Below, piece after piece: positions 1 to 64,000 of a stretch of DNA of 64,000 bases; positions within the stretch are counted from its first letter, which is position 1, and each line of letters opens with the position of its first letter. The notes beneath the pieces were generated by a model. The model was given only the letters and a program-made list of their open reading frames with translations, had not been told where the DNA came from and ran no database searches. The DNA is from Candidatus Latescibacterota bacterium (GTDB lineage: Bacteria > Latescibacterota > UBA2968): NCBI GenBank assembly GCA_022823725.1, contig JAJEHL010000010.1, forward strand, positions 62,001 to 126,000, in the 5' to 3' direction. Position numbers and translations under genes: made by a program.

Positions 1-258
1 GAGTGCTTCATCTATGCGAATACGGTCTTTTTGGTGCCGATTGTTTTGACGCACAATTTGATCGGCAATATCAAATGCAGCCATCAGTGCAATCCGGGTG
101 GTATCACCCGTATTTTCGGCCCCGGCAATCTGGTTCATTTTTTCATCGACAAAATTTGAAATTTCAGAGGTATATTCCTCCGACTCCTCACTGCTGAGTA
201 CATATTCCGAGCCAAAGATCGTCACCTTCGTCTTATGTAAATTATCAGAATGGGACAT
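1..258 (-). CDS. zapA: Cell division protein ZapA (C-terminus cut by window edge)
   Basis: ZapA binds FtsZ in the cytoplasm and bundles its protofilaments at the division ring. The 86 visible codons have the family layout: a short beta-rich N-terminal segment (VTIFGSEYVL, about residues 12-21), an acidic stretch leading into FVDEKMNQI, and the conserved helix start RIALMAAFDIADQI near residue 58. The rest, the coiled-coil dimerisation helix, lies beyond the window. The ATG at 258-256 is chosen because it precedes the whole conserved block and lies 5 bp after the stop of the upstream small gene, which suggests translational coupling. Most of this gene is absent from any simple plus-strand reading. 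Identity rests on pattern recognition of the N-terminal half. Confidence 0.75.
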   Translation of the reverse strand, partial: MSHSDNLHKTKVTIFGSEYVLSSEESEEYTSEISNFVDEKMNQIAGAENTGDTTRIALMAAFDIADQIVRQNNRHQKDRIRIDEAL

Positions 259-263
259 AATTA

Positions 264-515
264 TCACGGCTTTGCCACAAGGTCCATGCGAACCACGCCA
301 TCAGTGGCGGGCACTTCCAATTCCACAATCCACCCTCTGACGACCTCACCTTTCACAACAATTTCTTTGGCTTCTTTTGAAAGGATTTTGGCATCTTCTG
401 ATACGCGCGACAGCGCGTGACACTTGTCGTCATCCACACAGAAATAACGCTGAATCCGCGCTTCGGGCATTCCTCCAAGTCTGGGACATTCTGCTTCGTG
501 TTTTTCTTCGCTCAT
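264..515 (-). CDS. Small conserved-looking protein of unknown function upstream of zapA
   Basis: An 83-aa soluble protein that I do not recognise. It has three cysteines (residues 10, 26, 32) in its N-terminal third, the latter two in the context YFCVDDDKCHALSR, followed by a mixed charged region (ILSKEAKEIVVKGEVVRGW) that looks like an alpha-beta fold with an acidic C-terminal strand. The reading frame stays open far upstream, into nadD, but the ATG at 515-513 is preferred because an earlier start would overlap nadD by over 170 bases. It lies between nadD and zapA on the same strand and ends 5 bp before zapA, so the three are probably cotranscribed. The Cys spacing could bind a metal, but no standard zinc motif is complete. 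Confidence 0.6.
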   Translation of the reverse strand: MSEEKHEAECPRLGGMPEARIQRYFCVDDDKCHALSRVSEDAKILSKEAKEIVVKGEVVRGWIVELEVPATDGVVRMDLVAKP

Positions 516-549
516 AACAAAACCCGTAGAAAGTTGTGGATCTCTATCC

Positions 550-1131
550 CTAAAGATATAACCCCTGGGTTCTAATATAATCTGCGACAGCGTCGGGAAC
601 CAAAAAAGAAATCGGTTTTCTGTTGCGTACGCGTTCTCTAATCGCCGTTGACGATATATCCAGCAGGGGTGTTTCAATAAACTGCATCCTGGATTTGAAA
701 GCGGGATCAACGCGCTCTCGCTCAAAACCCGGGCGTTCAGCTACGAGTACCTGAGCCAGGTCCAACACGCCTTCTGGGTCAAACCAGTCGCCCATTTCAA
801 CGGCGTTATCGGCCCCAATAATCAAAAATATCTTTGTGTCCTCACCCATATTCCTGCGCAAATGACGCAAGGTATCAATCGTATAGGATTTCCCGGAGCG
901 CGACAACTCGAATCGACTCAGTTCAAACCCCGGATAATCGCGCACGGACAGGCTGACCATCACCGCGCGATCTTCAGCCGAAGTCATAGTGTGTTTGAGC
1001 GGAGGGTCGCCCGACGGCATAAACACAACCCGATCGAGCGCACATTCGAGCATAATTTCCTGCCCGATAATTAAATGCCCGATGTGAATGGGATCAAATG
1101 TCCCGCCAAAAATGCCAACGCGCTTTGTCAT
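550..1131 (-). CDS. nadD: Nicotinate-nucleotide adenylyltransferase
   Basis: NadD transfers AMP from ATP to nicotinate mononucleotide, giving deamido-NAD in the NAD biosynthesis pathway of the cytoplasm. The 193-aa product has the nucleotidyltransferase signature GIFGGTFDPIHIGHL at residues 6-20, including the HxGH nucleotide-binding motif. It also has the second family motif ISSTAIRERV near residue 160, followed by the usual LVPDAVADYI tail. The length is normal for bacterial NadD. It sits 11 bp downstream of bamD on the same strand, and the small Cys protein and zapA follow, so the four form a housekeeping operon. Confidence 0.95.
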   Translation of the reverse strand: MTKRVGIFGGTFDPIHIGHLIIGQEIMLECALDRVVFMPSGDPPLKHTMTSAEDRAVMVSLSVRDYPGFELSRFELSRSGKSYTIDTLRHLRRNMGEDTKIFLIIGADNAVEMGDWFDPEGVLDLAQVLVAERPGFERERVDPAFKSRMQFIETPLLDISSTAIRERVRNRKPISFLVPDAVADYIRTQGLYL

Positions 1132-1142
1132 CCTGAGGTTTT

Positions 1143-1898
1143 TCAGTTGGACTGCGTTTTTTTTATTTTTTCCATCTCTTCAATGACTTTTTCCTTCAAC
1201 TTCTCCGGTAAGTCCTGCCCTATCAGCAATGTAAGCTCATTGAGCGCCTCGTCGAGTGCCCCAGTCTTCAAATTGACCTGTGCAATAATAAAGCGCGCCT
1301 CCAAAGCAGATTCTGTGTCGGGATATTCCTTCACCACGCCTTCCGCGTAGAGTTTGGCTGAGGTATAATATTTCCACAGAATATAATCGTATGCAATCAT
1401 GACATCCTTCCGGGCCAGTTGATTGCGCAACGCTTTAATTTTTTCCTCTGCTCGAGATGCGAAATCGCTTTGTGGATAGTCTTCGATAAACCGCGCAAAT
1501 TCTCGAATCGCCTTGTGCGTTTCATCCTGGTCGTGGTGAATATCGCGCGCATCTTGATAATAACACTCGCCAATCTGGAATCGCGCTTCGGCGGCATAAG
1601 GACTCACGGGATATTCGTTGAGCAGACGTTCGTATTCAAAAATAGCAGTCACATAATCTTTTTGACACTGAAAAGCTTTGCCCAATCCAAACTGTGCCTC
1701 ATCTGACAAATGAGATCCGGGAAAATCAGATAGCATATTTCTAAACAGCAACTCTGCGTCGTAGCACTTCTTATTATCGAGTGCTTCTTGCGCGTCTTTG
1801 TAATAAACCTCTGGGCTCAATCGCCTGTATTTTTTTTGTGCACACCCCAAATACAACACCATCAGACACGCACAACAGATATATAAAAATCGTCTCAT
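1143..1898 (-). CDS. bamD: Outer membrane assembly lipoprotein BamD
   Basis: BamD is the essential lipoprotein of the BAM complex, which inserts beta-barrel proteins into the outer membrane. The 251-aa product starts with a lipoprotein signal: a basic MRR, a hydrophobic core and the lipobox end YLGC, with the acylated Cys near residue 19. Tetratricopeptide-like repeats follow, with recurrent patterns such as AELLFRNMLSDFPGSHLSDEA, AIFEYERLLNEYPVSPYAAEA and AIREFARFIEDYPQSDFAS. The frame is open further upstream (to 2024), but the ATG at 1898 is chosen because it gives a proper signal peptide. It shows that the organism has an outer membrane. Other TPR lipoproteins of the YfiO type look similar. 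Confidence 0.85.
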   Translation of the reverse strand: MRRFLYICCACLMVLYLGCAQKKYRRLSPEVYYKDAQEALDNKKCYDAELLFRNMLSDFPGSHLSDEAQFGLGKAFQCQKDYVTAIFEYERLLNEYPVSPYAAEARFQIGECYYQDARDIHHDQDETHKAIREFARFIEDYPQSDFASRAEEKIKALRNQLARKDVMIAYDYILWKYYTSAKLYAEGVVKEYPDTESALEARFIIAQVNLKTGALDEALNELTLLIGQDLPEKLKEKVIEEMEKIKKTQSN

Positions 1899-2142
1899 AA
1901 TCCGCCAATCTGCATAATTCAAAGAACCGTTAACATATTGTCCTGTCTGATAAACGATGCAGATTATGTAATGTTCCCCTGTTTTAAAAATAAAAAGGGC
2001 GCGTTTTTCCCGCGCTTCGTTCAAAAATCTTCAAACGTATAAGACTTTCACAACATAAGCAAACCCACCTATCAAGTCAAGAATGACGCACGCACAAATA
2101 GGGGAATTTTCCGGTAGATTTTCAGGGCGTATTAGTATTATA

Positions 2143-2171
2143 TTGAGCGATATATACGTTATTTGTGTAAT
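2143..2171 (+). promoter_or_regulatory. Candidate sigma70-type promoter for ribokinase
   Basis: TTGAGC (2143-2148), a 17-bp spacer and TGTAAT (2166-2171) lie 18-46 bases before the ribokinase start. They match the consensus at 4/6 and 5/6 positions. The 1899-2188 interval separates divergent transcription units (bamD operon and rbsK) and otherwise shows only AT-rich sequence. Confidence 0.4.
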
Positions 2172-2188
2172 ATGTTTGAGAGGTTCTC

Positions 2189-3100
2189 ATGGCATCTGTC
2201 CTTGTCATCGGGAGTTCCAACACCGATCTGGTTATTCGCACCAACAAATTGCCAGCCCCCGGTGAAACAGTACTCGGCGGCACATTTTTTACTGCTGCGG
2301 GTGGCAAAGGCGCCAACCAGGCCGTTGCCGCAGCCCGCGCAGGGGCACAGGTCACATTTATAGCGCGCATGGGTTGTGACGATTTTGGGAAGCGCGCTCT
2401 ATCGGCCTTTCAATGCGAAGGGATCGACACGCGTTGGATTGTATCCGATCCCGATTTACCGTCAGGCGTTGCATTTATCCTCGTGGATGATCGCGGAGAG
2501 AACAGCATTACGGTCGCTTCAGGCGCGAATGCAGCCCTATCCCCCGATCAAATCCAGGATCGGGCATATCAAGGCGCAGAAATATGCTTGCTTCAACTCG
2601 AAATCCCGATTGAAACCGTCGTCCAGGCTGTATATCTATCGACAAAAAACGAGACTCGCGTCGTACTCAATCCAGCAGCAGCAGACCTGCCAGAAGAAAT
2701 TTGGCCTCACCTTTTTCTCATTACCCCCAATCAAACCGAAACCGAGCACTTCACGGGCATTCCTCCCAACAGCCCCAAAAATATCGCAAAGGCAGCCGAC
2801 AAACTCCTCCAAAAAGGCGCTCAAAACGCCATCATCACCCTAGGAGCACAAGGTGCGTTTTTGGCGACATCAGATCAAACTTTACACATACCGGCTTTTA
2901 AAGCCACTTCAATAGATACCACTGGTGCAGGCGATGCCTTCAATGGCGCGCTAGCCTGCGCTTTAAGCGAAAACCAATCCCTTGAAACCGCCATTCGCTT
3001 TGCGTGTGCCGCAGGTGCTCTAACCGTTGGCAAAGCAGGTGCCCAACCCGCAATTCCCACAAGAGATCAAATCGATGCGCTGTTGGCGAATCTTCCTTGA
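2189..3100 (+). CDS. rbsK: Ribokinase (PfkB family)
   Basis: Ribokinase phosphorylates D-ribose at O5 with ATP, feeding ribose into the pentose phosphate pathway. The 303-aa product has both PfkB signatures: the N-terminal AAGGKGANQAVAAARAG (about residues 36-52) and the C-terminal DTTGAGDAFNGAL (about residues 247-259) with the catalytic Asp. The substrate-binding opening GSSNTDLVIR at residues 8-17 is typical of ribokinase rather than fructokinase. A GAGAGG ribosome site precedes the ATG. No rbs transport genes adjoin it, so it may act on scavenged ribose or on nucleoside-derived ribose. Substrate specificity within the PfkB family cannot be fully settled by reading. Confidence 0.9.
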   Translation: MASVLVIGSSNTDLVIRTNKLPAPGETVLGGTFFTAAGGKGANQAVAAARAGAQVTFIARMGCDDFGKRALSAFQCEGIDTRWIVSDPDLPSGVAFILVDDRGENSITVASGANAALSPDQIQDRAYQGAEICLLQLEIPIETVVQAVYLSTKNETRVVLNPAAADLPEEIWPHLFLITPNQTETEHFTGIPPNSPKNIAKAADKLLQKGAQNAIITLGAQGAFLATSDQTLHIPAFKATSIDTTGAGDAFNGALACALSENQSLETAIRFACAAGALTVGKAGAQPAIPTRDQIDALLANLP

Positions 3101-3125
3101 CGACATCCCTGCCTTGTCCTATATT
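3097..3125 (+). promoter_or_regulatory. Strong sigma70-type promoter for the 58-aa gene
   Basis: TTGACG (3097-3102), exactly 17 bp, then TATATT (3120-3125). Both hexamers match the consensus at 5/6. The -35 box overlaps the ribokinase stop codon. The site lies about 70 bases before the 58-aa gene at 3194, giving it a promoter separate from rbsK. Confidence 0.55.
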
Positions 3126-3193
3126 TCTATTCCCTTTCCCAGACTCCCTCCCCCTCTCTCCCTGATGCCATCCCGTATCAGAAAGGAAATCTA

Positions 3194-3370
3194 ATGGGTT
3201 TGAGGAAGGCGAATACAATCAAGCTCGATTTCGATGACCTCGTCAAAGAACTCGACGATTTCGAGCAAGACATTAGAACCCTTCAGGACCGTATAGACCA
3301 ACTCATCACCAACGCGCGACAAAAACCAGTCAAAGCCGTTACGAGCGAAGGCGATATGGGCACGACCTGA
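3194..3370 (+). CDS. Small coiled-coil protein, 58 aa, unknown function
   Basis: The ATG at 3194 follows an AAAGGA ribosome site by 6 bases and opens a 58-codon frame ending in TGA at 3368-3370. The product is hydrophilic. Its centre (FDDLVKELDDFEQDIRTLQD) has heptad-like spacing of Leu, Phe and Ile, so a short coiled coil is likely. I do not recognise a family. It has its own good promoter (3097-3125) and a textbook terminator (3377-3417), so it looks like a self-contained small gene, which raises confidence that it is real. Possible roles are an oligomerising regulator or an assembly factor; nothing in the sequence decides this. Confidence 0.6.
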   Translation: MGLRKANTIKLDFDDLVKELDDFEQDIRTLQDRIDQLITNARQKPVKAVTSEGDMGTT

Positions 3371-3376
3371 ACACAC

Positions 3377-3417
3377 AAATAAACAGGCGGGAAAATTCCC
3401 CGCCTGTTTATTTTTTT
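3377..3417 (+). terminator. Rho-independent terminator after the 58-aa gene
   Basis: A 15-bp perfect stem (arms 3377-3391 and 3399-3413) with a 7-base loop runs into a stretch of T. The A-rich left flank could let it work on the minus strand too. It ends 4 bases before the start codon of the next gene at 3422, so it also sits in that gene's leader. Confidence 0.85.
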
Positions 3418-3421
3418 CGCA

Positions 3422-3631
3422 ATGTTCTACACCACTATATTTGCCATCGTCCTCATCATTGTCATACTGGCCAAATATCTCTACAAACCCGTTGAGCGCT
3501 GTCCCGAATGCAACGCTCCACGCGAGTCCGATCATCCGATATGCCCGTGTGGCTATGTTTTTGAATTTCCCGATGATGACGATCCCTTCGAATACGGTGA
3601 CCCGGAAGATTCTGCAAAGGATTCCCCATGA
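3422..3631 (+). CDS. Membrane-anchored zinc-ribbon protein, 69 aa
   Basis: The product has one N-terminal transmembrane helix (residues 3-20, all hydrophobic), then a short basic linker and a single zinc ribbon: CPEC at 27-30 and CPCG at 41-44. An acidic tail (DDDDPFEYGDPED) follows. Such proteins sit in the inner membrane with the ribbon in the cytoplasm. The function is unknown. Its last codons overlap the start of purB (ATG at 3628 within its final 4 bases), so the two are translationally coupled. The terminator hairpin just upstream lies close to the start codon, so it may depend on read-through or on a promoter hidden in the hairpin region. Confidence 0.65.
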   Translation: MFYTTIFAIVLIIVILAKYLYKPVERCPECNAPRESDHPICPCGYVFEFPDDDDPFEYGDPEDSAKDSP

Positions 3632-4992
3632 CCCTCACTGCACTCTCCCCTCTCGACAATCGCTATACGAGCCGCTTGACGGATCTCGTTCCCTGTCTCT
3701 CGCATTTTGCACTAATAGCCTACCGCGTGCAAATTGAGATCGAATGGTTGCGCTTTCAATCAGCGCACCCCGAACTCACACATGTCCGCGCATTTACCGA
3801 TGCTGAACATCAGATGTTAAAATCGTGGATAGACACTTTCGATGAACAGCAGGCTCAGCGCGTTGTCGCTATCGAAAAAGTCACCAATCACGATGTTAAA
3901 TCCGTCGAATACTATGTCAGAGAACGCCTCGAGGAAACATCGCTTGCCGACATAAGTGAAGCCGTGCATTTTTGCTGCACCTCTGAAGACATCAGCAATC
4001 TCGCTCATGCGCTCATGCTTAAATCCGCCATAAAAGATGTCTTTCTCCCACTGGCACGACAAGTTACACAGATCACTTCACAACTCGCAAAAGACACTAA
4101 AAACCTCCCTATCCTCGCACGCACGCACGGCCAACCCGCCACCCCGACCACAATGGGCAAAGAACTCGCCGTATTTGTCTATCGCTGGCAGCGACAAATC
4201 AAACAGGCCACACAGCTCGAATACCTCGGCAAATTCAATGGCGCCACTGGCAATTACAACGCGCATGTCGCGGCCTACCCCAAAGTGCGCTGGCACGACC
4301 TCGCCCGCGATTTCGTCCAGCGTCTCGGTCTCACATTCAATCCTCTCACCACGCAGATTGAATCGCACGATTATATGGCTGAAATTTTTCACCTGATCAT
4401 CCGCTTCAACACCATCTCGCTCGACTTTGCCCGCGACATGTGGACCTATATATCCCTATCCTATTTTCGACAGAAAACAGTCGCATCAGAGGTCGGATCC
4501 TCGACTATGCCCCACAAAGTCAATCCCATCGACTTTGAAAATGCCGAAGCCAATCTGGGCATCAGCACGGCCCTGCTCGAACACCTATCGACCAAATTGC
4601 CCGTCTCGCGCCTTCAGCGCGACCTGTCCGATTCTTCTGCCAGTCGCAATATTGGTCCGGCCATCGGCCATGCGTGTCTCGCCTTGAAATCCATCCTGAA
4701 TGGTCTGGGCAAGGTCGCTATCGATAAACAGGCCATTGCCAGCGATCTCGAAAACGCCTGGGAAATCCTCGGCGAAGCCGTGCAAACTGTCATGCGAAAA
4801 GCCGGATATGAAAACGCCTACGAACTCATGAAAGACCTCACCCGGGGCACAGATATTACAAAGGATGATCTCGACAACTTTCTCAACTCTCTCGATCTTC
4901 CACAAGCAGACCTCGAACATCTGAAAAATCTAACGCCTCAATCCTATATAGGGCTTGCCACTCAGCTTTGTGAATTGGGAATTAAAAATTAG
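3628..4992 (+). CDS. purB: Adenylosuccinate lyase
   Basis: PurB cleaves fumarate from SAICAR and from adenylosuccinate, two steps of purine synthesis. The 454-aa product has the fumarase/aspartase superfamily signature SSTMPHKVNPID at about residues 290-301, with the flexible catalytic loop. It also has TSEDISNLAHAL near residue 117 and the active-site His region ARTHGQPATPTT near residue 166. The length and the start MTLTALSPLDNRYTSRL match the E. coli-type PurB (about 456 aa) rather than the shorter Bacillus type. It overlaps the preceding zinc-ribbon gene by 4 bases. purL lies two genes downstream, so this is a small purine cluster. Confidence 0.96.
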   Translation: MTLTALSPLDNRYTSRLTDLVPCLSHFALIAYRVQIEIEWLRFQSAHPELTHVRAFTDAEHQMLKSWIDTFDEQQAQRVVAIEKVTNHDVKSVEYYVRERLEETSLADISEAVHFCCTSEDISNLAHALMLKSAIKDVFLPLARQVTQITSQLAKDTKNLPILARTHGQPATPTTMGKELAVFVYRWQRQIKQATQLEYLGKFNGATGNYNAHVAAYPKVRWHDLARDFVQRLGLTFNPLTTQIESHDYMAEIFHLIIRFNTISLDFARDMWTYISLSYFRQKTVASEVGSSTMPHKVNPIDFENAEANLGISTALLEHLSTKLPVSRLQRDLSDSSASRNIGPAIGHACLALKSILNGLGKVAIDKQAIASDLENAWEILGEAVQTVMRKAGYENAYELMKDLTRGTDITKDDLDNFLNSLDLPQADLEHLKNLTPQSYIGLATQLCELGIKN

Positions 4993-5009
4993 TAACTATT
5001 TAGGTCATC

Positions 5010-5564
5010 ATGCCCTTTGAATTTGAGCACCTCACCATACCCGATGTCATCCTCGTTCGCGCAAAGCGATTTTCCGATGATCGCGGTTTTTTTGTCGAAA
5101 CGTACAGACGAGACGATTTCGAAGCCAATGGCATCTTAGAAACGTTCGTTCAGGATAACCACTCTCGCTCTACCCGCGGCGTCCTGCGCGGATTGCACTA
5201 CCAAAAATCCCCTCGCGCACAGGGCAAACTCATCCAGGTGCTCAAAGGCGAAATATACGATGTTGCCGTCGATATTCGTCGGGGATCCCCCACTTATGGT
5301 CAGTGGACCGGCATTCATCTTTCCGAAGCGCGATCCGAACTCCTGTATGTCCCCCCCGGCTTTGCACACGGATTCTGCGTTCTCACAGAGGTGGCGGACT
5401 TCACATATAAATGTACGGATATTTACGCACCAGAGACCTATCGCGGTATTTCCTGGGATGATCCCGACTTAGACATTTCCTGGCCCATAAAAAATCCAAT
5501 CCTTTCCAGGCGCGATCAAAATCTCCCCTCGCTCAAAAAGGCAGACAACAATTTCATTTACTGA
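5010..5564 (+). CDS. rfbC: dTDP-4-dehydrorhamnose 3,5-epimerase
   Basis: RfbC (RmlC) epimerises dTDP-4-keto-6-deoxyglucose at C3 and C5 on the way to dTDP-L-rhamnose for surface polysaccharide. The 184-aa cupin-fold protein has the family block QDNHSRSTRGVLRGLHYQ at about residues 48-65, with the catalytic His and nearby Arg. It also has the VAVDIRRGSPTYGQW strand and the YVPPGFAHGFCVL motif near residue 115. The length is typical. It sits between purB and purL, 17 and 7 bases away, without the other rml genes, so they must be encoded elsewhere or it acts on another keto sugar. Confidence 0.93.
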   Translation: MPFEFEHLTIPDVILVRAKRFSDDRGFFVETYRRDDFEANGILETFVQDNHSRSTRGVLRGLHYQKSPRAQGKLIQVLKGEIYDVAVDIRRGSPTYGQWTGIHLSEARSELLYVPPGFAHGFCVLTEVADFTYKCTDIYAPETYRGISWDDPDLDISWPIKNPILSRRDQNLPSLKKADNNFIY

Positions 5565-5571
5565 GGACCTC

Positions 5572-8500
5572 ATGAGCTTGAAGCATTTCTTCCGCATACC
5601 CCCCACACAGCAACACACTCTGCTCCAATTGTCACAGCAACATGTCTCTGCACACATTCAAAATATTGAAACCGAATACTGTTTCAACGTACAAATAGAC
5701 AGTCCACTTTCCGCCGACCAGCAAAACCGGCTCACCTATCTTCTATCTGAAACCTTTGAAGCAGATCGGTTTGCAGAGCAGTCATTCCTTCAGGGGCCTG
5801 GCACCATTCTCGAAGTGGGGCCGCGCATGAATTTTTCCACAGCATGGTCCACAAATGCCACAGCAATATGCCACGCCTGCGGTATCACGCAAATTTCGCG
5901 CATTGAACGGTCGCGGCGCTACCTCATTGAGCCATCCTTGAGCCTGGATCAGCAAAATATCTTTTTATCCCTCATACACGACCGCATGACCGAATGCCTG
6001 TATCCCCACCCCCTCACCTCCTTTGACTCCGACGCAAAACCAGAACCCGTATCCGAGATTCCCCTCATAGAAGAAGGCCGCCGCGCCCTCGAAAAAATCA
6101 ATCGCACCCTGGGCCTGGCATTCGACGAATGGGACCTCAATTATTACACTGATTTATTTCTCGATCAGATCGGACGCAATCCCACCAATGTCGAATGCTT
6201 TGACATTGCCCAATCCAACAGCGAACATTGCAGGCACTGGTTTTTTAAAGGCCGCCTTATCATCGACGGCGAAGAGATGCCCGACCACCTCATCGCCATG
6301 ATCCAATCGACACTCAAAGCCAACCCCAACAACAGCACTATAGCCTTCAAAGACAATTCCAGTGCCATCCAGGGGTATCCGATACGCACTATTGTACCTA
6401 CCACTATCGGCAGTCCCTCTCCATTTGCATTCTCCGACCGCACCTGCGACATCATCTTCACCGCGGAAACTCACAACTTCCCATCGGGTGTTGCCCCTTT
6501 TCCCGGCGCAGAAACAGGTACCGGCGGACGCATCCGAGACGTGCAGGCCACGGGTCGCGGCGCACTCGTAATAGCGGGTACAGCGGCGTATTGCGTGGGG
6601 AATTTGTATATCCCCGGATACGATCTGCCCTGGGAAAATCCCGAATTTCAATATCCCGATAACCTCGCCACCCCCTTGCAAATTGCAGTTGAAGCCAGCA
6701 ATGGAGCTTCGGACTACGGCAACAAATTCGGTGAACCCCTCATACAAGGTTACACGCGATCCTATGGTATGCGCCTGCCCAATGGAGAACGCAGAGAATG
6801 GATTAAACCCATTATGTTTAGTGGCGGGATCGGTCAAATGGACGCGCGTCATACAAACAAAGAAAAACCGGAGCCCCAAATGCTCGTCACCAAAATCGGG
6901 GGACCGGCCTATCGCATCGGCATGGGGGGGGGCGCTGCTTCGAGCATGGTACAGGGCGAAAACGAAGCCGAACTCGACTTCAATGCCGTGCAGCGCGGCG
7001 ACGCAGAAATGGAACAAAAACTCAATCGCGTGATCCGCGCCTGTGTCGAACTCGGCGATCAAAACCCCATTGTCAGCATCCACGACCAGGGCGCGGGTGG
7101 CAACTGCAATGTCCTCAAAGAAATCGTTGAGCCTGCGGGTGCCCGCATCGACATTCGCGCCGTGCCCGTTGGAGATGAAACCCTATCTGTCCTCGAAATC
7201 TGGGGTGCCGAATATCAGGAAAATAATGCCCTGCTCATCCGCCCCGAGCACGCCCATCTCTTCGACGCCCTCTGCAAACGCGAAAAGATCATCTATGCTT
7301 TTGTCGGCGAAGTGACCGGCGATGGACAGGTGGTCGTCTTCGACAGCAAAGACAACACCACGCCCGTTGACCTCGATCTGGAAAAGGTCCTCGGCGATAT
7401 GCCGCAAAAGCCATTCAAACTCGACCGCTTTCCCGTCCGCACAGCACCGCTCACCCTTCCCGATAATCTGACCGTTGAAAAAGCACTCGACCGCGTGCTT
7501 CGCCTCGTCTCTGTTGGTTCCAAACGATTTCTCACCAACAAAGTTGACCGCTGTGTAACCGGGCTTGTCGCACAACAGCAATGCGTGGGACCGCTCCAGC
7601 TAACCGCAGCAGATGTCGCCGTTATTGCACAAAGCCATTTTGGCACGACTGGCGCCGCCACCGCCATTGGCGAACAACCCATCAAGGGCCTCATCGATCC
7701 TGCGGCGATGGGACGCCTGTGCGTGGGCGAAATGCTCACTAATATCGCCTGGGCACGTCTGAGTGCCGTCGAAGACATCAAGTGCTCTGGCAACTGGATG
7801 TGGGCGGCCAAATTGCCCGGAGAAGGCGCGGCACTTTACGATGCAGCCCGCGCGCTTACGGATATTCTGCTCGAATTGGGCATTGCTATAGATGGCGGCA
7901 AAGACAGCCTCTCAATGGCTGCGATTGCGCCGGGAGAGGATGGCGACGAAACCGTCAAAACACCCGGCACACTTGTCATATCGGGCTATGTCACTTGTCC
8001 CGACATCACGCAGACCGTCACGCCCGACTTAAAACACCCCGATGAAGGCATCGTACTTTACGTCGATCTCGGCGCAGATAAACATCGCCTCGGTGGGTCT
8101 TCTCTCGCCCATGTGTACGAGCAACTCGGCGACGAGTCGCCAGATGTAGATGACCCCACTCTGCTCAAACGCGCGATTGGCGCCCTCCAATCCTGCATCG
8201 CAAAAAACTATATCGCCTCGGGACACGACCGCAGCGACGGCGGTCTTATCACCGCGCTTTTGGAAATGGCTTTTGCTGGCAACTGCGGTATTCAGGTCGA
8301 TCTCCAAACCCGCGCCAATGCGATCCCCGCGCTCTTTTCTGAAGAACTCGGCCTCGTCTTTGAAGTGCATCCCAAAAATTTGACGACCGTGCGAGAAATT
8401 TTCGAAAAAGTCCCCCTCCAAACCATTGGAAAAGTAACCTCCTGTCCCGACATCGAAATTTCTGTCAACAACCAGCGCGTTCTCAAAAGTCCCATGCCCG

Positions 8501-9471
8501 AGTTGCGCGACTTGTGGGAAGCTACGAGTTTCCAGCTCGAACGCCGGCAAACCAATCCCTCCTGCGTCGTACAAGAAGAGACTTCCCTGCACGCGCGCAC
8601 AGGTCCCAAATTCACCGTGCCCTTCGCGCCTGCGCCCACGTCGCCCGCCATCCTCAATGCCAATCGCAAGCCCGCAGTCGCCATCGTGCGCGAAGAGGGC
8701 AGCAATGGAGATCGCGAAATGACCTCTGCATTTTTCGCAGCGGGCTTTGAACCCTGGGATGTGACCACCAGCGATCTCTTATCTGGCACCATCGCACTCG
8801 ACCATCGGTTCAGAGGGGTCGTATTTGTGGGCGGATTCAGCTATGCCGATGTGCTCGACTCGGCCAAGGGCTGGGCTGGCGTGATTCGCTTCAACGACGA
8901 CCTGCGCGCCCAGTTCGACGCCTTCTACAACCGCCCCGATACCTTCAGCCTCGGCGTATGCAACGGTTGCCAACTCATGGCCCTGCTCGGCTGGGTTCCA
9001 TTCCCCGGCCTTGCCAATGCGGCACAACCCCGGTTTATCCGCAACGAATCCACGCGCTTTGAATCCCGCTTTTCCACTGTGCAAATTCAGAACAGTCCAG
9101 CAATGATGTTCAAAAACATGGCCGGCGCATCCCTCGGCGTGTGGGTCGCGCACGGCGAAGGCCGCGCATTCTTTCCCCGCACAGACGTACTCGACCGCAT
9201 CATAGACGAAAATCTCTCCCCTGTGCGCTATGTCGATGACAATAATACAACAACCGAAGCCTATCCCTTTAACCCAAACGGTTCGCCACACGGCATTGCC
9301 GGACTTTGCTCCCCCGATGGCCGCCACCTCGCCATGATGCCCCACCCCGAACGCACCTTTCTCAAGTGGCAATGGGGCTATATGCCAACGGACTGGAAAC
9401 GCGATCTTCAAGCCTCTCCGTGGCTTCAAATATTCCAGAACGCCCGCGAGTGGTGTGAGGATAGAACGTAA
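5572..9471 (+). CDS. purL: Phosphoribosylformylglycinamidine synthase, single-chain type
   Basis: The enzyme converts FGAR, glutamine and ATP to FGAM, the fourth step of de novo purine synthesis. At 1299 aa it is the large fused form, like E. coli PurL (1295 aa). In order it has an N-terminal PurS-like domain, a linker, two AIRS-type ATP-binding halves (for example ETHNFPSGVAPFPGAETGTG near residue 298 and DGGKDSLSM near residue 770) and a C-terminal class I glutamine amidotransferase. The amidotransferase carries the nucleophile motif GVCNGCQLMALLG near residue 1128 and the His-Glu pair in MPHPERTFLKWQ. It follows rfbC by 7 bases. A polyglycine run (MGGGAASSMVQG) is normal for the family. 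The gene appears intact. Confidence 0.96.
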   Translation: MSLKHFFRIPPTQQHTLLQLSQQHVSAHIQNIETEYCFNVQIDSPLSADQQNRLTYLLSETFEADRFAEQSFLQGPGTILEVGPRMNFSTAWSTNATAICHACGITQISRIERSRRYLIEPSLSLDQQNIFLSLIHDRMTECLYPHPLTSFDSDAKPEPVSEIPLIEEGRRALEKINRTLGLAFDEWDLNYYTDLFLDQIGRNPTNVECFDIAQSNSEHCRHWFFKGRLIIDGEEMPDHLIAMIQSTLKANPNNSTIAFKDNSSAIQGYPIRTIVPTTIGSPSPFAFSDRTCDIIFTAETHNFPSGVAPFPGAETGTGGRIRDVQATGRGALVIAGTAAYCVGNLYIPGYDLPWENPEFQYPDNLATPLQIAVEASNGASDYGNKFGEPLIQGYTRSYGMRLPNGERREWIKPIMFSGGIGQMDARHTNKEKPEPQMLVTKIGGPAYRIGMGGGAASSMVQGENEAELDFNAVQRGDAEMEQKLNRVIRACVELGDQNPIVSIHDQGAGGNCNVLKEIVEPAGARIDIRAVPVGDETLSVLEIWGAEYQENNALLIRPEHAHLFDALCKREKIIYAFVGEVTGDGQVVVFDSKDNTTPVDLDLEKVLGDMPQKPFKLDRFPVRTAPLTLPDNLTVEKALDRVLRLVSVGSKRFLTNKVDRCVTGLVAQQQCVGPLQLTAADVAVIAQSHFGTTGAATAIGEQPIKGLIDPAAMGRLCVGEMLTNIAWARLSAVEDIKCSGNWMWAAKLPGEGAALYDAARALTDILLELGIAIDGGKDSLSMAAIAPGEDGDETVKTPGTLVISGYVTCPDITQTVTPDLKHPDEGIVLYVDLGADKHRLGGSSLAHVYEQLGDESPDVDDPTLLKRAIGALQSCIAKNYIASGHDRSDGGLITALLEMAFAGNCGIQVDLQTRANAIPALFSEELGLVFEVHPKNLTTVREIFEKVPLQTIGKVTSCPDIEISVNNQRVLKSPMPELRDLWEATSFQLERRQTNPSCVVQEETSLHARTGPKFTVPFAPAPTSPAILNANRKPAVAIVREEGSNGDREMTSAFFAAGFEPWDVTTSDLLSGTIALDHRFRGVVFVGGFSYADVLDSAKGWAGVIRFNDDLRAQFDAFYNRPDTFSLGVCNGCQLMALLGWVPFPGLANAAQPRFIRNESTRFESRFSTVQIQNSPAMMFKNMAGASLGVWVAHGEGRAFFPRTDVLDRIIDENLSPVRYVDDNNTTTEAYPFNPNGSPHGIAGLCSPDGRHLAMMPHPERTFLKWQWGYMPTDWKRDLQASPWLQIFQNAREWCEDRT

Positions 9472-9482
9472 AAGGAGGCACG

Positions 9483-11804
9483 ATGGACCTCTCCAAATTT
9501 CAGGACGATACCATTATCTCCGAATGGATGCTCTCAGAAGCTGAACAGGGTGAACACGCCGATCTTTCCATGGACATTGGTGACTGGAGTCTTGCCAATG
9601 AAATTCGCGCCGAAATTTTCCTCCCGCACAATGTAGATGACCAGATCTACTGCACCCTCACATCGGGGCATCGCACCGAAGGCATGAGCGAAGACGACGG
9701 GTATCGCTTCAACGCCATCGCCTCCCCGCGTGGTGGCAACATCTGGCAGGGCTGGCGGGAATTTCGCTTTCCCGCCGAATGCTTTTACACCCTGGGCATT
9801 CCCTCTGGATGGAGCCAGATGGTCTCGGGCACCATCCGCCTCCCATCCGGCAGTCGCATCCGAAATATCCGCCTGGTACAGCGCGAAATCGCGCGCGGAC
9901 CTCGCATGACAGATAAAGCTCTGATCAACGCCCTGGACCTGAACCATCCCGGCCTCGAAGCCGCAGCAGAGGCCAATACAACTCAGGCCCAACTCGCAGA
10001 AATTGCAGCTTATTTTAGGCACAGCACCTTCAACAGACATCACGTTATACCCGATCCCACACCCAAAGCCAACATAGAAGAAGCAGATCGGATTCTCGAC
10101 GGGCACATCATGGACCATGACTGGCCCAATGGCGTCGATTGGGACGCCAATCCGTATGGATATATCGAATGGTCTATCCGCATCCACGGATTTCCCTATT
10201 TCACTCCGCTCGCACTGGCCTGGGAAGAAACGCGCGACTCTAAATACGCAAAAGGTATCGAAAACATCTTGCGCGACTGGATGCAGAAAACCCCTATGCC
10301 CTACGGCGTGCGCGCTGGCGGCCTGGCCTGGGGACATTCTCTAATCGTGAGCCAGCGGGCATTTTCCACACTTGTCGATATTTTTACCGTACTCTCCGAC
10401 TGCGCGGACACCGAAGATCAAACCATTATAGATCTGCTCAAATCAATCTATGAACACGAAGTTTATCTCCTGAAATTCGAATCTTTTCCCCCCTCCAATA
10501 AAACCATCTCCGAAGGCCGATCCATGCTTGCAACCGCCTGCTCCTTCCCCGAATTTCGGGAATCGGAAGAATGGTATCAGGAGGCCAGCCAGCAACTCCT
10601 GAACGACATGAATATTCAGGTCATGCGAGATGGCGCTTCTTACGAACTCACTCCCGGTTACCAGATCGCCATCGCTGCCTGGTTCTTAGAAGTCTATGAA
10701 GTCGCCAAAAAATTTGATCGGCCATTACACCCAGAAATAGAAGCCGGTATCCGACGGATGTACGACTGGAGTGCCTCTGTCAACCGCCCCGATTTCTCCT
10801 GTCCCTCAGTCTCTGACGCCGGCAGCCTGGATGGGGAATTCGCATCCAGGCTTATCAAACCCGGGCAGGTACTCGACAATCCGACCGCCGTATGGGGCGG
10901 CACGGAAGGGAAAGAAGGACATCCCCCCAACTATACCTCCATTGCCCACCGCGATTCGGGCTATTTCGTCATGCGAAGCGGCTGGGACCGCAATGCCCGA
11001 TATTGTCTCTTTGAAGGCGGTCCTTATGGACGATTTCACCAGCACGAAGACATGCTTTCCTTCGATCTCTACGCACATGGCCTGCCTTTTATTGTCGATC
11101 CCGGAATCACTTCCTACTTCCCCAATGAATGGACGTCCTTCTACCGCACCACCGAAGCGCACAACACCGTGCTCGTAAATGGTTGCGGGCAGAATCGCCG
11201 GGAGCAGACCATCGCCGAATGGATCGAATCTGCCCGAGACAAAACCGTCTGGCGCAGCGATGATCGCGCCGATGTCGCTATCGCCACTTACGATGCCGGA
11301 TACGCCGGGCTGGACGCAAATATTGCCCACCGCCGCGCCGTCATGTTCGTCAAACCCAATTATTTTCTCATCTTCGACGAACTCACTGGCGAAGGACAAC
11401 ATACCTACGAGGCGTTCTTTCACTTCATGCCCTACCGCATTTTGATTGATCCAGATACAAAAGCCGTGCGTACCGGGCGCATGACCCCGCCCAATCTCGA
11501 AGTCCTCCCTCTCGTCAACATGACGCCCCGGCTTATATGCGGACAAAACGACCCCGTACAGGGCTGGCTCGCCATCAGCGGTCAGGATGTGCCCGCACCG
11601 GTCGCCATTTACAAAAAACGCGCAACGCTGCCCTACCGAACGGGCTATGCCCTCGTCCCCTTCACAGACGGCACCACCGCTGGCGTCACCTCCAAAATCA
11701 CCCGCCGTGGCGACATCTGGAATGTGCACATTACCCATCCAGATGGCAGTGTGGATCGCATTAAAATGGACTGGTGTGATACACAGGGACCAATGCTCAT
11801 CTAA
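9483..11804 (+). CDS. Heparinase II/III-like polysaccharide lyase
   Basis: The 773-aa product has an alpha-helical toroid in its first half (EIEAGIRRMYDWSASV region) followed by the heparinase II/III beta-sandwich. The latter is marked by FHQHEDMLSFDLYAHGLPF and VDPGITSYFP at about residues 518-542, then TEAHNTVLVNG. In the family this His/Asp block belongs to the active and metal-binding site of lyases that cleave uronate-containing chains. No signal peptide is visible, so the enzyme may act in the cytoplasm on imported oligosaccharides. A GGAGG ribosome site precedes the ATG. It is followed at 23 bases by a CocE-type hydrolase and then a sulfatase, which suggests a sulfated substrate. The exact glycan is unknown. 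Confidence 0.85.
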   Translation: MDLSKFQDDTIISEWMLSEAEQGEHADLSMDIGDWSLANEIRAEIFLPHNVDDQIYCTLTSGHRTEGMSEDDGYRFNAIASPRGGNIWQGWREFRFPAECFYTLGIPSGWSQMVSGTIRLPSGSRIRNIRLVQREIARGPRMTDKALINALDLNHPGLEAAAEANTTQAQLAEIAAYFRHSTFNRHHVIPDPTPKANIEEADRILDGHIMDHDWPNGVDWDANPYGYIEWSIRIHGFPYFTPLALAWEETRDSKYAKGIENILRDWMQKTPMPYGVRAGGLAWGHSLIVSQRAFSTLVDIFTVLSDCADTEDQTIIDLLKSIYEHEVYLLKFESFPPSNKTISEGRSMLATACSFPEFRESEEWYQEASQQLLNDMNIQVMRDGASYELTPGYQIAIAAWFLEVYEVAKKFDRPLHPEIEAGIRRMYDWSASVNRPDFSCPSVSDAGSLDGEFASRLIKPGQVLDNPTAVWGGTEGKEGHPPNYTSIAHRDSGYFVMRSGWDRNARYCLFEGGPYGRFHQHEDMLSFDLYAHGLPFIVDPGITSYFPNEWTSFYRTTEAHNTVLVNGCGQNRREQTIAEWIESARDKTVWRSDDRADVAIATYDAGYAGLDANIAHRRAVMFVKPNYFLIFDELTGEGQHTYEAFFHFMPYRILIDPDTKAVRTGRMTPPNLEVLPLVNMTPRLICGQNDPVQGWLAISGQDVPAPVAIYKKRATLPYRTGYALVPFTDGTTAGVTSKITRRGDIWNVHITHPDGSVDRIKMDWCDTQGPMLI

Positions 11805-11827
11805 TCTCTCCACTGCAGGAGGTTTTT

Positions 11828-13504
11828 ATGCAGACCAACTACGACGTCAACATGCAATTAGACGTAAAAGTGCCCATGCGAGATGGTATCAACCTCTCTG
11901 CCGACATCTACCTGCCTCGAACACACGGCAAATTTCCCACTGTGCTCATGCGAACACCTTATGACAACAACGCCGACAACATGGTTGAAAAAGCCAGGCG
12001 ACTCGCCAATAATGGGTATGCTTGTGTTCTTCAAGACTGCCGGGGACGGTGGGACTCAGAAGGAGAATATTACGCCTTTCGGGAAGGCGAAGACGGGTAT
12101 GACACCCAGGAATGGATCGGCAAACAGGAATGGTGCAATGGCAAAATCGGCATGGCCGGTAGTTCCTATGGCGGCACGGTTCAGTGGCGTAGCGCGCCGT
12201 ATCGCAGCGAATACCTCAAATGCATCACACCCCGCGTTATATGCACGGACTATTACTCGGGGCTGGTTCACCCAGGCGGAGCTTTCCAGCTCAACGTCAT
12301 GATGACCTGGGGCATGCGCACCAACGCCCGCACCGCACAAACCATTGAATTTCACAACTGGACCGAAGCCTTCCGCGCGCTGCCCCTCATAGAAATGGAC
12401 GAACAGGCGGGCCGCAACCTGAGTTTCTGGAAGGACTGGGTCGAACACGATGCTTATGACGACTATTGGGAACAATTTAACGACGAAACCAAATGGGGTG
12501 AGATCGCTGTTCCCGCGTTCAACATGGGCGGTTGGTACGATCTTTACGCGGCACAGACCTTCACCAACTTCAACGGCTTGCGCCTGCACGGTCGCACCGA
12601 AGAAGCCAAAAAGAGCAAACTCATCGTCGGTCCCTGGCCGCATTCTCTCAGCCTATCGCCCAAAACAGGTGACATTGACTTCGGCGCACCGTCAATGGTC
12701 GATTTGGAAAGCCTTGAACAGCGCTGGTTCGACCACTGGCTCAAAGGTATTGACAACGGCATCGCGGATGAACCGCCTCTGCGCCTCTTCATCATGGGCA
12801 TCAACCAGTGGCGCGACGAGTCCGAATGGCCGCTTGCGAGAACCCAATGGGAAAAATGGCACCTGCACTCGGGCGGCAGTGCCAACACACTACTCGGCAA
12901 CGGTACGCTCTCCACAGCATCACCGGAGGACGAATCACCCGACCACTACACTTACGACCCGCGCTACCCCACCCCGACAATGGGCGGCAACAACTGTTGT
13001 TCCCCCCATATCGTACCATGGGGACCCTATGACCAGCGTCCCATAGAGATGCGAAGCGACGTACTCTGTTACACCAGTGATCCCCTCAAAACACCTCTGG
13101 AGGTCACGGGCCCCATCAAAGCCATCATCTACGCCGCTACCGACTGTACAGACACGGACTGGACCGCCAAACTCGTCGATGTATCGCCCACCGGGTATGC
13201 GATGAACCTCTGCGATGGTATCTTGCGCGCACGCTTTCGGGAAAGTCTCACCAATCCCACTCTGCTCAACCCCGGTAGCGTCTATGCATATCAAATTGAC
13301 CTCGGCGTAACCGGAAATGTCTTCAAAAAAGGCCACCGTATCCGCCTGGAAATATCTTCATCCAATTTTCCCCGGTTCGACCGCAATCTCAATACAGGCG
13401 GCTCTTTGGGCCGTGAGACCGAGATGCGCCAGGCCCATCAAACCGTCCATCACTCAAAAGCATACCCATCCCACATCACGCTACCCGTCATTTCCGCGAC
13501 ATAG
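11828..13504 (+). CDS. CocE/NonD family hydrolase
   Basis: The 558-aa protein belongs to the X-Pro dipeptidyl-peptidase/cocaine esterase group of alpha/beta hydrolases. The N-terminal catalytic domain opens with VPMRDGINLSADIYLP, has the oxyanion/aspartate region QDCRGRWDSEGEYY and the nucleophile elbow MAGSSYGGTVQW with Ser113. The C-terminal jelly-roll domain is marked by RPIEMRSDVLCYTS and LRARFRESLTNPTLL. Members hydrolyse esters or amides; natural substrates are mostly unknown. An AGGAGG site lies 7 bases before the ATG. Lying between a heparinase-like lyase and a sulfatase, it could remove acyl groups from a modified glycan, which is inference. There is no signal peptide. Confidence 0.88.
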   Translation: MQTNYDVNMQLDVKVPMRDGINLSADIYLPRTHGKFPTVLMRTPYDNNADNMVEKARRLANNGYACVLQDCRGRWDSEGEYYAFREGEDGYDTQEWIGKQEWCNGKIGMAGSSYGGTVQWRSAPYRSEYLKCITPRVICTDYYSGLVHPGGAFQLNVMMTWGMRTNARTAQTIEFHNWTEAFRALPLIEMDEQAGRNLSFWKDWVEHDAYDDYWEQFNDETKWGEIAVPAFNMGGWYDLYAAQTFTNFNGLRLHGRTEEAKKSKLIVGPWPHSLSLSPKTGDIDFGAPSMVDLESLEQRWFDHWLKGIDNGIADEPPLRLFIMGINQWRDESEWPLARTQWEKWHLHSGGSANTLLGNGTLSTASPEDESPDHYTYDPRYPTPTMGGNNCCSPHIVPWGPYDQRPIEMRSDVLCYTSDPLKTPLEVTGPIKAIIYAATDCTDTDWTAKLVDVSPTGYAMNLCDGILRARFRESLTNPTLLNPGSVYAYQIDLGVTGNVFKKGHRIRLEISSSNFPRFDRNLNTGGSLGRETEMRQAHQTVHHSKAYPSHITLPVISAT

Positions 13505-13518
13505 CAGCGGAGCATAAT

Positions 13519-14964
13519 ATGCCAGACTCTCGACCAAATATCCTGCTCATCATGACCGACCAGCAACGCGGCGACTGCATAGGTCTCGACCCGTGCAGTC
13601 CCCCGTGTCTGCAAACCCCCAATCTGGACTGGATTGCCCGCACGGGCACGCACTTTCACCGCGGATACTCCGAATGCCCCAGTTGTATTCCCGCTCGCCG
13701 CTGCCTGATGACCGGCACAGCACCCGCAGCAAATGGCGTTGTCGGATTCAAAAGCGCTCAATGGAACCCGCCTCACACCCTCGCTGGCGAATTGTCCAGG
13801 GCGGGGTATCAAACAGAAATGATCGGCAAGCTCCACTTAAATCCCAAACGCAAGCGCTATGGCTTCGATCACATGCAACTGGCAGACGCCACACGGGGCG
13901 ACCACAACGACTATGTCGAATGGCTACAGCAATACCACCACCGCAATGAAGTACATCCCGGCATGGCCCACGGTATTTCATCCAACGGATGGATTGGCCG
14001 CCCACACCACTTGCCCGAAGAACAGATGCACACCTTCTGGTGTATCGACAGAGCAATGGACTTTCTCCAAAAACGCGATCCCACGGTCCCGTTTTTTCTC
14101 AACATATCCCTTATCGACCCCCATCCCCCGCTTACCCCGCCAGCCCTCTATTACGACCGCTATATCCAGCGCAACTTGCCCGATCCCGTCATCGGAGACT
14201 GGGCACCCGGATACGACGGTCCCCAAAAAGGTCTCGATCCCAACGCCTGGCAAATTTGTCTCGACGAACACGACATGCGCTGTTCTCGCGCGGCTTATTA
14301 CGGTATGATTAACTTTATAGACGACCAGATCGGCCGCCTCATCCAATATGCCAGTGGACTCAACAACTGCCTGACCATCTTCACATCTGACCACGGCGAA
14401 ATGCTGGGCGACCACAATCTCTTTCGCAAAACCTGGCCCTATGAAGCGTCTGCCCGAATTCCATTTCTCATACGCGCGCCAAAAAACTGGAGGTACCCCG
14501 AAGAAATAACTTGCAAAAGTCCCGTCGGCATCCAGGACATCATGCCCACCATCCTCGATGCAGCCGGTATCGACATCCCCGATACCTGCACGGGCAAAAG
14601 CCTCCTGCCCATCATGCGAGACGATACCGACCACATCCGTGAATTTCTACACGGAGAACACGCAGGCTGCTATGCCTACGACCACGGCAACCACTATGTC
14701 ACGGATGGCCACTACAAATACATCTGGTATTCTCAAACGGGTGAAGAACATCTTTTCAACCTGGACGAAGACCCCCATGAAATGCGCGACATCACGCGCT
14801 ATCCCGACTCTGAAGCGGCAATACAACCCTGGCGAAATCACCTCATCGAATTTCTCAAAGATCGTCCTGAAGGTTTTACCGATGGCACGCGCTTAATCCC
14901 CGGTCAGCCCCACGAAGAACTCCTGCCGGACTATGACCCCGAAGCTACTTATCCGTATTTGTGA
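13519..14964 (+). CDS. Sulfatase (formylglycine-dependent, cytoplasmic type)
   Basis: The 481-aa product is an alkaline-phosphatase-superfamily sulfatase that hydrolyses sulfate esters. The start RPNILLIMTDQQRGD gives the first metal-binding Asp. The maturation motif CIPAR (Cys56 to Arg60), inside SECPSCIPARRCLMTG, is the C-x-P-x-R site whose Cys becomes formylglycine. FTSDHGEMLGDH near residue 294 gives the second metal set. Like its two upstream neighbours it has no signal peptide, unusual for sulfatases acting on external polysaccharides, so it probably works on imported sugars. No maturase (radical SAM anSME or FGE) is in the window. The gene ends just before a terminator, closing the three-gene unit. 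Confidence 0.92.
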   Translation: MPDSRPNILLIMTDQQRGDCIGLDPCSPPCLQTPNLDWIARTGTHFHRGYSECPSCIPARRCLMTGTAPAANGVVGFKSAQWNPPHTLAGELSRAGYQTEMIGKLHLNPKRKRYGFDHMQLADATRGDHNDYVEWLQQYHHRNEVHPGMAHGISSNGWIGRPHHLPEEQMHTFWCIDRAMDFLQKRDPTVPFFLNISLIDPHPPLTPPALYYDRYIQRNLPDPVIGDWAPGYDGPQKGLDPNAWQICLDEHDMRCSRAAYYGMINFIDDQIGRLIQYASGLNNCLTIFTSDHGEMLGDHNLFRKTWPYEASARIPFLIRAPKNWRYPEEITCKSPVGIQDIMPTILDAAGIDIPDTCTGKSLLPIMRDDTDHIREFLHGEHAGCYAYDHGNHYVTDGHYKYIWYSQTGEEHLFNLDEDPHEMRDITRYPDSEAAIQPWRNHLIEFLKDRPEGFTDGTRLIPGQPHEELLPDYDPEATYPYL

Positions 14965-14988
14965 GGATTTATCAACCTCTTCCATTCC

Positions 14989-15017
14989 AACCGCCCAACA
15001 CAACGGGCGGTTTTTTT
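14989..15017 (+). terminator. Rho-independent terminator after the sulfatase gene
   Basis: An 8-bp perfect stem (14989-14996 with 15005-15012), an 8-base loop and a run of seven T. It closes the lyase/hydrolase/sulfatase unit. Confidence 0.85.
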
Positions 15018-15093
15018 GTGTCTTTTGAAGCAACTTCTGTGCATCTTAGCGGTTAAAATAGAAATACCCCATTCCCATACGAGGAGACGCCAA

Positions 15094-17187
15094 ATGATAT
15101 TGCGAATGCTATTAATTCTCATATTCGTCACACCAATAAATGTAACCTGGGCAAATATCGACTCTTTGCTCATTGCAGCCTCAGATACAACGCGTGGGTT
15201 TGATGAACGCGAGTCGCTGTTAAAAGAGGCTACAAAGAGCGACCCAGCGGGACGCGCAGCCCACGCACTGGGCGCATTGTACATGTTGCAGGGCAAAAGT
15301 CATGTACACAGTGCAGAGCGATGGTTGAAAAAGGCGATGCAAAAACAACCCAATAATGGAAATATCTTAACCTCGTTGGCCGAGTATTACTGGCGTATCG
15401 GGCGGCGAACAACCGCTATCGTATATGCCAGGCGGGGTATTGAACGCGACCCCGACAATGTGGGACCATTGTATTGGGCGGCGCGCTTTGAGATGTGGAA
15501 CATGACGCGATATCTCGATGGCGAGCGCAGAATTGTGAATTATGGTTCGGATCCCAATAGATACAGGAGAACCGTCAGAACATTGAGTTTGGAAAATTAC
15601 GGCATTGAAGCGCGCGATGCGGCCATTGGATATTTGACGCGCGCAATTGCCAAACACCCAGACCACTGGCCCTCGCATCACTTATTGGGGCTGGTCTATT
15701 ACGAAGGTCGAATGCCTCGTGAATTGATTCCCCTATTTGAAAATTATGTGCAACGGCATCCCGACAATGCCCATGCACATTTTTTTGTGGGATTGGGGTA
15801 TCAAGCTGAGGACCGATTGCAAGATGCGTATGCCTCTTATACCACGGGACTTTCGCGCATGGCAGAGGAAGAACAACGCTTTATGATGGGCGTGTTCGTG
15901 CTCGCCGATCCCGACTCAACTACGCCAGATTACGCGGCCATTCGCAAATTCTGGACGGGGCGCGATCCATTGTACTTGACCGAATACAACGAGCGATTGC
16001 TCGAACACTGTCGGCGCGTGGCTTATGCCAATTTGCGATTTGGCGACCCCCTCAAAGGCATTCCCGGATGGACAACGGATAAAGGCCAGGTTTATATCCG
16101 CTATGGTCATCCAGTATCTCTGGTGGCGAGACCTGCAGAATTTAACACAGGTGTGGATCTGCCCGGGTATATGCAGGATTATCTGGCCTGGCGGGCGCGG
16201 TGGCAGATGATGTCACACAATTACGAGCATCGGAAGGAATTGTGGCGATACGAAGGCTTTACCATCATTTTTGAAAATACAGATACGCGCGATCACTGGA
16301 ATTTCCGTCTGGGCTGGTTGGATTCTGAAATTAATCCCCTCGGATTTAAGATGTTTGTCGAGCGCAAATCCGACCATTTTCGAGACCCTTACTGGCACGA
16401 GCGATACAACGCGCCACATCAAATCGCGCAGTTTCGCGGAGAAGACGACAAAGCGCGTATTGAAGTGTATTATGCCCTCGACGCCGATGAGGTCGAAACA
16501 AAAGACCTCCGCGCAGGCGTAAAAGGCGTCAATTTGCGTCAGGGCCTGTTCCTTTTTGACGCCCAATGGGATACGTTGCGCCGGGATATAGGTCGGGTGC
16601 AGCGCATGCCCATTGTGAAGTACGACGCACTCGGCACGGGCTATTTGCTGGCGGGAGATCGGCTCAATTTGAAAGCCGGGCGTTATTATCTATCGGCAGA
16701 AGTCGAAGACCTTATAAAAAAATCTGTGGGTACATTTCGAGATACACTCGATGTGAGGCAATTTTCAAAAGAGCAACTGGACATCAGCGATTTGTTGATC
16801 GCGCGGCGTATAGTTGAGCGCGAAGACCGCCCCTTTGGTCGCAATCGCTTTCTCATATTGTCAAATCCCTTGCGGCAATACGAGCACAACGGTCAAGCCG
16901 TGGTGTATTTTGAGGTTTACAACTTACAGCGCGATAACTTCGGCGCAACCCATTACAAGCTCACCTTTCAAGTACGGGCACTGAGCGATGCCGGCGATGT
17001 AGAGCAGGCGGATTGGGTAACAGCTGTGTCCTACGAACAACGCGGCAACAGAGACTGGGAGCCATTGTTTTTATCACTGGCACTGGACAAAACCATGCCG
17101 GGCCCCAAAGCACTGCGCGTGGTGGTCGAAGATTTGCAAACTTTGGAACGCGCGATTTCAACGACGCAGTTTCGCGTGATGTGGTAG
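15094..17187 (+). CDS. GWxTD domain-containing TPR protein, exported
   Basis: The 697-aa product has an N-terminal signal peptide (MILRMLLILIFVTPINVTWA), then TPR-like helical repeats (for example ALGALYMLQGK, ARRGIERDPDNVGPLYWAA, RHPDNAHAHFFVGLGY). The name-giving motif GWTTD is at residues 325-329, followed by KGQVYIRYGHP. A C-terminal beta-rich region completes the family layout. GWxTD proteins are found in Bacteroidota, Gemmatimonadota and related phyla; their function is not established. The ATG at 15094 is chosen because a GAGGAG site lies 8 bases before it and the signal peptide begins there; an earlier start would lie inside the terminator. The next gene follows at 35 bases with the same kind of ribosome site. 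Confidence 0.8.
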   Translation: MILRMLLILIFVTPINVTWANIDSLLIAASDTTRGFDERESLLKEATKSDPAGRAAHALGALYMLQGKSHVHSAERWLKKAMQKQPNNGNILTSLAEYYWRIGRRTTAIVYARRGIERDPDNVGPLYWAARFEMWNMTRYLDGERRIVNYGSDPNRYRRTVRTLSLENYGIEARDAAIGYLTRAIAKHPDHWPSHHLLGLVYYEGRMPRELIPLFENYVQRHPDNAHAHFFVGLGYQAEDRLQDAYASYTTGLSRMAEEEQRFMMGVFVLADPDSTTPDYAAIRKFWTGRDPLYLTEYNERLLEHCRRVAYANLRFGDPLKGIPGWTTDKGQVYIRYGHPVSLVARPAEFNTGVDLPGYMQDYLAWRARWQMMSHNYEHRKELWRYEGFTIIFENTDTRDHWNFRLGWLDSEINPLGFKMFVERKSDHFRDPYWHERYNAPHQIAQFRGEDDKARIEVYYALDADEVETKDLRAGVKGVNLRQGLFLFDAQWDTLRRDIGRVQRMPIVKYDALGTGYLLAGDRLNLKAGRYYLSAEVEDLIKKSVGTFRDTLDVRQFSKEQLDISDLLIARRIVEREDRPFGRNRFLILSNPLRQYEHNGQAVVYFEVYNLQRDNFGATHYKLTFQVRALSDAGDVEQADWVTAVSYEQRGNRDWEPLFLSLALDKTMPGPKALRVVVEDLQTLERAISTTQFRVMW

Positions 17188-17222
17188 CCTCACCGCTAAA
17201 AGCTAAAACAAGGAGACGCAAT

Positions 17223-18185
17223 ATGGGCAAAGTTGCTGGTATTTGGTTCGCGTTAGTCGTTTCTGTTGGCGCGGCGGAAAAGCCGCAGGCGTTGCGCGTC
17301 TGGGCAGAGGACCGTTGGGCTGTGGTGACAGTGGGCGAAGTGACCGGAACTGTTGTGATTGTCAGCCCAGCCGTCGGGCGAGAAATTGATTTTGATGAGG
17401 GCAATCAATTGGGCGTTTTTCAGGGTGTGACAGAATACACAAAGCACCACAACATGCCCACGCTGACACAGCCGATAGCGGGATTTCAGTCTGCTGTATT
17501 TCTCAAATTGGCAGATGATCAATACGGCATCTGTGTTGCTTTTCGCGACGAGGTCGGCACGCGCTATCGGTTGCTACACATCCGAGATGCGGAGGAATTG
17601 AGTCGCATTCGAGATTATATCCACCGGATGGCCGTTGTGCATGACGCGCCAAATTATCCATTGGTGACAGATGAAAAAGTGACTTATGAAGTAATATCGC
17701 CTGTTTACCGCGCCCATGAGCGGTTACAAGTGAAAATGGCACTGGCAAATGGCGAGGAAATAAAAGGTGAACTCTTGCCAATGATGGAATATGGGCAAAT
17801 GCTCATCAACACGCCCCTGGGATTTCGACGGATCAAAATAGATGCAATTGACCAGATTCGCATTGCATCGCGCGGAGGCAAAAGGGTCGTAACCAGGACA
17901 GTCAGGAACGGTCTGAAGTACGGCATTTTGGGGGGGCTTACGGGATTACTCGCGGGTTGGTCTTTTGAAGGCTTATCGGCCAAAGATGACATGATTTTTG
18001 GCGCTCTATTGGGCGGAACGGTTGGCGCTTCAGTCGGATTTTTAGATGGATTGCTGTCAATTGAACATGCACGAACATTTCGATTTGAACGCGGTGTAGC
18101 GAATAAAAAACCGAAGATCCGACTATTGCCGCAACAATTAAAGCCCCCCAAACCGATCTTTTTTTTATTTTCTTTCTCCATCTGA
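17223..18185 (+). CDS. Exported protein with a glycine-rich membrane hairpin, unknown function
   Basis: A 320-aa product that starts with a signal-like segment (MGKVAGIWFALVVSVGAAEK). The central part is beta-rich, including a pattern suggesting a Sm/PRC-like barrel (KMALANGEEIKGELLPM, then GFRRIKIDAIDQIRI). Next comes a glycine-rich double membrane helix (YGILGGLTGLLAGWSF, then IFGALLGGTVGASVGFLDG) like the glycine-zipper hairpins of envelope proteins. The ATG at 17223 has a GGAGACGCA leader matching the upstream GWxTD gene. The extended frame to 17013 would overlap that gene by 175 bases and lacks a signal. I recognise no named family. Cotranscription with the GWxTD gene suggests an envelope role. 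Confidence 0.6.
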   Translation: MGKVAGIWFALVVSVGAAEKPQALRVWAEDRWAVVTVGEVTGTVVIVSPAVGREIDFDEGNQLGVFQGVTEYTKHHNMPTLTQPIAGFQSAVFLKLADDQYGICVAFRDEVGTRYRLLHIRDAEELSRIRDYIHRMAVVHDAPNYPLVTDEKVTYEVISPVYRAHERLQVKMALANGEEIKGELLPMMEYGQMLINTPLGFRRIKIDAIDQIRIASRGGKRVVTRTVRNGLKYGILGGLTGLLAGWSFEGLSAKDDMIFGALLGGTVGASVGFLDGLLSIEHARTFRFERGVANKKPKIRLLPQQLKPPKPIFFLFSFSI

Positions 18186-18284
18186 TCGTAACCCAATCTT
18201 CACTCGCGCTTAATACGGAAGAAACAATGATACGTTATTTTTGTGTGTCATTATTCTGTGTCCCGTTCAGCAAGGAGTTGGGTT

Positions 18285-19133
18285 ATGGTCAACGCCTCAT
18301 CTAAACAATCAGATACCAGCCTCGAACACTATCTCAAAGAACTCTCCCATTCTCACCCCATCTCTGCAGAAGAAGAATTTGATCTCGCCGTCAAAATGAA
18401 GCGAGGTGACCTCAAAGCGCGCAATCGCCTGATCAAAGCCAACTTGCGTTTTGTGGTCAACGTGGCTCTGAAATACCGCAATCAAGGCGTGGCCCTGGCC
18501 GATTTGATCAGCGCAGGCAATGTGGGACTTATCACAGCCACCGAACGCTTTGATGAAACGCGCGGGTTCAAATTTATCTCTTATGCCGTCTGGTGGATTC
18601 GCCAATCTATTTTACAAACGCTCGCCGAGCAGGGGCGTATGATCCGTTTGCCCATCAACCGACTGGATCTGCTGCGTCGGATTAAAAACTTTAGCGACGA
18701 GTATCAATCCAATAAAGGCCACACGCCCACAGAGGCAGAAATCGCCAATGAATTTCACATCACCGAAGACCAGGTCAGCGATATACTGTCTCACAGCCCA
18801 ATCGTATTTTCTCTGGACAAACCGCTTCACGACGAAGATGCGACCCTCATCGATTTGATGCCCGACAAAGATCAAGCCCCACCAGATGCAGCAATGTTTC
18901 ACAATGCCCTGCGAGATGAAGTCAACGATCTGCTCCATACCCTGGATAATCGCGAAGCCGATGTCATTCGTCTCTATTTTGGTCTCGATGGCGCCAGTTG
19001 GACACTTCAGGCCATAGCCAACAAATATAACCTCACGCGCGAGCGCGTGCGCCAAATTAAAGAAAAAGCCCTCCGCAAATTGCGTCACCCCTCTCGGGGG
19101 CGCAAACTCATCGCGTATGCAGAAGCCGGCTAA
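18285..19133 (+). CDS. Sigma-70 family RNA polymerase sigma factor (RpoD/SigA-like, short)
   Basis: The 282-aa protein has region 1.2 (TSLEHYLKELSHSHPISAEE), region 2 with the core-binding and -10 recognition helices (NLRFVVNVALKYRNQG, DLISAGNVGLITATERFD, YAVWWIRQSILQTLAE), region 3 and region 4.2 with the -35 helix-turn-helix (TLQAIANKYNLTRERVRQIK). There is no region 1.1 extension, so it is the short form seen in Bacteroidota-like primary factors or group 2 factors. An AAGGAG site lies 8 bases before the ATG at 18285. It is transcribed alone and ends in a strong terminator. Whether it is the housekeeping factor or an alternative one (RpoS-like) cannot be told from the window. Confidence 0.9.
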   Translation: MVNASSKQSDTSLEHYLKELSHSHPISAEEEFDLAVKMKRGDLKARNRLIKANLRFVVNVALKYRNQGVALADLISAGNVGLITATERFDETRGFKFISYAVWWIRQSILQTLAEQGRMIRLPINRLDLLRRIKNFSDEYQSNKGHTPTEAEIANEFHITEDQVSDILSHSPIVFSLDKPLHDEDATLIDLMPDKDQAPPDAAMFHNALRDEVNDLLHTLDNREADVIRLYFGLDGASWTLQAIANKYNLTRERVRQIKEKALRKLRHPSRGRKLIAYAEAG

Positions 19134-19154
19134 CGTATTATCTGATAAAAAATG

Positions 19155-19192
19155 AAAAGCCTCTGAAGACACGCGCTTCAGAGGCTTTTTTT
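19155..19192 (+). terminator. Rho-independent terminator after the sigma factor gene
   Basis: A 14-bp perfect stem (19155-19168 with 19176-19189) around a 7-base loop, followed by T residues. Confidence 0.9.
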
Positions 19193-19205
19193 ATGATGCC
19201 AAAAC

Positions 19206-19234
19206 TTGATTTGTCTGAAATTGTTATATACATT
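19206..19234 (+). promoter_or_regulatory. Possible promoter for the nitroreductase/Dsr module
   Basis: TTGATT (19206-19211), a 17-bp spacer and TACATT (19229-19234), each 4/6 to consensus, 43 bases before the nitroreductase start and just after the sigma-factor terminator. Weak on sequence but well placed. Confidence 0.3.
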
Positions 19235-19277
19235 GATGTACATTTCATTTTTACCGAAACCCAACAGGAGGAAAGCA

Positions 19278-19847
19278 ATGGACGTTTTGGAAGCTATTCA
19301 CACGCGGCGCACAATTTTTAAGTTCAAACCGGGTGGTGTGCCCAAAGATGTGATTGAAAAAATTTTTGAAGCTGGTCTTTGGGCACCCAATCACCATTTG
19401 ACAGAACCGTGGCGATTTGTCGTCCTGGGAGAAGATACCAAAGAAATACTGGCGCAACGCTACAGCGAAATTCAGGAGGATAAAGCAGCGGAAGGTGCCA
19501 GCGACGAGGCTAAGCGCATATTAAAAGAAGCCGGTTATGCCAAGTTCATGTCAAAGCCCACAATTATTGCTGTGGCGTGTTTGCAAGATGGTGATGATAT
19601 CAAGAACCGAGAAGATTATGCAGCCGCGTGTTGCGCCATGCAAAATGTACAATTGGCTGCCTGGGCAGAAGGGGTTGGCATGCAGTGGAGCACAGGACCG
19701 ATTACACTGGAAGAAAACACCTATAAATTGTTGGGTGTAGATACCGATGGCGAATACATCATCGGATTTTTCTATACCGGGTATCCCGATGAAATTCCAG
19801 AACCGAGGCGAAAACCCCTCGAAGAAGTGCTAAGCTGGACGGATTGA
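19278..19847 (+). CDS. Nitroreductase family FMN-dependent oxidoreductase
   Basis: The 189-aa product opens with MDVLEAIHTRRTIFKFKPGG, the FMN-phosphate-binding RR(S/T) block of the family. It continues with AGLWAPNHHLTEPWRFVV (residues 33-50) and the C-terminal IGFFYTGYPDEIPEPRRKP loop. The family reduces nitro compounds, quinones or other electrophiles with NAD(P)H, and some members act in cofactor or thiol chemistry. The ATG at 19278 has an AGGAGG site 7 bases upstream. The frame is open to 19206, but that start would lack a ribosome site. It is the first gene of a run with the DsrMK-like subunits and DsrC, with 11 bases to the next ATG. Its role there is unknown. Confidence 0.85.
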   Translation: MDVLEAIHTRRTIFKFKPGGVPKDVIEKIFEAGLWAPNHHLTEPWRFVVLGEDTKEILAQRYSEIQEDKAAEGASDEAKRILKEAGYAKFMSKPTIIAVACLQDGDDIKNREDYAAACCAMQNVQLAAWAEGVGMQWSTGPITLEENTYKLLGVDTDGEYIIGFFYTGYPDEIPEPRRKPLEEVLSWTD

Positions 19848-19858
19848 CTCCGCTAACC

Positions 19859-20644
19859 ATGAATGGTTTTGAATTTTTCGTCCTCTATCGCCTGCCCTAT
19901 CTCGCAGTCCCTTTCTATCTCATCATGTTGAGCGTGCGAATATGGGTATGGATGCGGTTCTACAACCCCGCGCTCAAGCTATTGCCACGGGCCAGAGGAT
20001 CTGTGTATGGCGTATGGAAGCAGCAGTACCGCCCAACTATTCACATTTTTCCCGGACCGCGCTTACAAAGTACAGAATGGAAACGCGCTATAAAGGGCTT
20101 TGTTTTTTTTGCCGGTCTCTATAAGCGCGACAAAATACTGTGGCTGGGTTCCTGGTCACTCCATTTGGGGCTGCTCCTGATAATCGTTGCTCACGTCCGC
20201 GTAATTTTGCCGCTTGATCTGGATCTGATCTGTTTGCGCGTCGCATTGATCGGCAGTGGACTGATGACCGTGTCGGGCACTTATTTGTTGCTGCGTCGCA
20301 TAATCATTCAGCGCGTACGGGAAATTACAGACTTTCGGGACTATCTGGCGGAAGTCATCCTCTTATCCTTTTCTGCGACGGCATTTCTCGTGATGTTAGA
20401 CGGTGGTGTGTCATCCGAAACCCTGCGCCATTATGTATCTGGGATATTGATGAACACAGTGGAAGTTATTGAAGTGCCACACATGTTTGTCTGGCACATG
20501 CTCGCCGCACAACTCTTATTGATCGTAATCCCATTTTCCCATCTGTTGCATCTGGGCGGGATTTTTTTGAGCCGTGAATTTCTGGGCACATCCGATACAT
20601 TTGCTGGAGAGTTTGGATCGGGATTAAAAGATAGACGGGATTAA
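19859..20644 (+). CDS. DsrM-like/NarI-type cytochrome b membrane subunit
   Basis: The 261-aa integral membrane protein has about five hydrophobic helices and a NarI-type (respiratory nitrate reductase gamma) layout. Candidate haem b ligands are the His in WSLHLGLLLIIVAHVRVI and the pair in HMFVWHMLAAQLLLIVIPFSHLLHLGG. Such subunits exchange electrons between menaquinol in the membrane and an iron-sulfur partner. The partner here is the DsrK/HdrD-like protein that starts 4 bases later. The frame can begin at a TTG at 19844, overlapping the nitroreductase by 4 bases; the ATG at 19859 is preferred. It is a little shorter than classical DsrM (about 330 aa), lacking an N-terminal extension, so HdrE-like or HmeC-like is an alternative label. 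Confidence 0.75.
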   Translation: MNGFEFFVLYRLPYLAVPFYLIMLSVRIWVWMRFYNPALKLLPRARGSVYGVWKQQYRPTIHIFPGPRLQSTEWKRAIKGFVFFAGLYKRDKILWLGSWSLHLGLLLIIVAHVRVILPLDLDLICLRVALIGSGLMTVSGTYLLLRRIIIQRVREITDFRDYLAEVILLSFSATAFLVMLDGGVSSETLRHYVSGILMNTVEVIEVPHMFVWHMLAAQLLLIVIPFSHLLHLGGIFLSREFLGTSDTFAGEFGSGLKDRRD

Positions 20645-20648
20645 ACGA

Positions 20649-21983
20649 ATGGAACGAGAAAAAAAATACATTCCATCGGGCCTGGCGGGCACGTATATGC
20701 GACGCATTGCCGAATCGGATCCGTTTGTCCGCGAGATTCAGGACGAACCATCGGCACTGCGCCTGTACATGGATACGTGTACCAAATGCGGGGTGTGCGC
20801 GCAGGAATGCCCGGTGTATTACGGGCAGCCAGACAAGCGCATGCATCCGGTGGAACGCTCGCGGCAAGTGCTCCGTTTATACAAAAAGTACACGACATTT
20901 TGGGGGCGATTTTGGAATGCCATTTTTCCAAAGCCAGATTTTGAAGATAACGATGCCGAGTTATTTGCCGAGCGCATGTACGAGTGTCTGACGTGTCGGC
21001 GGTGTGCGGCATTTTGTCCGGTGGGAATCGATCACTCGGTGATCTCGCGCGTTGGACGTTCACTCGTCGATTTAATGGGTTTAACGCCCCCATCCCTTGC
21101 ACAGGGTACGCACAATTCCTTTGAAACGGGCAATTTGGAAGGCGCGTCAGTTGAGGCATTTTTGGATGCGATTCAATTTATCGAAGAAGAACTCAAAGAA
21201 GAAACGGGACGAGATATTGCCATTCCCTTAGACCGCGAAGGCGCGGAAATTTTCTTTTTGCCGCCGTCGGGCGATGTGCTGGTTTATGCTGAAAATTTAA
21301 TGGGCATGGCGAAAATTTTTCACGCCATCGGCGCCGATTGGACAATGAGTTCGCGGGCATTTGACGGATCGAATTTCGGATTTACGACCGGCAATAACTT
21401 TTCGATGAAGTACGAGAACAAACACTACATTGACGCATGCGAAAAATTGGGATGTAAACTCATGGTCATGGGCGAATGCGGGCACGCGTATCGGGTGATG
21501 AAATTTATGGCCAGCGAAGGACGCTGGTGGGGTGCATTGCCTTTTGATATTACCAGTGGGTTTGAATATACGGCACAACTTATTCGCACGGGCAAACTAA
21601 AATTGGACCCGGATAAAAATCTCGATCCCGTGACCTATCACGACGCTTGCCAATTTGCTGCCGGCTGTGGGATTGTTGAGGAGCCCAGAGAGATTTTGAA
21701 AGCAGCCTGCGCCGATTATCGCGAAATGCCCGATGGCGGGTACACACAGTGGTGTTGTGGTGGTGGCGGTGGGTTATCGGCACTGCGCTCTGTGCGCGCG
21801 TTTCGGATGGAGGTCTCGGGCAAAAAGAAAGCAGAGCAAATGCGCGAGACCGATGCGAAGATCGTATCAACTTCGTGTTTGCAGTGCCGCACACAACTAA
21901 AAGAAATCGCGCGCCATCACAAAATGCCACTGCAAATTACGGGTGTACACGAAATGATAAACAATGCGATTGTACTGGAATAG
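20649..21983 (+). CDS. DsrK/HdrD-like iron-sulfur protein
   Basis: The 444-aa cytoplasmic protein has two [4Fe-4S] ferredoxin motifs: C44, C47, C50, C54 (CTKCGVCAQEC) and C113, C116, C119, C123 (CLTCRRCAAFC). The C-terminal CCG domain has C369-C370 (QWCCGGGGG), an upstream DACQ Cys and a downstream SCLQC. This is the pattern that holds the noncubane cluster reducing disulfides in HdrB/HdrD and DsrK. A first CCG-like copy is degenerate (MGECGHAYR). With the NarI-type subunit 4 bases upstream it forms a DsrMK-type menaquinol/thiol-disulfide oxidoreductase. The DsrC gene two positions downstream supplies the natural partner of DsrK. HdrD of a different pathway is the main alternative. Confidence 0.85.
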   Translation: MEREKKYIPSGLAGTYMRRIAESDPFVREIQDEPSALRLYMDTCTKCGVCAQECPVYYGQPDKRMHPVERSRQVLRLYKKYTTFWGRFWNAIFPKPDFEDNDAELFAERMYECLTCRRCAAFCPVGIDHSVISRVGRSLVDLMGLTPPSLAQGTHNSFETGNLEGASVEAFLDAIQFIEEELKEETGRDIAIPLDREGAEIFFLPPSGDVLVYAENLMGMAKIFHAIGADWTMSSRAFDGSNFGFTTGNNFSMKYENKHYIDACEKLGCKLMVMGECGHAYRVMKFMASEGRWWGALPFDITSGFEYTAQLIRTGKLKLDPDKNLDPVTYHDACQFAAGCGIVEEPREILKAACADYREMPDGGYTQWCCGGGGGLSALRSVRAFRMEVSGKKKAEQMRETDAKIVSTSCLQCRTQLKEIARHHKMPLQITGVHEMINNAIVLE

Positions 21984-21993
21984 CCAATAGCTC

Positions 21994-23187
21994 ATGTCTC
22001 ATTTAATTTACATGGACAACGCGGCGACCACGTTTCCAAAACCTCCTGATGTGCTGGAAGATGCGCTGGCGTTTTACCGCAAATACGGGGTAAATCCCGG
22101 GCGCAGTGGCACGGACCTGGCGCAAGAGGCTGAAGCCATGGTTGCAGAGACACGCGCATCGCTCGCGTCGTTTTTTGGTGCCACGGGCAGTCCTGACCGG
22201 CTTGTGTTTACGCACAATGCCTCGGATGCATTGAATATTGCGATTCAGGGCACATTGAAATCCGGCGATCACGTCATTACAACGCTTTTGGATCACAATT
22301 CGGTTTTGCGCCCGATTTACCATCTCTCAAAATATGAGGGGATTGAGGCTACTTATGTGGGCTTTGGAGCAGATGGTTTTATCGATCCAGAGGATATTGA
22401 TAGGGCGATCAGACCAAATACAAAACTCGTCGTGATGACCCATGCATCCAATGTACTCGGCACTGTGCAACCCGTAGCAGCGGTGGGCGCGATCTGCCGC
22501 GCACGCGGTGTAATTTTCTGCGTTGATGTGGCGCAAACAGCGGGCATGTTGCCTATTGATATGGAGGCGATGCAGGCCGATATTCTGTGTTTTACCGGAC
22601 ACAAGTCACTCATGGGACCAACGGGTACTGGTGGGATGTACGTGCGCGAAGGGGTGACAATTGCACCGTTGCGATACGGTGGGACGGGCGTGCGGTCAGA
22701 GTATCCCGATCACCTGAGCGAGTATCCCTGGCGATTGGAATGTGGCACGGGCAATCTGATGGGCATTGCAGGCCTGTTGTACGCGCAGAAATGGATGCAA
22801 CGCGAAGGTGTGGAAAATATTCATGCACGCGAGATGGCTTTATTCAAACAACTGGTCAATGGCCTGCGCGAAGTCGATGGGACCATTTTATATTGCGCTG
22901 CAAATCACGATCAACACGTACCCGTATTGTCGGTCAATATCGAAGGAATGACAGCGAATAATGTGGGTACATTGCTGGATGTGAAGTTCAATGTGGCAAC
23001 GCGCACGGGATTGCAATGCGCGCCAAAGGTACATGAAACCCTGGGAACGAAAGCGATGAAGGGCACTGTGCGACTTTCGCTGGGTCCCTTCAATACCGAA
23101 GCGCATATTGAAACTGTGATCGCGGGCTTGAGCGATATATCCAAACGACATGGGCGAATAAAAGGTCAGGTGCGGAATGGCGTATGA
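21994..23187 (+). CDS. Cysteine desulfurase family (class V aminotransferase fold) protein
   Basis: The 397-aa PLP enzyme starts YMDNAATTFPKPPDV, the substrate-binding block of cysteine desulfurases. It has the Schiff-base Lys204 in FTGHKSLMGPTGTGG and a Cys342 in TRTGLQCAPKVHE, where the persulfide-forming Cys of this subfamily sits. IscS/NifS/SufS relatives release sulfur from cysteine to a protein thiol. It lies between the DsrK-like gene and dsrC and overlaps dsrC by 11 bases, so sulfur delivery to DsrC, as IscS delivers to TusA/TusE, is a reasonable inference. The relatives best matching in layout are annotated only as cysteine desulfurase family, and some may use selenocysteine. Confidence 0.85.
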   Translation: MSHLIYMDNAATTFPKPPDVLEDALAFYRKYGVNPGRSGTDLAQEAEAMVAETRASLASFFGATGSPDRLVFTHNASDALNIAIQGTLKSGDHVITTLLDHNSVLRPIYHLSKYEGIEATYVGFGADGFIDPEDIDRAIRPNTKLVVMTHASNVLGTVQPVAAVGAICRARGVIFCVDVAQTAGMLPIDMEAMQADILCFTGHKSLMGPTGTGGMYVREGVTIAPLRYGGTGVRSEYPDHLSEYPWRLECGTGNLMGIAGLLYAQKWMQREGVENIHAREMALFKQLVNGLREVDGTILYCAANHDQHVPVLSVNIEGMTANNVGTLLDVKFNVATRTGLQCAPKVHETLGTKAMKGTVRLSLGPFNTEAHIETVIAGLSDISKRHGRIKGQVRNGV

Positions 23188-23500
23188 AATTGTGACGCTG
23201 GGTGGCAAAGAAATTGAGGTGGATGAAGATGGATTTATCCAGCAACCCGCGCTCTGGGACGAAGACGTGGCACGCGATCTCGCCCGGCAAGATGGCATTG
23301 AGGAGATGACCTCAGATCACTGGCAGGTGGTGTATTACATCCGCAATTACTGGTTGAAATTTGAAATCGCCCCATTGATCCGCCGCTTGTGCAAAGAAAC
23401 AGAAAAAGATATCGATACAATTTACGACCTGTTTTCCGCAGGTCCTGCAGATGGCGCGTGTAAAATCGCGGGTTTGCCTACGCCTACGGGGTGTACGTGA
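23177..23500 (+). CDS. dsrC: DsrC/TusE family sulfur-carrier protein with both C-terminal cysteines
   Basis: The 107-aa product is a full-length DsrC: N-terminal beta hairpin (IEVDEDGFIQQPALWDEDVA), helical core (DHWQVVYYIRNYWLKFEIAP, then CKETEKDI) and the flexible C-terminal arm GACKIAGLPTPTGCT with Cys95 and Cys106. TusE proteins keep only the last Cys; having both, 11 residues apart, marks true DsrC, which carries sulfite-derived sulfur as a trisulfide that DsrMK reduces. Here DsrMK-like genes are upstream in the same run, but no dsrAB sulfite reductase is in the window. The start overlaps the previous gene by 11 bases. It ends only 6 bases from the convergent garR-like gene, with no visible terminator. 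Confidence 0.93.
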   Translation: MAYEIVTLGGKEIEVDEDGFIQQPALWDEDVARDLARQDGIEEMTSDHWQVVYYIRNYWLKFEIAPLIRRLCKETEKDIDTIYDLFSAGPADGACKIAGLPTPTGCT

Positions 23501-23506
23501 CCAACT

Positions 23507-24403
23507 CTACCTTGTGCGCGCTTGAATATTCGACATATCTTCAACAACCGTGAGCAAACCCGAATGGTCGAGTTCGCCGCGGCCTTTGACCATTGCAGTC
23601 TTGAAAAGCTCAAAGACCTCGCTTGTAACGGGCAAGGGTACGCCAAAATCATTACTCGTTTTCTGGATGATATTGAGGTCTTTGTAGTGCAGGCGAATGC
23701 GAAAACCGGGATCAAAATCGCCGTTGACCATGCGCTCGCCCCTGTTTTCAAGCACACCGCAGCGGGCGAGGCCTCCGCTGAGTACCTGAACAATTTTGAT
23801 TGGATCAACACCCGCTTTGGTACCCATTGTGAGGGCTTCAGATACGCCGGCAATAGTGACGGCAACGAGGATCTGATTACACGCTTTCACGGTTTGTCCC
23901 GCACCGAGAGGTCCACACAAAATCGCACTTTGTCCCATAATGTCAAAGAGTGGTCTAACCGTGTTGAACGTATCTTCATCGCCGCCAACCATAATGGAAA
24001 GGGTGGCGTTTTGAGCGCCGATATCGCCACCGCTGACGGGTGCATCCAAGCTTTTAACGCCTTTTTCCGCGAGCACCTCCCCCACCTGCGTGGTGACACT
24101 GGGCGCAATCGTGCTCATATCGACGAAAATCAGCTCCTCGTGCGCGCCTTCAATAATGCCGCCCTCGCCCAAAGCAACGCTTTCAACATCGGGCGAATCG
24201 GGCAACATAGTGATAACGATATCGCTTTGTTCTGCCACTTCTTTACCAGAATACGCTTCTGCCGCTCCTTTACCGACGAGTTCATCAACTGCATCTCGAT
24301 TGCGGTTGTGTACGACGAGTTCATATCCAGCATCTATCAAATGACCAGCCATTGGCTTGCCCATGATCCCGAGACCGATAAACCCAATTTTTGGCTCCGA
24401 CAT
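23507..24403 (-). CDS. garR: 2-hydroxy-3-oxopropionate reductase / beta-hydroxyacid dehydrogenase
   Basis: The 298-aa NAD(P)-dependent protein starts with a Rossmann motif (KIGFIGLGIMGKPMAGHL, residues 5-22). It carries the beta-hydroxyacid dehydrogenase signature DAPVSGGDIGAQNATLSIM near residue 120 and the catalytic Lys in GAGQTVKACNQI near residue 170. It reduces tartronate semialdehyde to glycerate or oxidises 3-hydroxyisobutyrate-type substrates; the GGDIGAQN wording fits the GarR/GlxR branch best. The ATG at 24403 has an AAAGGAG site 8 bases upstream. It is the last gene of the long minus-strand run from 32601 and meets dsrC tail to tail. Confidence 0.85.
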   Translation of the reverse strand: MSEPKIGFIGLGIMGKPMAGHLIDAGYELVVHNRNRDAVDELVGKGAAEAYSGKEVAEQSDIVITMLPDSPDVESVALGEGGIIEGAHEELIFVDMSTIAPSVTTQVGEVLAEKGVKSLDAPVSGGDIGAQNATLSIMVGGDEDTFNTVRPLFDIMGQSAILCGPLGAGQTVKACNQILVAVTIAGVSEALTMGTKAGVDPIKIVQVLSGGLARCGVLENRGERMVNGDFDPGFRIRLHYKDLNIIQKTSNDFGVPLPVTSEVFELFKTAMVKGRGELDHSGLLTVVEDMSNIQARTR

Positions 24404-24452
24404 GTATTGAACTCCTTTCAACGAAAAATATAATTTGTCAAAACAAGGATTT

Positions 24453-25376
24453 CTACAACTTCCTCAACTCTGCAAGTGATGGAAAGGCATGCCGTTCCCA
24501 CACCCGAACGACCACCCCATCCACGATATAAGCCAATCGCGGATACCCATGCGCATGGGTCAAACGCTTGAAATCAGCAAAAGAAATAGTTGCTATGGTA
24601 AAACGCGGTCGGAACTGCATTTTGAATTGCGCGGACACGGGATGATCTTTGGGATACTGGCTCAAAGCAATCAATCTGGGCACTTCTGGATCGGCAGCCC
24701 AGACATTGAGCTTGGGCACGGCGGCCTGGCAATAGTGGCAATTCGGACTGAACAACTCAATCAGATAGGCTCCCTGCGTCAAATCGATATCCGTATCTAA
24801 CAGTGATAAACCTTTCAGATAATCACCCACCTGCAGATCTGAGCCAGCTATGCGGTCGCGCTCGGGCATATAGCGAAAACCCAACACCGTTAGAGAAACC
24901 AATCCACCGACCAGAACCACCCACCTGCCCCATGCCCATCGCGCAACAGACCGCCGCCGCAATCCCCACCAGGAAAAGACCAGCAGCCCCAGCATGAGAA
25001 AATTTTCCACCATCGCCTCAACCGGCGAGCGTTCGACCAACGTGCCAAAACACCCGCAACTCTCCCCCATTCCCCGATGCCATGCATGGGCGGTAATTGC
25101 GATAAAGAAGATCATCATTACCGATCCTATGGGTACAACGATACGCGGCTTCCAATCGACCAGAAGCGCGAGACCCACCAGGCATTCCATCGGACCGAGC
25201 AACAGAGCCAATTTGGCGACCATCTCCACTGTCTCGCGCCCTACAAAAACCTGAGCAGGCATCACAGCCTCCCAAAAAAAGAGCACGGGATCCCATATCT
25301 TAGTCAGACCAGCCACCAGAAAAACCACACCCATAATCCGCTGGCTTATCCAAAGGCTCTTCTCTAATCTACTCAT
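24453..25376 (-). CDS. MauE/DoxX-like membrane protein fused to a thioredoxin-like domain
   Basis: The 307-aa protein has four or five N-terminal membrane helices with the MauE/DoxX look (RIMGVVFLVAGLTKIWDPV, then GPMECLVGLALLVDWK, HRGMGESCGCFG). A further membrane helix follows near residue 150, then a C-terminal thioredoxin-like domain with CHYC at residues 213-216 (ELFSPNCHYCQAAVPKLN). MauE-type proteins handle disulfide formation for exported proteins, so this looks like a one-chain disulfide oxidoreductase, by analogy. The conserved CGCFG in the MauE part is a second probable redox pair. It lies 14 bases after mqnD and 49 bases before garR, within the operon, so it may use menaquinone, like DsbB or VKOR. 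Confidence 0.7.
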   Translation of the reverse strand: MSRLEKSLWISQRIMGVVFLVAGLTKIWDPVLFFWEAVMPAQVFVGRETVEMVAKLALLLGPMECLVGLALLVDWKPRIVVPIGSVMMIFFIAITAHAWHRGMGESCGCFGTLVERSPVEAMVENFLMLGLLVFSWWGLRRRSVARWAWGRWVVLVGGLVSLTVLGFRYMPERDRIAGSDLQVGDYLKGLSLLDTDIDLTQGAYLIELFSPNCHYCQAAVPKLNVWAADPEVPRLIALSQYPKDHPVSAQFKMQFRPRFTIATISFADFKRLTHAHGYPRLAYIVDGVVVRVWERHAFPSLAELRKL

Positions 25377-25390
25377 AGACGTACCCTCTT

Positions 25391-26221
25391 TCAGTCAAAA
25401 AATAACGGCTGATTAGATCTCGGTACAATACCCGCTTCTTCTGCCCGCGCAAAAAGATCGATCAGCGCAGCCTCGCCATCTGCGCAGTAATCTAACGTGT
25501 ATTCATTGACATAGAGATCGATATGCTGCTGCATCACGGCTTCGTCCATCTCCTGCGCGTGCTGGCGGATATAATTTTTAACTGCATCGGGATTGGAATG
25601 TGCATATTCTACACTGGCGCAAAGAGATATATCAATCTGTTGAACTTTTTCTACGCCGAGATCGCGCCGGGCAAGAATACCACCGAGCGGAATGGGATGT
25701 CCCGTAGATTCCTCCCACCATTCGCCCAGGTCAATGATTTTGTGCAAACCATAATCGGGATAGGTAAAACGCGATTCATGGATGATCACGCCGGCATCGA
25801 CATCGCCTTTTTGCGTAGCCTCCATTATCTCGTGAAAAGGCATCGCGACGAGGTCGTCAAGCGCGGGATTAAAGAGACGCAACAAGAGCGCGGCCGTGGT
25901 GAGTTTCCCCGGAATAGCAATGCGTTTGCCCAACAGATCGCGCGGATCAAAGGCATCGGACGCGATAACGAGCGGGCCACATCCTCGCCCCAATGCCCCA
26001 CCCGAATGCAGCAGACAATACCGGTCACGCATAAATGCAAACGCATGGAATGATATCTTGGTCATATCCAATTTACCAGCCACAGCCATGCGATTCAGGG
26101 TCTCGATATCTTCGAGAACCTCGCGGCATCTGGGCGCGCCATCTATTTTTTCGTGAACCAGGCCGTAAAAAATATATGTGTCATTAGGACAAGGAGAATA
26201 ACCGAGAGAAATGCGGGGCAT
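25391..26221 (-). CDS. mqnD: 1,4-dihydroxy-6-naphthoate synthase
   Basis: MqnD converts cyclic dehypoxanthine futalosine to 1,4-dihydroxy-6-naphthoate in the futalosine route to menaquinone. The 276-aa periplasmic-binding-like fold begins RISLGYSPCPNDTYIFYGL, the family's N-terminal signature. It contains TKISFHAFAFMRDRY and HEIMEATQKGDVDAGVIIHESRFTY around residues 50-150, with the catalytic His in VIIHE. The long open frame up to 26629 overlaps mqnB and is rejected; the ATG at 26221 has a GAGGT site. It starts 13 bases after mqnB, so the two adjacent futalosine steps are cotranscribed. Confidence 0.92.
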   Translation of the reverse strand: MPRISLGYSPCPNDTYIFYGLVHEKIDGAPRCREVLEDIETLNRMAVAGKLDMTKISFHAFAFMRDRYCLLHSGGALGRGCGPLVIASDAFDPRDLLGKRIAIPGKLTTAALLLRLFNPALDDLVAMPFHEIMEATQKGDVDAGVIIHESRFTYPDYGLHKIIDLGEWWEESTGHPIPLGGILARRDLGVEKVQQIDISLCASVEYAHSNPDAVKNYIRQHAQEMDEAVMQQHIDLYVNEYTLDYCADGEAALIDLFARAEEAGIVPRSNQPLFFD

Positions 26222-26234
26222 GGTGAACCTCGTG

Positions 26235-26954
26235 TCATAGAGCCTCAATGAATTTTCGCGCTGCAATTTGCACCCTCTGGACGGCATGTGGAATATCCCA
26301 GGCATCTTTATTGCGGTCTTCCACATAGTTGCTAATAGCGCGCAATTCGAGAAATGGAACGGCATAAAGGGTGCAGACATGCGCTGCAGCCGCGCCCTCC
26401 ATATTTTCGCATATCGCATTAAAACGCGCTGCCAGTTCATTGCCAATATCCTCGCGCCCCGTACATTGTTGCACTGTGACAAAAGGTCCTTGCACAACGC
26501 ATTCACCCGATTGTTCGAGTATGTGTTGTGCTCTGGCAACAAACGCGGGATCAACAGGATACGTATTGTAATAATCGCGATCAACCGATAGGACAGGAAT
26601 ACCGATCTCATCGGCAGGAGACCAGCCAACAGGTGTGATAACGCCTAAATCGCCATAATTTTCTTCGGTTGCAAGTGCGAGATCTCCCTTGTCCAAACCA
26701 CTGCCGAGATAAGCACCGCCAATGCCGATTTGCAGGACGAGCTCGGGTTCAATTTCTTGCAGTGCAACAGTCAGAGCCTGCGCTGTATTGACCGCGCCAA
26801 TACCCGTTTCAATCAGGACAACGGGGTTGATGCCAATCATACCGCGAACCCAGGCGCGATGACCTATGCGCTGCGTTGTCACCTGTTGAAGGCTATCGCG
26901 CAAAAGCTGTTGCTCATAAGCCGTCGCTGTCAGGATGAGCAGAGGATCGGGCAT
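26235..26954 (-). CDS. mqnB: Futalosine hydrolase
   Basis: MqnB removes hypoxanthine from futalosine to give dehypoxanthine futalosine, a step of the alternative menaquinone pathway. The 239-aa product has the nucleoside phosphorylase/hydrolase fold with LQIGIGGAYLGSGLDKGDLALA (about residues 95-116) and the nucleoside-site ENMEGAAAAHVCTLYAVPFLELRAISN near residue 184, where the Glu holds the ribose. The adjacency to mqnD excludes an MTA/SAH nucleosidase or a plain purine nucleosidase as the better label. It is 10 bases downstream of the metallophosphoesterase gene. The organism therefore uses the futalosine rather than the Men pathway. Confidence 0.9.
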   Translation of the reverse strand: MPDPLLILTATAYEQQLLRDSLQQVTTQRIGHRAWVRGMIGINPVVLIETGIGAVNTAQALTVALQEIEPELVLQIGIGGAYLGSGLDKGDLALATEENYGDLGVITPVGWSPADEIGIPVLSVDRDYYNTYPVDPAFVARAQHILEQSGECVVQGPFVTVQQCTGREDIGNELAARFNAICENMEGAAAAHVCTLYAVPFLELRAISNYVEDRNKDAWDIPHAVQRVQIAARKFIEAL

Positions 26955-26964
26955 GATCGATCAC

Positions 26965-27984
26965 CTAAAACGAAAAGGGCATCTTCAAAGGCACAGTTCG
27001 CCGTGCAGGTTCGTACCATCCTTGAGATGCGAAATGATCGGAATGCAAATAGCATTTTACATCTACCTGATCACGCCCCTCGGTAAAGGTCAAAATCCGA
27101 CTCATCGGCACGTTCTTTTGCCCGTGAAATTTTGAAATTGCAGCGACGTTGATAAATGTCGCGCCCCACTTCTGTTCCACATGCGAACGCCCACCGGTCG
27201 TATCCTCAGGATTTGTGTGCGTATGCCCGCCCAACCAGATATCACAAACACCGGGATTATCTGCCAGAACACCCTCAAACTGTCCACTATCTGGTTTGCC
27301 ACCCACCCAGTAGAGATACGAAGCCCCAATAGGCGCGCCATCGTCAAAACGACCGTGATAACCTTCATCCACCCCCACCCAATCGAGCGAAGCAACCGTC
27401 GTCTCTTTTAACATATGGTGATGTGCAGAAATGATAATTTTATCCCGATGGGAAAGCACCATATCGCGCCACCATTCAAATGTCTCTTGCGTGACCGCGC
27501 CCGCGGGGTAACCGCCCCTTTTCCCCCGTCCCACAGGTGGCCCACCGTCATTGCGATCTCCCATACACAAAAACAGAATATTGCCCACCTCAAAAGAATA
27601 CCGATCCCACTGTCCGGTTACGGGATACGGTCGCTGATCGGCATAAACACCCGAATATCCGGAGCTCATACCCATCGGATCCCCCCACTTTTGAAACCAC
27701 CACTGCGTCTCTTCATCGGGACCACTCGCATCGTGATTGCCCACGATATTATAAAAATGCGATCGCGGATGTTTGGTCGATACACTGTATTGCCGAACCA
27801 CCTCCTCGCCTTCTTCATCATCGGGCGGTTCCTGCGCGCCGGATAAATCGCCAATATCGAGCATCACATCCCATTCAAAATCTCGCTCAGCCTGCAAAAT
27901 GGCGGTTTCCAAACTCCTTCGCCCACGCCGCAAATCCGTTCCCACATGCGCGTCTCCACCAGCCCAGAGTGTAAATGCGCTCAT
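26965..27984 (-). CDS. Calcineurin-like metallophosphoesterase
   Basis: The 339-aa protein shows the dinuclear metal motifs of the calcineurin-like family: GGDAHVGTD near residue 9, MLDIGDLSGAQ near 48 (GD with metal-binding Asp), YNIVGNHDASG near 83 (GNHD), an HHHMLKE element near 193 and GGHTHTNPEDT near 253. It has no signal peptide and would be cytoplasmic. The substrate is unknown. The ATG at 27984 overlaps the stop of the upstream PhyH gene (ATGA), which is why it is preferred to a start five codons earlier. Coupling to a PhyH dioxygenase suggests a common catabolic task, possibly phosphonate or phosphate ester use, but the sequence does not show this. Confidence 0.8.
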   Translation of the reverse strand: MSAFTLWAGGDAHVGTDLRRGRRSLETAILQAERDFEWDVMLDIGDLSGAQEPPDDEEGEEVVRQYSVSTKHPRSHFYNIVGNHDASGPDEETQWWFQKWGDPMGMSSGYSGVYADQRPYPVTGQWDRYSFEVGNILFLCMGDRNDGGPPVGRGKRGGYPAGAVTQETFEWWRDMVLSHRDKIIISAHHHMLKETTVASLDWVGVDEGYHGRFDDGAPIGASYLYWVGGKPDSGQFEGVLADNPGVCDIWLGGHTHTNPEDTTGGRSHVEQKWGATFINVAAISKFHGQKNVPMSRILTFTEGRDQVDVKCYLHSDHFASQGWYEPARRTVPLKMPFSF

Positions 27985-28856
27985 TGCGATCCCCGCCAAC
28001 CGATATCAATACTCGTGTACCCATCTGTATATCGCTTCAAATGGTCTGGTAGATTTTTCAAAAACCACTGGCCCGATTCCGGTATCTTCCACGGAATATC
28101 GATCCTGTGATTGCGATCTCTAAACCCAATCGCGCACGAAAGGCGCGTCTCCTCCAACCGATTGGGAAATGCCCCGTGGTACGTGCGGTGGGCAAACACA
28201 ATCATATCTCCCCCATTTGTGAACAGGGGCACCAACCCCGGAATATCAAATCCCGCGTAGCGATGTTCTTCCTCGTCTTCGGGATAAAACGAACGTTGAT
28301 CTGCCGTCATCTTAAATCCTCTGGGACCTTCCCATCCCTCCACATGAGAATCTTCAATCACACACAGACCACCGTGAACCGGGCGCGACCCCGTCAGGTA
28401 AAACCACTTGCCAGACGGCCAGAGTCCGCGATTCAACACATCGCCCGAGTTCAAAATTTTATCGGAATATCCACACCAATCCGTATGCCACCCCACGGGC
28501 TGAGACCCCGACATGCGGATAATCGCAGCAGAGCGATGGACAGTCATATCATCCGTGCCAATCAAATGCCGGTGAATATCCATAAACGGCTCGTATTCCA
28601 AAAGCTCCCAGGCGCCCGATCCAGATTCGATCCACGCATGCCGCGTGCGACTCTGTCCGCCCTTTAACGTTCCGTCTGGATCTGTACCGTCATACACCGC
28701 CTGTTTGAGCTTTTCCACAATCTCATCCGGCAATACATCTTTAATAATCGCAAACCCGTGCGCCTCCAGGCACTCGGACATAGCATCGAGTTCATCTGTC
28801 TCAAACTCATAACAATAGCCCAAATCGGGCTTTTTAATATGTGAATAGTCTGACAT
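27981..28856 (-). CDS. Phytanoyl-CoA dioxygenase (PhyH) family protein
   Basis: The 291-aa product has the Fe(II)/2-oxoglutarate dioxygenase facial triad in PhyH form: H-x-D in PVGWHTDWCGY (about residues 120-130) and a distal His in FAHRTYHGAFPNR near residue 220 followed by an Arg for 2-oxoglutarate. The N-terminal segment AHGFAIIKDVLPDEIVEKLKQ is the usual PhyH opening. Family members hydroxylate small molecules of many kinds; substrate unknown. It ends in an ATGA overlap with the metallophosphoesterase. A ribosome site (GGAGG) precedes the ATG. The window encodes a second PhyH protein (48023-48781); such multiplicity is common in this kind of lineage. Confidence 0.85.
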   Translation of the reverse strand: MSDYSHIKKPDLGYCYEFETDELDAMSECLEAHGFAIIKDVLPDEIVEKLKQAVYDGTDPDGTLKGGQSRTRHAWIESGSGAWELLEYEPFMDIHRHLIGTDDMTVHRSAAIIRMSGSQPVGWHTDWCGYSDKILNSGDVLNRGLWPSGKWFYLTGSRPVHGGLCVIEDSHVEGWEGPRGFKMTADQRSFYPEDEEEHRYAGFDIPGLVPLFTNGGDMIVFAHRTYHGAFPNRLEETRLSCAIGFRDRNHRIDIPWKIPESGQWFLKNLPDHLKRYTDGYTSIDIGWRGSQ

Positions 28857-28885
28857 TTTTCCTCCATTGTATGCTACGCTACACT

Positions 28886-29899
28886 TTATCTGGGTGGATC
28901 AGAAGACAGAGCATTTCCATCTGTCACCTGGCACCCGGCCAACAACACTTCTTGCACGGTTAAATCGTGTGCCTGTGAATAATCCGGTTCTTTCTCGCCA
29001 TTCATACACGCCCTCAACTCCCGCAACAGCGTTGGAAAACTATCGGGAGGTTCAATCTCCAATTCTTGCCAGCCGCTCTGATACCCTTCGGCTTCCTCTT
29101 CTAAGCACAAACTCAGATTATTGGAGCCAATGGGCGCGTGAAGCACTGTTCCTGCCGTCCCATGCACCTCAATCCGCCGCGCCATACCCACCTGCATAGC
29201 GGCCATGTCAATCGTACCCAGACCGCGTTCAAAATCGTGTACCACAACCGCATTGTCAACGACAGTTCGTTTGCCGTAATGTTTTCGGAGAATCGGATGT
29301 ACATCTGTCGGGCGTCCCATCAGAGCCACCATAATATCTACGAGATGACCCGCCATTTCAAAATAAATTCCGCCGTGATAAATACCATTCTCTTCTTCCA
29401 ACTCTGTGCGCCAACTGTGGGGCTTTGGGATGTGCCCGCGGTAAGCGTAAATATCACCTAACACACCCAGCCTTGCTAATCGGATAATCTCGTGAACGCC
29501 CGGATTATACCGCCACATATAGGCCAAATTAAGGACTAATTGTTTATCCGATGCCAATTTTTGGATGCGCTTAAACTGGTCCAGATTGACCCCCGCGGGT
29601 TTTTCCAGCAACACATGCTTGCCTGCGGTAAGTGCTCGTTCGGCATAATCCAGGTTCTGATAGACATGGCCTTCTACAATGACAGCATCAACCTCACTGT
29701 TTAACACTGTGTCAACCGAATCAAAAACGGGAATATTCAGCCCCTCTTCCTCGCTCTTTTCCCGCCTGATCGCAATTACTGCGGGATCGGGATCGTACAT
29801 GCCAATGAACTCAACCTCATCGGGTAACCGCGCAGCTTCGCGCAAGTGCATACCCGTGTGACTGTGCCAACAACCTAAGAACGCAATTTTTAATGCCAT
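28886..29899 (-). CDS. Gfo/Idh/MocA family oxidoreductase
   Basis: The 337-aa protein starts KIAFLGCWHSHTGMHL, a variant of the Rossmann dinucleotide motif, and has the family's EKPAGVNLDQFKRIQ near residue 108, with the conserved Lys-Pro. A C-terminal substrate domain contains GGIYFEMAGHLVDIMVALMGRP near residue 175, including the usual Asp and His. Members oxidise or reduce sugars, inositols or other cyclic alcohols with NAD(P). Its position between a PhyH gene and a heparinase-like gene suggests uronate or inositol-type sugar catabolism (inference). An AAAGGAG site precedes the ATG. The distance to the upstream heparinase stop is 14 bases. Confidence 0.88.
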   Translation of the reverse strand: MALKIAFLGCWHSHTGMHLREAARLPDEVEFIGMYDPDPAVIAIRREKSEEEGLNIPVFDSVDTVLNSEVDAVIVEGHVYQNLDYAERALTAGKHVLLEKPAGVNLDQFKRIQKLASDKQLVLNLAYMWRYNPGVHEIIRLARLGVLGDIYAYRGHIPKPHSWRTELEEENGIYHGGIYFEMAGHLVDIMVALMGRPTDVHPILRKHYGKRTVVDNAVVVHDFERGLGTIDMAAMQVGMARRIEVHGTAGTVLHAPIGSNNLSLCLEEEAEGYQSGWQELEIEPPDSFPTLLRELRACMNGEKEPDYSQAHDLTVQEVLLAGCQVTDGNALSSDPPR

Positions 29900-29913
29900 T
29901 GAAAACTCCTTTA

Positions 29914-32601
29914 TTATTTCATCTCAAAATCCCCCGAACCAACCGCGTGTCGTTCTACATCCCCATCTCGAATGGTCACAAACGCCGATGTCCGAATCTG
30001 CAACTGCACTGTGCCCTCAATCTCCCGAAGCGGAAAAAAGCAATGCACCGCCCCCGTATTTGTAATGCGAAAACCGGGATCGTCTTCGAGAATGACATGC
30101 TCACCCTCCACGCGTTGAACGCGCAATCCGCGCGTTGTACCATCGCCAAATGTCACCACAGCAACAGCACCATCTATGTCACCCATTTCAGGCGTACCAT
30201 TCGCGACCAATGCATGATACGGCGCACCATCCTCTATTCGCAATACATCTGTAACTTGCCCAGTATAAATACCTCCGCCTATTAATTGAGCGGTCTGCCA
30301 TTGTATCTTCTCCCCACCCCATAAACCCATAACTCGCGCCTCACCATCCTGTTCGCGTACAAAACCGACTTCGCCTTGAAAAGTGAGATCGCCCCTGTGC
30401 AAGACTTCTGTCCCAGGTTGTAGAACAATATGGTCTGTAACCCCCCGGTAGCGCACTTTCATATACACGCCGCGCTCGCCAACATCCTCCACTTCAACAG
30501 AATCAATAAACGCTTTATCTCGAAACGGTTCGTGAACAGCTGTGAATCGGCTCGGCGCTCTACCTTTTTGCCGAACCATCAACATGGGCATGCGAAAGTG
30601 ATCGAGCAGCGGTTCATCTTCGTCTGCGCGTCGCACAGAAGGCGCGTCACCCACAAAAAGTTCGCTATCCTTTAACCCCATAAGATGAATACGCACGGCA
30701 ACAGCATCATTTCCCTGAAAAGTGACACGCGCATCCTCTGCTCCCCTGTTCTGCAACACATTCTGAAAAAATGCAAGCGAGACATTCCGCCCCTCTGCAT
30801 CCCCCCGGTCGCGTTCGTGTTCTGGAAACCGCACCTTCACACCCGGCAAAAGGTTTTCGCCATAGTCCTGCAAAGGCACACTGACCTCTGCCCGCATATC
30901 GCCATCCGCGCTTCCGTGCATCACCCAATCGCGCTGATCGCCGCCCCGAACGCGAAATACATCAACCACATAGTGATCCTCTCCCCCCGCATTTACAAGC
31001 ATGACGAATCGCCTATATTCTTCGGCAAGCCCGGGATACACATCCTCCCCACTTGCTTCTACCCATTGCACCGGATCATAAGCGGCTTCAAAAGCCAGTA
31101 GAGAACCGTCTGTTATGTCCCTCCTATCGGTGTGCTGCTCTTTTTCATTGATCAATACGGTATTGTGACACAAGGTGCTCGCTGCCCAGCTTCGATATCG
31201 GGTATGGGTATAGCCCACATCGGAGAGTAGTTCCTCCCCTCTGGCAAAAAGCATCAGATTCAAATTGTCCGCATGGGCATGCCCATAAGCCCCCGAAAAA
31301 TGCAGATGCACCTGTATTTGATGTTCGCCCATCCCCCTTCCCAACCACGCATGCCCAACCCCTGGCAGCAATGTAGAATACGACTGTTCAAGCGGTTTGA
31401 CATTGGGATCGACCCGTCGGCTATCCAACCGCGCCCAGGCATCGTGCATGGGAACCCAACGCCCATCTGGATATCTGCAAATATCCAGAAGCCGATTTGC
31501 CTTTTTCACAATATCAATATCTCGTTCCAAATCGAGATTGTCGTATCGCACGCCATCATCCGATATATAACCCAATGGATCGGAATACCCTTTCAGCGCG
31601 TCAAATACGCCCTGCATACCGGCCATTGTCATTCGGTGGTACCCCAAACTGCCTTCATGCCAGAATCCATCCGCATAAAACTGCCGCTCAAACAGCCCCA
31701 TACTACGTCGAACCGCTTCATGCACAAGTTCTGGATCGCCCAAAACGCGACCAATCACCGCATACCCGACGTAAATCCGAGGGCTTGCGTTGCCATAAGT
31801 AATCTCTTGAAAACCTTCCTGGCGAATAGCCCCGCGAAAGAAATCGTCCTCAATCCGCTGCTTGACATCGGTCCCACTCGCATCGGACAACCGCTCCAAT
31901 TCGCCACTCGTATAAATCGCATCATAAGCCATAGCCAGATTGGTCGGCATTTCATCTGCGCGCCACCGACCCCACTTCCCCCCAAAATTTGGATAGGGTG
32001 GTTCAAATACAAATCCCTTTTGTTCGTGTGCCCGATCATAACTCACCAGAAAATCTGGATAATACCGCGCGAATGCGTCCAGAATCAGCGCCGCGCGTCG
32101 CGCATACATCGCATCTCCTGTTGCCTGGTACAACTGCCCCAAATCTTCTGCAATCGCCGCAAAATACACACGCGCTTCCCGCCACGCCTTTGCTCGAAAA
32201 TAATACCTAAAGCCCGTCTCATCTTCCCAAAACGGATACGTCACCGTCTCCCCCACCGGGTTGACGACCGTCAGCACCTGATCATCGGGATAGGCCTCAT
32301 TGGGAAACACCATCTCGCAATAGCGGCACTGCACGCGATGCGGATCTTTAATTGACCACCGCAACTGCCCTTCCTGAGCACCCGCATCGCAATCGGGGCA
32401 CCCCACAAACCGAAACCCCGTCTTATTGGGGATCAACGCCACCATCTCCGCTTCGGAAAGCGCCATCACCGCTCGCACGCGCCGTTTCAAACGCGCGACT
32501 TCCTTCTCAGTTAACCTCACCTCATAAACCGGGCGCTCACTGGCTTGCATAACTAACACCCCCGTAAAAATTTGTATTAATATTAAAAAGCGTATTGACA
32601 T
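29914..32601 (-). CDS. Heparinase II/III family protein with N-terminal zinc-ribbon-like motif, exported
   Basis: The 895-aa product has a signal peptide (MSIRFLILIQIFTGVLVMQA). Near residues 67-100 it has two Cys pairs, CPDC and CRYC, about 24 residues apart, forming a metal-binding knuckle. A helical toroid follows, then the heparinase II/III sheet block (GAYGHAHADNLNLMLFARGEELLSDVGY), with the HAHAD metal/active-site motif. A large C-terminal beta domain completes it. It probably cleaves a uronate-containing polysaccharide outside the cytoplasm. It is the first gene of the eight-gene minus-strand run and is divergent from the BrnT-type toxin, whose promoter overlaps its first codons. The ribosome site is weak. 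The polymer cannot be named. Confidence 0.85.
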   Translation of the reverse strand: MSIRFLILIQIFTGVLVMQASERPVYEVRLTEKEVARLKRRVRAVMALSEAEMVALIPNKTGFRFVGCPDCDAGAQEGQLRWSIKDPHRVQCRYCEMVFPNEAYPDDQVLTVVNPVGETVTYPFWEDETGFRYYFRAKAWREARVYFAAIAEDLGQLYQATGDAMYARRAALILDAFARYYPDFLVSYDRAHEQKGFVFEPPYPNFGGKWGRWRADEMPTNLAMAYDAIYTSGELERLSDASGTDVKQRIEDDFFRGAIRQEGFQEITYGNASPRIYVGYAVIGRVLGDPELVHEAVRRSMGLFERQFYADGFWHEGSLGYHRMTMAGMQGVFDALKGYSDPLGYISDDGVRYDNLDLERDIDIVKKANRLLDICRYPDGRWVPMHDAWARLDSRRVDPNVKPLEQSYSTLLPGVGHAWLGRGMGEHQIQVHLHFSGAYGHAHADNLNLMLFARGEELLSDVGYTHTRYRSWAASTLCHNTVLINEKEQHTDRRDITDGSLLAFEAAYDPVQWVEASGEDVYPGLAEEYRRFVMLVNAGGEDHYVVDVFRVRGGDQRDWVMHGSADGDMRAEVSVPLQDYGENLLPGVKVRFPEHERDRGDAEGRNVSLAFFQNVLQNRGAEDARVTFQGNDAVAVRIHLMGLKDSELFVGDAPSVRRADEDEPLLDHFRMPMLMVRQKGRAPSRFTAVHEPFRDKAFIDSVEVEDVGERGVYMKVRYRGVTDHIVLQPGTEVLHRGDLTFQGEVGFVREQDGEARVMGLWGGEKIQWQTAQLIGGGIYTGQVTDVLRIEDGAPYHALVANGTPEMGDIDGAVAVVTFGDGTTRGLRVQRVEGEHVILEDDPGFRITNTGAVHCFFPLREIEGTVQLQIRTSAFVTIRDGDVERHAVGSGDFEMK

Positions 32602-32623
32602 TATATATACAATTCTCTAAATT
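32595..32623 (+). promoter_or_regulatory. Sigma70-type promoter of the BrnT-type toxin gene
   Basis: Perfect -35 TTGACA (32595-32600), 17-bp spacer, and TAAATT (32618-32623), 5/6. Transcription would start around 32629-32631, at the ATG itself (32629), so the mRNA could be leaderless. The -35 box overlaps the start of the divergent heparinase gene. Confidence 0.6.
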
Positions 32624-32628
32624 GTTTT

Positions 32629-32925
32629 ATGGATATTTACTACGAACTACACAACATCACCTTTGTCTGGGATGAAAATAAAGCTCGTACAAATTCAATA
32701 AAACACGATGGTGTAACTTTTGAGCAAGCTGCAGAAACTTTCTTTGATCCCTTTCTAAAAGTGGTAGATGCGAGTCGTAGTGACGAAGCCCGCGATGCCG
32801 TTATTGGGCTGGATACACGCTGGAATTTACTATTCGTTGTTCACATTGAAATACAAGATGATGAAATTCGGATCATTTCAGCCCGTAAAGCAACTCGAAA
32901 GGAAAGATTTGACTATGAAAATTGA
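32629..32925 (+). CDS. brnT: BrnT family type II toxin
   Basis: The 98-aa product matches BrnT ribonuclease toxins: FVWDENKARTNSIKHDGVTFEQA at residues 11-33 (W-D-x-x-K-x-x-N-x-x-KHG pattern), an AETFFDPF segment, then DEARDAVIGLD and the C-terminal IRIISARKATRKERFDYE. In the known system, BrnT cleaves mRNA and BrnA neutralises it. The antitoxin candidate begins 11 bases before its stop. No Shine-Dalgarno sequence precedes the ATG, and the promoter position suggests a leaderless transcript. The gene appears intact, unlike several antitoxin remnants elsewhere in the window. Confidence 0.85.
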   Translation: MDIYYELHNITFVWDENKARTNSIKHDGVTFEQAAETFFDPFLKVVDASRSDEARDAVIGLDTRWNLLFVVHIEIQDDEIRIISARKATRKERFDYEN

Positions 32926-33211
32926 CAAACTAAAAAAACGCCTGAGAAAAAACCGTCCTATGACCATCGTATCTATTCGGTTTCCCGAAGATGTCATTGA
33001 TGATCTAAAGCAAGTTGCACCGGTGCTGGGCTTCTCTGGATACCAACCGCTCATTCGCGCTTACGTCGGCCAGGGCTTGCGTGTGGATCTTGAACGCTTA
33101 GATCAGGAGATCCTACCCGCTTTGGTCAATAGCTTAAAAAAACGCGGTATCAGTGAAGCAGTAATCACCGAAGCTTTGGCAGAGGTAAATCAGGAACCAA
33201 AACCGCAATAA
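32915..33211 (+). CDS. Antitoxin of the BrnT pair (BrnA-like or CopG-like)
   Basis: The 98-aa protein has a basic N-terminus (MKIDKLKKRLRKNRP), then VSIRFPEDVIDDLKQVAPVLGFSGYQPLIRAYVGQGL (residues 19-55), the ribbon-helix-helix pattern of a DNA-binding antitoxin. A C-terminal acidic tail follows and probably binds the toxin. Typical BrnA has its ribbon-helix-helix near the C-terminus, so this one differs in layout and may be another antitoxin type recruited to BrnT. The start at 32915 overlaps the toxin by 11 bases, typical for toxin-antitoxin pairs. A terminator at 33244-33275 closes the unit. Confidence 0.7.
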   Translation: MKIDKLKKRLRKNRPMTIVSIRFPEDVIDDLKQVAPVLGFSGYQPLIRAYVGQGLRVDLERLDQEILPALVNSLKKRGISEAVITEALAEVNQEPKPQ

Positions 33212-33243
33212 TTATTATTTACAAGTTGTCCTATTGTTTCAGC

Positions 33244-33275
33244 AAGCCTTGCAGAATTCTCTGTGAGGCTTTTAT
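33244..33275 (+). terminator. Rho-independent terminator of the BrnT/antitoxin unit
   Basis: A 12-bp stem (33244-33255 with 33260-33271, including two G-T pairs) around a 4-base loop, followed by TTATT. It overlaps the stop codon region of the convergent MFS gene. Confidence 0.55.
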
Positions 33276-34561
33276 TCTATCTCATCCAAACGCGCTCGGA
33301 ACCCGGGCAGAAGAGCAGTGACCAGAGCCGTTGCAACCATGGCGACACTGGTGTGTAAACCGAGGGCGAAAGGCGCGCCATAGACTTCGGTGAGTTTGCC
33401 AATTTGCAGACTTCCAAGCGGTCCTGCGCCAATGGCGAGGACGAGTGTACCCATTGCGCGATCTCTCATATCATCGCGAGCAGCGATAAGCATAATAGAG
33501 CTTTGCATCACAGTAAAAAATGCATGTCCCAGGCCAGCAAGTATGAGGAGAAAGATGGCCAGTGGAAACGCAACCGACGTGCCGAACAGAGTGAACGCAC
33601 CCACCCAGGATGTGCCAAAGGCAAAAACAAACAGCGCAAAGGCCTGAAAAATCGATCCAATGGAAAATATCCAGCCACGGCTGAGCCGCGAGCGCAACAC
33701 ACTGACCGCGTAAAGGCCAAAAAGCGCACCAATGCCATTGCAGGCGCCCAATATGCCGAATTCGAGCGGGCCTTTGTGGAGAATATCGTGTGTAAAAACG
33801 GGCAGTATGGTCTGGTAGGGAAACGCCAGAAAATTCATGATCACAGTAATGAGCAGCGTACCCATAATCGGCTGGCTCGTGCGCATGTATTGCAAGCCCT
33901 CGCGCATCAGCGTCCACGGAGAAGTTTTGAGAATCGCGGGGTGACGCGGTACTTTGACGCGCAGCATGATCAGGAATGAGATAAGGGAAATAAAAAAAAT
34001 AGCGATATAACAGTCCTGTACGCCAAATAGAGCGTAAATATATCCGCTTAAAAAGGGACCGATCACGCGAGCGATATTCTGGGTAAAGCTTTCGAGCATC
34101 ATCGCTTCAACCGTGCGCTGCTTGCCTACCAGGTCCGGCACCAGAGCGCGGCGAGCAGTCCAGTTGAGAGACCACGAGAGGCCAAATAGCACTGCGGCAA
34201 CAGCAAGATGCCAGAACGCCAGTTGATTGGCCCAGATCAGCAGGCCAATAGCAGCGAGGACCAGTACGCTGAGCCACTGTGAGAGAATCACAATGCGAAC
34301 GCGCCCAACGCTATTGATCAATGGCCCGGCGATAAAACCGACGAGCAACAGGGGAATAGATCGGTAAAAGCCAATCAGTGCAACGGCAAACGCGGAATGG
34401 GTAATCTCAAACACAAGCCATCCCGCGACAATCATTTCCATCCACATGGCCTGCCACCAGAGCATATTGCTCAGGATCAGGTAGCGAAAGCCGGAGTTGC
34501 CCAGGGGGGCAAGGGACCCGCGAAAGGAAATGGCAAATTTTCCCATTCTTCTGATGCGCAT
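33272..34561 (-). CDS. Major facilitator superfamily transporter
   Basis: The 429-aa protein has twelve hydrophobic segments in two blocks of six, split by a polar loop (KVPRHPAILKTSPWTLMREG). It has the MFS loop 2-3 element GPLINSVGRVRIVILSQWL near residue 75, related to G-x-x-x-D-R-x-G-R-R. It resembles the MFS_3/enterobactin-exporter group, so an efflux role is likely. The substrate is unknown. The start could be five codons later (MGKFAIS). It is convergent with the BrnT unit, whose terminator overlaps its stop. The peroxiredoxin-like selenoprotein gene lies just upstream, with 55 bases between. Confidence 0.85.
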   Translation of the reverse strand: MRIRRMGKFAISFRGSLAPLGNSGFRYLILSNMLWWQAMWMEMIVAGWLVFEITHSAFAVALIGFYRSIPLLLVGFIAGPLINSVGRVRIVILSQWLSVLVLAAIGLLIWANQLAFWHLAVAAVLFGLSWSLNWTARRALVPDLVGKQRTVEAMMLESFTQNIARVIGPFLSGYIYALFGVQDCYIAIFFISLISFLIMLRVKVPRHPAILKTSPWTLMREGLQYMRTSQPIMGTLLITVIMNFLAFPYQTILPVFTHDILHKGPLEFGILGACNGIGALFGLYAVSVLRSRLSRGWIFSIGSIFQAFALFVFAFGTSWVGAFTLFGTSVAFPLAIFLLILAGLGHAFFTVMQSSIMLIAARDDMRDRAMGTLVLAIGAGPLGSLQIGKLTEVYGAPFALGLHTSVAMVATALVTALLPGFRARLDEIE

Positions 34562-34616
34562 GGCCGAGTTTCAAATCCAATCTTCAGAGCTCAAATGATG
34601 TAACCTGTCGCGATGG

Positions 34617-35189
34617 CTACCGCCCAATTTCGAAATCGCGTGCCACCGCCCGTGCCATCGCCACGAGCACATCGCTATCGATACGTTCACGATAATTGGG
34701 ATTAATATATTGAAATTGGATCTTGCGATTGGGTGCGATCACAAAGACCGATGGTACGGGCAAAGAGCGTTTTCTGTTATTCATAAACGCAACGCCATAA
34801 GCCTTTGCTGCCTCAAATTCTACATCCGATAACAGTGAAAACGCGAGCCCCACGCGATCGCGCACCTCAGCCAATTTTTCAGGCGGATCGGGCGCAATAG
34901 CTATAATTTCAAAACCCAGGCTATCTAACTGTGACTTCATTTCCTGCAGTTGTCCCAACTGCCGTCGGCAATGTGGTCACCAGTATCCGCGATAAAAAAT
35001 TAAAATCGTCGGTTTTTTGTGCGCGCCCAGGTCAAACTCCTGTCCATGTGCATCAGCGAGCGTCAGCGCGGGAACTTCATCGCCAACCATCAAGGGACGC
35101 ACCTTATTCGGCGCATCGGGCAATTGCGCGTGCCCCCATCCAAAAGTACCAAATACCACCAGCAACGCGATCCAGATTATTTTTTTCAT
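34617..35189 (-). CDS. Peroxiredoxin-like selenoprotein (UGA-encoded Sec71, U-x-x-C)
   Basis: Read through one in-frame TGA (34979-34977), the frame gives a 190-aa thioredoxin-fold protein: a signal peptide (MKKIIWIALLVVFGTFGWGHA), a VGDEVPALTLADAHGQEFDL strand, the active site FYRGYW-U71-PHC-RRQL and the family tail with SLLSDVEFEAAKAYG and GVAFMNNRKRSLPVPSVFV. The TGA replaces the first Cys of the CxxC of AhpC/TSA-like redoxins. Both halves are in the same frame and each conserves the family on its side, so this is not decay. A bacterial SECIS hairpin follows the UGA. The protein would act in the periplasm as a peroxidase or thiol reductase. Its genome must also encode SelA, SelB and SelC, which are not in this window. 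Confidence 0.88.
34946..34979 (-). promoter_or_regulatory. Bacterial SECIS element for Sec71
   Basis: After the TGA (34979-34977) come 14 bases, then a perfect 7-bp stem (GCAGTTG at 34962-34956 with CAACTGC at 34952-34946) and a GGA loop (34955-34953). The apical loop starts with G, 21 bases after the UGA, inside the 16-37 range described for bacterial SECIS hairpins. SelB binds such loops to insert selenocysteine. Confidence 0.75.
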
Positions 35190-35205
35190 AAAAATCTCCT
35201 CTATA

Positions 35206-36681
35206 TTACAGTGAGAGAATCTTCTTGATCTTCCCCGGCTGTGCCCAGTTGCATTTCCCCTCTCCGTTGAGTTGTCTCAACAAAGCGGGGATACCCGGAT
35301 GTTGAAGCGCAGAGTAAATCCGCTCTGCATCGGCCTCGTTCCAACAAGGGATAAACGCCTGCATCGCTTGATTCGCCTGCCACACCTGTCCCTTCTCGCT
35401 GTTTAAGATCACCGGATGGAAGTGACTCTTGCCATACGCCTCCCAGATAACCTTATAGGGCGCAAAAGAATACAGACCAACGCCGAGCAGCGACCACCAG
35501 ACGCCTTTGGCAATAGCAGATCGGATTAAAGTGCCTTTCCGACTTTCCAGTTTTTCTCTAACCTCAATGAGATATTGTCTCAGTTCGGCATATTGCTCAA
35601 TACGGTCCCATGAAAGCGGTCGTCCTGTATTTCTATTGTATGGAAGCAAAATCCATTTATGGGGAGCCATATCCCCATTCTTCCAGATCTCCTTTGTCGC
35701 AAGCGGAAAGAGAAATTCCTCGGGCAGATGCGTTGGCTTATCCTCAAACATAAAAATCGAATTTGCTCCGCAAGTATTCACGCCCTGACGCGGTTTTTGG
35801 TTGGAAGACAGTTCGACTTTGATGGAGCTATCGAGATCAGCAGTATCCCCGCATTGAAGAACCCGCCACTGATCGTCAGATGCCTTTAGAGGAACCGCCC
35901 GGTGTTCAATCCAGTTTCCACTGCGCTCTCTGAAATATCTGACGGGGAATTTATGTGGCACATCCATGCGAAATCTGACACAGCAATAAGATGTGCCAAT
36001 ACCCTCAAACACTTTATTTTCGGTAAACTCACAGACCTCATCCACCGCAAATCTCCGATGGTTCGAAATATAGTCCCTGAACCCTTTGTGGGCATCACCT
36101 GAGAAGAGAGAAAGTGGCAGATAAAAACACCCGACTCCATCCTTCCTCAGCAACTTACCCAACACAACCTTCAACACCAGCGCCGCTATATCGGTACGCG
36201 AGGGACCGAGCAAGACCTGTTTTTTATCGGGCACCAGCCCTTCTGATACAAAACGGAGCTTGAGTATCTCCTTATACGAATCGGACAAATCCGTAAAATT
36301 TGCCCACGGCGGGTTGCCAAACAGGATGTCGTGATTGGTATTCGGAGGATTTGTAATCACATCTAAAGCGAGAAGCTGAGACGAAGGAAAATCAATCTCA
36401 AATTTCCGACGCGCTTTACGTTGAAATGCCTGAAGATGTGATGCGCGGACCTCGATCAAAGTCAGCCGGGAAAGAAGTTCCGGCGCAATCCGAACACCTC
36501 TCGATCTGGCGAGACGGAACAGTGCGAGCGCGAAAGCACCCTGTCCCGCAGTCGGGTCGCAAATAGAAGCCCCATTAATCCATGCATCGAAAATACCCCA
36601 CCGCTCAATAAGCCATTCTGCCCACTTAATCGGAGTAAAAATCTGCCCGATCTCAACACTGTGTGAATTGTTTGCAGACAT
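35206..36681 (-). CDS. N6-adenine DNA methyltransferase (type IIG/Eco57I-like), solitary
   Basis: The 491-aa protein has the SAM-binding region GQIFTPIKWAEWLIERW then ICDPTAGQGAFALALFRL (motif I, near residue 45) and the catalytic motif IV ILFGNPPWANFTD near residue 120, of the N-P-P-W/Y/F type that methylates adenine N6. The C-terminal part carries a target-recognition-like region (LPEEFLFPLATKEIW and WILLPYN). No restriction or specificity gene lies beside it, so it may be an orphan methylase or the remnant of a restriction-modification system. The ATG at 36681 is used; a TTG three codons earlier is possible. It is on the same strand as the selenoprotein gene, 17 bases upstream of it. Confidence 0.8.
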   Translation of the reverse strand: MSANNSHSVEIGQIFTPIKWAEWLIERWGIFDAWINGASICDPTAGQGAFALALFRLARSRGVRIAPELLSRLTLIEVRASHLQAFQRKARRKFEIDFPSSQLLALDVITNPPNTNHDILFGNPPWANFTDLSDSYKEILKLRFVSEGLVPDKKQVLLGPSRTDIAALVLKVVLGKLLRKDGVGCFYLPLSLFSGDAHKGFRDYISNHRRFAVDEVCEFTENKVFEGIGTSYCCVRFRMDVPHKFPVRYFRERSGNWIEHRAVPLKASDDQWRVLQCGDTADLDSSIKVELSSNQKPRQGVNTCGANSIFMFEDKPTHLPEEFLFPLATKEIWKNGDMAPHKWILLPYNRNTGRPLSWDRIEQYAELRQYLIEVREKLESRKGTLIRSAIAKGVWWSLLGVGLYSFAPYKVIWEAYGKSHFHPVILNSEKGQVWQANQAMQAFIPCWNEADAERIYSALQHPGIPALLRQLNGEGKCNWAQPGKIKKILSL

Positions 36682-36867
36682 CCTTTTCAACCCATTCCAG
36701 CGCAGTTAGTTATGGCAATCATATAATGAATTTTCTCCAACGTAATCAGATACTGCTTTCGGATTCATTTCGCCTTTGAGTACACATATCGCATCTATAC
36801 ACACCTGTTCGCCTGAATTCAACTCTATTATACCCGCCTGAAAACACCTGTCAACCGATTTGTGTCA

Positions 36868-37122
36868 ATGAGGCGAGGAATATCCCAGTTCAAACCCTGC
36901 CCCATGTGTCTCGCCGCCATCTACTGGGCCAGAATCGAGAAAATTTATTTCTCCAATACCGCTGAAGACGCCAGGAATATCGGCTTTGACGACAAATTCT
37001 TTTATCAGGAACTGCAACTGCCGAGCGCCGAGCGCCAAATCCCCTCCCAGCAATTGCTACGCGATCAGGCATTAGTAGTATTCAAGGAATGGCAGGAAAA
37101 GGTAGATCGCATTGACTATTAG
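36868..37122 (+). pseudogene. 5'-truncated guanine deaminase (GuaD-like) remnant
   Basis: The frame encodes the C-terminal half of a cytidine-deaminase-fold nucleobase deaminase of the GuaD type: CPMCLAAIYWARIEKIYFS, DARNIGFDDKFFYQEL and the PSAERQIPSQQLL end, close to residue spacing in GuaD. The N-terminal half, including the HAE motif with the catalytic Glu and the zinc His, is absent. The first 10 residues (MRRGISQFKP) are unrelated to the family. With only the PCPMC zinc cysteines left it cannot be an active deaminase. A GTG at 36862 is also possible as start. The break lies near 36890, next to the solitary methylase and the HEPN unit, so an insertion or deletion in an accessory region is likely. 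Confidence 0.75.
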
Positions 37123-37302
37123 GGCGACTTGCAAACAAAAAACTTGACAAGTTCCTTTTCACTTTTCACTTTGTTGGCTGTCTCCTTCTCTATATTCTCT
37201 AAACCATAAGCTAAAAATTTAAGAAACACTTGTCAGTCGATAAATTGTTAGAGATATTATAGCAACTACTTGATTCAGACGTAAAAAATCGCCAAAAGGG
37301 AC

Positions 37303-37665
37303 ATGAGTATGAGTTCGCCAGAAGCTATTGCCAATCCTATAAAGTCACCATTGGTGTTAAAAAGAGCAAAAATACAAATGGTAGGAATCCCTCCTGAAGT
37401 TCAACAATTTTGTATCGAACACAACCTTTCAGGAGCCTTATCCCTAGCACAGGAATTTGTTAAACGTTGCTTCTCTGGGATCCGAGCTATCAAATTGCGG
37501 CTCGTTGTAGATCCAGAGGACGATGAGAAATGGATTGAAATAAATATTACGGTCCCGGATACTGACAACTTCTTGACTGAGTATAACAACTACACTCGCC
37601 TATTGGTCGCCGAGATCCCTTGGCCAGCAAGAAACATGTTACGGTTCAATTTTAGTTTTGCCTAA
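37303..37665 (+). CDS. Unknown protein paired with a HEPN-domain gene
   Basis: A 120-aa soluble protein with no family I recognise. It has an N-terminal helix-forming segment (GIPPEVQQFCIEHNLSGALSL), a central helix with KRCF, and a beta-rich half (AIKLRLVVDPEDDEKWIEINI, then ARNMLRFNFSFA). The upstream ATG at 37303 is one of two close starts (37309 is the other). It ends 3 bases before the HEPN gene and shares its strand, so the two form one unit. Pairing with HEPN suggests a toxin-antitoxin or ribonuclease-regulator relation, with this protein as the partner. This pattern is inference; the protein itself shows no nucleotidyltransferase (MNT) motif. Confidence 0.6.
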   Translation: MSMSSPEAIANPIKSPLVLKRAKIQMVGIPPEVQQFCIEHNLSGALSLAQEFVKRCFSGIRAIKLRLVVDPEDDEKWIEINITVPDTDNFLTEYNNYTRLLVAEIPWPARNMLRFNFSFA

Positions 37666-37668
37666 CAC

Positions 37669-38103
37669 ATGGATCCAAAAGATTTTTTACGAGTAGCAAA
37701 CGACCTGGCCAAATTGGATGAGGCAGCAGAATTGCGATCTGCTGTAAGTCGCGCTTATTATGCAGCTTTTCACGTTGCTCGCAAACTCCTTATCGATATG
37801 GGATTTGAAATTTCGAAAGGGCCTGGGGCGCACGGCGATGTTTGTAAATATCTTGGTAATGCCAGCAATCCCACGGTTGAACACGCGGGAAGCAATATCG
37901 GAGATTTAAAGGGATGGAGAAACCAGGCTGATTATGAACTTGATTTAGACGAACACGAAAATTCGAGAAGTGTACAGAACATAGTTTTAATTACCGAGCA
38001 AATTATCGAAGACCTGGAGCAGTGCTGTAACGGATCAGACCGCGACCAAATCAAAAGTGAAATTAGTAGCTATATCACAAAAATGAAGGGCGACGCAGTT
38101 TAG
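37669..38103 (+). CDS. HEPN domain-containing protein
   Basis: The 144-aa all-helical protein fits the HEPN superfamily: a first helix SAVSRAYYAAFHVARKLLIDMG at residues 25-46, with the common SR-x-YYA pattern, and a later WRNQADYELDL near residue 85, in the place of the (R/K)YxADY box. HEPN domains often act as RNases with R-x4-6-H, or as small substrate-binding partners. Here the typical R-x4-6-H is not complete (R-N-Q-A-D-Y), so ribonuclease activity is uncertain. It starts 3 bases after the preceding unknown protein and ends before a terminator. Confidence 0.75.
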   Translation: MDPKDFLRVANDLAKLDEAAELRSAVSRAYYAAFHVARKLLIDMGFEISKGPGAHGDVCKYLGNASNPTVEHAGSNIGDLKGWRNQADYELDLDEHENSRSVQNIVLITEQIIEDLEQCCNGSDRDQIKSEISSYITKMKGDAV

Positions 38104-38139
38104 CATAGAGCTTCCCATACCTATTCTTGGAAAACATAG

Positions 38140-38190
38140 AACCGCGCTCAGGTGTCCACAAGTGACAACTAAGTGCGGTTTTTATTTTTT
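38140..38190 (+). terminator. Probable terminator after the HEPN unit
   Basis: Outer arms AACCGCGCT (38140-38148) and AGTGCGGTT (38172-38180) pair with one G-T, around a 23-base loop, followed by a T-rich run to 38190. The loop is long, so strength is uncertain. Confidence 0.5.
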
Positions 38191-38287
38191 AATGGAAGTT
38201 TGCACTTTGCACATTTCCTCAAAAGCGATACTTTAGGTGAGAAACAGATAGGCTCGGACTGACTGCTAACCACTGACGACTCGCCTC

Positions 38288-39385
38288 ATGAATGATCTCG
38301 CAATCTATCTCACTACAAGCCTTTGTGCTGTTTACTTCATTTTGATCGCCATTTTTTTATTTGGCCTTTTTCGCAGATCGCGGCGAGTAAATGGACGCCG
38401 TCTATCCGTTTCCGTTATTGTACCCGCTCGCAATGAAGCCACCAATATCGATGCGTGTTTGCGGGCATTGGCCGCACAGACCTATCCCGACGACCATCTG
38501 GAAATTATCGTTGTGGATGACCAATCCACCGACGACACCGCCGATCGAATCGACAAATGGACGCGCTGTTTACCTCACCTGAGTCGCGTATCTGTCACAC
38601 ATCAGGACTACGATTGTCCAAAAAAAAACGCCCTGTGGCAGGGCATCAAACACGCGCGTGGAGATATTATTTTTACAACGGACGCCGATTGTCAGCCCGG
38701 TCCCAATTGGATAATCTCAACCCTCGCGCACTTTGCGTCGGATGTCGGCATAGTCATCGGCCACGCTCCCCTGCTGCAAAACAAAAAAGCTCTATCGGGC
38801 CTGCTATCTCTCCAGGCACTCATCGTCTCAACGCTCGCAGCCGGTAGCGCGGGCATTGGATTTCCGCTCACCTGTTCGGGACGCAACATGGCCTATCGCA
38901 GAAAAGCCTTTGATGAGGCCAACGGCTTTAACGACATCGGTCATATCATCGGCGGCGACGATGTCTTGCTTATGCGGCAGATCGCTCAAAAAAGCGCGTG
39001 GAAAATTCGGTTCAACGCAGACGCCGATGCGTTCGTCCCCTCGGCGTCTCACCCGGACAATCTCATCAATCGACAGGTACGCTACCAATCCAAAACCATT
39101 CACTACGGCATTCCCACCTTGATTCTGGCTCTTGCGGTGTATATATTCCATGTCATTCTGGCGACACTACCTATTTTGTTCTGGATCGACGCAGAATTAT
39201 TTTCTGTGGTCGGTTCCTGCCTGGCGATAAAAGTAATCGCCGATGCCGTTTTTTTGCTCTTGGGCGGTATCCGATTCAAAAGCCTGAAATTGCTCCTGTG
39301 GTTTCCAGTTCTCGAAATCCTGATCATTCCCTATATTGTCATCATCTGCGCGCTCGGCACATTTTCACCATTCAAATGGAAATAA
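38288..39385 (+). CDS. Family 2 glycosyltransferase, membrane-bound
   Basis: The 365-aa protein has an N-terminal membrane helix (LCAVYFILIAIFLFGLF), then a GT-A catalytic domain: VIVPARNEATNIDACL near residue 40, VVDDQSTDDTA near 75, TTDADCQPGP with the metal-binding DxD near 130, and a GGDDVLLMRQI element near 220. Two to three C-terminal helices follow. It transfers a sugar from a nucleotide donor to an unknown acceptor at the inner membrane. It is the first of three genes (GT2, radical SAM, GT2) with tight spacing. The second GT2 (40453) is a clear paralogue across its whole length, so they probably arose by duplication. Confidence 0.88.
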   Translation: MNDLAIYLTTSLCAVYFILIAIFLFGLFRRSRRVNGRRLSVSVIVPARNEATNIDACLRALAAQTYPDDHLEIIVVDDQSTDDTADRIDKWTRCLPHLSRVSVTHQDYDCPKKNALWQGIKHARGDIIFTTDADCQPGPNWIISTLAHFASDVGIVIGHAPLLQNKKALSGLLSLQALIVSTLAAGSAGIGFPLTCSGRNMAYRRKAFDEANGFNDIGHIIGGDDVLLMRQIAQKSAWKIRFNADADAFVPSASHPDNLINRQVRYQSKTIHYGIPTLILALAVYIFHVILATLPILFWIDAELFSVVGSCLAIKVIADAVFLLLGGIRFKSLKLLLWFPVLEILIIPYIVIICALGTFSPFKWK

Positions 39386-39386
39386 T

Positions 39387-40445
39387 ATGTTATCAATCAA
39401 ATTGCTGCCCGAAACCTTCATGCGATACCATCGCGCGATCACGCCCCGGCGGATATGGAATGCCTCAAAAGTGGTCGCGTCCTATGCCCTCTCCAATCTG
39501 TTTCGGCGGGATATTCGCATGGGCAAACCTTTTGTGCTCATGGTCGAACCCACCAATTTCTGCAATCTCAAATGTCCGCTCTGTCCCTCTGGCAATGGCG
39601 ACATGACCCGCGAGCGCGGCATTATGCCATTTGAACATTTCAAGCAAGTCTTTGAGCAACAGGCCGATCATCTCCTGCTCCTCATGTTGTGGAATCAGGG
39701 CGAACCCTTTATCAATAAGCATCTCACCGACATGATTCGATTGGCCTCCGCGCACAATGTCCCCACACTGACCAGTACCAATGTCCACTACATCAAAAAT
39801 CGGGAAACCGCCCGAGACATCGTCGATTCCGGCCTCTCCGAACTCGTGGTCTCTCTAGACGGCGTCACACCCGAAAGCTATGTCAAATACCGCGTGGGAG
39901 GCAATTTTGACCGCGTACTCGAGGGCATCCGTCTCCTCGTCCAGGCAAAACGCGATCTACAAAGCAGCCATCCCCTGATCCACCTGCAATTTATCATCAT
40001 GAAACACAACGAACACGAAATTGAAGCCGCGCGCAAATTTGCTCGGGAGTTAGGCGTGGATCGCCTCTCGCTCAAAACAGCCCAGGTATATACCGAATCC
40101 GATATAGAGACTTTCTTGCCCTCTGACGAGAAATTCAGCCGCTACGATTACACAGCCGATCATCTCTCGACCAAAAGCAAAATCAGCAACACCTGTCGCC
40201 ACTTGTGGTACAGCACCGTCATCAATTGGGATGGCGCGGTATCGCCCTGCTGTTTTGATAAAGATGTTCACTACGGACTCGGCGATGCCCTCAGCGAATC
40301 GGACTTCGACCAGATTTGGACCGGTCAAAAATACAAGGACTTCCGCAACGCCATCCTCAAAGACCGCAAATCTGTGCCGATATGCAACAACTGCTCAGAA
40401 GGCGTAAAAGGCATGTTTTACGATATAGAAAAAGTCGAACACTGA
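39387..40445 (+). CDS. Radical SAM/SPASM protein between two GT2 genes
   Basis: The 352-aa protein has the radical SAM motif C-x3-C-x2-C at Cys59, Cys63 and Cys66 (FCNLKCPLC), the SAM-binding SGLSELVVSLDGV strand and a SPASM-type C-terminal Cys set (SPCCFDKD and ICNNCSEG) for auxiliary clusters. It has no membrane helix, but its flanking partners do. SPASM enzymes modify peptides, sugars or lipids, and some act with glycosyltransferases in surface-polymer synthesis. The ATG at 39387 starts 1 base after the first GT2 stop, and the next GT2 starts 7 bases after its own stop, so the three are cotranscribed. The substrate is unknown. Confidence 0.85.
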   Translation: MLSIKLLPETFMRYHRAITPRRIWNASKVVASYALSNLFRRDIRMGKPFVLMVEPTNFCNLKCPLCPSGNGDMTRERGIMPFEHFKQVFEQQADHLLLLMLWNQGEPFINKHLTDMIRLASAHNVPTLTSTNVHYIKNRETARDIVDSGLSELVVSLDGVTPESYVKYRVGGNFDRVLEGIRLLVQAKRDLQSSHPLIHLQFIIMKHNEHEIEAARKFARELGVDRLSLKTAQVYTESDIETFLPSDEKFSRYDYTADHLSTKSKISNTCRHLWYSTVINWDGAVSPCCFDKDVHYGLGDALSESDFDQIWTGQKYKDFRNAILKDRKSVPICNNCSEGVKGMFYDIEKVEH

Positions 40446-40452
40446 TTAAACT

Positions 40453-41568
40453 ATGGATATCATCCTTTACTTATTGCTGCTCTCTACCATCCTATACGCC
40501 CTCGTCGCACTGTGTTTTTTTTTCGGATTATTCCGCCTGAACAATCAACCACGCACTGCTGAAACGCCATTTATATCCATCGTTATTGCCGCGCGCAATG
40601 AAGCGGATTATATCGACAAATGCCTGAATTCCCTGAAACAACAGACCTATCCATCTGACCGATTTGAAATCCTCGTCGTTGACGACGACTCGACAGATAA
40701 CACATCCCAAATTGTCGCCTCCATGCGCCTGAACAATCTCCATCTTTTATCTGTCGATAACAGCTATCCAGAAATGGTGGCAAAAAAACGCCCCATGTCC
40801 GTTGGCATTCACCGCGCGCGAGGCGAATGGATCCTCACCACCGATGCCGACTGCACAGTGCCGCCTACCTGGGTCGCCAGCATGGCGTCTTATATGGCGG
40901 CTGATATTGGCGTTGTCATTGGTTTTTCACAACTTACATCGCGCTCATTTTTCGACCACTTGCAGGCTTATGATTTTCTCGCCCTCATGGCCGCGGCTGC
41001 CGGCACTGTCGGGATGGGCATGCCCCTGGCTGCTTCGGGACAAAATTTCGCCTATCGCAAATGTCTCTTTGAAAAAGTGGGCGGTTTTCGCGACATCGCA
41101 CACCGCCCGTCTGGCGACGACGTGCTATTGCTCCAATTGCTGCGCCAGGCCTGGGATGGGCGCATCGCGTTTGCCGCTGATCCCGGCGCTTATGCAACCA
41201 CCCATCGCCCCGAAACGCCATCATCGTTCTGGCAGCAACGCAAGCGATGGGCATCCAATGCCGCATATCAACTGCGTCTCAACCCTATTTTTTTTTCCTA
41301 TATTGCAGTGGTATTTTCTGTCAACGCGCTCATTCCCGCTGCTTTTCTCATCTCAATAACAGATGGCACATATACACTGCCTCTCATCTGCTGGGGCGCG
41401 AAAATACTGGTAGATCTGCTCGTGGCGGGAAAAGGCGTTTATACCTTCAAACGCGCGGATCTGCTCATCATGTTTCCACTCTGGGAGATCATACAAATCC
41501 CCTACACCATTCTCATCGGCCTCGCGGGAACCCTGCGTGGATTTACATGGAAAGGCCGAAATCATTGA
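40453..41568 (+). CDS. Family 2 glycosyltransferase, paralogue of the upstream GT2
   Basis: The 371-aa protein mirrors the GT2 at 38288: an N-terminal helix (IILYLLLLSTILYALVALCFFFGLF), then IVIAARNEADYIDKCL, VVDDDSTDNTS, TTDADCTVPPTWVASM and SGDDVLLLQLL, and a C-terminal set of helices ending in FTWKGR. The catalytic metal DxD lies in TTDAD near residue 136. The two share gene order with a radical SAM enzyme between them, suggesting sequential sugar additions or duplicated specificity. The ribosome site is weak. It is followed 13 bases later by the DmpA-like gene. Confidence 0.87.
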   Translation: MDIILYLLLLSTILYALVALCFFFGLFRLNNQPRTAETPFISIVIAARNEADYIDKCLNSLKQQTYPSDRFEILVVDDDSTDNTSQIVASMRLNNLHLLSVDNSYPEMVAKKRPMSVGIHRARGEWILTTDADCTVPPTWVASMASYMAADIGVVIGFSQLTSRSFFDHLQAYDFLALMAAAAGTVGMGMPLAASGQNFAYRKCLFEKVGGFRDIAHRPSGDDVLLLQLLRQAWDGRIAFAADPGAYATTHRPETPSSFWQQRKRWASNAAYQLRLNPIFFSYIAVVFSVNALIPAAFLISITDGTYTLPLICWGAKILVDLLVAGKGVYTFKRADLLIMFPLWEIIQIPYTILIGLAGTLRGFTWKGRNH

Positions 41569-41581
41569 TATGAGGTACTTC

Positions 41582-42703
41582 ATGACCACAAAAATCCTTT
41601 TCTCCCTCCTCAGCCTGCTGCTCGCAATACCTTCCCATGCACAGCGCCCGCGCGCCCGGGATCTCGGTATTCAGATTGGCACATTGCCAACAGGCACACA
41701 CAACGCCATCACCGATGTCAAAGGCGTTCTCATCGGTCACGTCACCTTAATTGAAGGCAGCGGCGATCTCGTCGTGGGCAAAGGTCCCGTGCGAACGGGT
41801 GTCACGGCTGTTGTTCCACACAGTGAGGATATCTATCGAAATAATGTATTCGCCGCAGCCGAAGCCCTCAATGGCAACGGTGAGATGACGGGTATGGCAT
41901 GGGTTAACGAACGCGGGCAACTCGAAGTGCCCCTTGTACTTACAAATACACTCTCTGTAGGGGAAGGCTATAGCGGCGTGGTAGCCTACATGCTCAAACA
42001 AGGCACTGGACGAGTCCCCCTGCCCGTAGTCGCCGAATGTTACGACGGCGGTCTCAACGACATTGCCGGGCGACACGTCACAGTCGATCACGTTGTCGAT
42101 GCCATTGAAACCGCCACAGATGGCGCGGTGCCCGAAGGCTCGGTTGGCGCGGGAACGGGCATGCGCGCGTATGGATTCAAAGCGGGCATCGGCACGGCCT
42201 CGCGCGTTGTGCCAGACGGACATACCGTAGGCGTGCTCGTCAATGCCAACTGTGGACGCAGACGGGAACTCCTCATTGCCGGCGTTCCCGTTGGACGCGA
42301 AATACCCGTACAGACTTCGCCAACGCGCGATGGCTCGATCATCGTGGTCATTGCCACCGACGCACCTCTGGTGCCACATCAATTGCGCCGCCTGTGCAAA
42401 CGCGCCGTCATAGGCATTGGTCGCACGGGGACTGTTTCACGCACCAGCAGTGGGGATTTTGCCCTTGCCTTTTCAACCGCCTATCGCCTACCTCGCACCC
42501 GCGCTGATCGCGATACAATTACCACACTGCGCGATAACCGGCTAAACGCTATTTTTCAGGCCACTATTGAAGCAACCGAAGAAGCCATTGTCAACGCCAT
42601 GTGCGTGGCAGAACCCATGACCGGACGAGACAACCGCACAATGCCCGCGTTACCGCATGACAAATTGATCGAGGCGATGCAAAAATACGGTCACATAAAA
42701 TAA
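41582..42703 (+). CDS. P1 family (DmpA-like) aminopeptidase, exported
   Basis: The 373-aa product has a signal peptide (MTTKILFSLLSLLLAIPSHA) and the P1/DmpA N-terminal-nucleophile layout: TGTHNAITDVKGVLIGHV near the start, NGEMTGMAWVNERG and ALTNTLSVGEG near residue 120, and GSVGAGTGMRAYGFKAGIGTASR near residue 190. Family enzymes self-cleave before a Ser or Thr nucleophile and release N-terminal D- or L-amino acids from peptides or esters. The ATG at 41582 has a GAGGT site 5 bases upstream; a start four codons earlier is possible. It precedes a sodium/solute symporter by 12 bases, so it may supply amino acids for uptake. Confidence 0.85.
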   Translation: MTTKILFSLLSLLLAIPSHAQRPRARDLGIQIGTLPTGTHNAITDVKGVLIGHVTLIEGSGDLVVGKGPVRTGVTAVVPHSEDIYRNNVFAAAEALNGNGEMTGMAWVNERGQLEVPLVLTNTLSVGEGYSGVVAYMLKQGTGRVPLPVVAECYDGGLNDIAGRHVTVDHVVDAIETATDGAVPEGSVGAGTGMRAYGFKAGIGTASRVVPDGHTVGVLVNANCGRRRELLIAGVPVGREIPVQTSPTRDGSIIVVIATDAPLVPHQLRRLCKRAVIGIGRTGTVSRTSSGDFALAFSTAYRLPRTRADRDTITTLRDNRLNAIFQATIEATEEAIVNAMCVAEPMTGRDNRTMPALPHDKLIEAMQKYGHIK

Positions 42704-42715
42704 ACGAGGTCCTCT

Positions 42716-44200
42716 ATGTCTCAAATGCCCATCATCACTGCCCTTTGTGCCTATGTTTTTATCACCCTATTGGTTGGCGTCTATGCTGGTAGGCGCGTCA
42801 AAGATTCCGCCGATTTTGTCGTTGCGGGGCGGCGTCTGGGCATCTTGCTGGCAACAGGCACGCTTTCCGCCACATGGTTTGGCACGGGCACTGTGCTCGG
42901 CGCAGCAGGCGCGGCTTATGGAGGTGGTTTTTTAGCCGTTATAGCCGATCCCTTTGGCGCAGCCCTGTGTCTGTTTCTCGCGGGCCTGTTTTACGTGCGG
43001 ATGATGCGACGCATGGGCGTTTCAACCATTGCCGAATTTTTTGAACGGAGATTTGGCAAAACAGCCGGTGTGGTCGCTGCTGCGTGTACGATTCCAGCTT
43101 ATATCGGCTGGGTCGCGTCACTAATGGTGGGGTTTGGAAAAATTATCCACGCGCTCACGGGATTGGATGCGGTGTTAGGTACCTGCCTGGGCGCTGCTAT
43201 CGTGCTGATCTATACAACAATAGGCGGCATGTGGGCAGTGACACTGACAGACTTCATTCAGGTGGCCGTTTTAACTCTGGGCCTGATCTTTATGACACCC
43301 GTTCTCCTGAGCGACATGGGGGGATGGGCCGCCATTCGAGCGCAACTGCCCGATGACCAATTTTATCTCTATCCCCGCGATGCGGATATGACCACCTGGT
43401 TTAATTATGCGCGCGCCTGGCTGGTAATTGGCCTGGGCAATCTCGCCGGACAGGACCTTTTGCAACGCAGTTTATCCAGCCGAAACGAATCCGTCGCCCA
43501 AAACAGCGCGTATCTCTCTGGTATTATTTATTTAACCGTTGGACTCTTGCCCGTTTTCCTGGGCATTGCAGCCACCCTCACATTTCCCAATCTGGCCGAC
43601 CCAGAGCAAGTGATGATGAAACTCGCCGAAACCTATCTTCCCCCACTCGGCATGGCTATCTTTATCGGTGCTTTGATCTCCGCATTAATGAGCAGTGCCG
43701 ACAGTGCCTTGCTCGCCCCCGCCAGCGTGATCGGAAACGACCTGATTCGCTACTTACGCCCCGATATTGACGCGCGAACCCAACTGCGTATATGCCGTCT
43801 GAGCGTCCCCATCCTCGGCATCATTGCGCTTTATCTCGCCCTTTCACACGATACGGTTTACACGCTGATGGTCGATTCCTGGTCTATATTGCTGGCAACC
43901 CTTTTTGTGCCTCTCACTGCGGGCATCTGGTGGCGCAACGCCAATCGCTCTGGCGCGCTCTGGTCGATGATTTCAGGTGCTATCGCCTATCTCATCCTGC
44001 TCCAAATCGCGCCCGATCAACCCGCCGATCTTCTCGCGGTACCCATTGGTCTTCTCGCACTTATCATCATCACCAAAGCGACCACAAAAACAGATCCGCC
44101 CTTGCCCTTGAGCAATACGGAAGGAACCCCACTCGCTTATGAAAATCGCCTGGGTGCTCTAAACCCGCTTCGAGGTTCATCCGCGGTTCAACGCAGGTGA
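42716..44200 (+). CDS. Sodium:solute symporter family transporter
   Basis: The 494-aa inner membrane protein has about thirteen hydrophobic segments and SSS (PutP-like) motifs: ATGTLSATWFGTGTVLGAAGAAYGGG near residue 45 and the sodium-site region FIGALISALMSSADSALLAP near residue 320. Members import proline, sugars, nucleosides or carboxylates with sodium. The substrate is not fixed by the sequence; adjacency to an exported P1 peptidase suggests amino acids or small peptides. A GAGGT site lies before the ATG. The C-terminal tail (ALNPLRGSSAVQRR) runs into an out-of-frame antitoxin remnant, so the true end could have been altered by a junction there. Confidence 0.9.
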   Translation: MSQMPIITALCAYVFITLLVGVYAGRRVKDSADFVVAGRRLGILLATGTLSATWFGTGTVLGAAGAAYGGGFLAVIADPFGAALCLFLAGLFYVRMMRRMGVSTIAEFFERRFGKTAGVVAAACTIPAYIGWVASLMVGFGKIIHALTGLDAVLGTCLGAAIVLIYTTIGGMWAVTLTDFIQVAVLTLGLIFMTPVLLSDMGGWAAIRAQLPDDQFYLYPRDADMTTWFNYARAWLVIGLGNLAGQDLLQRSLSSRNESVAQNSAYLSGIIYLTVGLLPVFLGIAATLTFPNLADPEQVMMKLAETYLPPLGMAIFIGALISALMSSADSALLAPASVIGNDLIRYLRPDIDARTQLRICRLSVPILGIIALYLALSHDTVYTLMVDSWSILLATLFVPLTAGIWWRNANRSGALWSMISGAIAYLILLQIAPDQPADLLAVPIGLLALIIITKATTKTDPPLPLSNTEGTPLAYENRLGALNPLRGSSAVQRR

Positions 44201-44297
44201 GTTAATGGACACACTGGCTGAAGATTATGAGCGTAAGAGATGGGAGATTGAAGAGGCTATCAGGTATGAATCGGCCAGAAGCAGAAAAGCCGCTTGA
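44163..44297 (+). pseudogene. Probable DUF433-type antitoxin remnant
   Basis: A frame open from 44163 to a TGA at 44295 encodes FEVHPRFNAGELMDTLAEDY and then WEIEEAIRYES. In intact DUF433 antitoxins HPRFNAGE-like sequence is followed by about 30 residues (KGTRI-like strand and helix) and then the LAEDY/WEIEEAIRYE helices. Here the two pieces are joined directly, so an internal deletion is likely. A possible start is the ATG at 44205. A DUF5615-type partner toxin is not visible. It overlaps the end of the symporter gene in another frame. Identification is from memory of the family pattern and is tentative. Confidence 0.35.
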
Positions 44298-44395
44298 CCT
44301 TCCACTCGTTTTTGTGGAATATATCTCAATCAGTAAACTTGTGAGGAGTCATTGAAAGCGACTTCAATTGAGATACGAATAAAGAGGTTTTGACG

Positions 44396-44647
44396 ATGAA
44401 ACATTCAGACTGGACACAAGCTGATTCGCGCGAAGCCAAACAGATCTGGGAGGAATACCAAAAGCAGCATAACCTCTCGGATCGAATAGGACAAACAGCG
44501 GGTATTGATCCAAAAAGTGAGCGCATTTGGTTTGGTTCTTCAATTAGAGATATAGTCCTCCAAAGAAATACTGAAGGATTGCATTATCCTATTTTTTTTC
44601 AACGAGTTGGCTCTAAAACCTATTTCCGTAAAAGAGTTTGCCGGTAA
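44396..44647 (+). CDS. Small hypothetical protein upstream of a PIN toxin
   Basis: An 83-aa soluble protein: SDWTQADSREAKQIWEEYQK (residues 3-22), DRIGQTAGIDPKSERIWFG and a C-terminal FFQRVGSKTYFRKR. I do not recognise its domain family. The pattern of an N-terminal charged helix and a C-terminal strand-rich region looks like a small independent domain. A GAGG site lies 8 bases before the ATG at 44396; a TTG two codons earlier is the alternative. It lies 30 bases before the PIN gene and shares its strand, so it may be a third member of that toxin-antitoxin unit or a neighbour. Confidence 0.6.
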   Translation: MKHSDWTQADSREAKQIWEEYQKQHNLSDRIGQTAGIDPKSERIWFGSSIRDIVLQRNTEGLHYPIFFQRVGSKTYFRKRVCR

Positions 44648-44677
44648 TTCACGGAACCGTTTCAGGCAATTATTATT

Positions 44678-45151
44678 ATGAAACCAAGTGTTTATATCGA
44701 ATCAACAGTAATCAGTTACTTGACTTCAAGACCAAGTAGAGATCTAATTGTTGCAGCACACCAGCAAATTACAGTGACTTGGTGGGAAGATGTACACCCT
44801 CAAGTAGATGGTTTCATATCTCCATTTGTAAATGAAGAAATATCTCGTGGAGATTCTGATGCCGCACAGAAACGAATTGAAGTGGTGAAAGACTTGTCGG
44901 TTTTAGAAATCAATGATGAGATTCAAAAATTGGCAGAAAAATACTCCGCCGCACTTGAGCTTCCCGAGAAAGCAAAGACAGATGCTGCCCACCTTGCGGT
45001 TGCCGTTTGGCACCAAATGGATTATCTTTTAAGTTGGAATTGCAGACATATTGTTAGCGGCCGCGTCAAAAAATCACTTGAAGAAATCAACGTCATTTTG
45101 GATTTAAAAACGCCTGTGATGTGTACGCCTGAAGAGTTAATGGAGGTATAA
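44678..45151 (+). CDS. PIN-domain protein (VapC-type toxin candidate)
   Basis: The 157-aa product has a PIN-like nuclease fold: VYIESTVISYL at residues 5-15 (acidic site in the place of the usual D), FVNEEISRGDSDAA near residue 48, and the C-terminal KTDAAHLAVAVWHQMDYLLSWNCRHI with the second and third acidic positions (D98 region and the final Asp). PIN toxins cleave tRNA or rRNA. The downstream 61-aa protein 4 bases later would be the antitoxin, reversed from the usual antitoxin-first order but as often seen for this subgroup. The coding is intact. Confidence 0.8.
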   Translation: MKPSVYIESTVISYLTSRPSRDLIVAAHQQITVTWWEDVHPQVDGFISPFVNEEISRGDSDAAQKRIEVVKDLSVLEINDEIQKLAEKYSAALELPEKAKTDAAHLAVAVWHQMDYLLSWNCRHIVSGRVKKSLEEINVILDLKTPVMCTPEELMEV

Positions 45152-45155
45152 TAAG

Positions 45156-45341
45156 ATGTGGAAAGATCCCATAGTGGAAGAAATCCGTGCCATTCGTTTA
45201 GAAATAGAGGCGGAATGCGATCATAATTTTGATAAGATATTTGCACGAGCGATTGAAGCGCAAAAAAAGTTAGCTAATCGGCTTGTTTCCAAACCCTCTT
45301 CCCAATACTCTACAAAGAAAGTGACGCGCCAGGTTTGTTAA
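45156..45341 (+). CDS. Putative antitoxin partner of the PIN protein, 61 aa
   Basis: A 61-aa helical protein (KDPIVEEIRAIRLEIEAECD then FDKIFARAIEAQKKLANRL) that starts 4 bases after the PIN stop. Its charged helices and basic C-terminus (KPSSQYSTKKVTRQVC) resemble small antitoxins that wrap a PIN toxin. The family name is not known to me. The gene ends shortly before a bidirectional terminator. Confidence 0.65.
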   Translation: MWKDPIVEEIRAIRLEIEAECDHNFDKIFARAIEAQKKLANRLVSKPSSQYSTKKVTRQVC

Positions 45342-45360
45342 AAGCCCTCCCTGACAAAAA

Positions 45361-45406
45361 AACAAAGGCGCAGTTCCAGAATAAAGGAATTGCGCCCATT
45401 TTATTT
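45361..45406 (+). terminator. Bidirectional terminator between the PIN unit and larB
   Basis: An 11-bp stem with one G-T pair (45367-45377 with 45386-45396), an 8-base loop, T-rich sequence after it on the plus strand and, on the minus strand, a T run from the A-rich 5' flank (45355-45366). It serves the PIN unit and the convergent larB operon. Confidence 0.75.
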
Positions 45407-45421
45407 TTTGCGAGCAAAACA

Positions 45422-46180
45422 TCACCCCACCCGAATCCGATTGATCTTACTCGCGGCGACACCTGCGCCAAATCCGTTGTCGATATTGACCACAGTCACG
45501 CCCGACGCGCAACTGTTCAACATACCCAGCAACGCTGCCAACCCCTTAAAACTCGCCCCATATCCCACACTGGTCGGCACGGCAATAAGCGGTACATCGA
45601 CCAAGCCGCCAACCACACTGGGCAACGCCCCCTCCATACCGGCCACCACGATAATCACACTCGCATCCGACAGGCGTTCTCGACATGCCAACAAACGGTG
45701 AATCCCCGCAACCCCCACATCGTAAAGGGTTTCGACTTCATTGCCCATCACCCGTGCGGTTTCCACAGCCTCTTCTGCCACTGGTAAATCGGACGTGCCC
45801 GCAGATACGACCAGAATTTTGCCAATTGTTTCCGCAGCGGGAATCTCTCCTGCGACAACCACCGTGCGAGCGAGCGCATTGACATTTGCACCGGGATATT
45901 TTGCGACCAGAGCATCCCGCATCTTTGCATTTGTACGCGTTGCCAACAGTGCCGCGCCCGATGACACAATGCGGTCTGCTATAGCGACCACTTGCTCAAC
46001 CGTCTTTCCCTCACAAAAAATAACCTCGGGAAACCCCTGCCTCAGCGTGCGGTGGTGGTCAATGCGCGCAAAACCAAGCTCTTCAAAGGGTAAGTGTGCG
46101 AGGTTTGCAAACGCCTCATCCACATCTGTTTGTCCCTGTGCAACAGCCTCTAACAACGCGCGTATGCGTTCTGGTGTCAC
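45422..46180 (-). CDS. larB: Nickel-pincer cofactor carboxylase LarB
   Basis: LarB carboxylates and hydrolyses nicotinate adenine dinucleotide, the first step to the nickel-pincer cofactor of lactate racemase. The 252-aa product has the AIR-carboxylase-like fold: [13 protein letters not shown] near residue 52, the [16 protein letters not shown] block near residue 130 and [11 protein letters not shown], plus the C-terminal [24 protein letters not shown]. It starts with GTG overlapping the dusB stop (GTGA). LarC and LarE are not in the window, so it is an orphan here, as is common. The terminator at 45361-45406 follows. Confidence 0.9.
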
Positions 46181-47160
46181 GCTGCCACCTCCGCTTTGAT
46201 CTGTCCCAGCAAATCCATGAGATGATTCGGATCGTCTTCTGTCATCAATGTGCGGCGATAACGCGCTGCGCCGGGCACACCCTTGACATAAGCCGCGAGA
46301 TGCCGACGCATTTCCAGGACGCCATAGCGCAAGCCCTTAAACGCGATGGACGCCTTGAGATGGTGAACCGCCATTTCCAGGCGGTCCCCCTCCGTTGGTC
46401 CGGGCAATAATTCTCCCGTATTCAGAAAGACTTCCATGCGCTTGAAAAGCCAGGGATTGCCAATGGCCCATCGCCCCACCATCACCAGATCGCAACCCGT
46501 TTTTTGCATCATCTCTTTTGCTGCCTCTGGCCCACGCACATCGCCATTGCCGATTACGGGAATCGAAACCGCGTTTTTGACTTCCGCGATAATATCCCAG
46601 TCTGCTCTACCCGCAAATTTCGCCTCGCGCGTGCGCCCATGAACGGCAATTGCCGCTGCACCGGAATCTTCAGCAATCCGCGCAACTGCAACTGCCTGAT
46701 TGGCTTCTGCCCATCCACTTCTAATTTTTAGCGTCACGGGAATATCAACCGCGCGCACCATTGACGCAATGATCTGTCCCAGTCGGTCAGGTGTATTGAG
46801 CAGAGCCGCGCCCGCGTTTTTTGTCACGATTTTTTTAACCGGGCACCCGCAATTGATATCAATAATATCCGGATTGCGCTCTGCCACAACCCGAGCGCCT
46901 TCGGCCATGACCTCGGGTGCTGATCCGAACAACTGCGCGGAAATCGGAAACTCATCCGGTTCAAAATCGAGATATTGATTCGACTTCTCGCTGCCCTCTG
47001 CCAGTCCCTTGGCACTGACCATCTCCGTGACCGCAAAGCTCGCGCCCTGTTGCCGGCACAGCATGCGAAATGACCGGTCTGTAATACCAGCCAATGGCGC
47101 CAGCGCTGTCCGTCCGGGAATATTTACATTGCCGATTTGTACGCCCATATCATCATTCAT
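46177..47160 (-). CDS. dusB: tRNA-dihydrouridine synthase
   Basis: The 327-aa FMN enzyme reduces uridine in the D-loop of tRNA. It has the TIM-barrel opening [19 protein letters not shown] near residue 18, the catalytic Cys in [20 protein letters not shown] near residue 100, [19 protein letters not shown] and [15 protein letters not shown] near residue 200. Length and wording fit the DusB branch. It starts in an ATGA overlap with the upstream epimerase gene and ends in a GTGA overlap with larB, so three unlike genes are translationally coupled. Confidence 0.92.
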
Positions 47161-48005
47161 CCCGATGTCTCTCGCGCTTCTAACAACACTTTTGACAATT
47201 GTTTTGCAAATTTCACCTGACTATTGTCCTCGGGTTCATAGCCGATTTTCTTTCGCGCATTGGAGATCGTCCAGAAATTATGTGAATTGCCGCTGATACC
47301 GTAAAAAATTTGAAATGGAATACCATGTTCATTTTCGATATTTTCTGCCTCAATGCTCTTCACAATCAACTGCACCTGATCCCGAATGCTCAAATACGCG
47401 CCCAATCCCCGATGCATACTTTTCAAATTCGTGGATTTTGCGCGATCCATATCGGTCTCACGCGGGCCACCTATCCGAATCTGCACATTTTCCAGCTTTT
47501 TGCCACCATTCATCAATCCCGTTGCAAAGGTAAAGCCCAACAACTCGTATTGCGCCTTTGCCCAGCCGTAATAATTGTCGGAAAGCGGGTACATCTCTGG
47601 CGTTACAAATTCCTGCTTGCCAGCCCAGATCAGATTCTCATAATAATCCGCCGCGTGATTTGAACTGATGATCACGGCGCGTCGAACATTTTCCTCCACA
47701 CACGTCTGATACACATTGTGCGCCATATCGATGTTCGTCATCTCTGCCCAGAAGCGATCTCCCTGGTCTCTTGCCCGCACAAATCCGCAGTGGATTATCG
47801 CATCCTGCCCCCTGAAATACTCCCGATACGCATCCCGATCTCGATTCGTCAAATCCGCAATCACCGCATCGCCCACTTCCTCGCCTTCGCGATTGGTCGT
47901 CTTAACGTCTAAAATCGTCAGGTCATATCGCTCGCGCAATACGGGCAACATCCGCCCAGCCACATAACCTGTACCCCCCGTAATAAGTACTTTTCTTTTT
48001 GACAT
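47157..48005 (-). CDS. NAD-dependent epimerase/dehydratase family protein
   Basis: The 282-aa extended short-chain dehydrogenase starts KVLITGGTGYVAGRMLPVL with the TGxxGxxG dinucleotide motif (residues 7-14). It has the active-site YYGWAKAQYE near residue 149 (Y-x-x-x-K) and a substrate-binding half. It acts on a nucleotide sugar or related carbonyl compound. The ATG at 48005 has a GAAGGAG site; earlier in-frame starts back to 48170 would overlap the PhyH gene. It follows that gene by 17 bases and overlaps dusB by 4. The substrate is not indicated by the sequence. Confidence 0.85.
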   Translation of the reverse strand: MSKRKVLITGGTGYVAGRMLPVLRERYDLTILDVKTTNREGEEVGDAVIADLTNRDRDAYREYFRGQDAIIHCGFVRARDQGDRFWAEMTNIDMAHNVYQTCVEENVRRAVIISSNHAADYYENLIWAGKQEFVTPEMYPLSDNYYGWAKAQYELLGFTFATGLMNGGKKLENVQIRIGGPRETDMDRAKSTNLKSMHRGLGAYLSIRDQVQLIVKSIEAENIENEHGIPFQIFYGISGNSHNFWTISNARKKIGYEPEDNSQVKFAKQLSKVLLEARETSG

Positions 48006-48022
48006 ATCTGCTCCTTCAATCA

Positions 48023-48781
48023 TCACGACAATGGAAACGGCATCCCGACTTTTGGAAAATGTCCAAATCGATCTTCGCCGCGCAATACAATAGGCTCCCA
48101 CGCCTGCTTGTGTGAATTGAGCGTGGTCTGTTTGACATGCGGAGGAATGAACCGAACCGTCAACCCGCACCGCCGTCGGTTTGACCGATTGGGATTGCTC
48201 GCGTGAAATAATTGCCCGTCGTGAACCGACATCTGCCCGGCCTTTAACACAATATCGACTGCCGCGCTATCATCGACATGTTCATCTGGGATCTCCTGGT
48301 TAATACTCAGCAAATTGCCTTCGCGCGCCGATTTGCCATGTGCTGCAATCCCATTTTTGTGCGATCCCGGAATAAAGCGCATACACCCATTCTCCACATC
48401 CGCGTCATCAATAGCGATCCATGCCGTGTGTGCAATGGGCGGTTTCAGGCCCCAGTACGTAATATCTTGATGCCACGCCACAAATATCTTTGCCTCTGGA
48501 TCGGGATATTTGCAAAAAAAGTGGGTGGATAGCAGCATCACATTATCGCCCATCACAGCCTGCATCACGTCTAAGATCCGCTCATCCGTTGCCAGTTGCC
48601 AGATAAACACCTCATCAAAATGCCGCCCCTGCAAACCGATCTGGCACTTCTCCTTGCCTTCGCGCGCTTCTAAATCGTCAAATAACGTGCGAAAATGCCC
48701 GATCTCGCGTTCTGAGAACACATCGACTTCTGTCAAAAATCCCTGCGTCTCATAAGTTTCGACCATAGAATCCAAAGGCAT
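48023..48781 (-). CDS. Phytanoyl-CoA dioxygenase (PhyH) family protein
   Basis: The 252-aa protein has the Fe(II)/2-oxoglutarate triad in FVAWHQDITYWGL (H-x-D, near residue 100) and a distal His in SVHDGQLFHASNPNRSNRRRCGL with Arg for 2-oxoglutarate. The motif MRFIPGSHKNG is typical of the PhyH group that hydroxylates small molecules. Unlike the PhyH at 27981 it carries the IPGSH element. The ATG at 48781 has an AAGGAA site. It opens the PhyH/epimerase/dusB/larB run; a 178-bp gap separates it from the DapF-like gene. The substrate is unknown. Confidence 0.86.
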   Translation of the reverse strand: MPLDSMVETYETQGFLTEVDVFSEREIGHFRTLFDDLEAREGKEKCQIGLQGRHFDEVFIWQLATDERILDVMQAVMGDNVMLLSTHFFCKYPDPEAKIFVAWHQDITYWGLKPPIAHTAWIAIDDADVENGCMRFIPGSHKNGIAAHGKSAREGNLLSINQEIPDEHVDDSAAVDIVLKAGQMSVHDGQLFHASNPNRSNRRRCGLTVRFIPPHVKQTTLNSHKQAWEPIVLRGEDRFGHFPKVGMPFPLS

Positions 48782-48959
48782 GGCGCGTTCCTTTCGTGAG
48801 CAATGGTGAGTTGCATATAAACTATGAGGAATGTCCCAAATTCGCAACCCGTTTTCCAAATTGCTTAAAAAAGAACCGGTTCAAAAGCGAAGCCACGCAG
48901 AACTTATCCCGCGCAGTGTTCGCATATCAAACCGGCTTTTAACCGTTTTATGACCTGTA

Positions 48960-49832
48960 TCAGACGCCCATCTCGCGCAAAAAAGACGGACTCAGCGTAC
49001 CGCGCGCCACCTCTGCCACAGGTCCCGCCATTGTCAGATTAAACCCTTCATCTACATCGATCATCAACGTGCCTCCGGGGGCTTCCACTGTCACAGGCGA
49101 TGCGACCAGACCCAAACGCACCGCAGCACTTGCCGCGGCACATGACGAAGACCCCGACGCCTGCGTTTCGCCTGCGCCGCGTTCCCAGATCAAAATAAAA
49201 ATTTTCTGGTCGCCCGTGGGCACGACCAACTGCACATTGGTTCGCCTCGGAAAAATCTCATGATTCTCCAACTCAGGTCCCAGGCGCAACAAATCGTCGC
49301 GCGACCACGCTTCGCCCCTCGGCTTAAACACCACACAATGGGGATTGCCCACGCTCACACCTGTAAATACCATATCCTCGCCAGCAGCGGTAATCGGCTG
49401 TTCGATCAATTCCTTCACCTCAAGCGAACATGGCAATGCCCCTGGTTCAAACGTCGCCTCCCCCATCTCCACAATCGCCGCACTCGCATCGCCCCATTCG
49501 TCAATATGCAAATCAATATGAACCAGTCCCCCCGGCGTATCGACTGAGAATGACGTTTTATCTACCTTACCAGTAGCATGCAAATACCGCGCAAAAATCC
49601 TCAGTCCATTGCCCGATTTCTCCGCCTCACTGCCATCAGGATTCCATATCCGCAACCCAAAATCCGCACGATCAGACGCTTCCAATGTCAAAATACCATC
49701 ACTCCCCACTCCCCAATTGCGATCACAGATTTTCTCAATGCGCTCTGGCGTCAATTCAAACGTCAGTTCTTTTGGATCCATCACCAGATAATCATTGCCC
49801 AATCCATGACCCTTAAAAAATCCGTTCTCCAT
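48960..49832 (-). CDS. Diaminopimelate epimerase-like protein, both catalytic Cys replaced by Ser
   Basis: The 290-aa protein has the two-domain DapF fold: FFKGHGLGNDYLVMD at residues 5-19, GVGSDGILTLE near 42, NPDGSEAEKSGNGLRIFARY near 65-84, and RGAGETQASGSSSCAAASAAV near 219. In true DapF the two acid/base residues are Cys73 and Cys217; here they are Ser73 and Ser226, both read directly as TCG codons. Otherwise all binding elements are kept. A proton-abstracting epimerase mechanism with two cysteines cannot operate as such, so the protein may have another isomerase or lyase activity, as seen for other PhzF/DapF relatives. It is 27 bases downstream of a sulfite oxidase-like gene. Confidence 0.75.
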   Translation of the reverse strand: MENGFFKGHGLGNDYLVMDPKELTFELTPERIEKICDRNWGVGSDGILTLEASDRADFGLRIWNPDGSEAEKSGNGLRIFARYLHATGKVDKTSFSVDTPGGLVHIDLHIDEWGDASAAIVEMGEATFEPGALPCSLEVKELIEQPITAAGEDMVFTGVSVGNPHCVVFKPRGEAWSRDDLLRLGPELENHEIFPRRTNVQLVVPTGDQKIFILIWERGAGETQASGSSSCAAASAAVRLGLVASPVTVEAPGGTLMIDVDEGFNLTMAGPVAEVARGTLSPSFLREMGV

Positions 49833-49859
49833 AATTACTCCTGTTTTTTATTTAAAACC

Positions 49860-51155
49860 CTAACTAACGACCACCGCGACCCGATGCATCGAATTGTTGA
49901 GATACCCCTTCGGATTCCATACAATGGCGTGTGGCTGACTGACACCTTGCGAATCGGTCGCTCTCGCCCAGATCTCGTAATATCCCGCTTTGGGAAACGC
50001 GATCTCCGTCCGCCAGTTCTGCCATGCATACGCATTCACTGGCTCATCGAGCTTCGTATCAATCCATGTTGCACCAAAGTCAATGGACAGACGAACAGAA
50101 TCGACCTTCCGGTCTCCCGCCCAGGCGTGCCCGCGCACTTCCAGAGTCCTCCCAGCCATCTTGTGACCGGTAGCAGGATTCGTAATTAACGACTTGACCT
50201 TCATCCAGTGGATAATATCGAAGTCCTTTTCCTCTACCTTTTCCCCGGGCGCTATCATCCGATTGGGTACCCGATAATCCATTCCCGTCATCTTCGGACC
50301 ATCGTGAACTCGATCTCGCAACCAGATGCGAGTCAACCATTTCTGTGAGCATGACCCTGACCAACCGGGAATGATCAGACGCAACGGCGCACCATTCATA
50401 GGATGGATCGGTTTGCCATTCTGGGCAAAAGCGATGAGATTGTGCTCGTCCATCGCCCTCTCAATCGGCACCCCACGCGAAAGGGGAAGCCGGCCTTCCT
50501 CACCAGAAACGTGGGTATCGGCACCCACATGTGCGGTATAGATCACATTGTCTTTCACTCCAGCAGCCTTGAGAACATCGGATAGGCGAACGCCGGTCCA
50601 CTCCGAGCACGCCACAGCGCCATAGGTCCATTGACTACCATCTGCAGGAGGATCAAAAAAGGCGCGTCCATTGCCGCCACACTCCAGTGTCAGCGCTCTG
50701 GTAACGACCTCAAAGCGTTGTTTCAGATCGTCAATACTGAGTGTCAGAGGATTATCCACCAGGCCATCAATCGTCAGTTTCCAGCCCACTGCATCCGTAT
50801 TCTCTGGCGGAATGCCATTGTTTCGGATAAAGTGCCTCTCGGTCGGGGTAATCGCGTCATCAAGCAAGTGTGGAGGCGTTTCGGCATTCAACGGCCGATC
50901 ATTGAGCACGGTCAAGCCATCCTTGCCCTGAATCATATCCTCCGCAGCGAGCGCGACAGGAATAAAATGAGCCGGAATATTGCGATGAAACGGAATCGCT
51001 GCACCGACCATTGCCCCCATCATCGCCAATCCTGCCTTCTTCAAAAATCCCCGCCTGTCGGAATGCGTCTCCCGTCCAAACAATAAGTAATCAGCCTTAT
51101 CGGGATTACTCTGATAAAGCTCAAATAATCCTTGTTCTTTAGTGTTTTTGTGCAT
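49860..51155 (-). CDS. Sulfite oxidase-like molybdopterin enzyme, Tat-exported
   Basis: The 431-aa protein has a twin-arginine signal SDRRGFLKKAG (Arg34-Arg35), then the SUOX molybdopterin domain with the Mo-ligating Cys159 in TLECGGNGR and IIPGWSGSCSQKWLTRI near residue 270, and a C-terminal Mo-co dimerisation domain (GHAWAGDRKVDSVRLSID). Such periplasmic SorA/SorT-like enzymes oxidise sulfite to sulfate. Whether this one uses sulfite is likely but not certain, because nitrate-reductase-type and other members share the fold. No haem c subunit lies beside it. It follows HicB by 5 bases. Confidence 0.82.
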   Translation of the reverse strand: MHKNTKEQGLFELYQSNPDKADYLLFGRETHSDRRGFLKKAGLAMMGAMVGAAIPFHRNIPAHFIPVALAAEDMIQGKDGLTVLNDRPLNAETPPHLLDDAITPTERHFIRNNGIPPENTDAVGWKLTIDGLVDNPLTLSIDDLKQRFEVVTRALTLECGGNGRAFFDPPADGSQWTYGAVACSEWTGVRLSDVLKAAGVKDNVIYTAHVGADTHVSGEEGRLPLSRGVPIERAMDEHNLIAFAQNGKPIHPMNGAPLRLIIPGWSGSCSQKWLTRIWLRDRVHDGPKMTGMDYRVPNRMIAPGEKVEEKDFDIIHWMKVKSLITNPATGHKMAGRTLEVRGHAWAGDRKVDSVRLSIDFGATWIDTKLDEPVNAYAWQNWRTEIAFPKAGYYEIWARATDSQGVSQPHAIVWNPKGYLNNSMHRVAVVVS

Positions 51156-51160
51156 AACCG

Positions 51161-51385
51161 CTACTCCTTTTCTGCTGCTAGCATCAGTCGCTCGCCCCTG
51201 GGCTCCGGTATTGGATCGCCAAATTCTTTTACGGTATCAATCCAGAGGGCTATCGCTTGATTGACGTTCTTGAGAGCGGCTTCTTGTGTGTCACCATGAG
51301 CCATGCATCCGGGAAGTTCGGGAATTTCAGCTACGAAAGCATCATCCTCATTGCTCCAATAGAGAATGATCTCGTATTTGTACAT
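51161..51385 (-). CDS. hicB: HicB family antitoxin, without HicA
   Basis: The 74-aa product has the HicB partial RNase H-like fold: YEIILYWSNEDDAFVAEIPELPGCMAHG (residues 4-31), then TQEAALKNVNQAIALWIDTVKEFG. HicB normally neutralises the HicA mRNA interferase, but no HicA gene (about 60 aa with a dsRBD-like fold) is found in the flanking 65 bases or downstream. It lies 5 bases before the sulfite oxidase-like gene and shares its strand, so it may be cotranscribed with it. It lacks the usual C-terminal DNA-binding domain and is the short type. Confidence 0.8.
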   Translation of the reverse strand: MYKYEIILYWSNEDDAFVAEIPELPGCMAHGDTQEAALKNVNQAIALWIDTVKEFGDPIPEPRGERLMLAAEKE

Positions 51386-51450
51386 AATTCATTCTTCTCC
51401 AGTATCCACTATCATTCGCATCAACTCAGTTCAATATTCACTGCCGAGGT

Positions 51451-52071
51451 TCAATCTTTACGCCCCAGAGACTCTAAGCGCGTCAGCCAGTCGCTAAACC
51501 GAGGGCATTCAGCGCGAATAGCGTCCAAACTTATCTCCATTGCTATAAGAGAACCATAAAGGACCTTTTGGTACTGAGATATAATCTTCACAATTCGTTT
51601 GCTCGGAGCCGTTTCACTATTGTCATTAATATCTTCAGGCGTCGGAAACTTTTCGCGGATACTCAGCAATTCTTCAACAGACTCTTCCGACGCATCAATC
51701 GCATCCGCAAAGGCATCCACATTTGAGAATAACAGCCCCTCGAACTCATATTGTTGGACATAGGGAATAACACGCGACTGGTCCCAAGATCGATTTATCT
51801 TTCTCGCAACTCTTTCGAGTATGCGCTGTTCTAACTGTTCAGGAGTTGCAGTATTTTTGTCACGAAACCCGTAAAAATCAACCAACGAAGTTACGCGGTT
51901 GAAGCTCCAAATCAGCCTTGCTATATCCGAGGCCAACCGCTCTACCGTTACGTTGCCATTGAGTAATATAGGCTGTGGTTCCACGCCTTTTGACCGCAGA
52001 TGGTCTGCAAGCACATTCTTTACGAACTCCTCTTCGGTTGGCCCCTCCACTGATATGGCGAGTCGTATCAC
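51451..52071 (-). CDS. DUF4276 family protein, partner of an AAA ATPase
   Basis: The 206-aa product has the TOPRIM/OLD-like pattern LAISVEGPTEEEFVKNVLADHL at residues 4-25 with an acidic Glu in V-E-G-x-T-E. A central region follows with TSLVDFYGFRDK and a C-terminal helical tail (FSDWLTRLESLG). The start is the GTG at 52071, which overlaps the ATPase stop as GTGA and has a GGAGG site 6 bases upstream; the ATG-like frame at 52101 would overlap the ATPase by 33 bases. DUF4276 is commonly found beside ATPases in candidate anti-phage systems. TOPRIM-type nuclease activity is a family-level inference. Confidence 0.75.
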   Translation of the reverse strand: MIRLAISVEGPTEEEFVKNVLADHLRSKGVEPQPILLNGNVTVERLASDIARLIWSFNRVTSLVDFYGFRDKNTATPEQLEQRILERVARKINRSWDQSRVIPYVQQYEFEGLLFSNVDAFADAIDASEESVEELLSIREKFPTPEDINDNSETAPSKRIVKIISQYQKVLYGSLIAMEISLDAIRAECPRFSDWLTRLESLGRKD

Positions 52072-53216
52072 GGACGTCCTCCGAGCAGGTTCTTCTGCCA
52101 AAGCTCACCTGAGGTGAAGTTTTCGTCGAGCCATACGCGATAGGCCTGCTGTGTCAATTTGCGAGGCTTAGTACCTCCATCCTCCATATCCAACACAAAG
52201 ATATCATCAAGATCAAACAAATCAACAAGTAAGGGCGATTGTGTTGCTACAATGATCTGCCTTTTCTTAGACAGGGCCTTTATCATACCTCCAATCAAGG
52301 CGATGGCTGCCGGATGCAGGCCCAGTTCTGGCTCATCTAACAGAAGAACATCGGGCAACATCTCCACTGGAAGATTGAGGAGTGTCACCAGGGCGAAGAA
52401 CCGCAGTGAGCCATCAGATGTGAGATGTGCGCCAAAGGTCTTGTCCATCCCCCTGGCCTTCCAGCGCAACAACACTTTTCCATAGCTCTCCTCAATCACA
52501 AAACGATCAAAGCCAGGCAGGATCCGACCTATGTGCTTACAGATCAGCTCAAAGCGCTTGATGTCTTCCCGCTCCAATCGGTGCAGCACGGCCGCCAAGT
52601 TGCCACCATGGCTGAGGAGATGATTGTTGTCCTCCACATCCCATCTCTTTTTGAAGTTCGAGGCATCGGAAGTATCGTGAAACTGATATACCGAGCAGTT
52701 TCGCAGCAGATTGACGATGAACTGGGTGGTAAAGCGATAGTTCGCCAGAGGCGCGTGGGGTGGTATATCATCGACTATCTTGGCCTCCGTGTGACCGCTT
52801 CCGAGATATTGCCAGTTTTCGTCCGTGGGGCCGCGAAAAGCCTCTTCCGCGAATATAAGACGGTCAGGCTGAGCATAAGCGAGTGAGATATGATAATCAT
52901 ACTGGGCTTCAGTGGGTTGCATGGTTACCGTATCGATAGCTGTTGTTCGCATAGTTACTGTGGCACTCAGTTGCGGGCTACGCTTGCTACCGCCAAACAA
53001 CTGATCATCGGCTCCGCCTTGCATTGCGACGAATTCACCGAGCCTGCGAGGTCCAAGCATCCAGTTCAGCATTTGAAAAAAGCGAATAAAATTGGACTTG
53101 CCCGACCCATTGGCACCAATTAAGACCGCCGCTTTGGGAATCTCCGAAAGCTCGACATCAGCTAATGACCGGAACCCCTGAATACGGACCTGATCTATGA
53201 AGGTTGTTTTATTCAT
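52068..53216 (-). CDS. AAA_21-type ATPase, partner of DUF4276
   Basis: The 382-aa protein has the ABC/SMC-like ATPase layout: Walker A GANGSGKSN at residues 34-42, after VRIQGFRSLADVELS, a signature-like LTSDGSLRFFALVTLLN, Walker B LLLDEPELGLHPAAI near residue 287 and the H-loop region QIIVATQSPLLVDLF. This AAA_15/AAA_21-type ATPase is typical of OLD, RloA and related defence proteins. The DUF4276 gene follows with a GTGA overlap, so the pair is translationally coupled. An AGGG-like site precedes the ATG. Together they form a two-gene system similar in layout to PARIS or other ATPase-TOPRIM pairs; identity with a named system is not shown. Confidence 0.82.
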   Translation of the reverse strand: MNKTTFIDQVRIQGFRSLADVELSEIPKAAVLIGANGSGKSNFIRFFQMLNWMLGPRRLGEFVAMQGGADDQLFGGSKRSPQLSATVTMRTTAIDTVTMQPTEAQYDYHISLAYAQPDRLIFAEEAFRGPTDENWQYLGSGHTEAKIVDDIPPHAPLANYRFTTQFIVNLLRNCSVYQFHDTSDASNFKKRWDVEDNNHLLSHGGNLAAVLHRLEREDIKRFELICKHIGRILPGFDRFVIEESYGKVLLRWKARGMDKTFGAHLTSDGSLRFFALVTLLNLPVEMLPDVLLLDEPELGLHPAAIALIGGMIKALSKKRQIIVATQSPLLVDLFDLDDIFVLDMEDGGTKPRKLTQQAYRVWLDENFTSGELWQKNLLGGRP

Positions 53217-53282
53217 CGCATATTCTCCCTATGCGGTAGCCTGCATATCGGTCAATGAGAAATCCCATTGCTCATCACTTTA

Positions 53283-53579
53283 TCAAATCGTCGGCTGTAG
53301 ATCATAACGTTTGGCCTTAATTTGGTCTTCTCTCTTACGCGCTTGCACCAGATTATAAGCGGTCTGACGGCGTAGCCAGAACTCGGCGTTGGACCATCCG
53401 GCCTTCTCCAACCGAATAGCCATCTCCGGTGAAATATCCGCCTGACCATTCAGTACACGTGAAAGCGTATGACGGGCTACACCCAACACCTTCGCCGCTT
53501 CGGTAATATTCAGATCGAGAGGTTCTAAACAGTTCTTTTCAATGCTGAGGCCGGGATGTGGTGGATTCTTCATAGCCAT
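53283..53579 (-). CDS. higA: HigA family antitoxin, without HigB
   Basis: The 98-aa helix-turn-helix protein has the HigA layout: [20 protein letters not shown] at residues 5-24, the helix-turn-helix [22 protein letters not shown] and [29 protein letters not shown]. In intact systems the HigB toxin gene lies directly before higA on the same strand, but that space (53580-53904) holds only an antitoxin remnant. It therefore seems to be an orphan antitoxin or a free regulator. The start may be ATG 53579 or 53573. Confidence 0.85.
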
Positions 53580-53612
53580 CGGTATCTCTGATCGCCCTTC
53601 AATGGATATTCA

Positions 53613-53860
53613 CTATTGGTTCAAGCTTTTCTGGATGGTTCCCAGGTCCCGGTTGAGATCTTCAAGATCGTATTGGGTCGGCACTTTTCTGGCACGGGCA
53701 TAGTCCATCATCTCCCACAAGGAAACACCAGCATCGCGAGCAGCGCGTGCAAGTGTGAGCTTTCCATCCCCGTATAGACGGGCGTAGTGCTCCAGCTTCC
53801 ATTGCTGGATCGCTTTTGACAGCAGGGGAGCCGGATACTTACCATCCGTTCCTTTTTCAT
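53613..53860 (-). pseudogene. UPF0175-type antitoxin pseudogene with internal deletion and frameshift
   Basis: The ATG at 53860 starts KKERMVSIRLP, the ribbon-helix-helix-like N-terminus of such antitoxins, but that frame soon goes out of register. Another frame, ending at TAG 53613, encodes LLSKAIQQWKLEHYARLYGD, LTLARAARDAGVSLWEMMDY and YDLEDLNRDLGTI, the conserved C-terminal two-thirds of UPF0175 proteins. The C-terminal frame has no start codon. The missing middle and the frame change indicate an internal deletion. With orphan HigA beside it, this is an antitoxin graveyard next to a probable defence system. Confidence 0.65.
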
Positions 53861-53904
53861 TACTTCACCTCATAACAAGAAGATAGGAGATTCTATAAGT
53901 CAAG

Positions 53905-54945
53905 TTACAACTCTCCGAATCTCTCTCGCAGATTGATGACCTCGCCACTTTTCGCCGACTCGTATCCCGCCTGCACAATGGCAAGGCTCTTCCGCTCGCT
54001 CCGTCCCGACGTCGGGCCTTCGGTTCCTTTCAGCACATAGTCCGCGAAGTCCTCAATTTCTTCCGCAAATGCCGAGAGAGCACTTTCGGGATAGGCAATT
54101 GCCTCCCGCTGATCGTCATTTGCCTCACACCATACTTCACACGACGCCTGAGTCGCCTGCAACAGCCCTTTATCTCCGCAAATCACATAGCCACCCGGCG
54201 GATTTGGAAACTTCACCTCGCAACTTTGCAACACTGTCGTCTGAAATCCCGTTTCCATCGTCAGAAGCCCCGTCATAGTCCCCTCGACATCATCCCGCTG
54301 GAAGCCGCGAGCGTGATGCTCTTTCATATAGACGGAAGTGACCTCTCCAAAAACGTATCGGAGCATCGCCATCGTGTGAATACCATGAAGCATCCATGTG
54401 CCCGTTCCACCTTGCTGTGGATTGGAAAGCCACTCGCGCCGTCCCGGATAGGCGTAGGTAGGCCGCGCCCGAAATCCCGACGATACCGACGCCGACACCA
54501 CTTCCCCGATATAAAGTCCCGTATCCACCACATGTTTCAAAAAACGCGCCATGGGATGGTAGGACAGGCTCTCTGCGACATAGAGACGCACACCCGCGCG
54601 ATCAGCCGCATTGATCATCCGGGTCGCATTCTCCACCGTCAGCGCCATCGGCTTTTCCACCAGCACATGCTTGCCTGCATCGGCAGCCGCGATTGCCTCT
54701 GGACAATGGTTGGGATGAGGCGTACAGAGCGAAACCGCATCGATCTCGGGATCCAGCAGCGCATCGTCGAGATCGGTGTACGTCTTCTCAATCCCAAATG
54801 TCTCCGCCACGGCTTTCAGATGATCCGAATCCCGATCCACCAGACACGTCACTTCAACCTTCCGCCCAAGCTCTCGTGCGCCCTCCACATGATGGCTCCC
54901 CGCCCATCCAACGCCCACGACAGCCATTCGAACAATATCGCTCAT
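53905..54945 (-). CDS. Gfo/Idh/MocA family oxidoreductase
   Basis: The 346-aa protein opens with RMAVVGVGWAGSHHVEGA (Rossmann GxGxxG), has the SLCTPHPNHCPEAIAAADAGKHVLVEKP block near residue 72, with the catalytic EKP Lys, and a C-terminal domain (GIHTMAMLRYVFGEVTSVYM). It oxidises or reduces a sugar or cyclitol with NAD(P). The start overlaps the MBL gene stop (ATGA at 54942-54945), so it is translationally coupled. It is the last gene of the nine-gene minus-strand run. The gene is the last before the antitoxin remnant. The exact substrate is unknown. Confidence 0.88.
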   Translation of the reverse strand: MSDIVRMAVVGVGWAGSHHVEGARELGRKVEVTCLVDRDSDHLKAVAETFGIEKTYTDLDDALLDPEIDAVSLCTPHPNHCPEAIAAADAGKHVLVEKPMALTVENATRMINAADRAGVRLYVAESLSYHPMARFLKHVVDTGLYIGEVVSASVSSGFRARPTYAYPGRREWLSNPQQGGTGTWMLHGIHTMAMLRYVFGEVTSVYMKEHHARGFQRDDVEGTMTGLLTMETGFQTTVLQSCEVKFPNPPGGYVICGDKGLLQATQASCEVWCEANDDQREAIAYPESALSAFAEEIEDFADYVLKGTEGPTSGRSERKSLAIVQAGYESAKSGEVINLRERFGEL

Positions 54946-55796
54946 CCTATCGAACTCCTATTGTCTCCCCGATCACTTTCTTCCTCCACAATCTTGGCAA
55001 CCGTATTCAGATGTCGCTGTGGCATTCCATTCCGGTCTCTGGGCAGCCGATCCCCGATAAACTCGTCGAATCCAATCTGTTCCGCGACCTTCTCTGCCGG
55101 AATTCCCTCGCTCAACACCTCCCGAACCGCCTCCCGAACACCCGCCAGATAGCTGGCCTCCCATTGAATCCAGTCCTTCACCCGATCCGCGCCGAAGAGG
55201 ACATCGCCATGACCGGGAACCAGAATATCGATATCAAGCGTCATAAGTTTGTAAAGAGAACGTTCCAGCACCTCGCTATTCCCCGCCCCAATCGCGGCCA
55301 CAATACCAGTCACCACCGAATCGCCTGCAAACAAAAGCCGATGTTCCTCTATGTAAATACTCACGCCATCCGGGCTGTGTCCCGGCGTCGGAAACATCCA
55401 CGCGTGCAGTCCACCCAAATCTATCCGGAGTTCATCTCGATAGGTAATAGTCGGCTGGATTACCCGGGTCCGCGCCTCGGTCTCATCCACATCCCAGCGC
55501 GCCGCCCACCCCGGTATCTGTTTTTCGATCTCCGCAGGCGTGAGAGCATGTGCGAAAACCTCCCCTTTCGCCAGTGGTCCCGCACCGAGGATATGGTCTC
55601 CGTGACCGTGTGTGAGCGCCAGTCGATCTGGCTCGAATCCCCTCTCACGAATAAAAGAGGCCATGGCAGCCCCTTCATCTTCATAATTACTCCCATCAAT
55701 CGCCAGCGCGGCCCGTTTCCCGATCACAATGCCATTCTTACCATCCACAAAACGGCTATCAACGCTAAAAATTCCCGGAGCGAGTTCATTGAACAT
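54942..55796 (-). CDS. MBL-fold metallohydrolase
   Basis: The 284-aa beta-lactamase-like hydrolase has the metal motif LTHGHGDHILGAG near residue 63 (H-x-H-x-D-H), PTPGHSPDGVSIYIEEH near residue 136 with the third His, a GDSVVTG Asp and PGHGDVLFG near residue 195. This is the glyoxalase II/lactonase-like arrangement. The start is the ATG at 55796 with a GGAGG site 6 bases upstream; a GTG five codons earlier is less likely. Such enzymes open lactones or thioesters and fit with the dehydrogenases of this operon. Confidence 0.88.
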   Translation of the reverse strand: MFNELAPGIFSVDSRFVDGKNGIVIGKRAALAIDGSNYEDEGAAMASFIRERGFEPDRLALTHGHGDHILGAGPLAKGEVFAHALTPAEIEKQIPGWAARWDVDETEARTRVIQPTITYRDELRIDLGGLHAWMFPTPGHSPDGVSIYIEEHRLLFAGDSVVTGIVAAIGAGNSEVLERSLYKLMTLDIDILVPGHGDVLFGADRVKDWIQWEASYLAGVREAVREVLSEGIPAEKVAEQIGFDEFIGDRLPRDRNGMPQRHLNTVAKIVEEESDRGDNRSSIG

Positions 55797-55816
55797 CAAG
55801 GTCCTCCACACGCCGC

Positions 55817-56716
55817 CTACTGCACCCCGAACAGCGCGAAGGAAAAATTCGGTGCGGGATCGACAAGGTCGCTTCTGTCTTTTAGATAACGGCGTTTTTG
55901 TTCCTTAGACGGAATGGTCTCTATCTCCAAAAAGCCAATTTGCGACATCTCGTCATTCAATTCCTCGGGTGTAAATACGGACAACATCGGCTCCCCGCGG
56001 CGAGCCACAAATCGGTCCAACCTATCGGCGAAGGGCAAGCTCTCTTCGGGAATAAGATGCCTGGCGAGCTTATAATCGAAAACAATGCAACTACCCGACG
56101 CGGCGACATCTGCAACGCGACCAAAAGTCTCCCGTATCGCATCCTTTGTGAGGTAATAAGTCGTCCCCAACCATGAAAAAAAGGCGGGCTTCTGTGTATC
56201 GAAACCAGCCCGGATAAGTGCCTCGTTCAGTTGATCGGTCTCAAAATCAATGGGAACAAATACCAGATTGGACGGAACATCGCCGATGACCGCACGCACC
56301 TGCTTCTCCTTCGTCGCCTGGGTCGCGGGGTGATCCAACTCAAATATCCGCACGCTATCTGCGAGTTCCTTGTGGCGCATAGAAAACGTATCGAGACCCG
56401 CACCGAGAATCACATATTGTCCGACACCCTCCGATATCGCCTCCATGAGACGGTCTTCGGCATATCTGGCCCGCAGGAGCACCTCGGTGTGTACGGGACG
56501 GAACAAATGGAACACCTTGTGAACAACGAACCAGCCAAGCAGCCTGTTCTTAGCGATCACACGCCAGATAAACGGCACCATGTCAACCGCATGATCATCG
56601 GCAAAAACCGGGGATTTGCTCTGCTGTTGATGATAGGCACGTACACTTGCAGCGAGTGCCGCCGTCTTGCTCGTCCTGTGCTTGTGCGCGGATATTCCAG
56701 ATTGGAGTGAAGACAT
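55817..56716 (-). CDS. Class I SAM-dependent methyltransferase, LCM family
   Basis: The 299-aa protein is of the leucine carboxyl methyltransferase-like group (TIGR00027): TEVLLRARYAEDRLMEAISEG near residue 82, the SAM motif I YVILGAGLDTFSMR near residue 102, VRIFELDHPATQATKE near residue 120 (motif II with acidic D) and FSWLGTTYYLTKDAI near residue 183. Members make methyl esters or O-methyl groups in polyketide-like or other metabolites. The position between an alcohol dehydrogenase and an MBL hydrolase suggests it changes an operon intermediate. The ribosome site is not strong. The substrate is unknown. Confidence 0.85.
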   Translation of the reverse strand: MSSLQSGISAHKHRTSKTAALAASVRAYHQQQSKSPVFADDHAVDMVPFIWRVIAKNRLLGWFVVHKVFHLFRPVHTEVLLRARYAEDRLMEAISEGVGQYVILGAGLDTFSMRHKELADSVRIFELDHPATQATKEKQVRAVIGDVPSNLVFVPIDFETDQLNEALIRAGFDTQKPAFFSWLGTTYYLTKDAIRETFGRVADVAASGSCIVFDYKLARHLIPEESLPFADRLDRFVARRGEPMLSVFTPEELNDEMSQIGFLEIETIPSKEQKRRYLKDRSDLVDPAPNFSFALFGVQ

Positions 56717-56723
56717 ACTAATC

Positions 56724-57689
56724 CTACCAGACCATCACCACAGCCATTGCCTCATCAAGGCGCGAGTACAACAAATCAAATGCCTCTGCGGCATCCTCAC
56801 AGTCAAAACGATGCGTCACCATCGCCTCCGTTTGAATTTTATCTTCCATCAACAATTGGATCGCCGTATCCGACCCCTGTGGACGGTACGCGCTGTCCAA
56901 ATACCCTCCAATCAGGCGTTTACCCTGAATTTTTGACGAATCCAGAGGCAAAGGTTCACCCTCATACAATCCCACGACCTGCAACAATCCACCCCGTCGC
57001 ACCATATCTTGCGCCTGTGAAAACGCCTGTGCGCCCGCGCGTCCCCCCACAGCTTCAACCACAACATCTGCGCCCCGGCCCTCAGTAAGCTCTTTCACCG
57101 CTGCAATCGGATCGGTCTCGCCCGCATTCACCACAGCACTCGCACCCAACTGTTCGGCCAAATTGCAACGCAGGGACAAGGCATCGACCGCGATCACACG
57201 ACAATTTTGCAAATGTCGCGCAACCTGCATGCAACAACTCCCCACCAGACCTTGCCCTAAAATCACCATGGTATCGTTTGGCCCAGCCCCTGTATCCCGC
57301 ATCCACAGCACCGAACTCGTAGTCAGAGGCCAAAAAGTTGCCGCCTCGGATGTAACAGCATCGGGCAGCGAAACCACCGATGGTTTATGGCGCGAATTGA
57401 CAACCTCAACAGCCACGTACTCGGCGTGCGGTGCCAGGGCCGCTACCCGTTCCCCCATCGAGAAATCATCGACCTGCGCCCCCACCTGCACAATCGTACC
57501 AGCGAGCGAATACCCCATAATCTGGTGATCAATCGCTTCTTCTCGCACATACCGCCGCCATATCTCAGACCCCCTGCTGATCAGCGTGCGTTCTGTTTTG
57601 ATGAGCACCTCTGTCTGCCGAATCTCTGGCAACGGCACATCTTCAATCTCGACATGGTATGCGCCTTCGGGTTTGATCACGCGTTTCAT
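56724..57689 (-). CDS. Zinc-type alcohol dehydrogenase/MDR family oxidoreductase
   Basis: The 321-aa medium-chain dehydrogenase has an N-terminal GroES-like domain (TERTLISRGSEIWRRY region and GYSLAGTIVQVGAQV) and a Rossmann domain with ILGQGLVGSCCMQVARHL near residue 140, the cofactor motif GxGxxG form. VVVEAVGG lies near residue 216. The classical structural zinc cysteines are absent, so it is one of the threonine dehydrogenase/bacteriochlorophyllide-like MDR proteins. It oxidises an alcohol in the operon's pathway (inference). The ATG at 57689 has a GGAGG site. Confidence 0.85.
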   Translation of the reverse strand: MKRVIKPEGAYHVEIEDVPLPEIRQTEVLIKTERTLISRGSEIWRRYVREEAIDHQIMGYSLAGTIVQVGAQVDDFSMGERVAALAPHAEYVAVEVVNSRHKPSVVSLPDAVTSEAATFWPLTTSSVLWMRDTGAGPNDTMVILGQGLVGSCCMQVARHLQNCRVIAVDALSLRCNLAEQLGASAVVNAGETDPIAAVKELTEGRGADVVVEAVGGRAGAQAFSQAQDMVRRGGLLQVVGLYEGEPLPLDSSKIQGKRLIGGYLDSAYRPQGSDTAIQLLMEDKIQTEAMVTHRFDCEDAAEAFDLLYSRLDEAMAVVMVW

Positions 57690-57726
57690 GAAACACCTCC
57701 CGATGGTAGTGGTTTGTAACACGCCC

Positions 57727-59643
57727 TCAGTCCCCAGCCCTCATCACCCAATCATACATCATCCCAGCATGCGCCACAACGCGATCCACATCTTCGCGCA
57801 ACATCAACCGCTCCTCTACCAATTTTTGAGCCGCTTGTGCCACACAGTCCAGATACGCTTTGCGACTGCTATAGCGCTGAGCAATCGACTGTCGCGAATC
57901 CCCCTCGCGCTCATCCTCATCTCGCGAAAATGGCACCCACATCCCTTCGAGACCAACGAGCGCATCGGTCGCGCCGCGTTGTCGATACCGCCATCCCGTA
58001 AACGTACCCAGAGGCGCAACCACCTCTGGCATGCGAATACCCGCGACCTCATTGCCATCTTCATCGACCTGGGGCACGCGCACCCCAAAAGGACGCCCTT
58101 TTTCAGGCGGCTCGCAATCGATAATACCCGCATCCCATCTGTCTCCCCAATTTAATCGCAAAGGTCTCCGCATGCGCCTGGGACTTCGCAAGTTGGGAAT
58201 AGTGGGAAATTTCAAATCGCCCGCATCGACCAGAGAACCATCCGCAATGAGACCATACCTGCTCTCAGGTGGTGCAACGCCCTCGCGCACCCAGCGGTCT
58301 AACGCAACGAGAAGGGCGCGCTCTGCATAGCGAAAATTCACGGGATTTGGAGGCACAGTTTGGCGTGGCTTTTTGGGCACATCACCCGGACCGTGCTTTG
58401 TACTTGCAAAGTGATAGACGCGAGCCGAAGAATGAATCTCGACATCCTCTTGTCCGCGTACATCCGTGTGAACCAAAGACGCGCTACGATTCCAGTATTC
58501 GGTTGAAGTATTCGTATAAAAAATACGAGGTGTCACCCCCGCGGCGTCACAGTGATCCAACAAACCCCCCTTTTCCTGAGTCTCGGGATCTGTTTGCGGT
58601 AAATCCGTAAACGGAAACCACTCCGTGGGATACAACGCATCAAAATGCGCGCTGGCATGCCGCGAAGGCTGTGCAAACCGATGGTTAAACGACCCCCGAG
58701 CGCCGCCTGCAACATTGGCAAAAATCCCATCGAAAACCTTTCGGCCAGCCTCATCTCCATTAAAGCCCTCATACAACATGTGCCGCAAAAAGCGCCCACT
58801 TTGCGACGACCCAAAAGCATAAGCTCGCTCAATCGCATTGCCCAGTGGATTGCCATCCTCTTCGTACTTCAAAAATGATACAAAATCCCGGGTTGCGGCA
58901 AAACCAGTCCCCATCACAGTTGGATTTTTGCCCGTATAAACCAGATTGTAAATGCGCCCCGGTTCAAATCCCTGTGGAAATCGGATCGCGGCACGCCCAT
59001 CTTCCAGCCGATCAAACGCCCATTGATCGCGCCCAATTTCCTCGGCTTCATCATACGGATAAGCCCGCACAGTGAGCACCGCATCGCCATCTTTCACAGG
59101 TTCATAGGGATCGTGATAGCGACTCCCCAGAGAATGCAAATCCGTCTCTGCATCAACGACAATCTCACACGACACGAGACCAGTAACATCGACCACGGGC
59201 GCGTCCAATGTCATCAAATTAGTCGCGCCTTCTGCTTCAGACGGCACATCGGCCTGCCAACCACACGCGGCAATCGTATAACCCTGCCGCATCAAAAAGC
59301 CATCGCCAAAATGTGCGGCAGTCTCGGGCATATTCGCTCCCGATGCCAGATTAAACATGGGCAAAATATTTTTGCGCCCGCGATTGACCACATTGCAAAA
59401 CACCGTGCCATTACCCCGCGCGACATCAACTGGCTTGAGCAAATGCACATCGGCTCGAAAAATCACCCGCCCGCTCTCGTCAATGGGCGCGAGGTTTAAA
59501 TCGACAATCGCCTCGTTTTGCTTGTGGTTGGGATCAAGTGCGAACCGCGCGCTGCCACACAGCGCTTCATAAGCTCCCACATTGCCGTATAGCTTGCCAT
59601 CGAGCACACTTTTCCGAGACGTAATTTCCAATTGCGTGAGCAT
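57727..59643 (-). CDS. Alpha/beta hydrolase domain protein (Abhydrolase_10-type)
   Basis: The 638-aa protein is of the large alpha/beta hydrolase domain family seen in such genomes: FGSSQSGRFLRHMLYEGFN near residue 274, with the nucleophile Ser in GSSQSG, preceded by the beta-propeller-like N-terminal half (GNGTVFCNVVNRGRKN, MRQGYTIAACGWQAD). The C-terminal PLGTFTGWRYRQRGAT belongs to the family. The catalytic Asp and His are not pinpointed. The function is an esterase or lactone hydrolase by fold. No signal peptide. It lies 54 bases downstream of the PHP gene. The gene is intact. Confidence 0.8.
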   Translation of the reverse strand: MLTQLEITSRKSVLDGKLYGNVGAYEALCGSARFALDPNHKQNEAIVDLNLAPIDESGRVIFRADVHLLKPVDVARGNGTVFCNVVNRGRKNILPMFNLASGANMPETAAHFGDGFLMRQGYTIAACGWQADVPSEAEGATNLMTLDAPVVDVTGLVSCEIVVDAETDLHSLGSRYHDPYEPVKDGDAVLTVRAYPYDEAEEIGRDQWAFDRLEDGRAAIRFPQGFEPGRIYNLVYTGKNPTVMGTGFAATRDFVSFLKYEEDGNPLGNAIERAYAFGSSQSGRFLRHMLYEGFNGDEAGRKVFDGIFANVAGGARGSFNHRFAQPSRHASAHFDALYPTEWFPFTDLPQTDPETQEKGGLLDHCDAAGVTPRIFYTNTSTEYWNRSASLVHTDVRGQEDVEIHSSARVYHFASTKHGPGDVPKKPRQTVPPNPVNFRYAERALLVALDRWVREGVAPPESRYGLIADGSLVDAGDLKFPTIPNLRSPRRMRRPLRLNWGDRWDAGIIDCEPPEKGRPFGVRVPQVDEDGNEVAGIRMPEVVAPLGTFTGWRYRQRGATDALVGLEGMWVPFSRDEDEREGDSRQSIAQRYSSRKAYLDCVAQAAQKLVEERLMLREDVDRVVAHAGMMYDWVMRAGD

Positions 59644-59697
59644 TAACCCGCTCCAATTCTCAAATATTCTCTACCAGTTCCGATACATCCCCACGAT

Positions 59698-60633
59698 CTA
59701 AAACGAGGTGAGATCAAAGGGATTGGACCACGCCTTGTCGCCATTTGGCGCAATAATCTCAAAACGCACGTGTTTTGATCCGGGGCGTAGTTTAAATGTC
59801 GCGGTCTCAAACAGCTTACCGCCCTCATAGTATTCGGTACCCCTCGAATCTAACACCGCGGCAATGCGCTGTGCGGGTGAACATTTTATCGTGGCCTCAA
59901 CCGTGCGACCTTCCCCACTATGCAACTGAATATCAAAAATTTGTGGACCCGTTGACGAATAACCCGCGCCAGATTCCAGTGCTTCGACAATGGCTTTGGG
60001 AGACCGTTCCTTCACGCGCACCATAGTCCAGCCCTGATACGTATCGCGATCTTCTGATTCAGCCGCGTGGGAATCGTCATTGCCCAGTGCCGGGAGCAAT
60101 TGCCCCGACAAATCCATCCAATCGTCCCAATGGACGGAAGACTCACCGCGTCCGGCGCACCGACATGTCGTATTAAAAACTTCTACTCCCGCCAAACCCG
60201 TCAGCGGCATTGTATCGCGCAAAATATTGATCCCACTCCAGTGCGGATGTGCAAGCCAGATCGAGCCACCCTGTTTTTTTACTTCATCAATCACATGTTG
60301 CGGGGGCATCGCCCGCGCATCCATATCCTCTAAAATATTGAGTGCCACAAAATGATGGCGGTCACCGCCAAAGGGATTATCGGGATGCAATTCAGCACCC
60401 TGAATAAGTGTAAAATTTTCAGGACAGGTCAGCGTTTCGACAAATGTGATATTGTTGTGATCGGACACACACAAATAATCGTAACCATGATTGACATACC
60501 CATCCACGCGTTCTTGCGGCGAGACCCGCCCATCCGAATTTGTCGAATGGCTGTGCAAATTGCCCTTCAGCCACATATAACCATCGTCATCAGATAAAAC
60601 AAACGGATTTACCAACCCATTTTCCTCGGACAT
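59698..60633 (-). CDS. CehA/McbA family PHP metallohydrolase
   Basis: The 311-aa protein has the PHP metal motifs: KGNLHSHSTNSDGRVSP near residue 23 (H-x-H), YDYLCVSDHNNITF near residue 54 with SDHN, GAELHPD near 77, and QGGSIWLAHPHWSG near residue 120. CehA/McbA are carbaryl-type ester hydrolases and act on aryl carbamates or similar esters. The ATG at 60633 has an AAAGGAG site. The exact ester is unknown. It is a PHP hydrolase with a C-terminal beta domain, RPGSKHVRFEII. Confidence 0.85.
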   Translation of the reverse strand: MSEENGLVNPFVLSDDDGYMWLKGNLHSHSTNSDGRVSPQERVDGYVNHGYDYLCVSDHNNITFVETLTCPENFTLIQGAELHPDNPFGGDRHHFVALNILEDMDARAMPPQHVIDEVKKQGGSIWLAHPHWSGINILRDTMPLTGLAGVEVFNTTCRCAGRGESSVHWDDWMDLSGQLLPALGNDDSHAAESEDRDTYQGWTMVRVKERSPKAIVEALESGAGYSSTGPQIFDIQLHSGEGRTVEATIKCSPAQRIAAVLDSRGTEYYEGGKLFETATFKLRPGSKHVRFEIIAPNGDKAWSNPFDLTSF

Positions 60634-60656
60634 ATCAAACTCCTTTGTGTTATTTT

Positions 60657-61790
60657 TTACCCCTGCCACCAGACCTTTCCATCTCGAACAGATGCGCGGC
60701 AAACCAATCGCTGCTCGCCCATCAAAACCTGCTGCGTCGCATCGGTCAACTCAAATGACCCCTTTTCCAATTCAAATACAGCGACATCGCCCGCAGCACC
60801 AATACCCAAGTGCCCGAGATCATCCTCCCGATCAATTACTTGCGCTGGTTCAATAGTTGAACGTTGGATCACTTCCCCAAGTGGCATACCCAAATTCAGA
60901 AACTTGGACATCGTCGTCGGCAAATCGTACACGGGACCGTCGATATTGTACGAATGGATATCGCTGCTGATGGTATCGGGAGGAAAACCATCTTCCATAG
61001 CTGCGCGTCCCACATCGTAACTAAAACTGCCCAACCCGTGACCAATGTCAAAAATCACCCCGCGATCGCGCGCATCCCACGCCTCAGAAATCACCTTTCC
61101 CCGATTGTCGATAATAGACGCTGGCTGTGTACCGTGAAAACAATGGGTCACAATATCGCCCGGGCGCAAAGGCTGAATCAGATCGCGCAAAGGCACATCG
61201 GCATTGCTGACATGAACCATCAATGGTTTTTCGCACCGATTGGCAGCCTCCAGAGCTATTTGCAATAAATCGCGAATATCCGCATCGCCGCCTACACCTT
61301 TGTACAAACGCACCTTAACACCCAGTGCTGTTTTCGGGTGATTCAAAACCACCTGTGCGCACTCGCTGGCCGACACATAGCCTTCATACACCATCTCGCC
61401 GCGCCGCCAGGGCAACCCGACGCCCGACAAATTGACATAGGCCAAAATGCGCGTTGCAGACGGCTCCATTACATAGCGTTCCAATCCGCGATAATTAATC
61501 CACCCCGCCGTCCCCGTATCAACGCTCGTTGTCACACCCGTGCGCGGACACAAGTCATCGGCCTCTATGCCAAAACTCGATACATCTTTGTACACATGGG
61601 TATGCAAATCAATCAGCCCCGGCACCACGAGACACCCGCTTGCATCAATTGCTGAATCGGCCTCACCCAAATCGCGCCCAATAGCTGCCACCACGCCATC
61701 CTTCAGCGCCACATCCAATGCGCCATGCACGCCATTAGCCGGATCTATCACCGTACCACCAGTTATCAACACATCGTATTGGTCAGCCAT
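60657..61790 (-). CDS. Amidohydrolase/deacetylase family metallohydrolase
   Basis: The 377-aa TIM-barrel protein has the amidohydrolase motifs: VVPGLIDLHTHVYKD near residue 55 (H-x-H), a Lys in GVKVRLYKG near residue 153 that may be carboxylated, LMVHVSNAD, IVTHCFHGTQ near residue 209 and ISSDIHSYN near residue 278. It resembles the dihydroorotase-like deacetylase group (EF_0837 type), which cleaves cyclic amides or N-acetyl groups. The ATG at 61790 has a GAGGA site 5 bases upstream; a GTG four codons earlier is possible. It lies 8 bases after the epimerase gene. Confidence 0.86.
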   Translation of the reverse strand: MADQYDVLITGGTVIDPANGVHGALDVALKDGVVAAIGRDLGEADSAIDASGCLVVPGLIDLHTHVYKDVSSFGIEADDLCPRTGVTTSVDTGTAGWINYRGLERYVMEPSATRILAYVNLSGVGLPWRRGEMVYEGYVSASECAQVVLNHPKTALGVKVRLYKGVGGDADIRDLLQIALEAANRCEKPLMVHVSNADVPLRDLIQPLRPGDIVTHCFHGTQPASIIDNRGKVISEAWDARDRGVIFDIGHGLGSFSYDVGRAAMEDGFPPDTISSDIHSYNIDGPVYDLPTTMSKFLNLGMPLGEVIQRSTIEPAQVIDREDDLGHLGIGAAGDVAVFELEKGSFELTDATQQVLMGEQRLVCRASVRDGKVWWQG

Positions 61791-61798
61791 ATCTATCC

Positions 61799-62797
61799 TC
61801 ACGATCGCTCTGCAATGTACGTTTCGGCATCAATTTTTCCCGCGGCTATCAATTCGCGGAATAGTGTCACAGTTTCAGCCACGCCTTCTACCAGCGGCTT
61901 GTGCGCCACCGTGCCAATCGCTGCCTCTAATCCACTGCCATCGACTTCCTGGGGAAATGGCAACTGGATATCTTCGAACGCGATCTTATCTGCCGCCTCG
62001 GGTGCTGCCCGATCAATCGCATCCTTCACATCCTGCATATCGGGTGTAAATCCCCCCAAATTAAACGCCTCGGCTCCCTCATAATCAGCCCGTGCAGCCT
62101 GAATAAACGCGCGCGCCGTATCATCGGCATATTGAAAAACCGTGCGTCCACCATAAGAAATGTGATAGGGCAAGTTGGCCGCTGCCGCAAGCATGGCCGT
62201 CGTTGGCGTTGAAGTAATACCCTGATCGCGCCCCACCCCATAGACCACATAGGGCCGAAAACCGATAGAAGACACCCCTTCATCGAGCCAATACACATGC
62301 GCGGTTCCCTCATTCGCCTGTTTGTACACGCCGTAATGCGTATGGGGCATCAGCGAGGAATCGTCTTGCATCACAGCACCCGGTTCGTAGTCTTCAGGCG
62401 CGCCAAAAACAGCGACAGAGCTTGCATAGATCACTTTGCCAATGTGCTCTTGCCGGCGTTTTACAGCTTCAAAAACATTTGCAGTACCCACCACATTGAC
62501 GCGCGCGCCGAGCGGAGGATCGGCTTTGCAAAACGGCACTTGAAGCCCAGCCAGATGAATGACATGCGTAATCTCATTATCGTCTAACGCCCGTTCAAAA
62601 GCGGGCAAATCCGCAATATCGCCTGCGACAAAATTTACCTGTGCCAGTTCGTCATCTGACAGCAACAATTGCAACCGCTGAGGCTCTGTTGCCAGATCAA
62701 ATACCGTGACCGACACCTCTTCGCGCACCAGATTGTGTACAGTCCATGCCCCAATACACCCCAATGCACCCGTAACTAAAAAATGCTCGTCAGCCAT
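61799..62797 (-). CDS. NAD(P)-dependent epimerase/dehydratase (extended SDR)
   Basis: The 332-aa SDR has the TGALGCIG cofactor motif at residues 8-15, THVIHLAGLQVPFCKAD near residue 77, SSVAVFG and YGVYKQANEGTAH near residue 155 (Y-x-x-x-K) and the substrate-binding FNLGGFTPDM. It most resembles nucleotide-sugar or polyol dehydrogenases. A GAGGG site lies before the ATG at 62797. In the run it follows the DUF6785-like membrane protein gene after 75 bases. Its substrate is not fixed by the sequence. Confidence 0.86.
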   Translation of the reverse strand: MADEHFLVTGALGCIGAWTVHNLVREEVSVTVFDLATEPQRLQLLLSDDELAQVNFVAGDIADLPAFERALDDNEITHVIHLAGLQVPFCKADPPLGARVNVVGTANVFEAVKRRQEHIGKVIYASSVAVFGAPEDYEPGAVMQDDSSLMPHTHYGVYKQANEGTAHVYWLDEGVSSIGFRPYVVYGVGRDQGITSTPTTAMLAAAANLPYHISYGGRTVFQYADDTARAFIQAARADYEGAEAFNLGGFTPDMQDVKDAIDRAAPEAADKIAFEDIQLPFPQEVDGSGLEAAIGTVAHKPLVEGVAETVTLFRELIAAGKIDAETYIAERS

Positions 62798-62872
62798 AAT
62801 TCCCTCTAAAAAAAACCCGCTGGCATGCACAATCACCAACGGATTTTCGTCATGAAAATAAAACCTTTGCGA

Positions 62873-64000
62873 TTAGAACAACAAGACCGATACCGACTTC
62901 TGGATCATGGCAATAGATACCGATGCCATGCCCACGAGGGCCATGCCTACGGAAAAGCCGACCATCAACACCGCTGCATAAATGCGCCATTGTTGCTTGC
63001 CAAAACGCTTCCAAAAATAGTAGCGAGCAATCAGCGCACCGATGATCTCAGTAATCATAAAATGCGGGATACTGGTCAAACTGCGTATATAACCAAAGAT
63101 GAGCAAAATGGGCAGCCCAAATATGGACAAAACAATGAAGAATACAAGTCCAACGGCAAATCCGGTGCCAATAACCCAGGGTTTCAGAGCCTCGAACAAA
63201 ATGGGCTTATCATCTGACGACTGCAAAAATGCCCCATCAAAAGAAGGTACTTGATCGATCTCGTATTGATAGAACAATTCTCGGCTCTGAGGATCCATGG
63301 CCCTGGAAATGATCATTTCTGGATTTGGAGTACGCAGGTGCGCGCCATCGTCCGCGCTGCGTATTTCTGGCGCAGAAGGCAATCCCTGGGCCAGGGCATC
63401 GGAAATATCGGGCGGAGCGCGACTCAGCGTTGCGGGCGAGTATGGCGGGGGTTGTTCAGCATCAAAATTGGTGTAAAAATAGGCTGTTTTAGACCACGGG
63501 CCATATCTGACCTGGTCTGGAGCCACACTATCTGGATCATCAGGCGTTGCCCTTACTCGCCAGTACCACCAGGCATTATTCGACAAATTTGCCGGCGTCC
63601 ATGTTACAGTGCTCTCTTGAGAATAGTCAACTTCCCCGCGCATGGTACTCGTAATCCACACACACCGCTGGAGGGCGTTCAACGGCCAGAACAATTGCAC
63701 ATAGGGATACGCGTCGGAAGGAATGGGTGCGAGTTTCCAGATATAGGACCAGTACATAAAACTGGTTAGAAAAACCAGAGGTACCATAAAGACCTCGGCC
63801 TTCAAAATGCTCGTAAATTTGGTACCTGTCAACTCGATCTCTCTGAAGCGCTGCGCCGCCGCGCCATAGTTGTCCAGGCCAAAATCCACAAACCAGATCT
63901 CAATCCCCCGGAAACCACTCAAAAAGATGGTAGCTTGTTTAATGTACGGAATACTCACATTTTGCCCCACCATACCGTCTAAACGGGCGTTGACAAATGA
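62873..64000 (-). CDS. DUF6785-like multi-pass membrane protein (N-terminus beyond the window)
   Basis: The frame is open across the window edge, so only the C-terminal part (at least 375 aa) is present. It has helices at PLVFLTSFMYWSYIWKLA, a soluble extracytoplasmic insert of about 150 residues (GEVDYSQESTVTWTPANLSN, then WWYWRVRATPDD), rich in W/Y and fibronectin-like in look, and a C-terminal block of helices (WVIGTGFAVGLVFFIVLSIFG, then YAAVLMVGFSVGMALVGM). It resembles the OPT-like 'peptide transporter' DUF6785 proteins known from this sort of lineage. Possible role: transport of substrates for the operon; not proven. Confidence 0.6.
   Translation of the reverse strand, partial: SFVNARLDGMVGQNVSIPYIKQATIFLSGFRGIEIWFVDFGLDNYGAAAQRFREIELTGTKFTSILKAEVFMVPLVFLTSFMYWSYIWKLAPIPSDAYPYVQLFWPLNALQRCVWITSTMRGEVDYSQESTVTWTPANLSNNAWWYWRVRATPDDPDSVAPDQVRYGPWSKTAYFYTNFDAEQPPPYSPATLSRAPPDISDALAQGLPSAPEIRSADDGAHLRTPNPEMIISRAMDPQSRELFYQYEIDQVPSFDGAFLQSSDDKPILFEALKPWVIGTGFAVGLVFFIVLSIFGLPILLIFGYIRSLTSIPHFMITEIIGALIARYYFWKRFGKQQWRIYAAVLMVGFSVGMALVGMASVSIAMIQKSVSVLLF

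Follow-up and report, generated by a model that had tools for sequence, protein, structure and literature searches.

Results

A frame interrupted once by TGA

The window analysed here, a stretch of 64,000 nucleotides in all, belongs to a Latescibacterota genome of 5.3 Mb that is 98% complete in 51 contigs. On its minus strand lies one reading frame that runs from an ATG at 35189 to a TAG at 34617, its sole interruption being the TGA at 34979-34977, which is codon 71; the coordinates given in the original prediction, which had placed this triplet in the context GYW-U-PHC, are exact. With the TGA taken as selenocysteine (Sec, U) the protein reads FYRGYW-U-PHC, and in a profile search the PF00578 (AhpC-TSA) match spans the TGA, covering residues 35-159 at 97.7 bits (6e-28) against a curated cut-off of 26 bits. 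Open reading frame calling under table 11 divides the gene, as had been foreseen, into pieces of 70 and 113 amino acids, the second starting at a TTG at 34958. The features of the locus are as follows.

34617..35189, minus strand: predicted Sec-containing Prx-like (PF00578) gene of 190 codons, codon 71 being TGA (Sec); PF00578 match of 6e-28 across the TGA
34977..34979, minus strand: in-frame TGA read as Sec, U71 of the UPHC motif; TGA in 11/11 genus genomes, Cys in ~38 Cys homologues
34946..34962, minus strand: bSECIS stem-loop GCAGTTG GGA CAACTGC, 7 bp with loop GGA; conserved and in agreement with the bSECIS rules
35196..35202, minus strand: AGAGGAG resembling a Shine-Dalgarno site, 6 nt ahead of the ATG, from the sequence
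35127..35189, minus strand: putative signal-peptide-like N-terminus MKKIIWIALLVVFGTFGWGHA, similar to the N-termini of relatives

A GGAG-type site is found upstream of the gene in all congeners. The upstream neighbour (35206-36690, minus strand) resembles an Eco57I-like methylase by a sub-threshold Pfam match, and the downstream neighbour (33272-34561, minus strand) is an MFS_3 transporter. Each of the three congeners inspected shares the order methylase, Sec gene, transporter, and the methylase and the Sec gene possibly share one transcript. Scanning the surroundings of the Sec gene for promoters and terminators gave nothing above chance, and Rfam had no match within the 64-kb window. By eye the N-terminus of the protein has typical n, h and c regions, with similar N-termini in relatives, and residues 1-20 have a pLDDT of ~50 in an AlphaFold model. 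Cleavage of the putative signal peptide would probably occur after A21 and, because this N-terminus is conserved, it is proposed that the protein probably works outside the cytoplasm.

Homologues, fold and active site

Approximately 38 homologues in public genomes, nearly all from Bacteroidota, share FYRGYW-C-PxC, exactly or nearly so, and have Cys at both 71 and 74, which confirms that the family has Cys where the window gene has TGA. Among the Latescibacterota the search gave no close orthologue that has Cys instead of U, and the Cys comparison therefore rests on Bacteroidota proteins of ~25-36% identity. The invariant columns of a 22-sequence alignment include F65, Y66, R67, W70, C/U71, C74 and L143-P144-x-P146. 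A tree of the Sec and Cys forms requires only two changes, yet its long branches and weak support give no conclusion on the origin of Sec.

The AlphaFold model (pLDDT 90.6) has a Prx/Trx fold in which a helix, residues 72-90, follows directly after residue 71. Its best fold matches are peroxiredoxins of the Bcp/PrxQ (including Bcp4) and AhpE types, followed by ResA, including the CPHC variant 3c71. When the protein is aligned to Aeropyrum Bcp (2cx3), U71 falls opposite the Ser of PxxxSxxC, Cys74 opposite the peroxidatic Cys and R67 opposite the Pro. The classical peroxiredoxin signature (PxxxT/SxxC or TxxU) is absent from the window protein, which scores 18.6 bits against a cut-off of 298 with the Prx-SUH model NF045827. 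Since Sec occupies the T/S position and Cys74 the peroxidatic position, the protein is best described as Prx-like with a thioredoxin-type UxxC site, and not as a peroxiredoxin with a peroxidatic Sec. Thus the designation 'peroxiredoxin-like' in the original prediction stands with respect to PF00578, but the protein is not an AhpC/TSA peroxiredoxin of the peroxidatic-Sec kind.

It may nevertheless be proposed that the enzyme is a true peroxidase in which either Sec71 or Cys74 is peroxidatic, so that 'peroxiredoxin' would be right for function despite the motif. The nearest folds (Bcp4 and AhpE) are indeed peroxiredoxins, the sequence family is AhpC-TSA, and the peroxidatic Cys of the Aeropyrum Bcp/PrxQ has Cys74 as its aligned counterpart. 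Against this, PxxxT/SxxC is missing, with R67 at the position of the Pro and U71 at that of the T/S, and both the UxxC/CxxC layout and the match to the CPHC variant of ResA speak for disulfide chemistry. We consider a peroxidase possible but unlikely, and favour, with modest confidence, a thiol:disulfide-type reductase over a classical peroxidase as the predicted function.

Paralogues with Sec in the lineage

A tblastn search revealed a second Prx-like Sec paralogue of the UxxS type (FFRGTW-U-[KR]RS), open across its TGA, in five congeners (L043-L047) and in four sister-family genomes, G002-G005 (L035-L038); it was not found in the host genome of the window. Genome G010 has a further Prx-like gene (L041, nt 1654, minus strand, G010:C10) in which two TGAs lie in frame, giving FFRGPW-U-PK-U (UxxU), with a 7-bp hairpin downstream of them. 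Both the UxxS and the UxxU motif types are listed in a 2026 review (PMC13188914).

Constraint on both sides of the TGA

The gene is present in all ten other genomes of the genus at 77-95% identity, and codon 71 is TGA, and only TGA, in all 11 when the host is included; the UxxC site (U71-P-H-C74) is kept in every congener. Five more Latescibacterota genomes, with homologues at 41-49% identity, likewise have TGA, in one case in a frame-shifted copy. Relative to the window gene, dN/dS in the genus genomes is 0.10-0.21 for the first 70 codons and 0.05-0.15 for codons 72-190, the most distant congener having a dS of 0.8-1.0, and the variable sites among the 11 genomes, by codon position, number 20/11/38 upstream of the TGA and 27/17/68 downstream of codon 84. 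The two halves are therefore conserved in the same frame, as originally claimed, and constraint past the TGA is as strong as before it, which is not expected of a pseudogene or of a normal stop.

The fact that a simple caller splits the gene could suggest that a nonsense mutation has inactivated an old Cys gene. Such a history is scarcely credible, as the TGA is shared by 11 species-level genomes with no TAA, TAG or frameshift among them, both halves are constrained to a dS of ~1, and there are both a conserved SECIS hairpin and the Sec machinery (see below); indeed the constraint downstream of the TGA practically refutes it.

Two side observations concern frames and scans. Past its Sec codon, the UPHC homologue in G001 (L032/L042, G001:C67) is divided between two frames that overlap; the cause is probably either a recent frameshift or an indel introduced in assembly. 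A window-wide scan for further Sec-type TGAs against congener G019 was dropped as uninformative because two sequences that are ~90% identical at the nucleotide level make antisense frames, and neighbouring genes in the same frame, look conserved as well; at the TGA at 3098, for instance, the next gene continues in the same frame and mimics conserved read-through in the G019 comparison. The scan thus yielded no extra candidates and no control, and the codon analysis of the 11 genomes took its place.

A SECIS hairpin downstream of the TGA

The stem of the hairpin starts 14 nt and its loop 21 nt after the TGA, and four of the seven stem pairs are G-C. The geometry that had been predicted, 7 bp with a G-first loop 14 nt on, is thus correct, although 'GC-rich' was slightly strong. 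Bacterial SECIS (bSECIS) rules specify a loop of 3-9 nt that has a G among its first two bases, an upper stem of 4-16 bp, a UGA-to-loop distance of 16-37 nt and an MFE <= -7.5 kcal/mol (PMC13188914). The hairpin of the Sec gene agrees with every one of these published rules, the check originally suggested for it, and a 53-nt segment folds at -18.8 kcal/mol with a z of -2.8. Comparable hairpins (at least 7 Watson-Crick bp, a G at loop base 1 or 2, SECIS distance) follow only 11 of the 2,142 TGA triplets of the window (0.5%), counted on both strands and in any frame, and the window gene is among them.

Across the 11 genomes, the overlapping codon windows 76-80 and 77-81 are the only two of 181 five-codon windows that are invariant at the nucleotide level, and codons 77-81 are the hairpin. 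The gene thus offers a clean case in which SECIS constraint shows as a local loss of synonymous variation. In the relatives at 41-49% identity the stem is retained through compensatory changes on both sides at two pairs (G-C to A-U and U-A to C-G), and 92% of cells are paired in the distant relatives compared with 2-46% for slid versions, a comparison of nine sequences only. One or two stem pairs are broken in each of L031, L032 and L096, and the L031 hairpin fits the rules only with alternative pairing or broken pairs; support for the element is strongest in the genus and in L095/L096. The host's own selD, which serves as an internal standard, displays a similar arrangement, its Sec UGA being followed at 20 nt by ATCCAGC-GGT-GCTGGAT, likewise 7 bp with a G-first loop of 3 nt.

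The hairpin also bears on the suggestion that the locus consists of two genes, or has an internal start, with a 113-residue C-terminal protein initiated at TTG 34958, where the second open reading frame does open. That TTG lies inside the SECIS stem and is preceded by no Shine-Dalgarno sequence, and the Trx-fold domain (PF00578, 35-159) spans the TGA, such that the shorter protein would have lost the first strands and the start of the active-site helix. We regard this reading as extremely improbable.

Selenocysteine machinery in the host and the phylum

The host genome contains adjacent and complete selA and selB genes, the winged-helix domains of SelB being present, and a tRNA-Sec (UCA) gene that adjoins selD; selA, selB, selC and selD, the genes for which a search had been recommended, are therefore all found in the same genome. 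The host selD (L017, G000:C25:33721-34644) is a selenoprotein gene itself, with the motif SCGG-U-ASK (GGUA). Matches above cut-offs were obtained for selA in 45 of 64 phylum genomes and for selB in 44 of the 64 searched, which documents selenocysteine coding across this uncultured phylum. A TGA-type homologue of the window gene occurs in 16 genomes; 15 of them possess selB and also match selA, G044 with a fragment below the curated cut-off. The single TGA-type genome with no selA or selB match is G014, a congener represented by a 430-contig MAG; as selA and selB are adjacent (one operon) in congeners, this absence is likely an assembly gap.

Codes in which UGA specifies Trp or Gly are known in some candidate phyla, and it is conceivable that a near-cognate or recoded tRNA inserts another residue, Trp or Cys, with no involvement of Sec. 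The neighbouring genes are open under table 11, arguing against general use of UGA as a sense codon; the UCA-anticodon tRNA is tRNA-Sec; and the TGA falls exactly at the catalytic Cys of the homologues and is then followed by the SECIS element. Recoding of this kind thus has a negligible likelihood.

Conservation of the TGA, constraint, the hairpin, the machinery and the Cys homologues all support the selenoprotein reading of the original prediction, and neither outcome that it had named as refuting (selA, selB or selC absent from the genome, or close relatives with a real stop or a frameshift there) was observed. On the basis of this comparative evidence the UGA of one intact gene is almost certainly read as selenocysteine, yielding a redox enzyme of a known selenoprotein family, and we assign the locus as a Sec-encoding UxxC Prx-like gene with very high confidence.

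Discussion

Ordinary annotation would present this gene as two fragments or a pseudogene, so that a conserved enzyme loses its active site in databases. From established Sec biology and the chemistry of the family we infer the following course of Sec incorporation, export, chemistry, reduction and substrate choice. The hairpin 3' of UGA 71 would tether SelB-GTP-Sec-tRNA(Sec), leading to insertion of Sec and not to termination. In the exported enzyme U71, positioned where helix alpha-1 has its N-terminus, would probably use its low-pKa selenolate to attack a disulfide or a hydroperoxide, after which C74 would resolve the U71 intermediate as a Se-S bond. The Se-S bond may then be re-reduced by a DsbD/CcdA-type thiol donor in the membrane; one DsbD-type transmembrane protein is encoded in the host genome. 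It is tempting to speculate that the Latescibacterota possess an extracytoplasmic set of Sec redox enzymes on Prx-like scaffolds (exported UPHC, with UxxS and UxxU elsewhere), constituting a pathway unlike peroxiredoxins and Dsb/ResA, but this proposal is doubtful.

The find places a known selenoprotein family in a poorly studied bacterial phylum and leaves knowledge of the mechanism unchanged. A literature search, with most subscription journals outside its scope, found no papers on Latescibacterota selenoproteins. Novelty is confined to the lineage and the subgroup; family, motif and mechanism were already known. With respect to the SelL-related model NF040769, all 22 aligned members match at E <= 1e-3, and the window protein scores 51.2 bits against a cut-off of 120 and is thus not a SelL-related member by that model. 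The peroxiredoxin-like family cd02970 has a UxxS selenoprotein motif (PMC13188914 Table 1), which is shared, in a likeness by motif only, with the FFRGTW-U-[KR]RS paralogues described above, whereas the window gene retains the resolving Cys (UPHC). ResA/TlpA proteins likewise carry WCxxC at the start of alpha-1, but the overall sequence and fold of the window protein are nearer to Prx/Bcp. Its closest Cys homologues are the exported Prx-like CxxC proteins of Bacteroidota (FYRGYWCPxC), which are of similar length, have the same invariant residues and carry signal-peptide or lipoprotein-like N-termini, with Cys replacing Sec.

The family itself, the Prx-like thiol:disulfide oxidoreductase selenoproteins, has been described since 2005. 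Its members have an AhpC-TSA domain in which UxxC replaces the TxxU of Sec-peroxiredoxins (PMC1088965, PMC2398784, PMC13188914 Table 1), and the same family (PF00578, UxxC/UxxU) was named 'Prx-like' in the Sargasso Sea set and 'Prx-like 1' in the GOS set (PMC1088965, PMC2398784, PMC13188914). The window protein shares with it PF00578 and UxxC (U71-P-H-C74), and the subgroup to which it belongs differs in its FYRG[YH]W-UPHC motif, its signal-peptide-like N-terminus and its Latescibacterota host.
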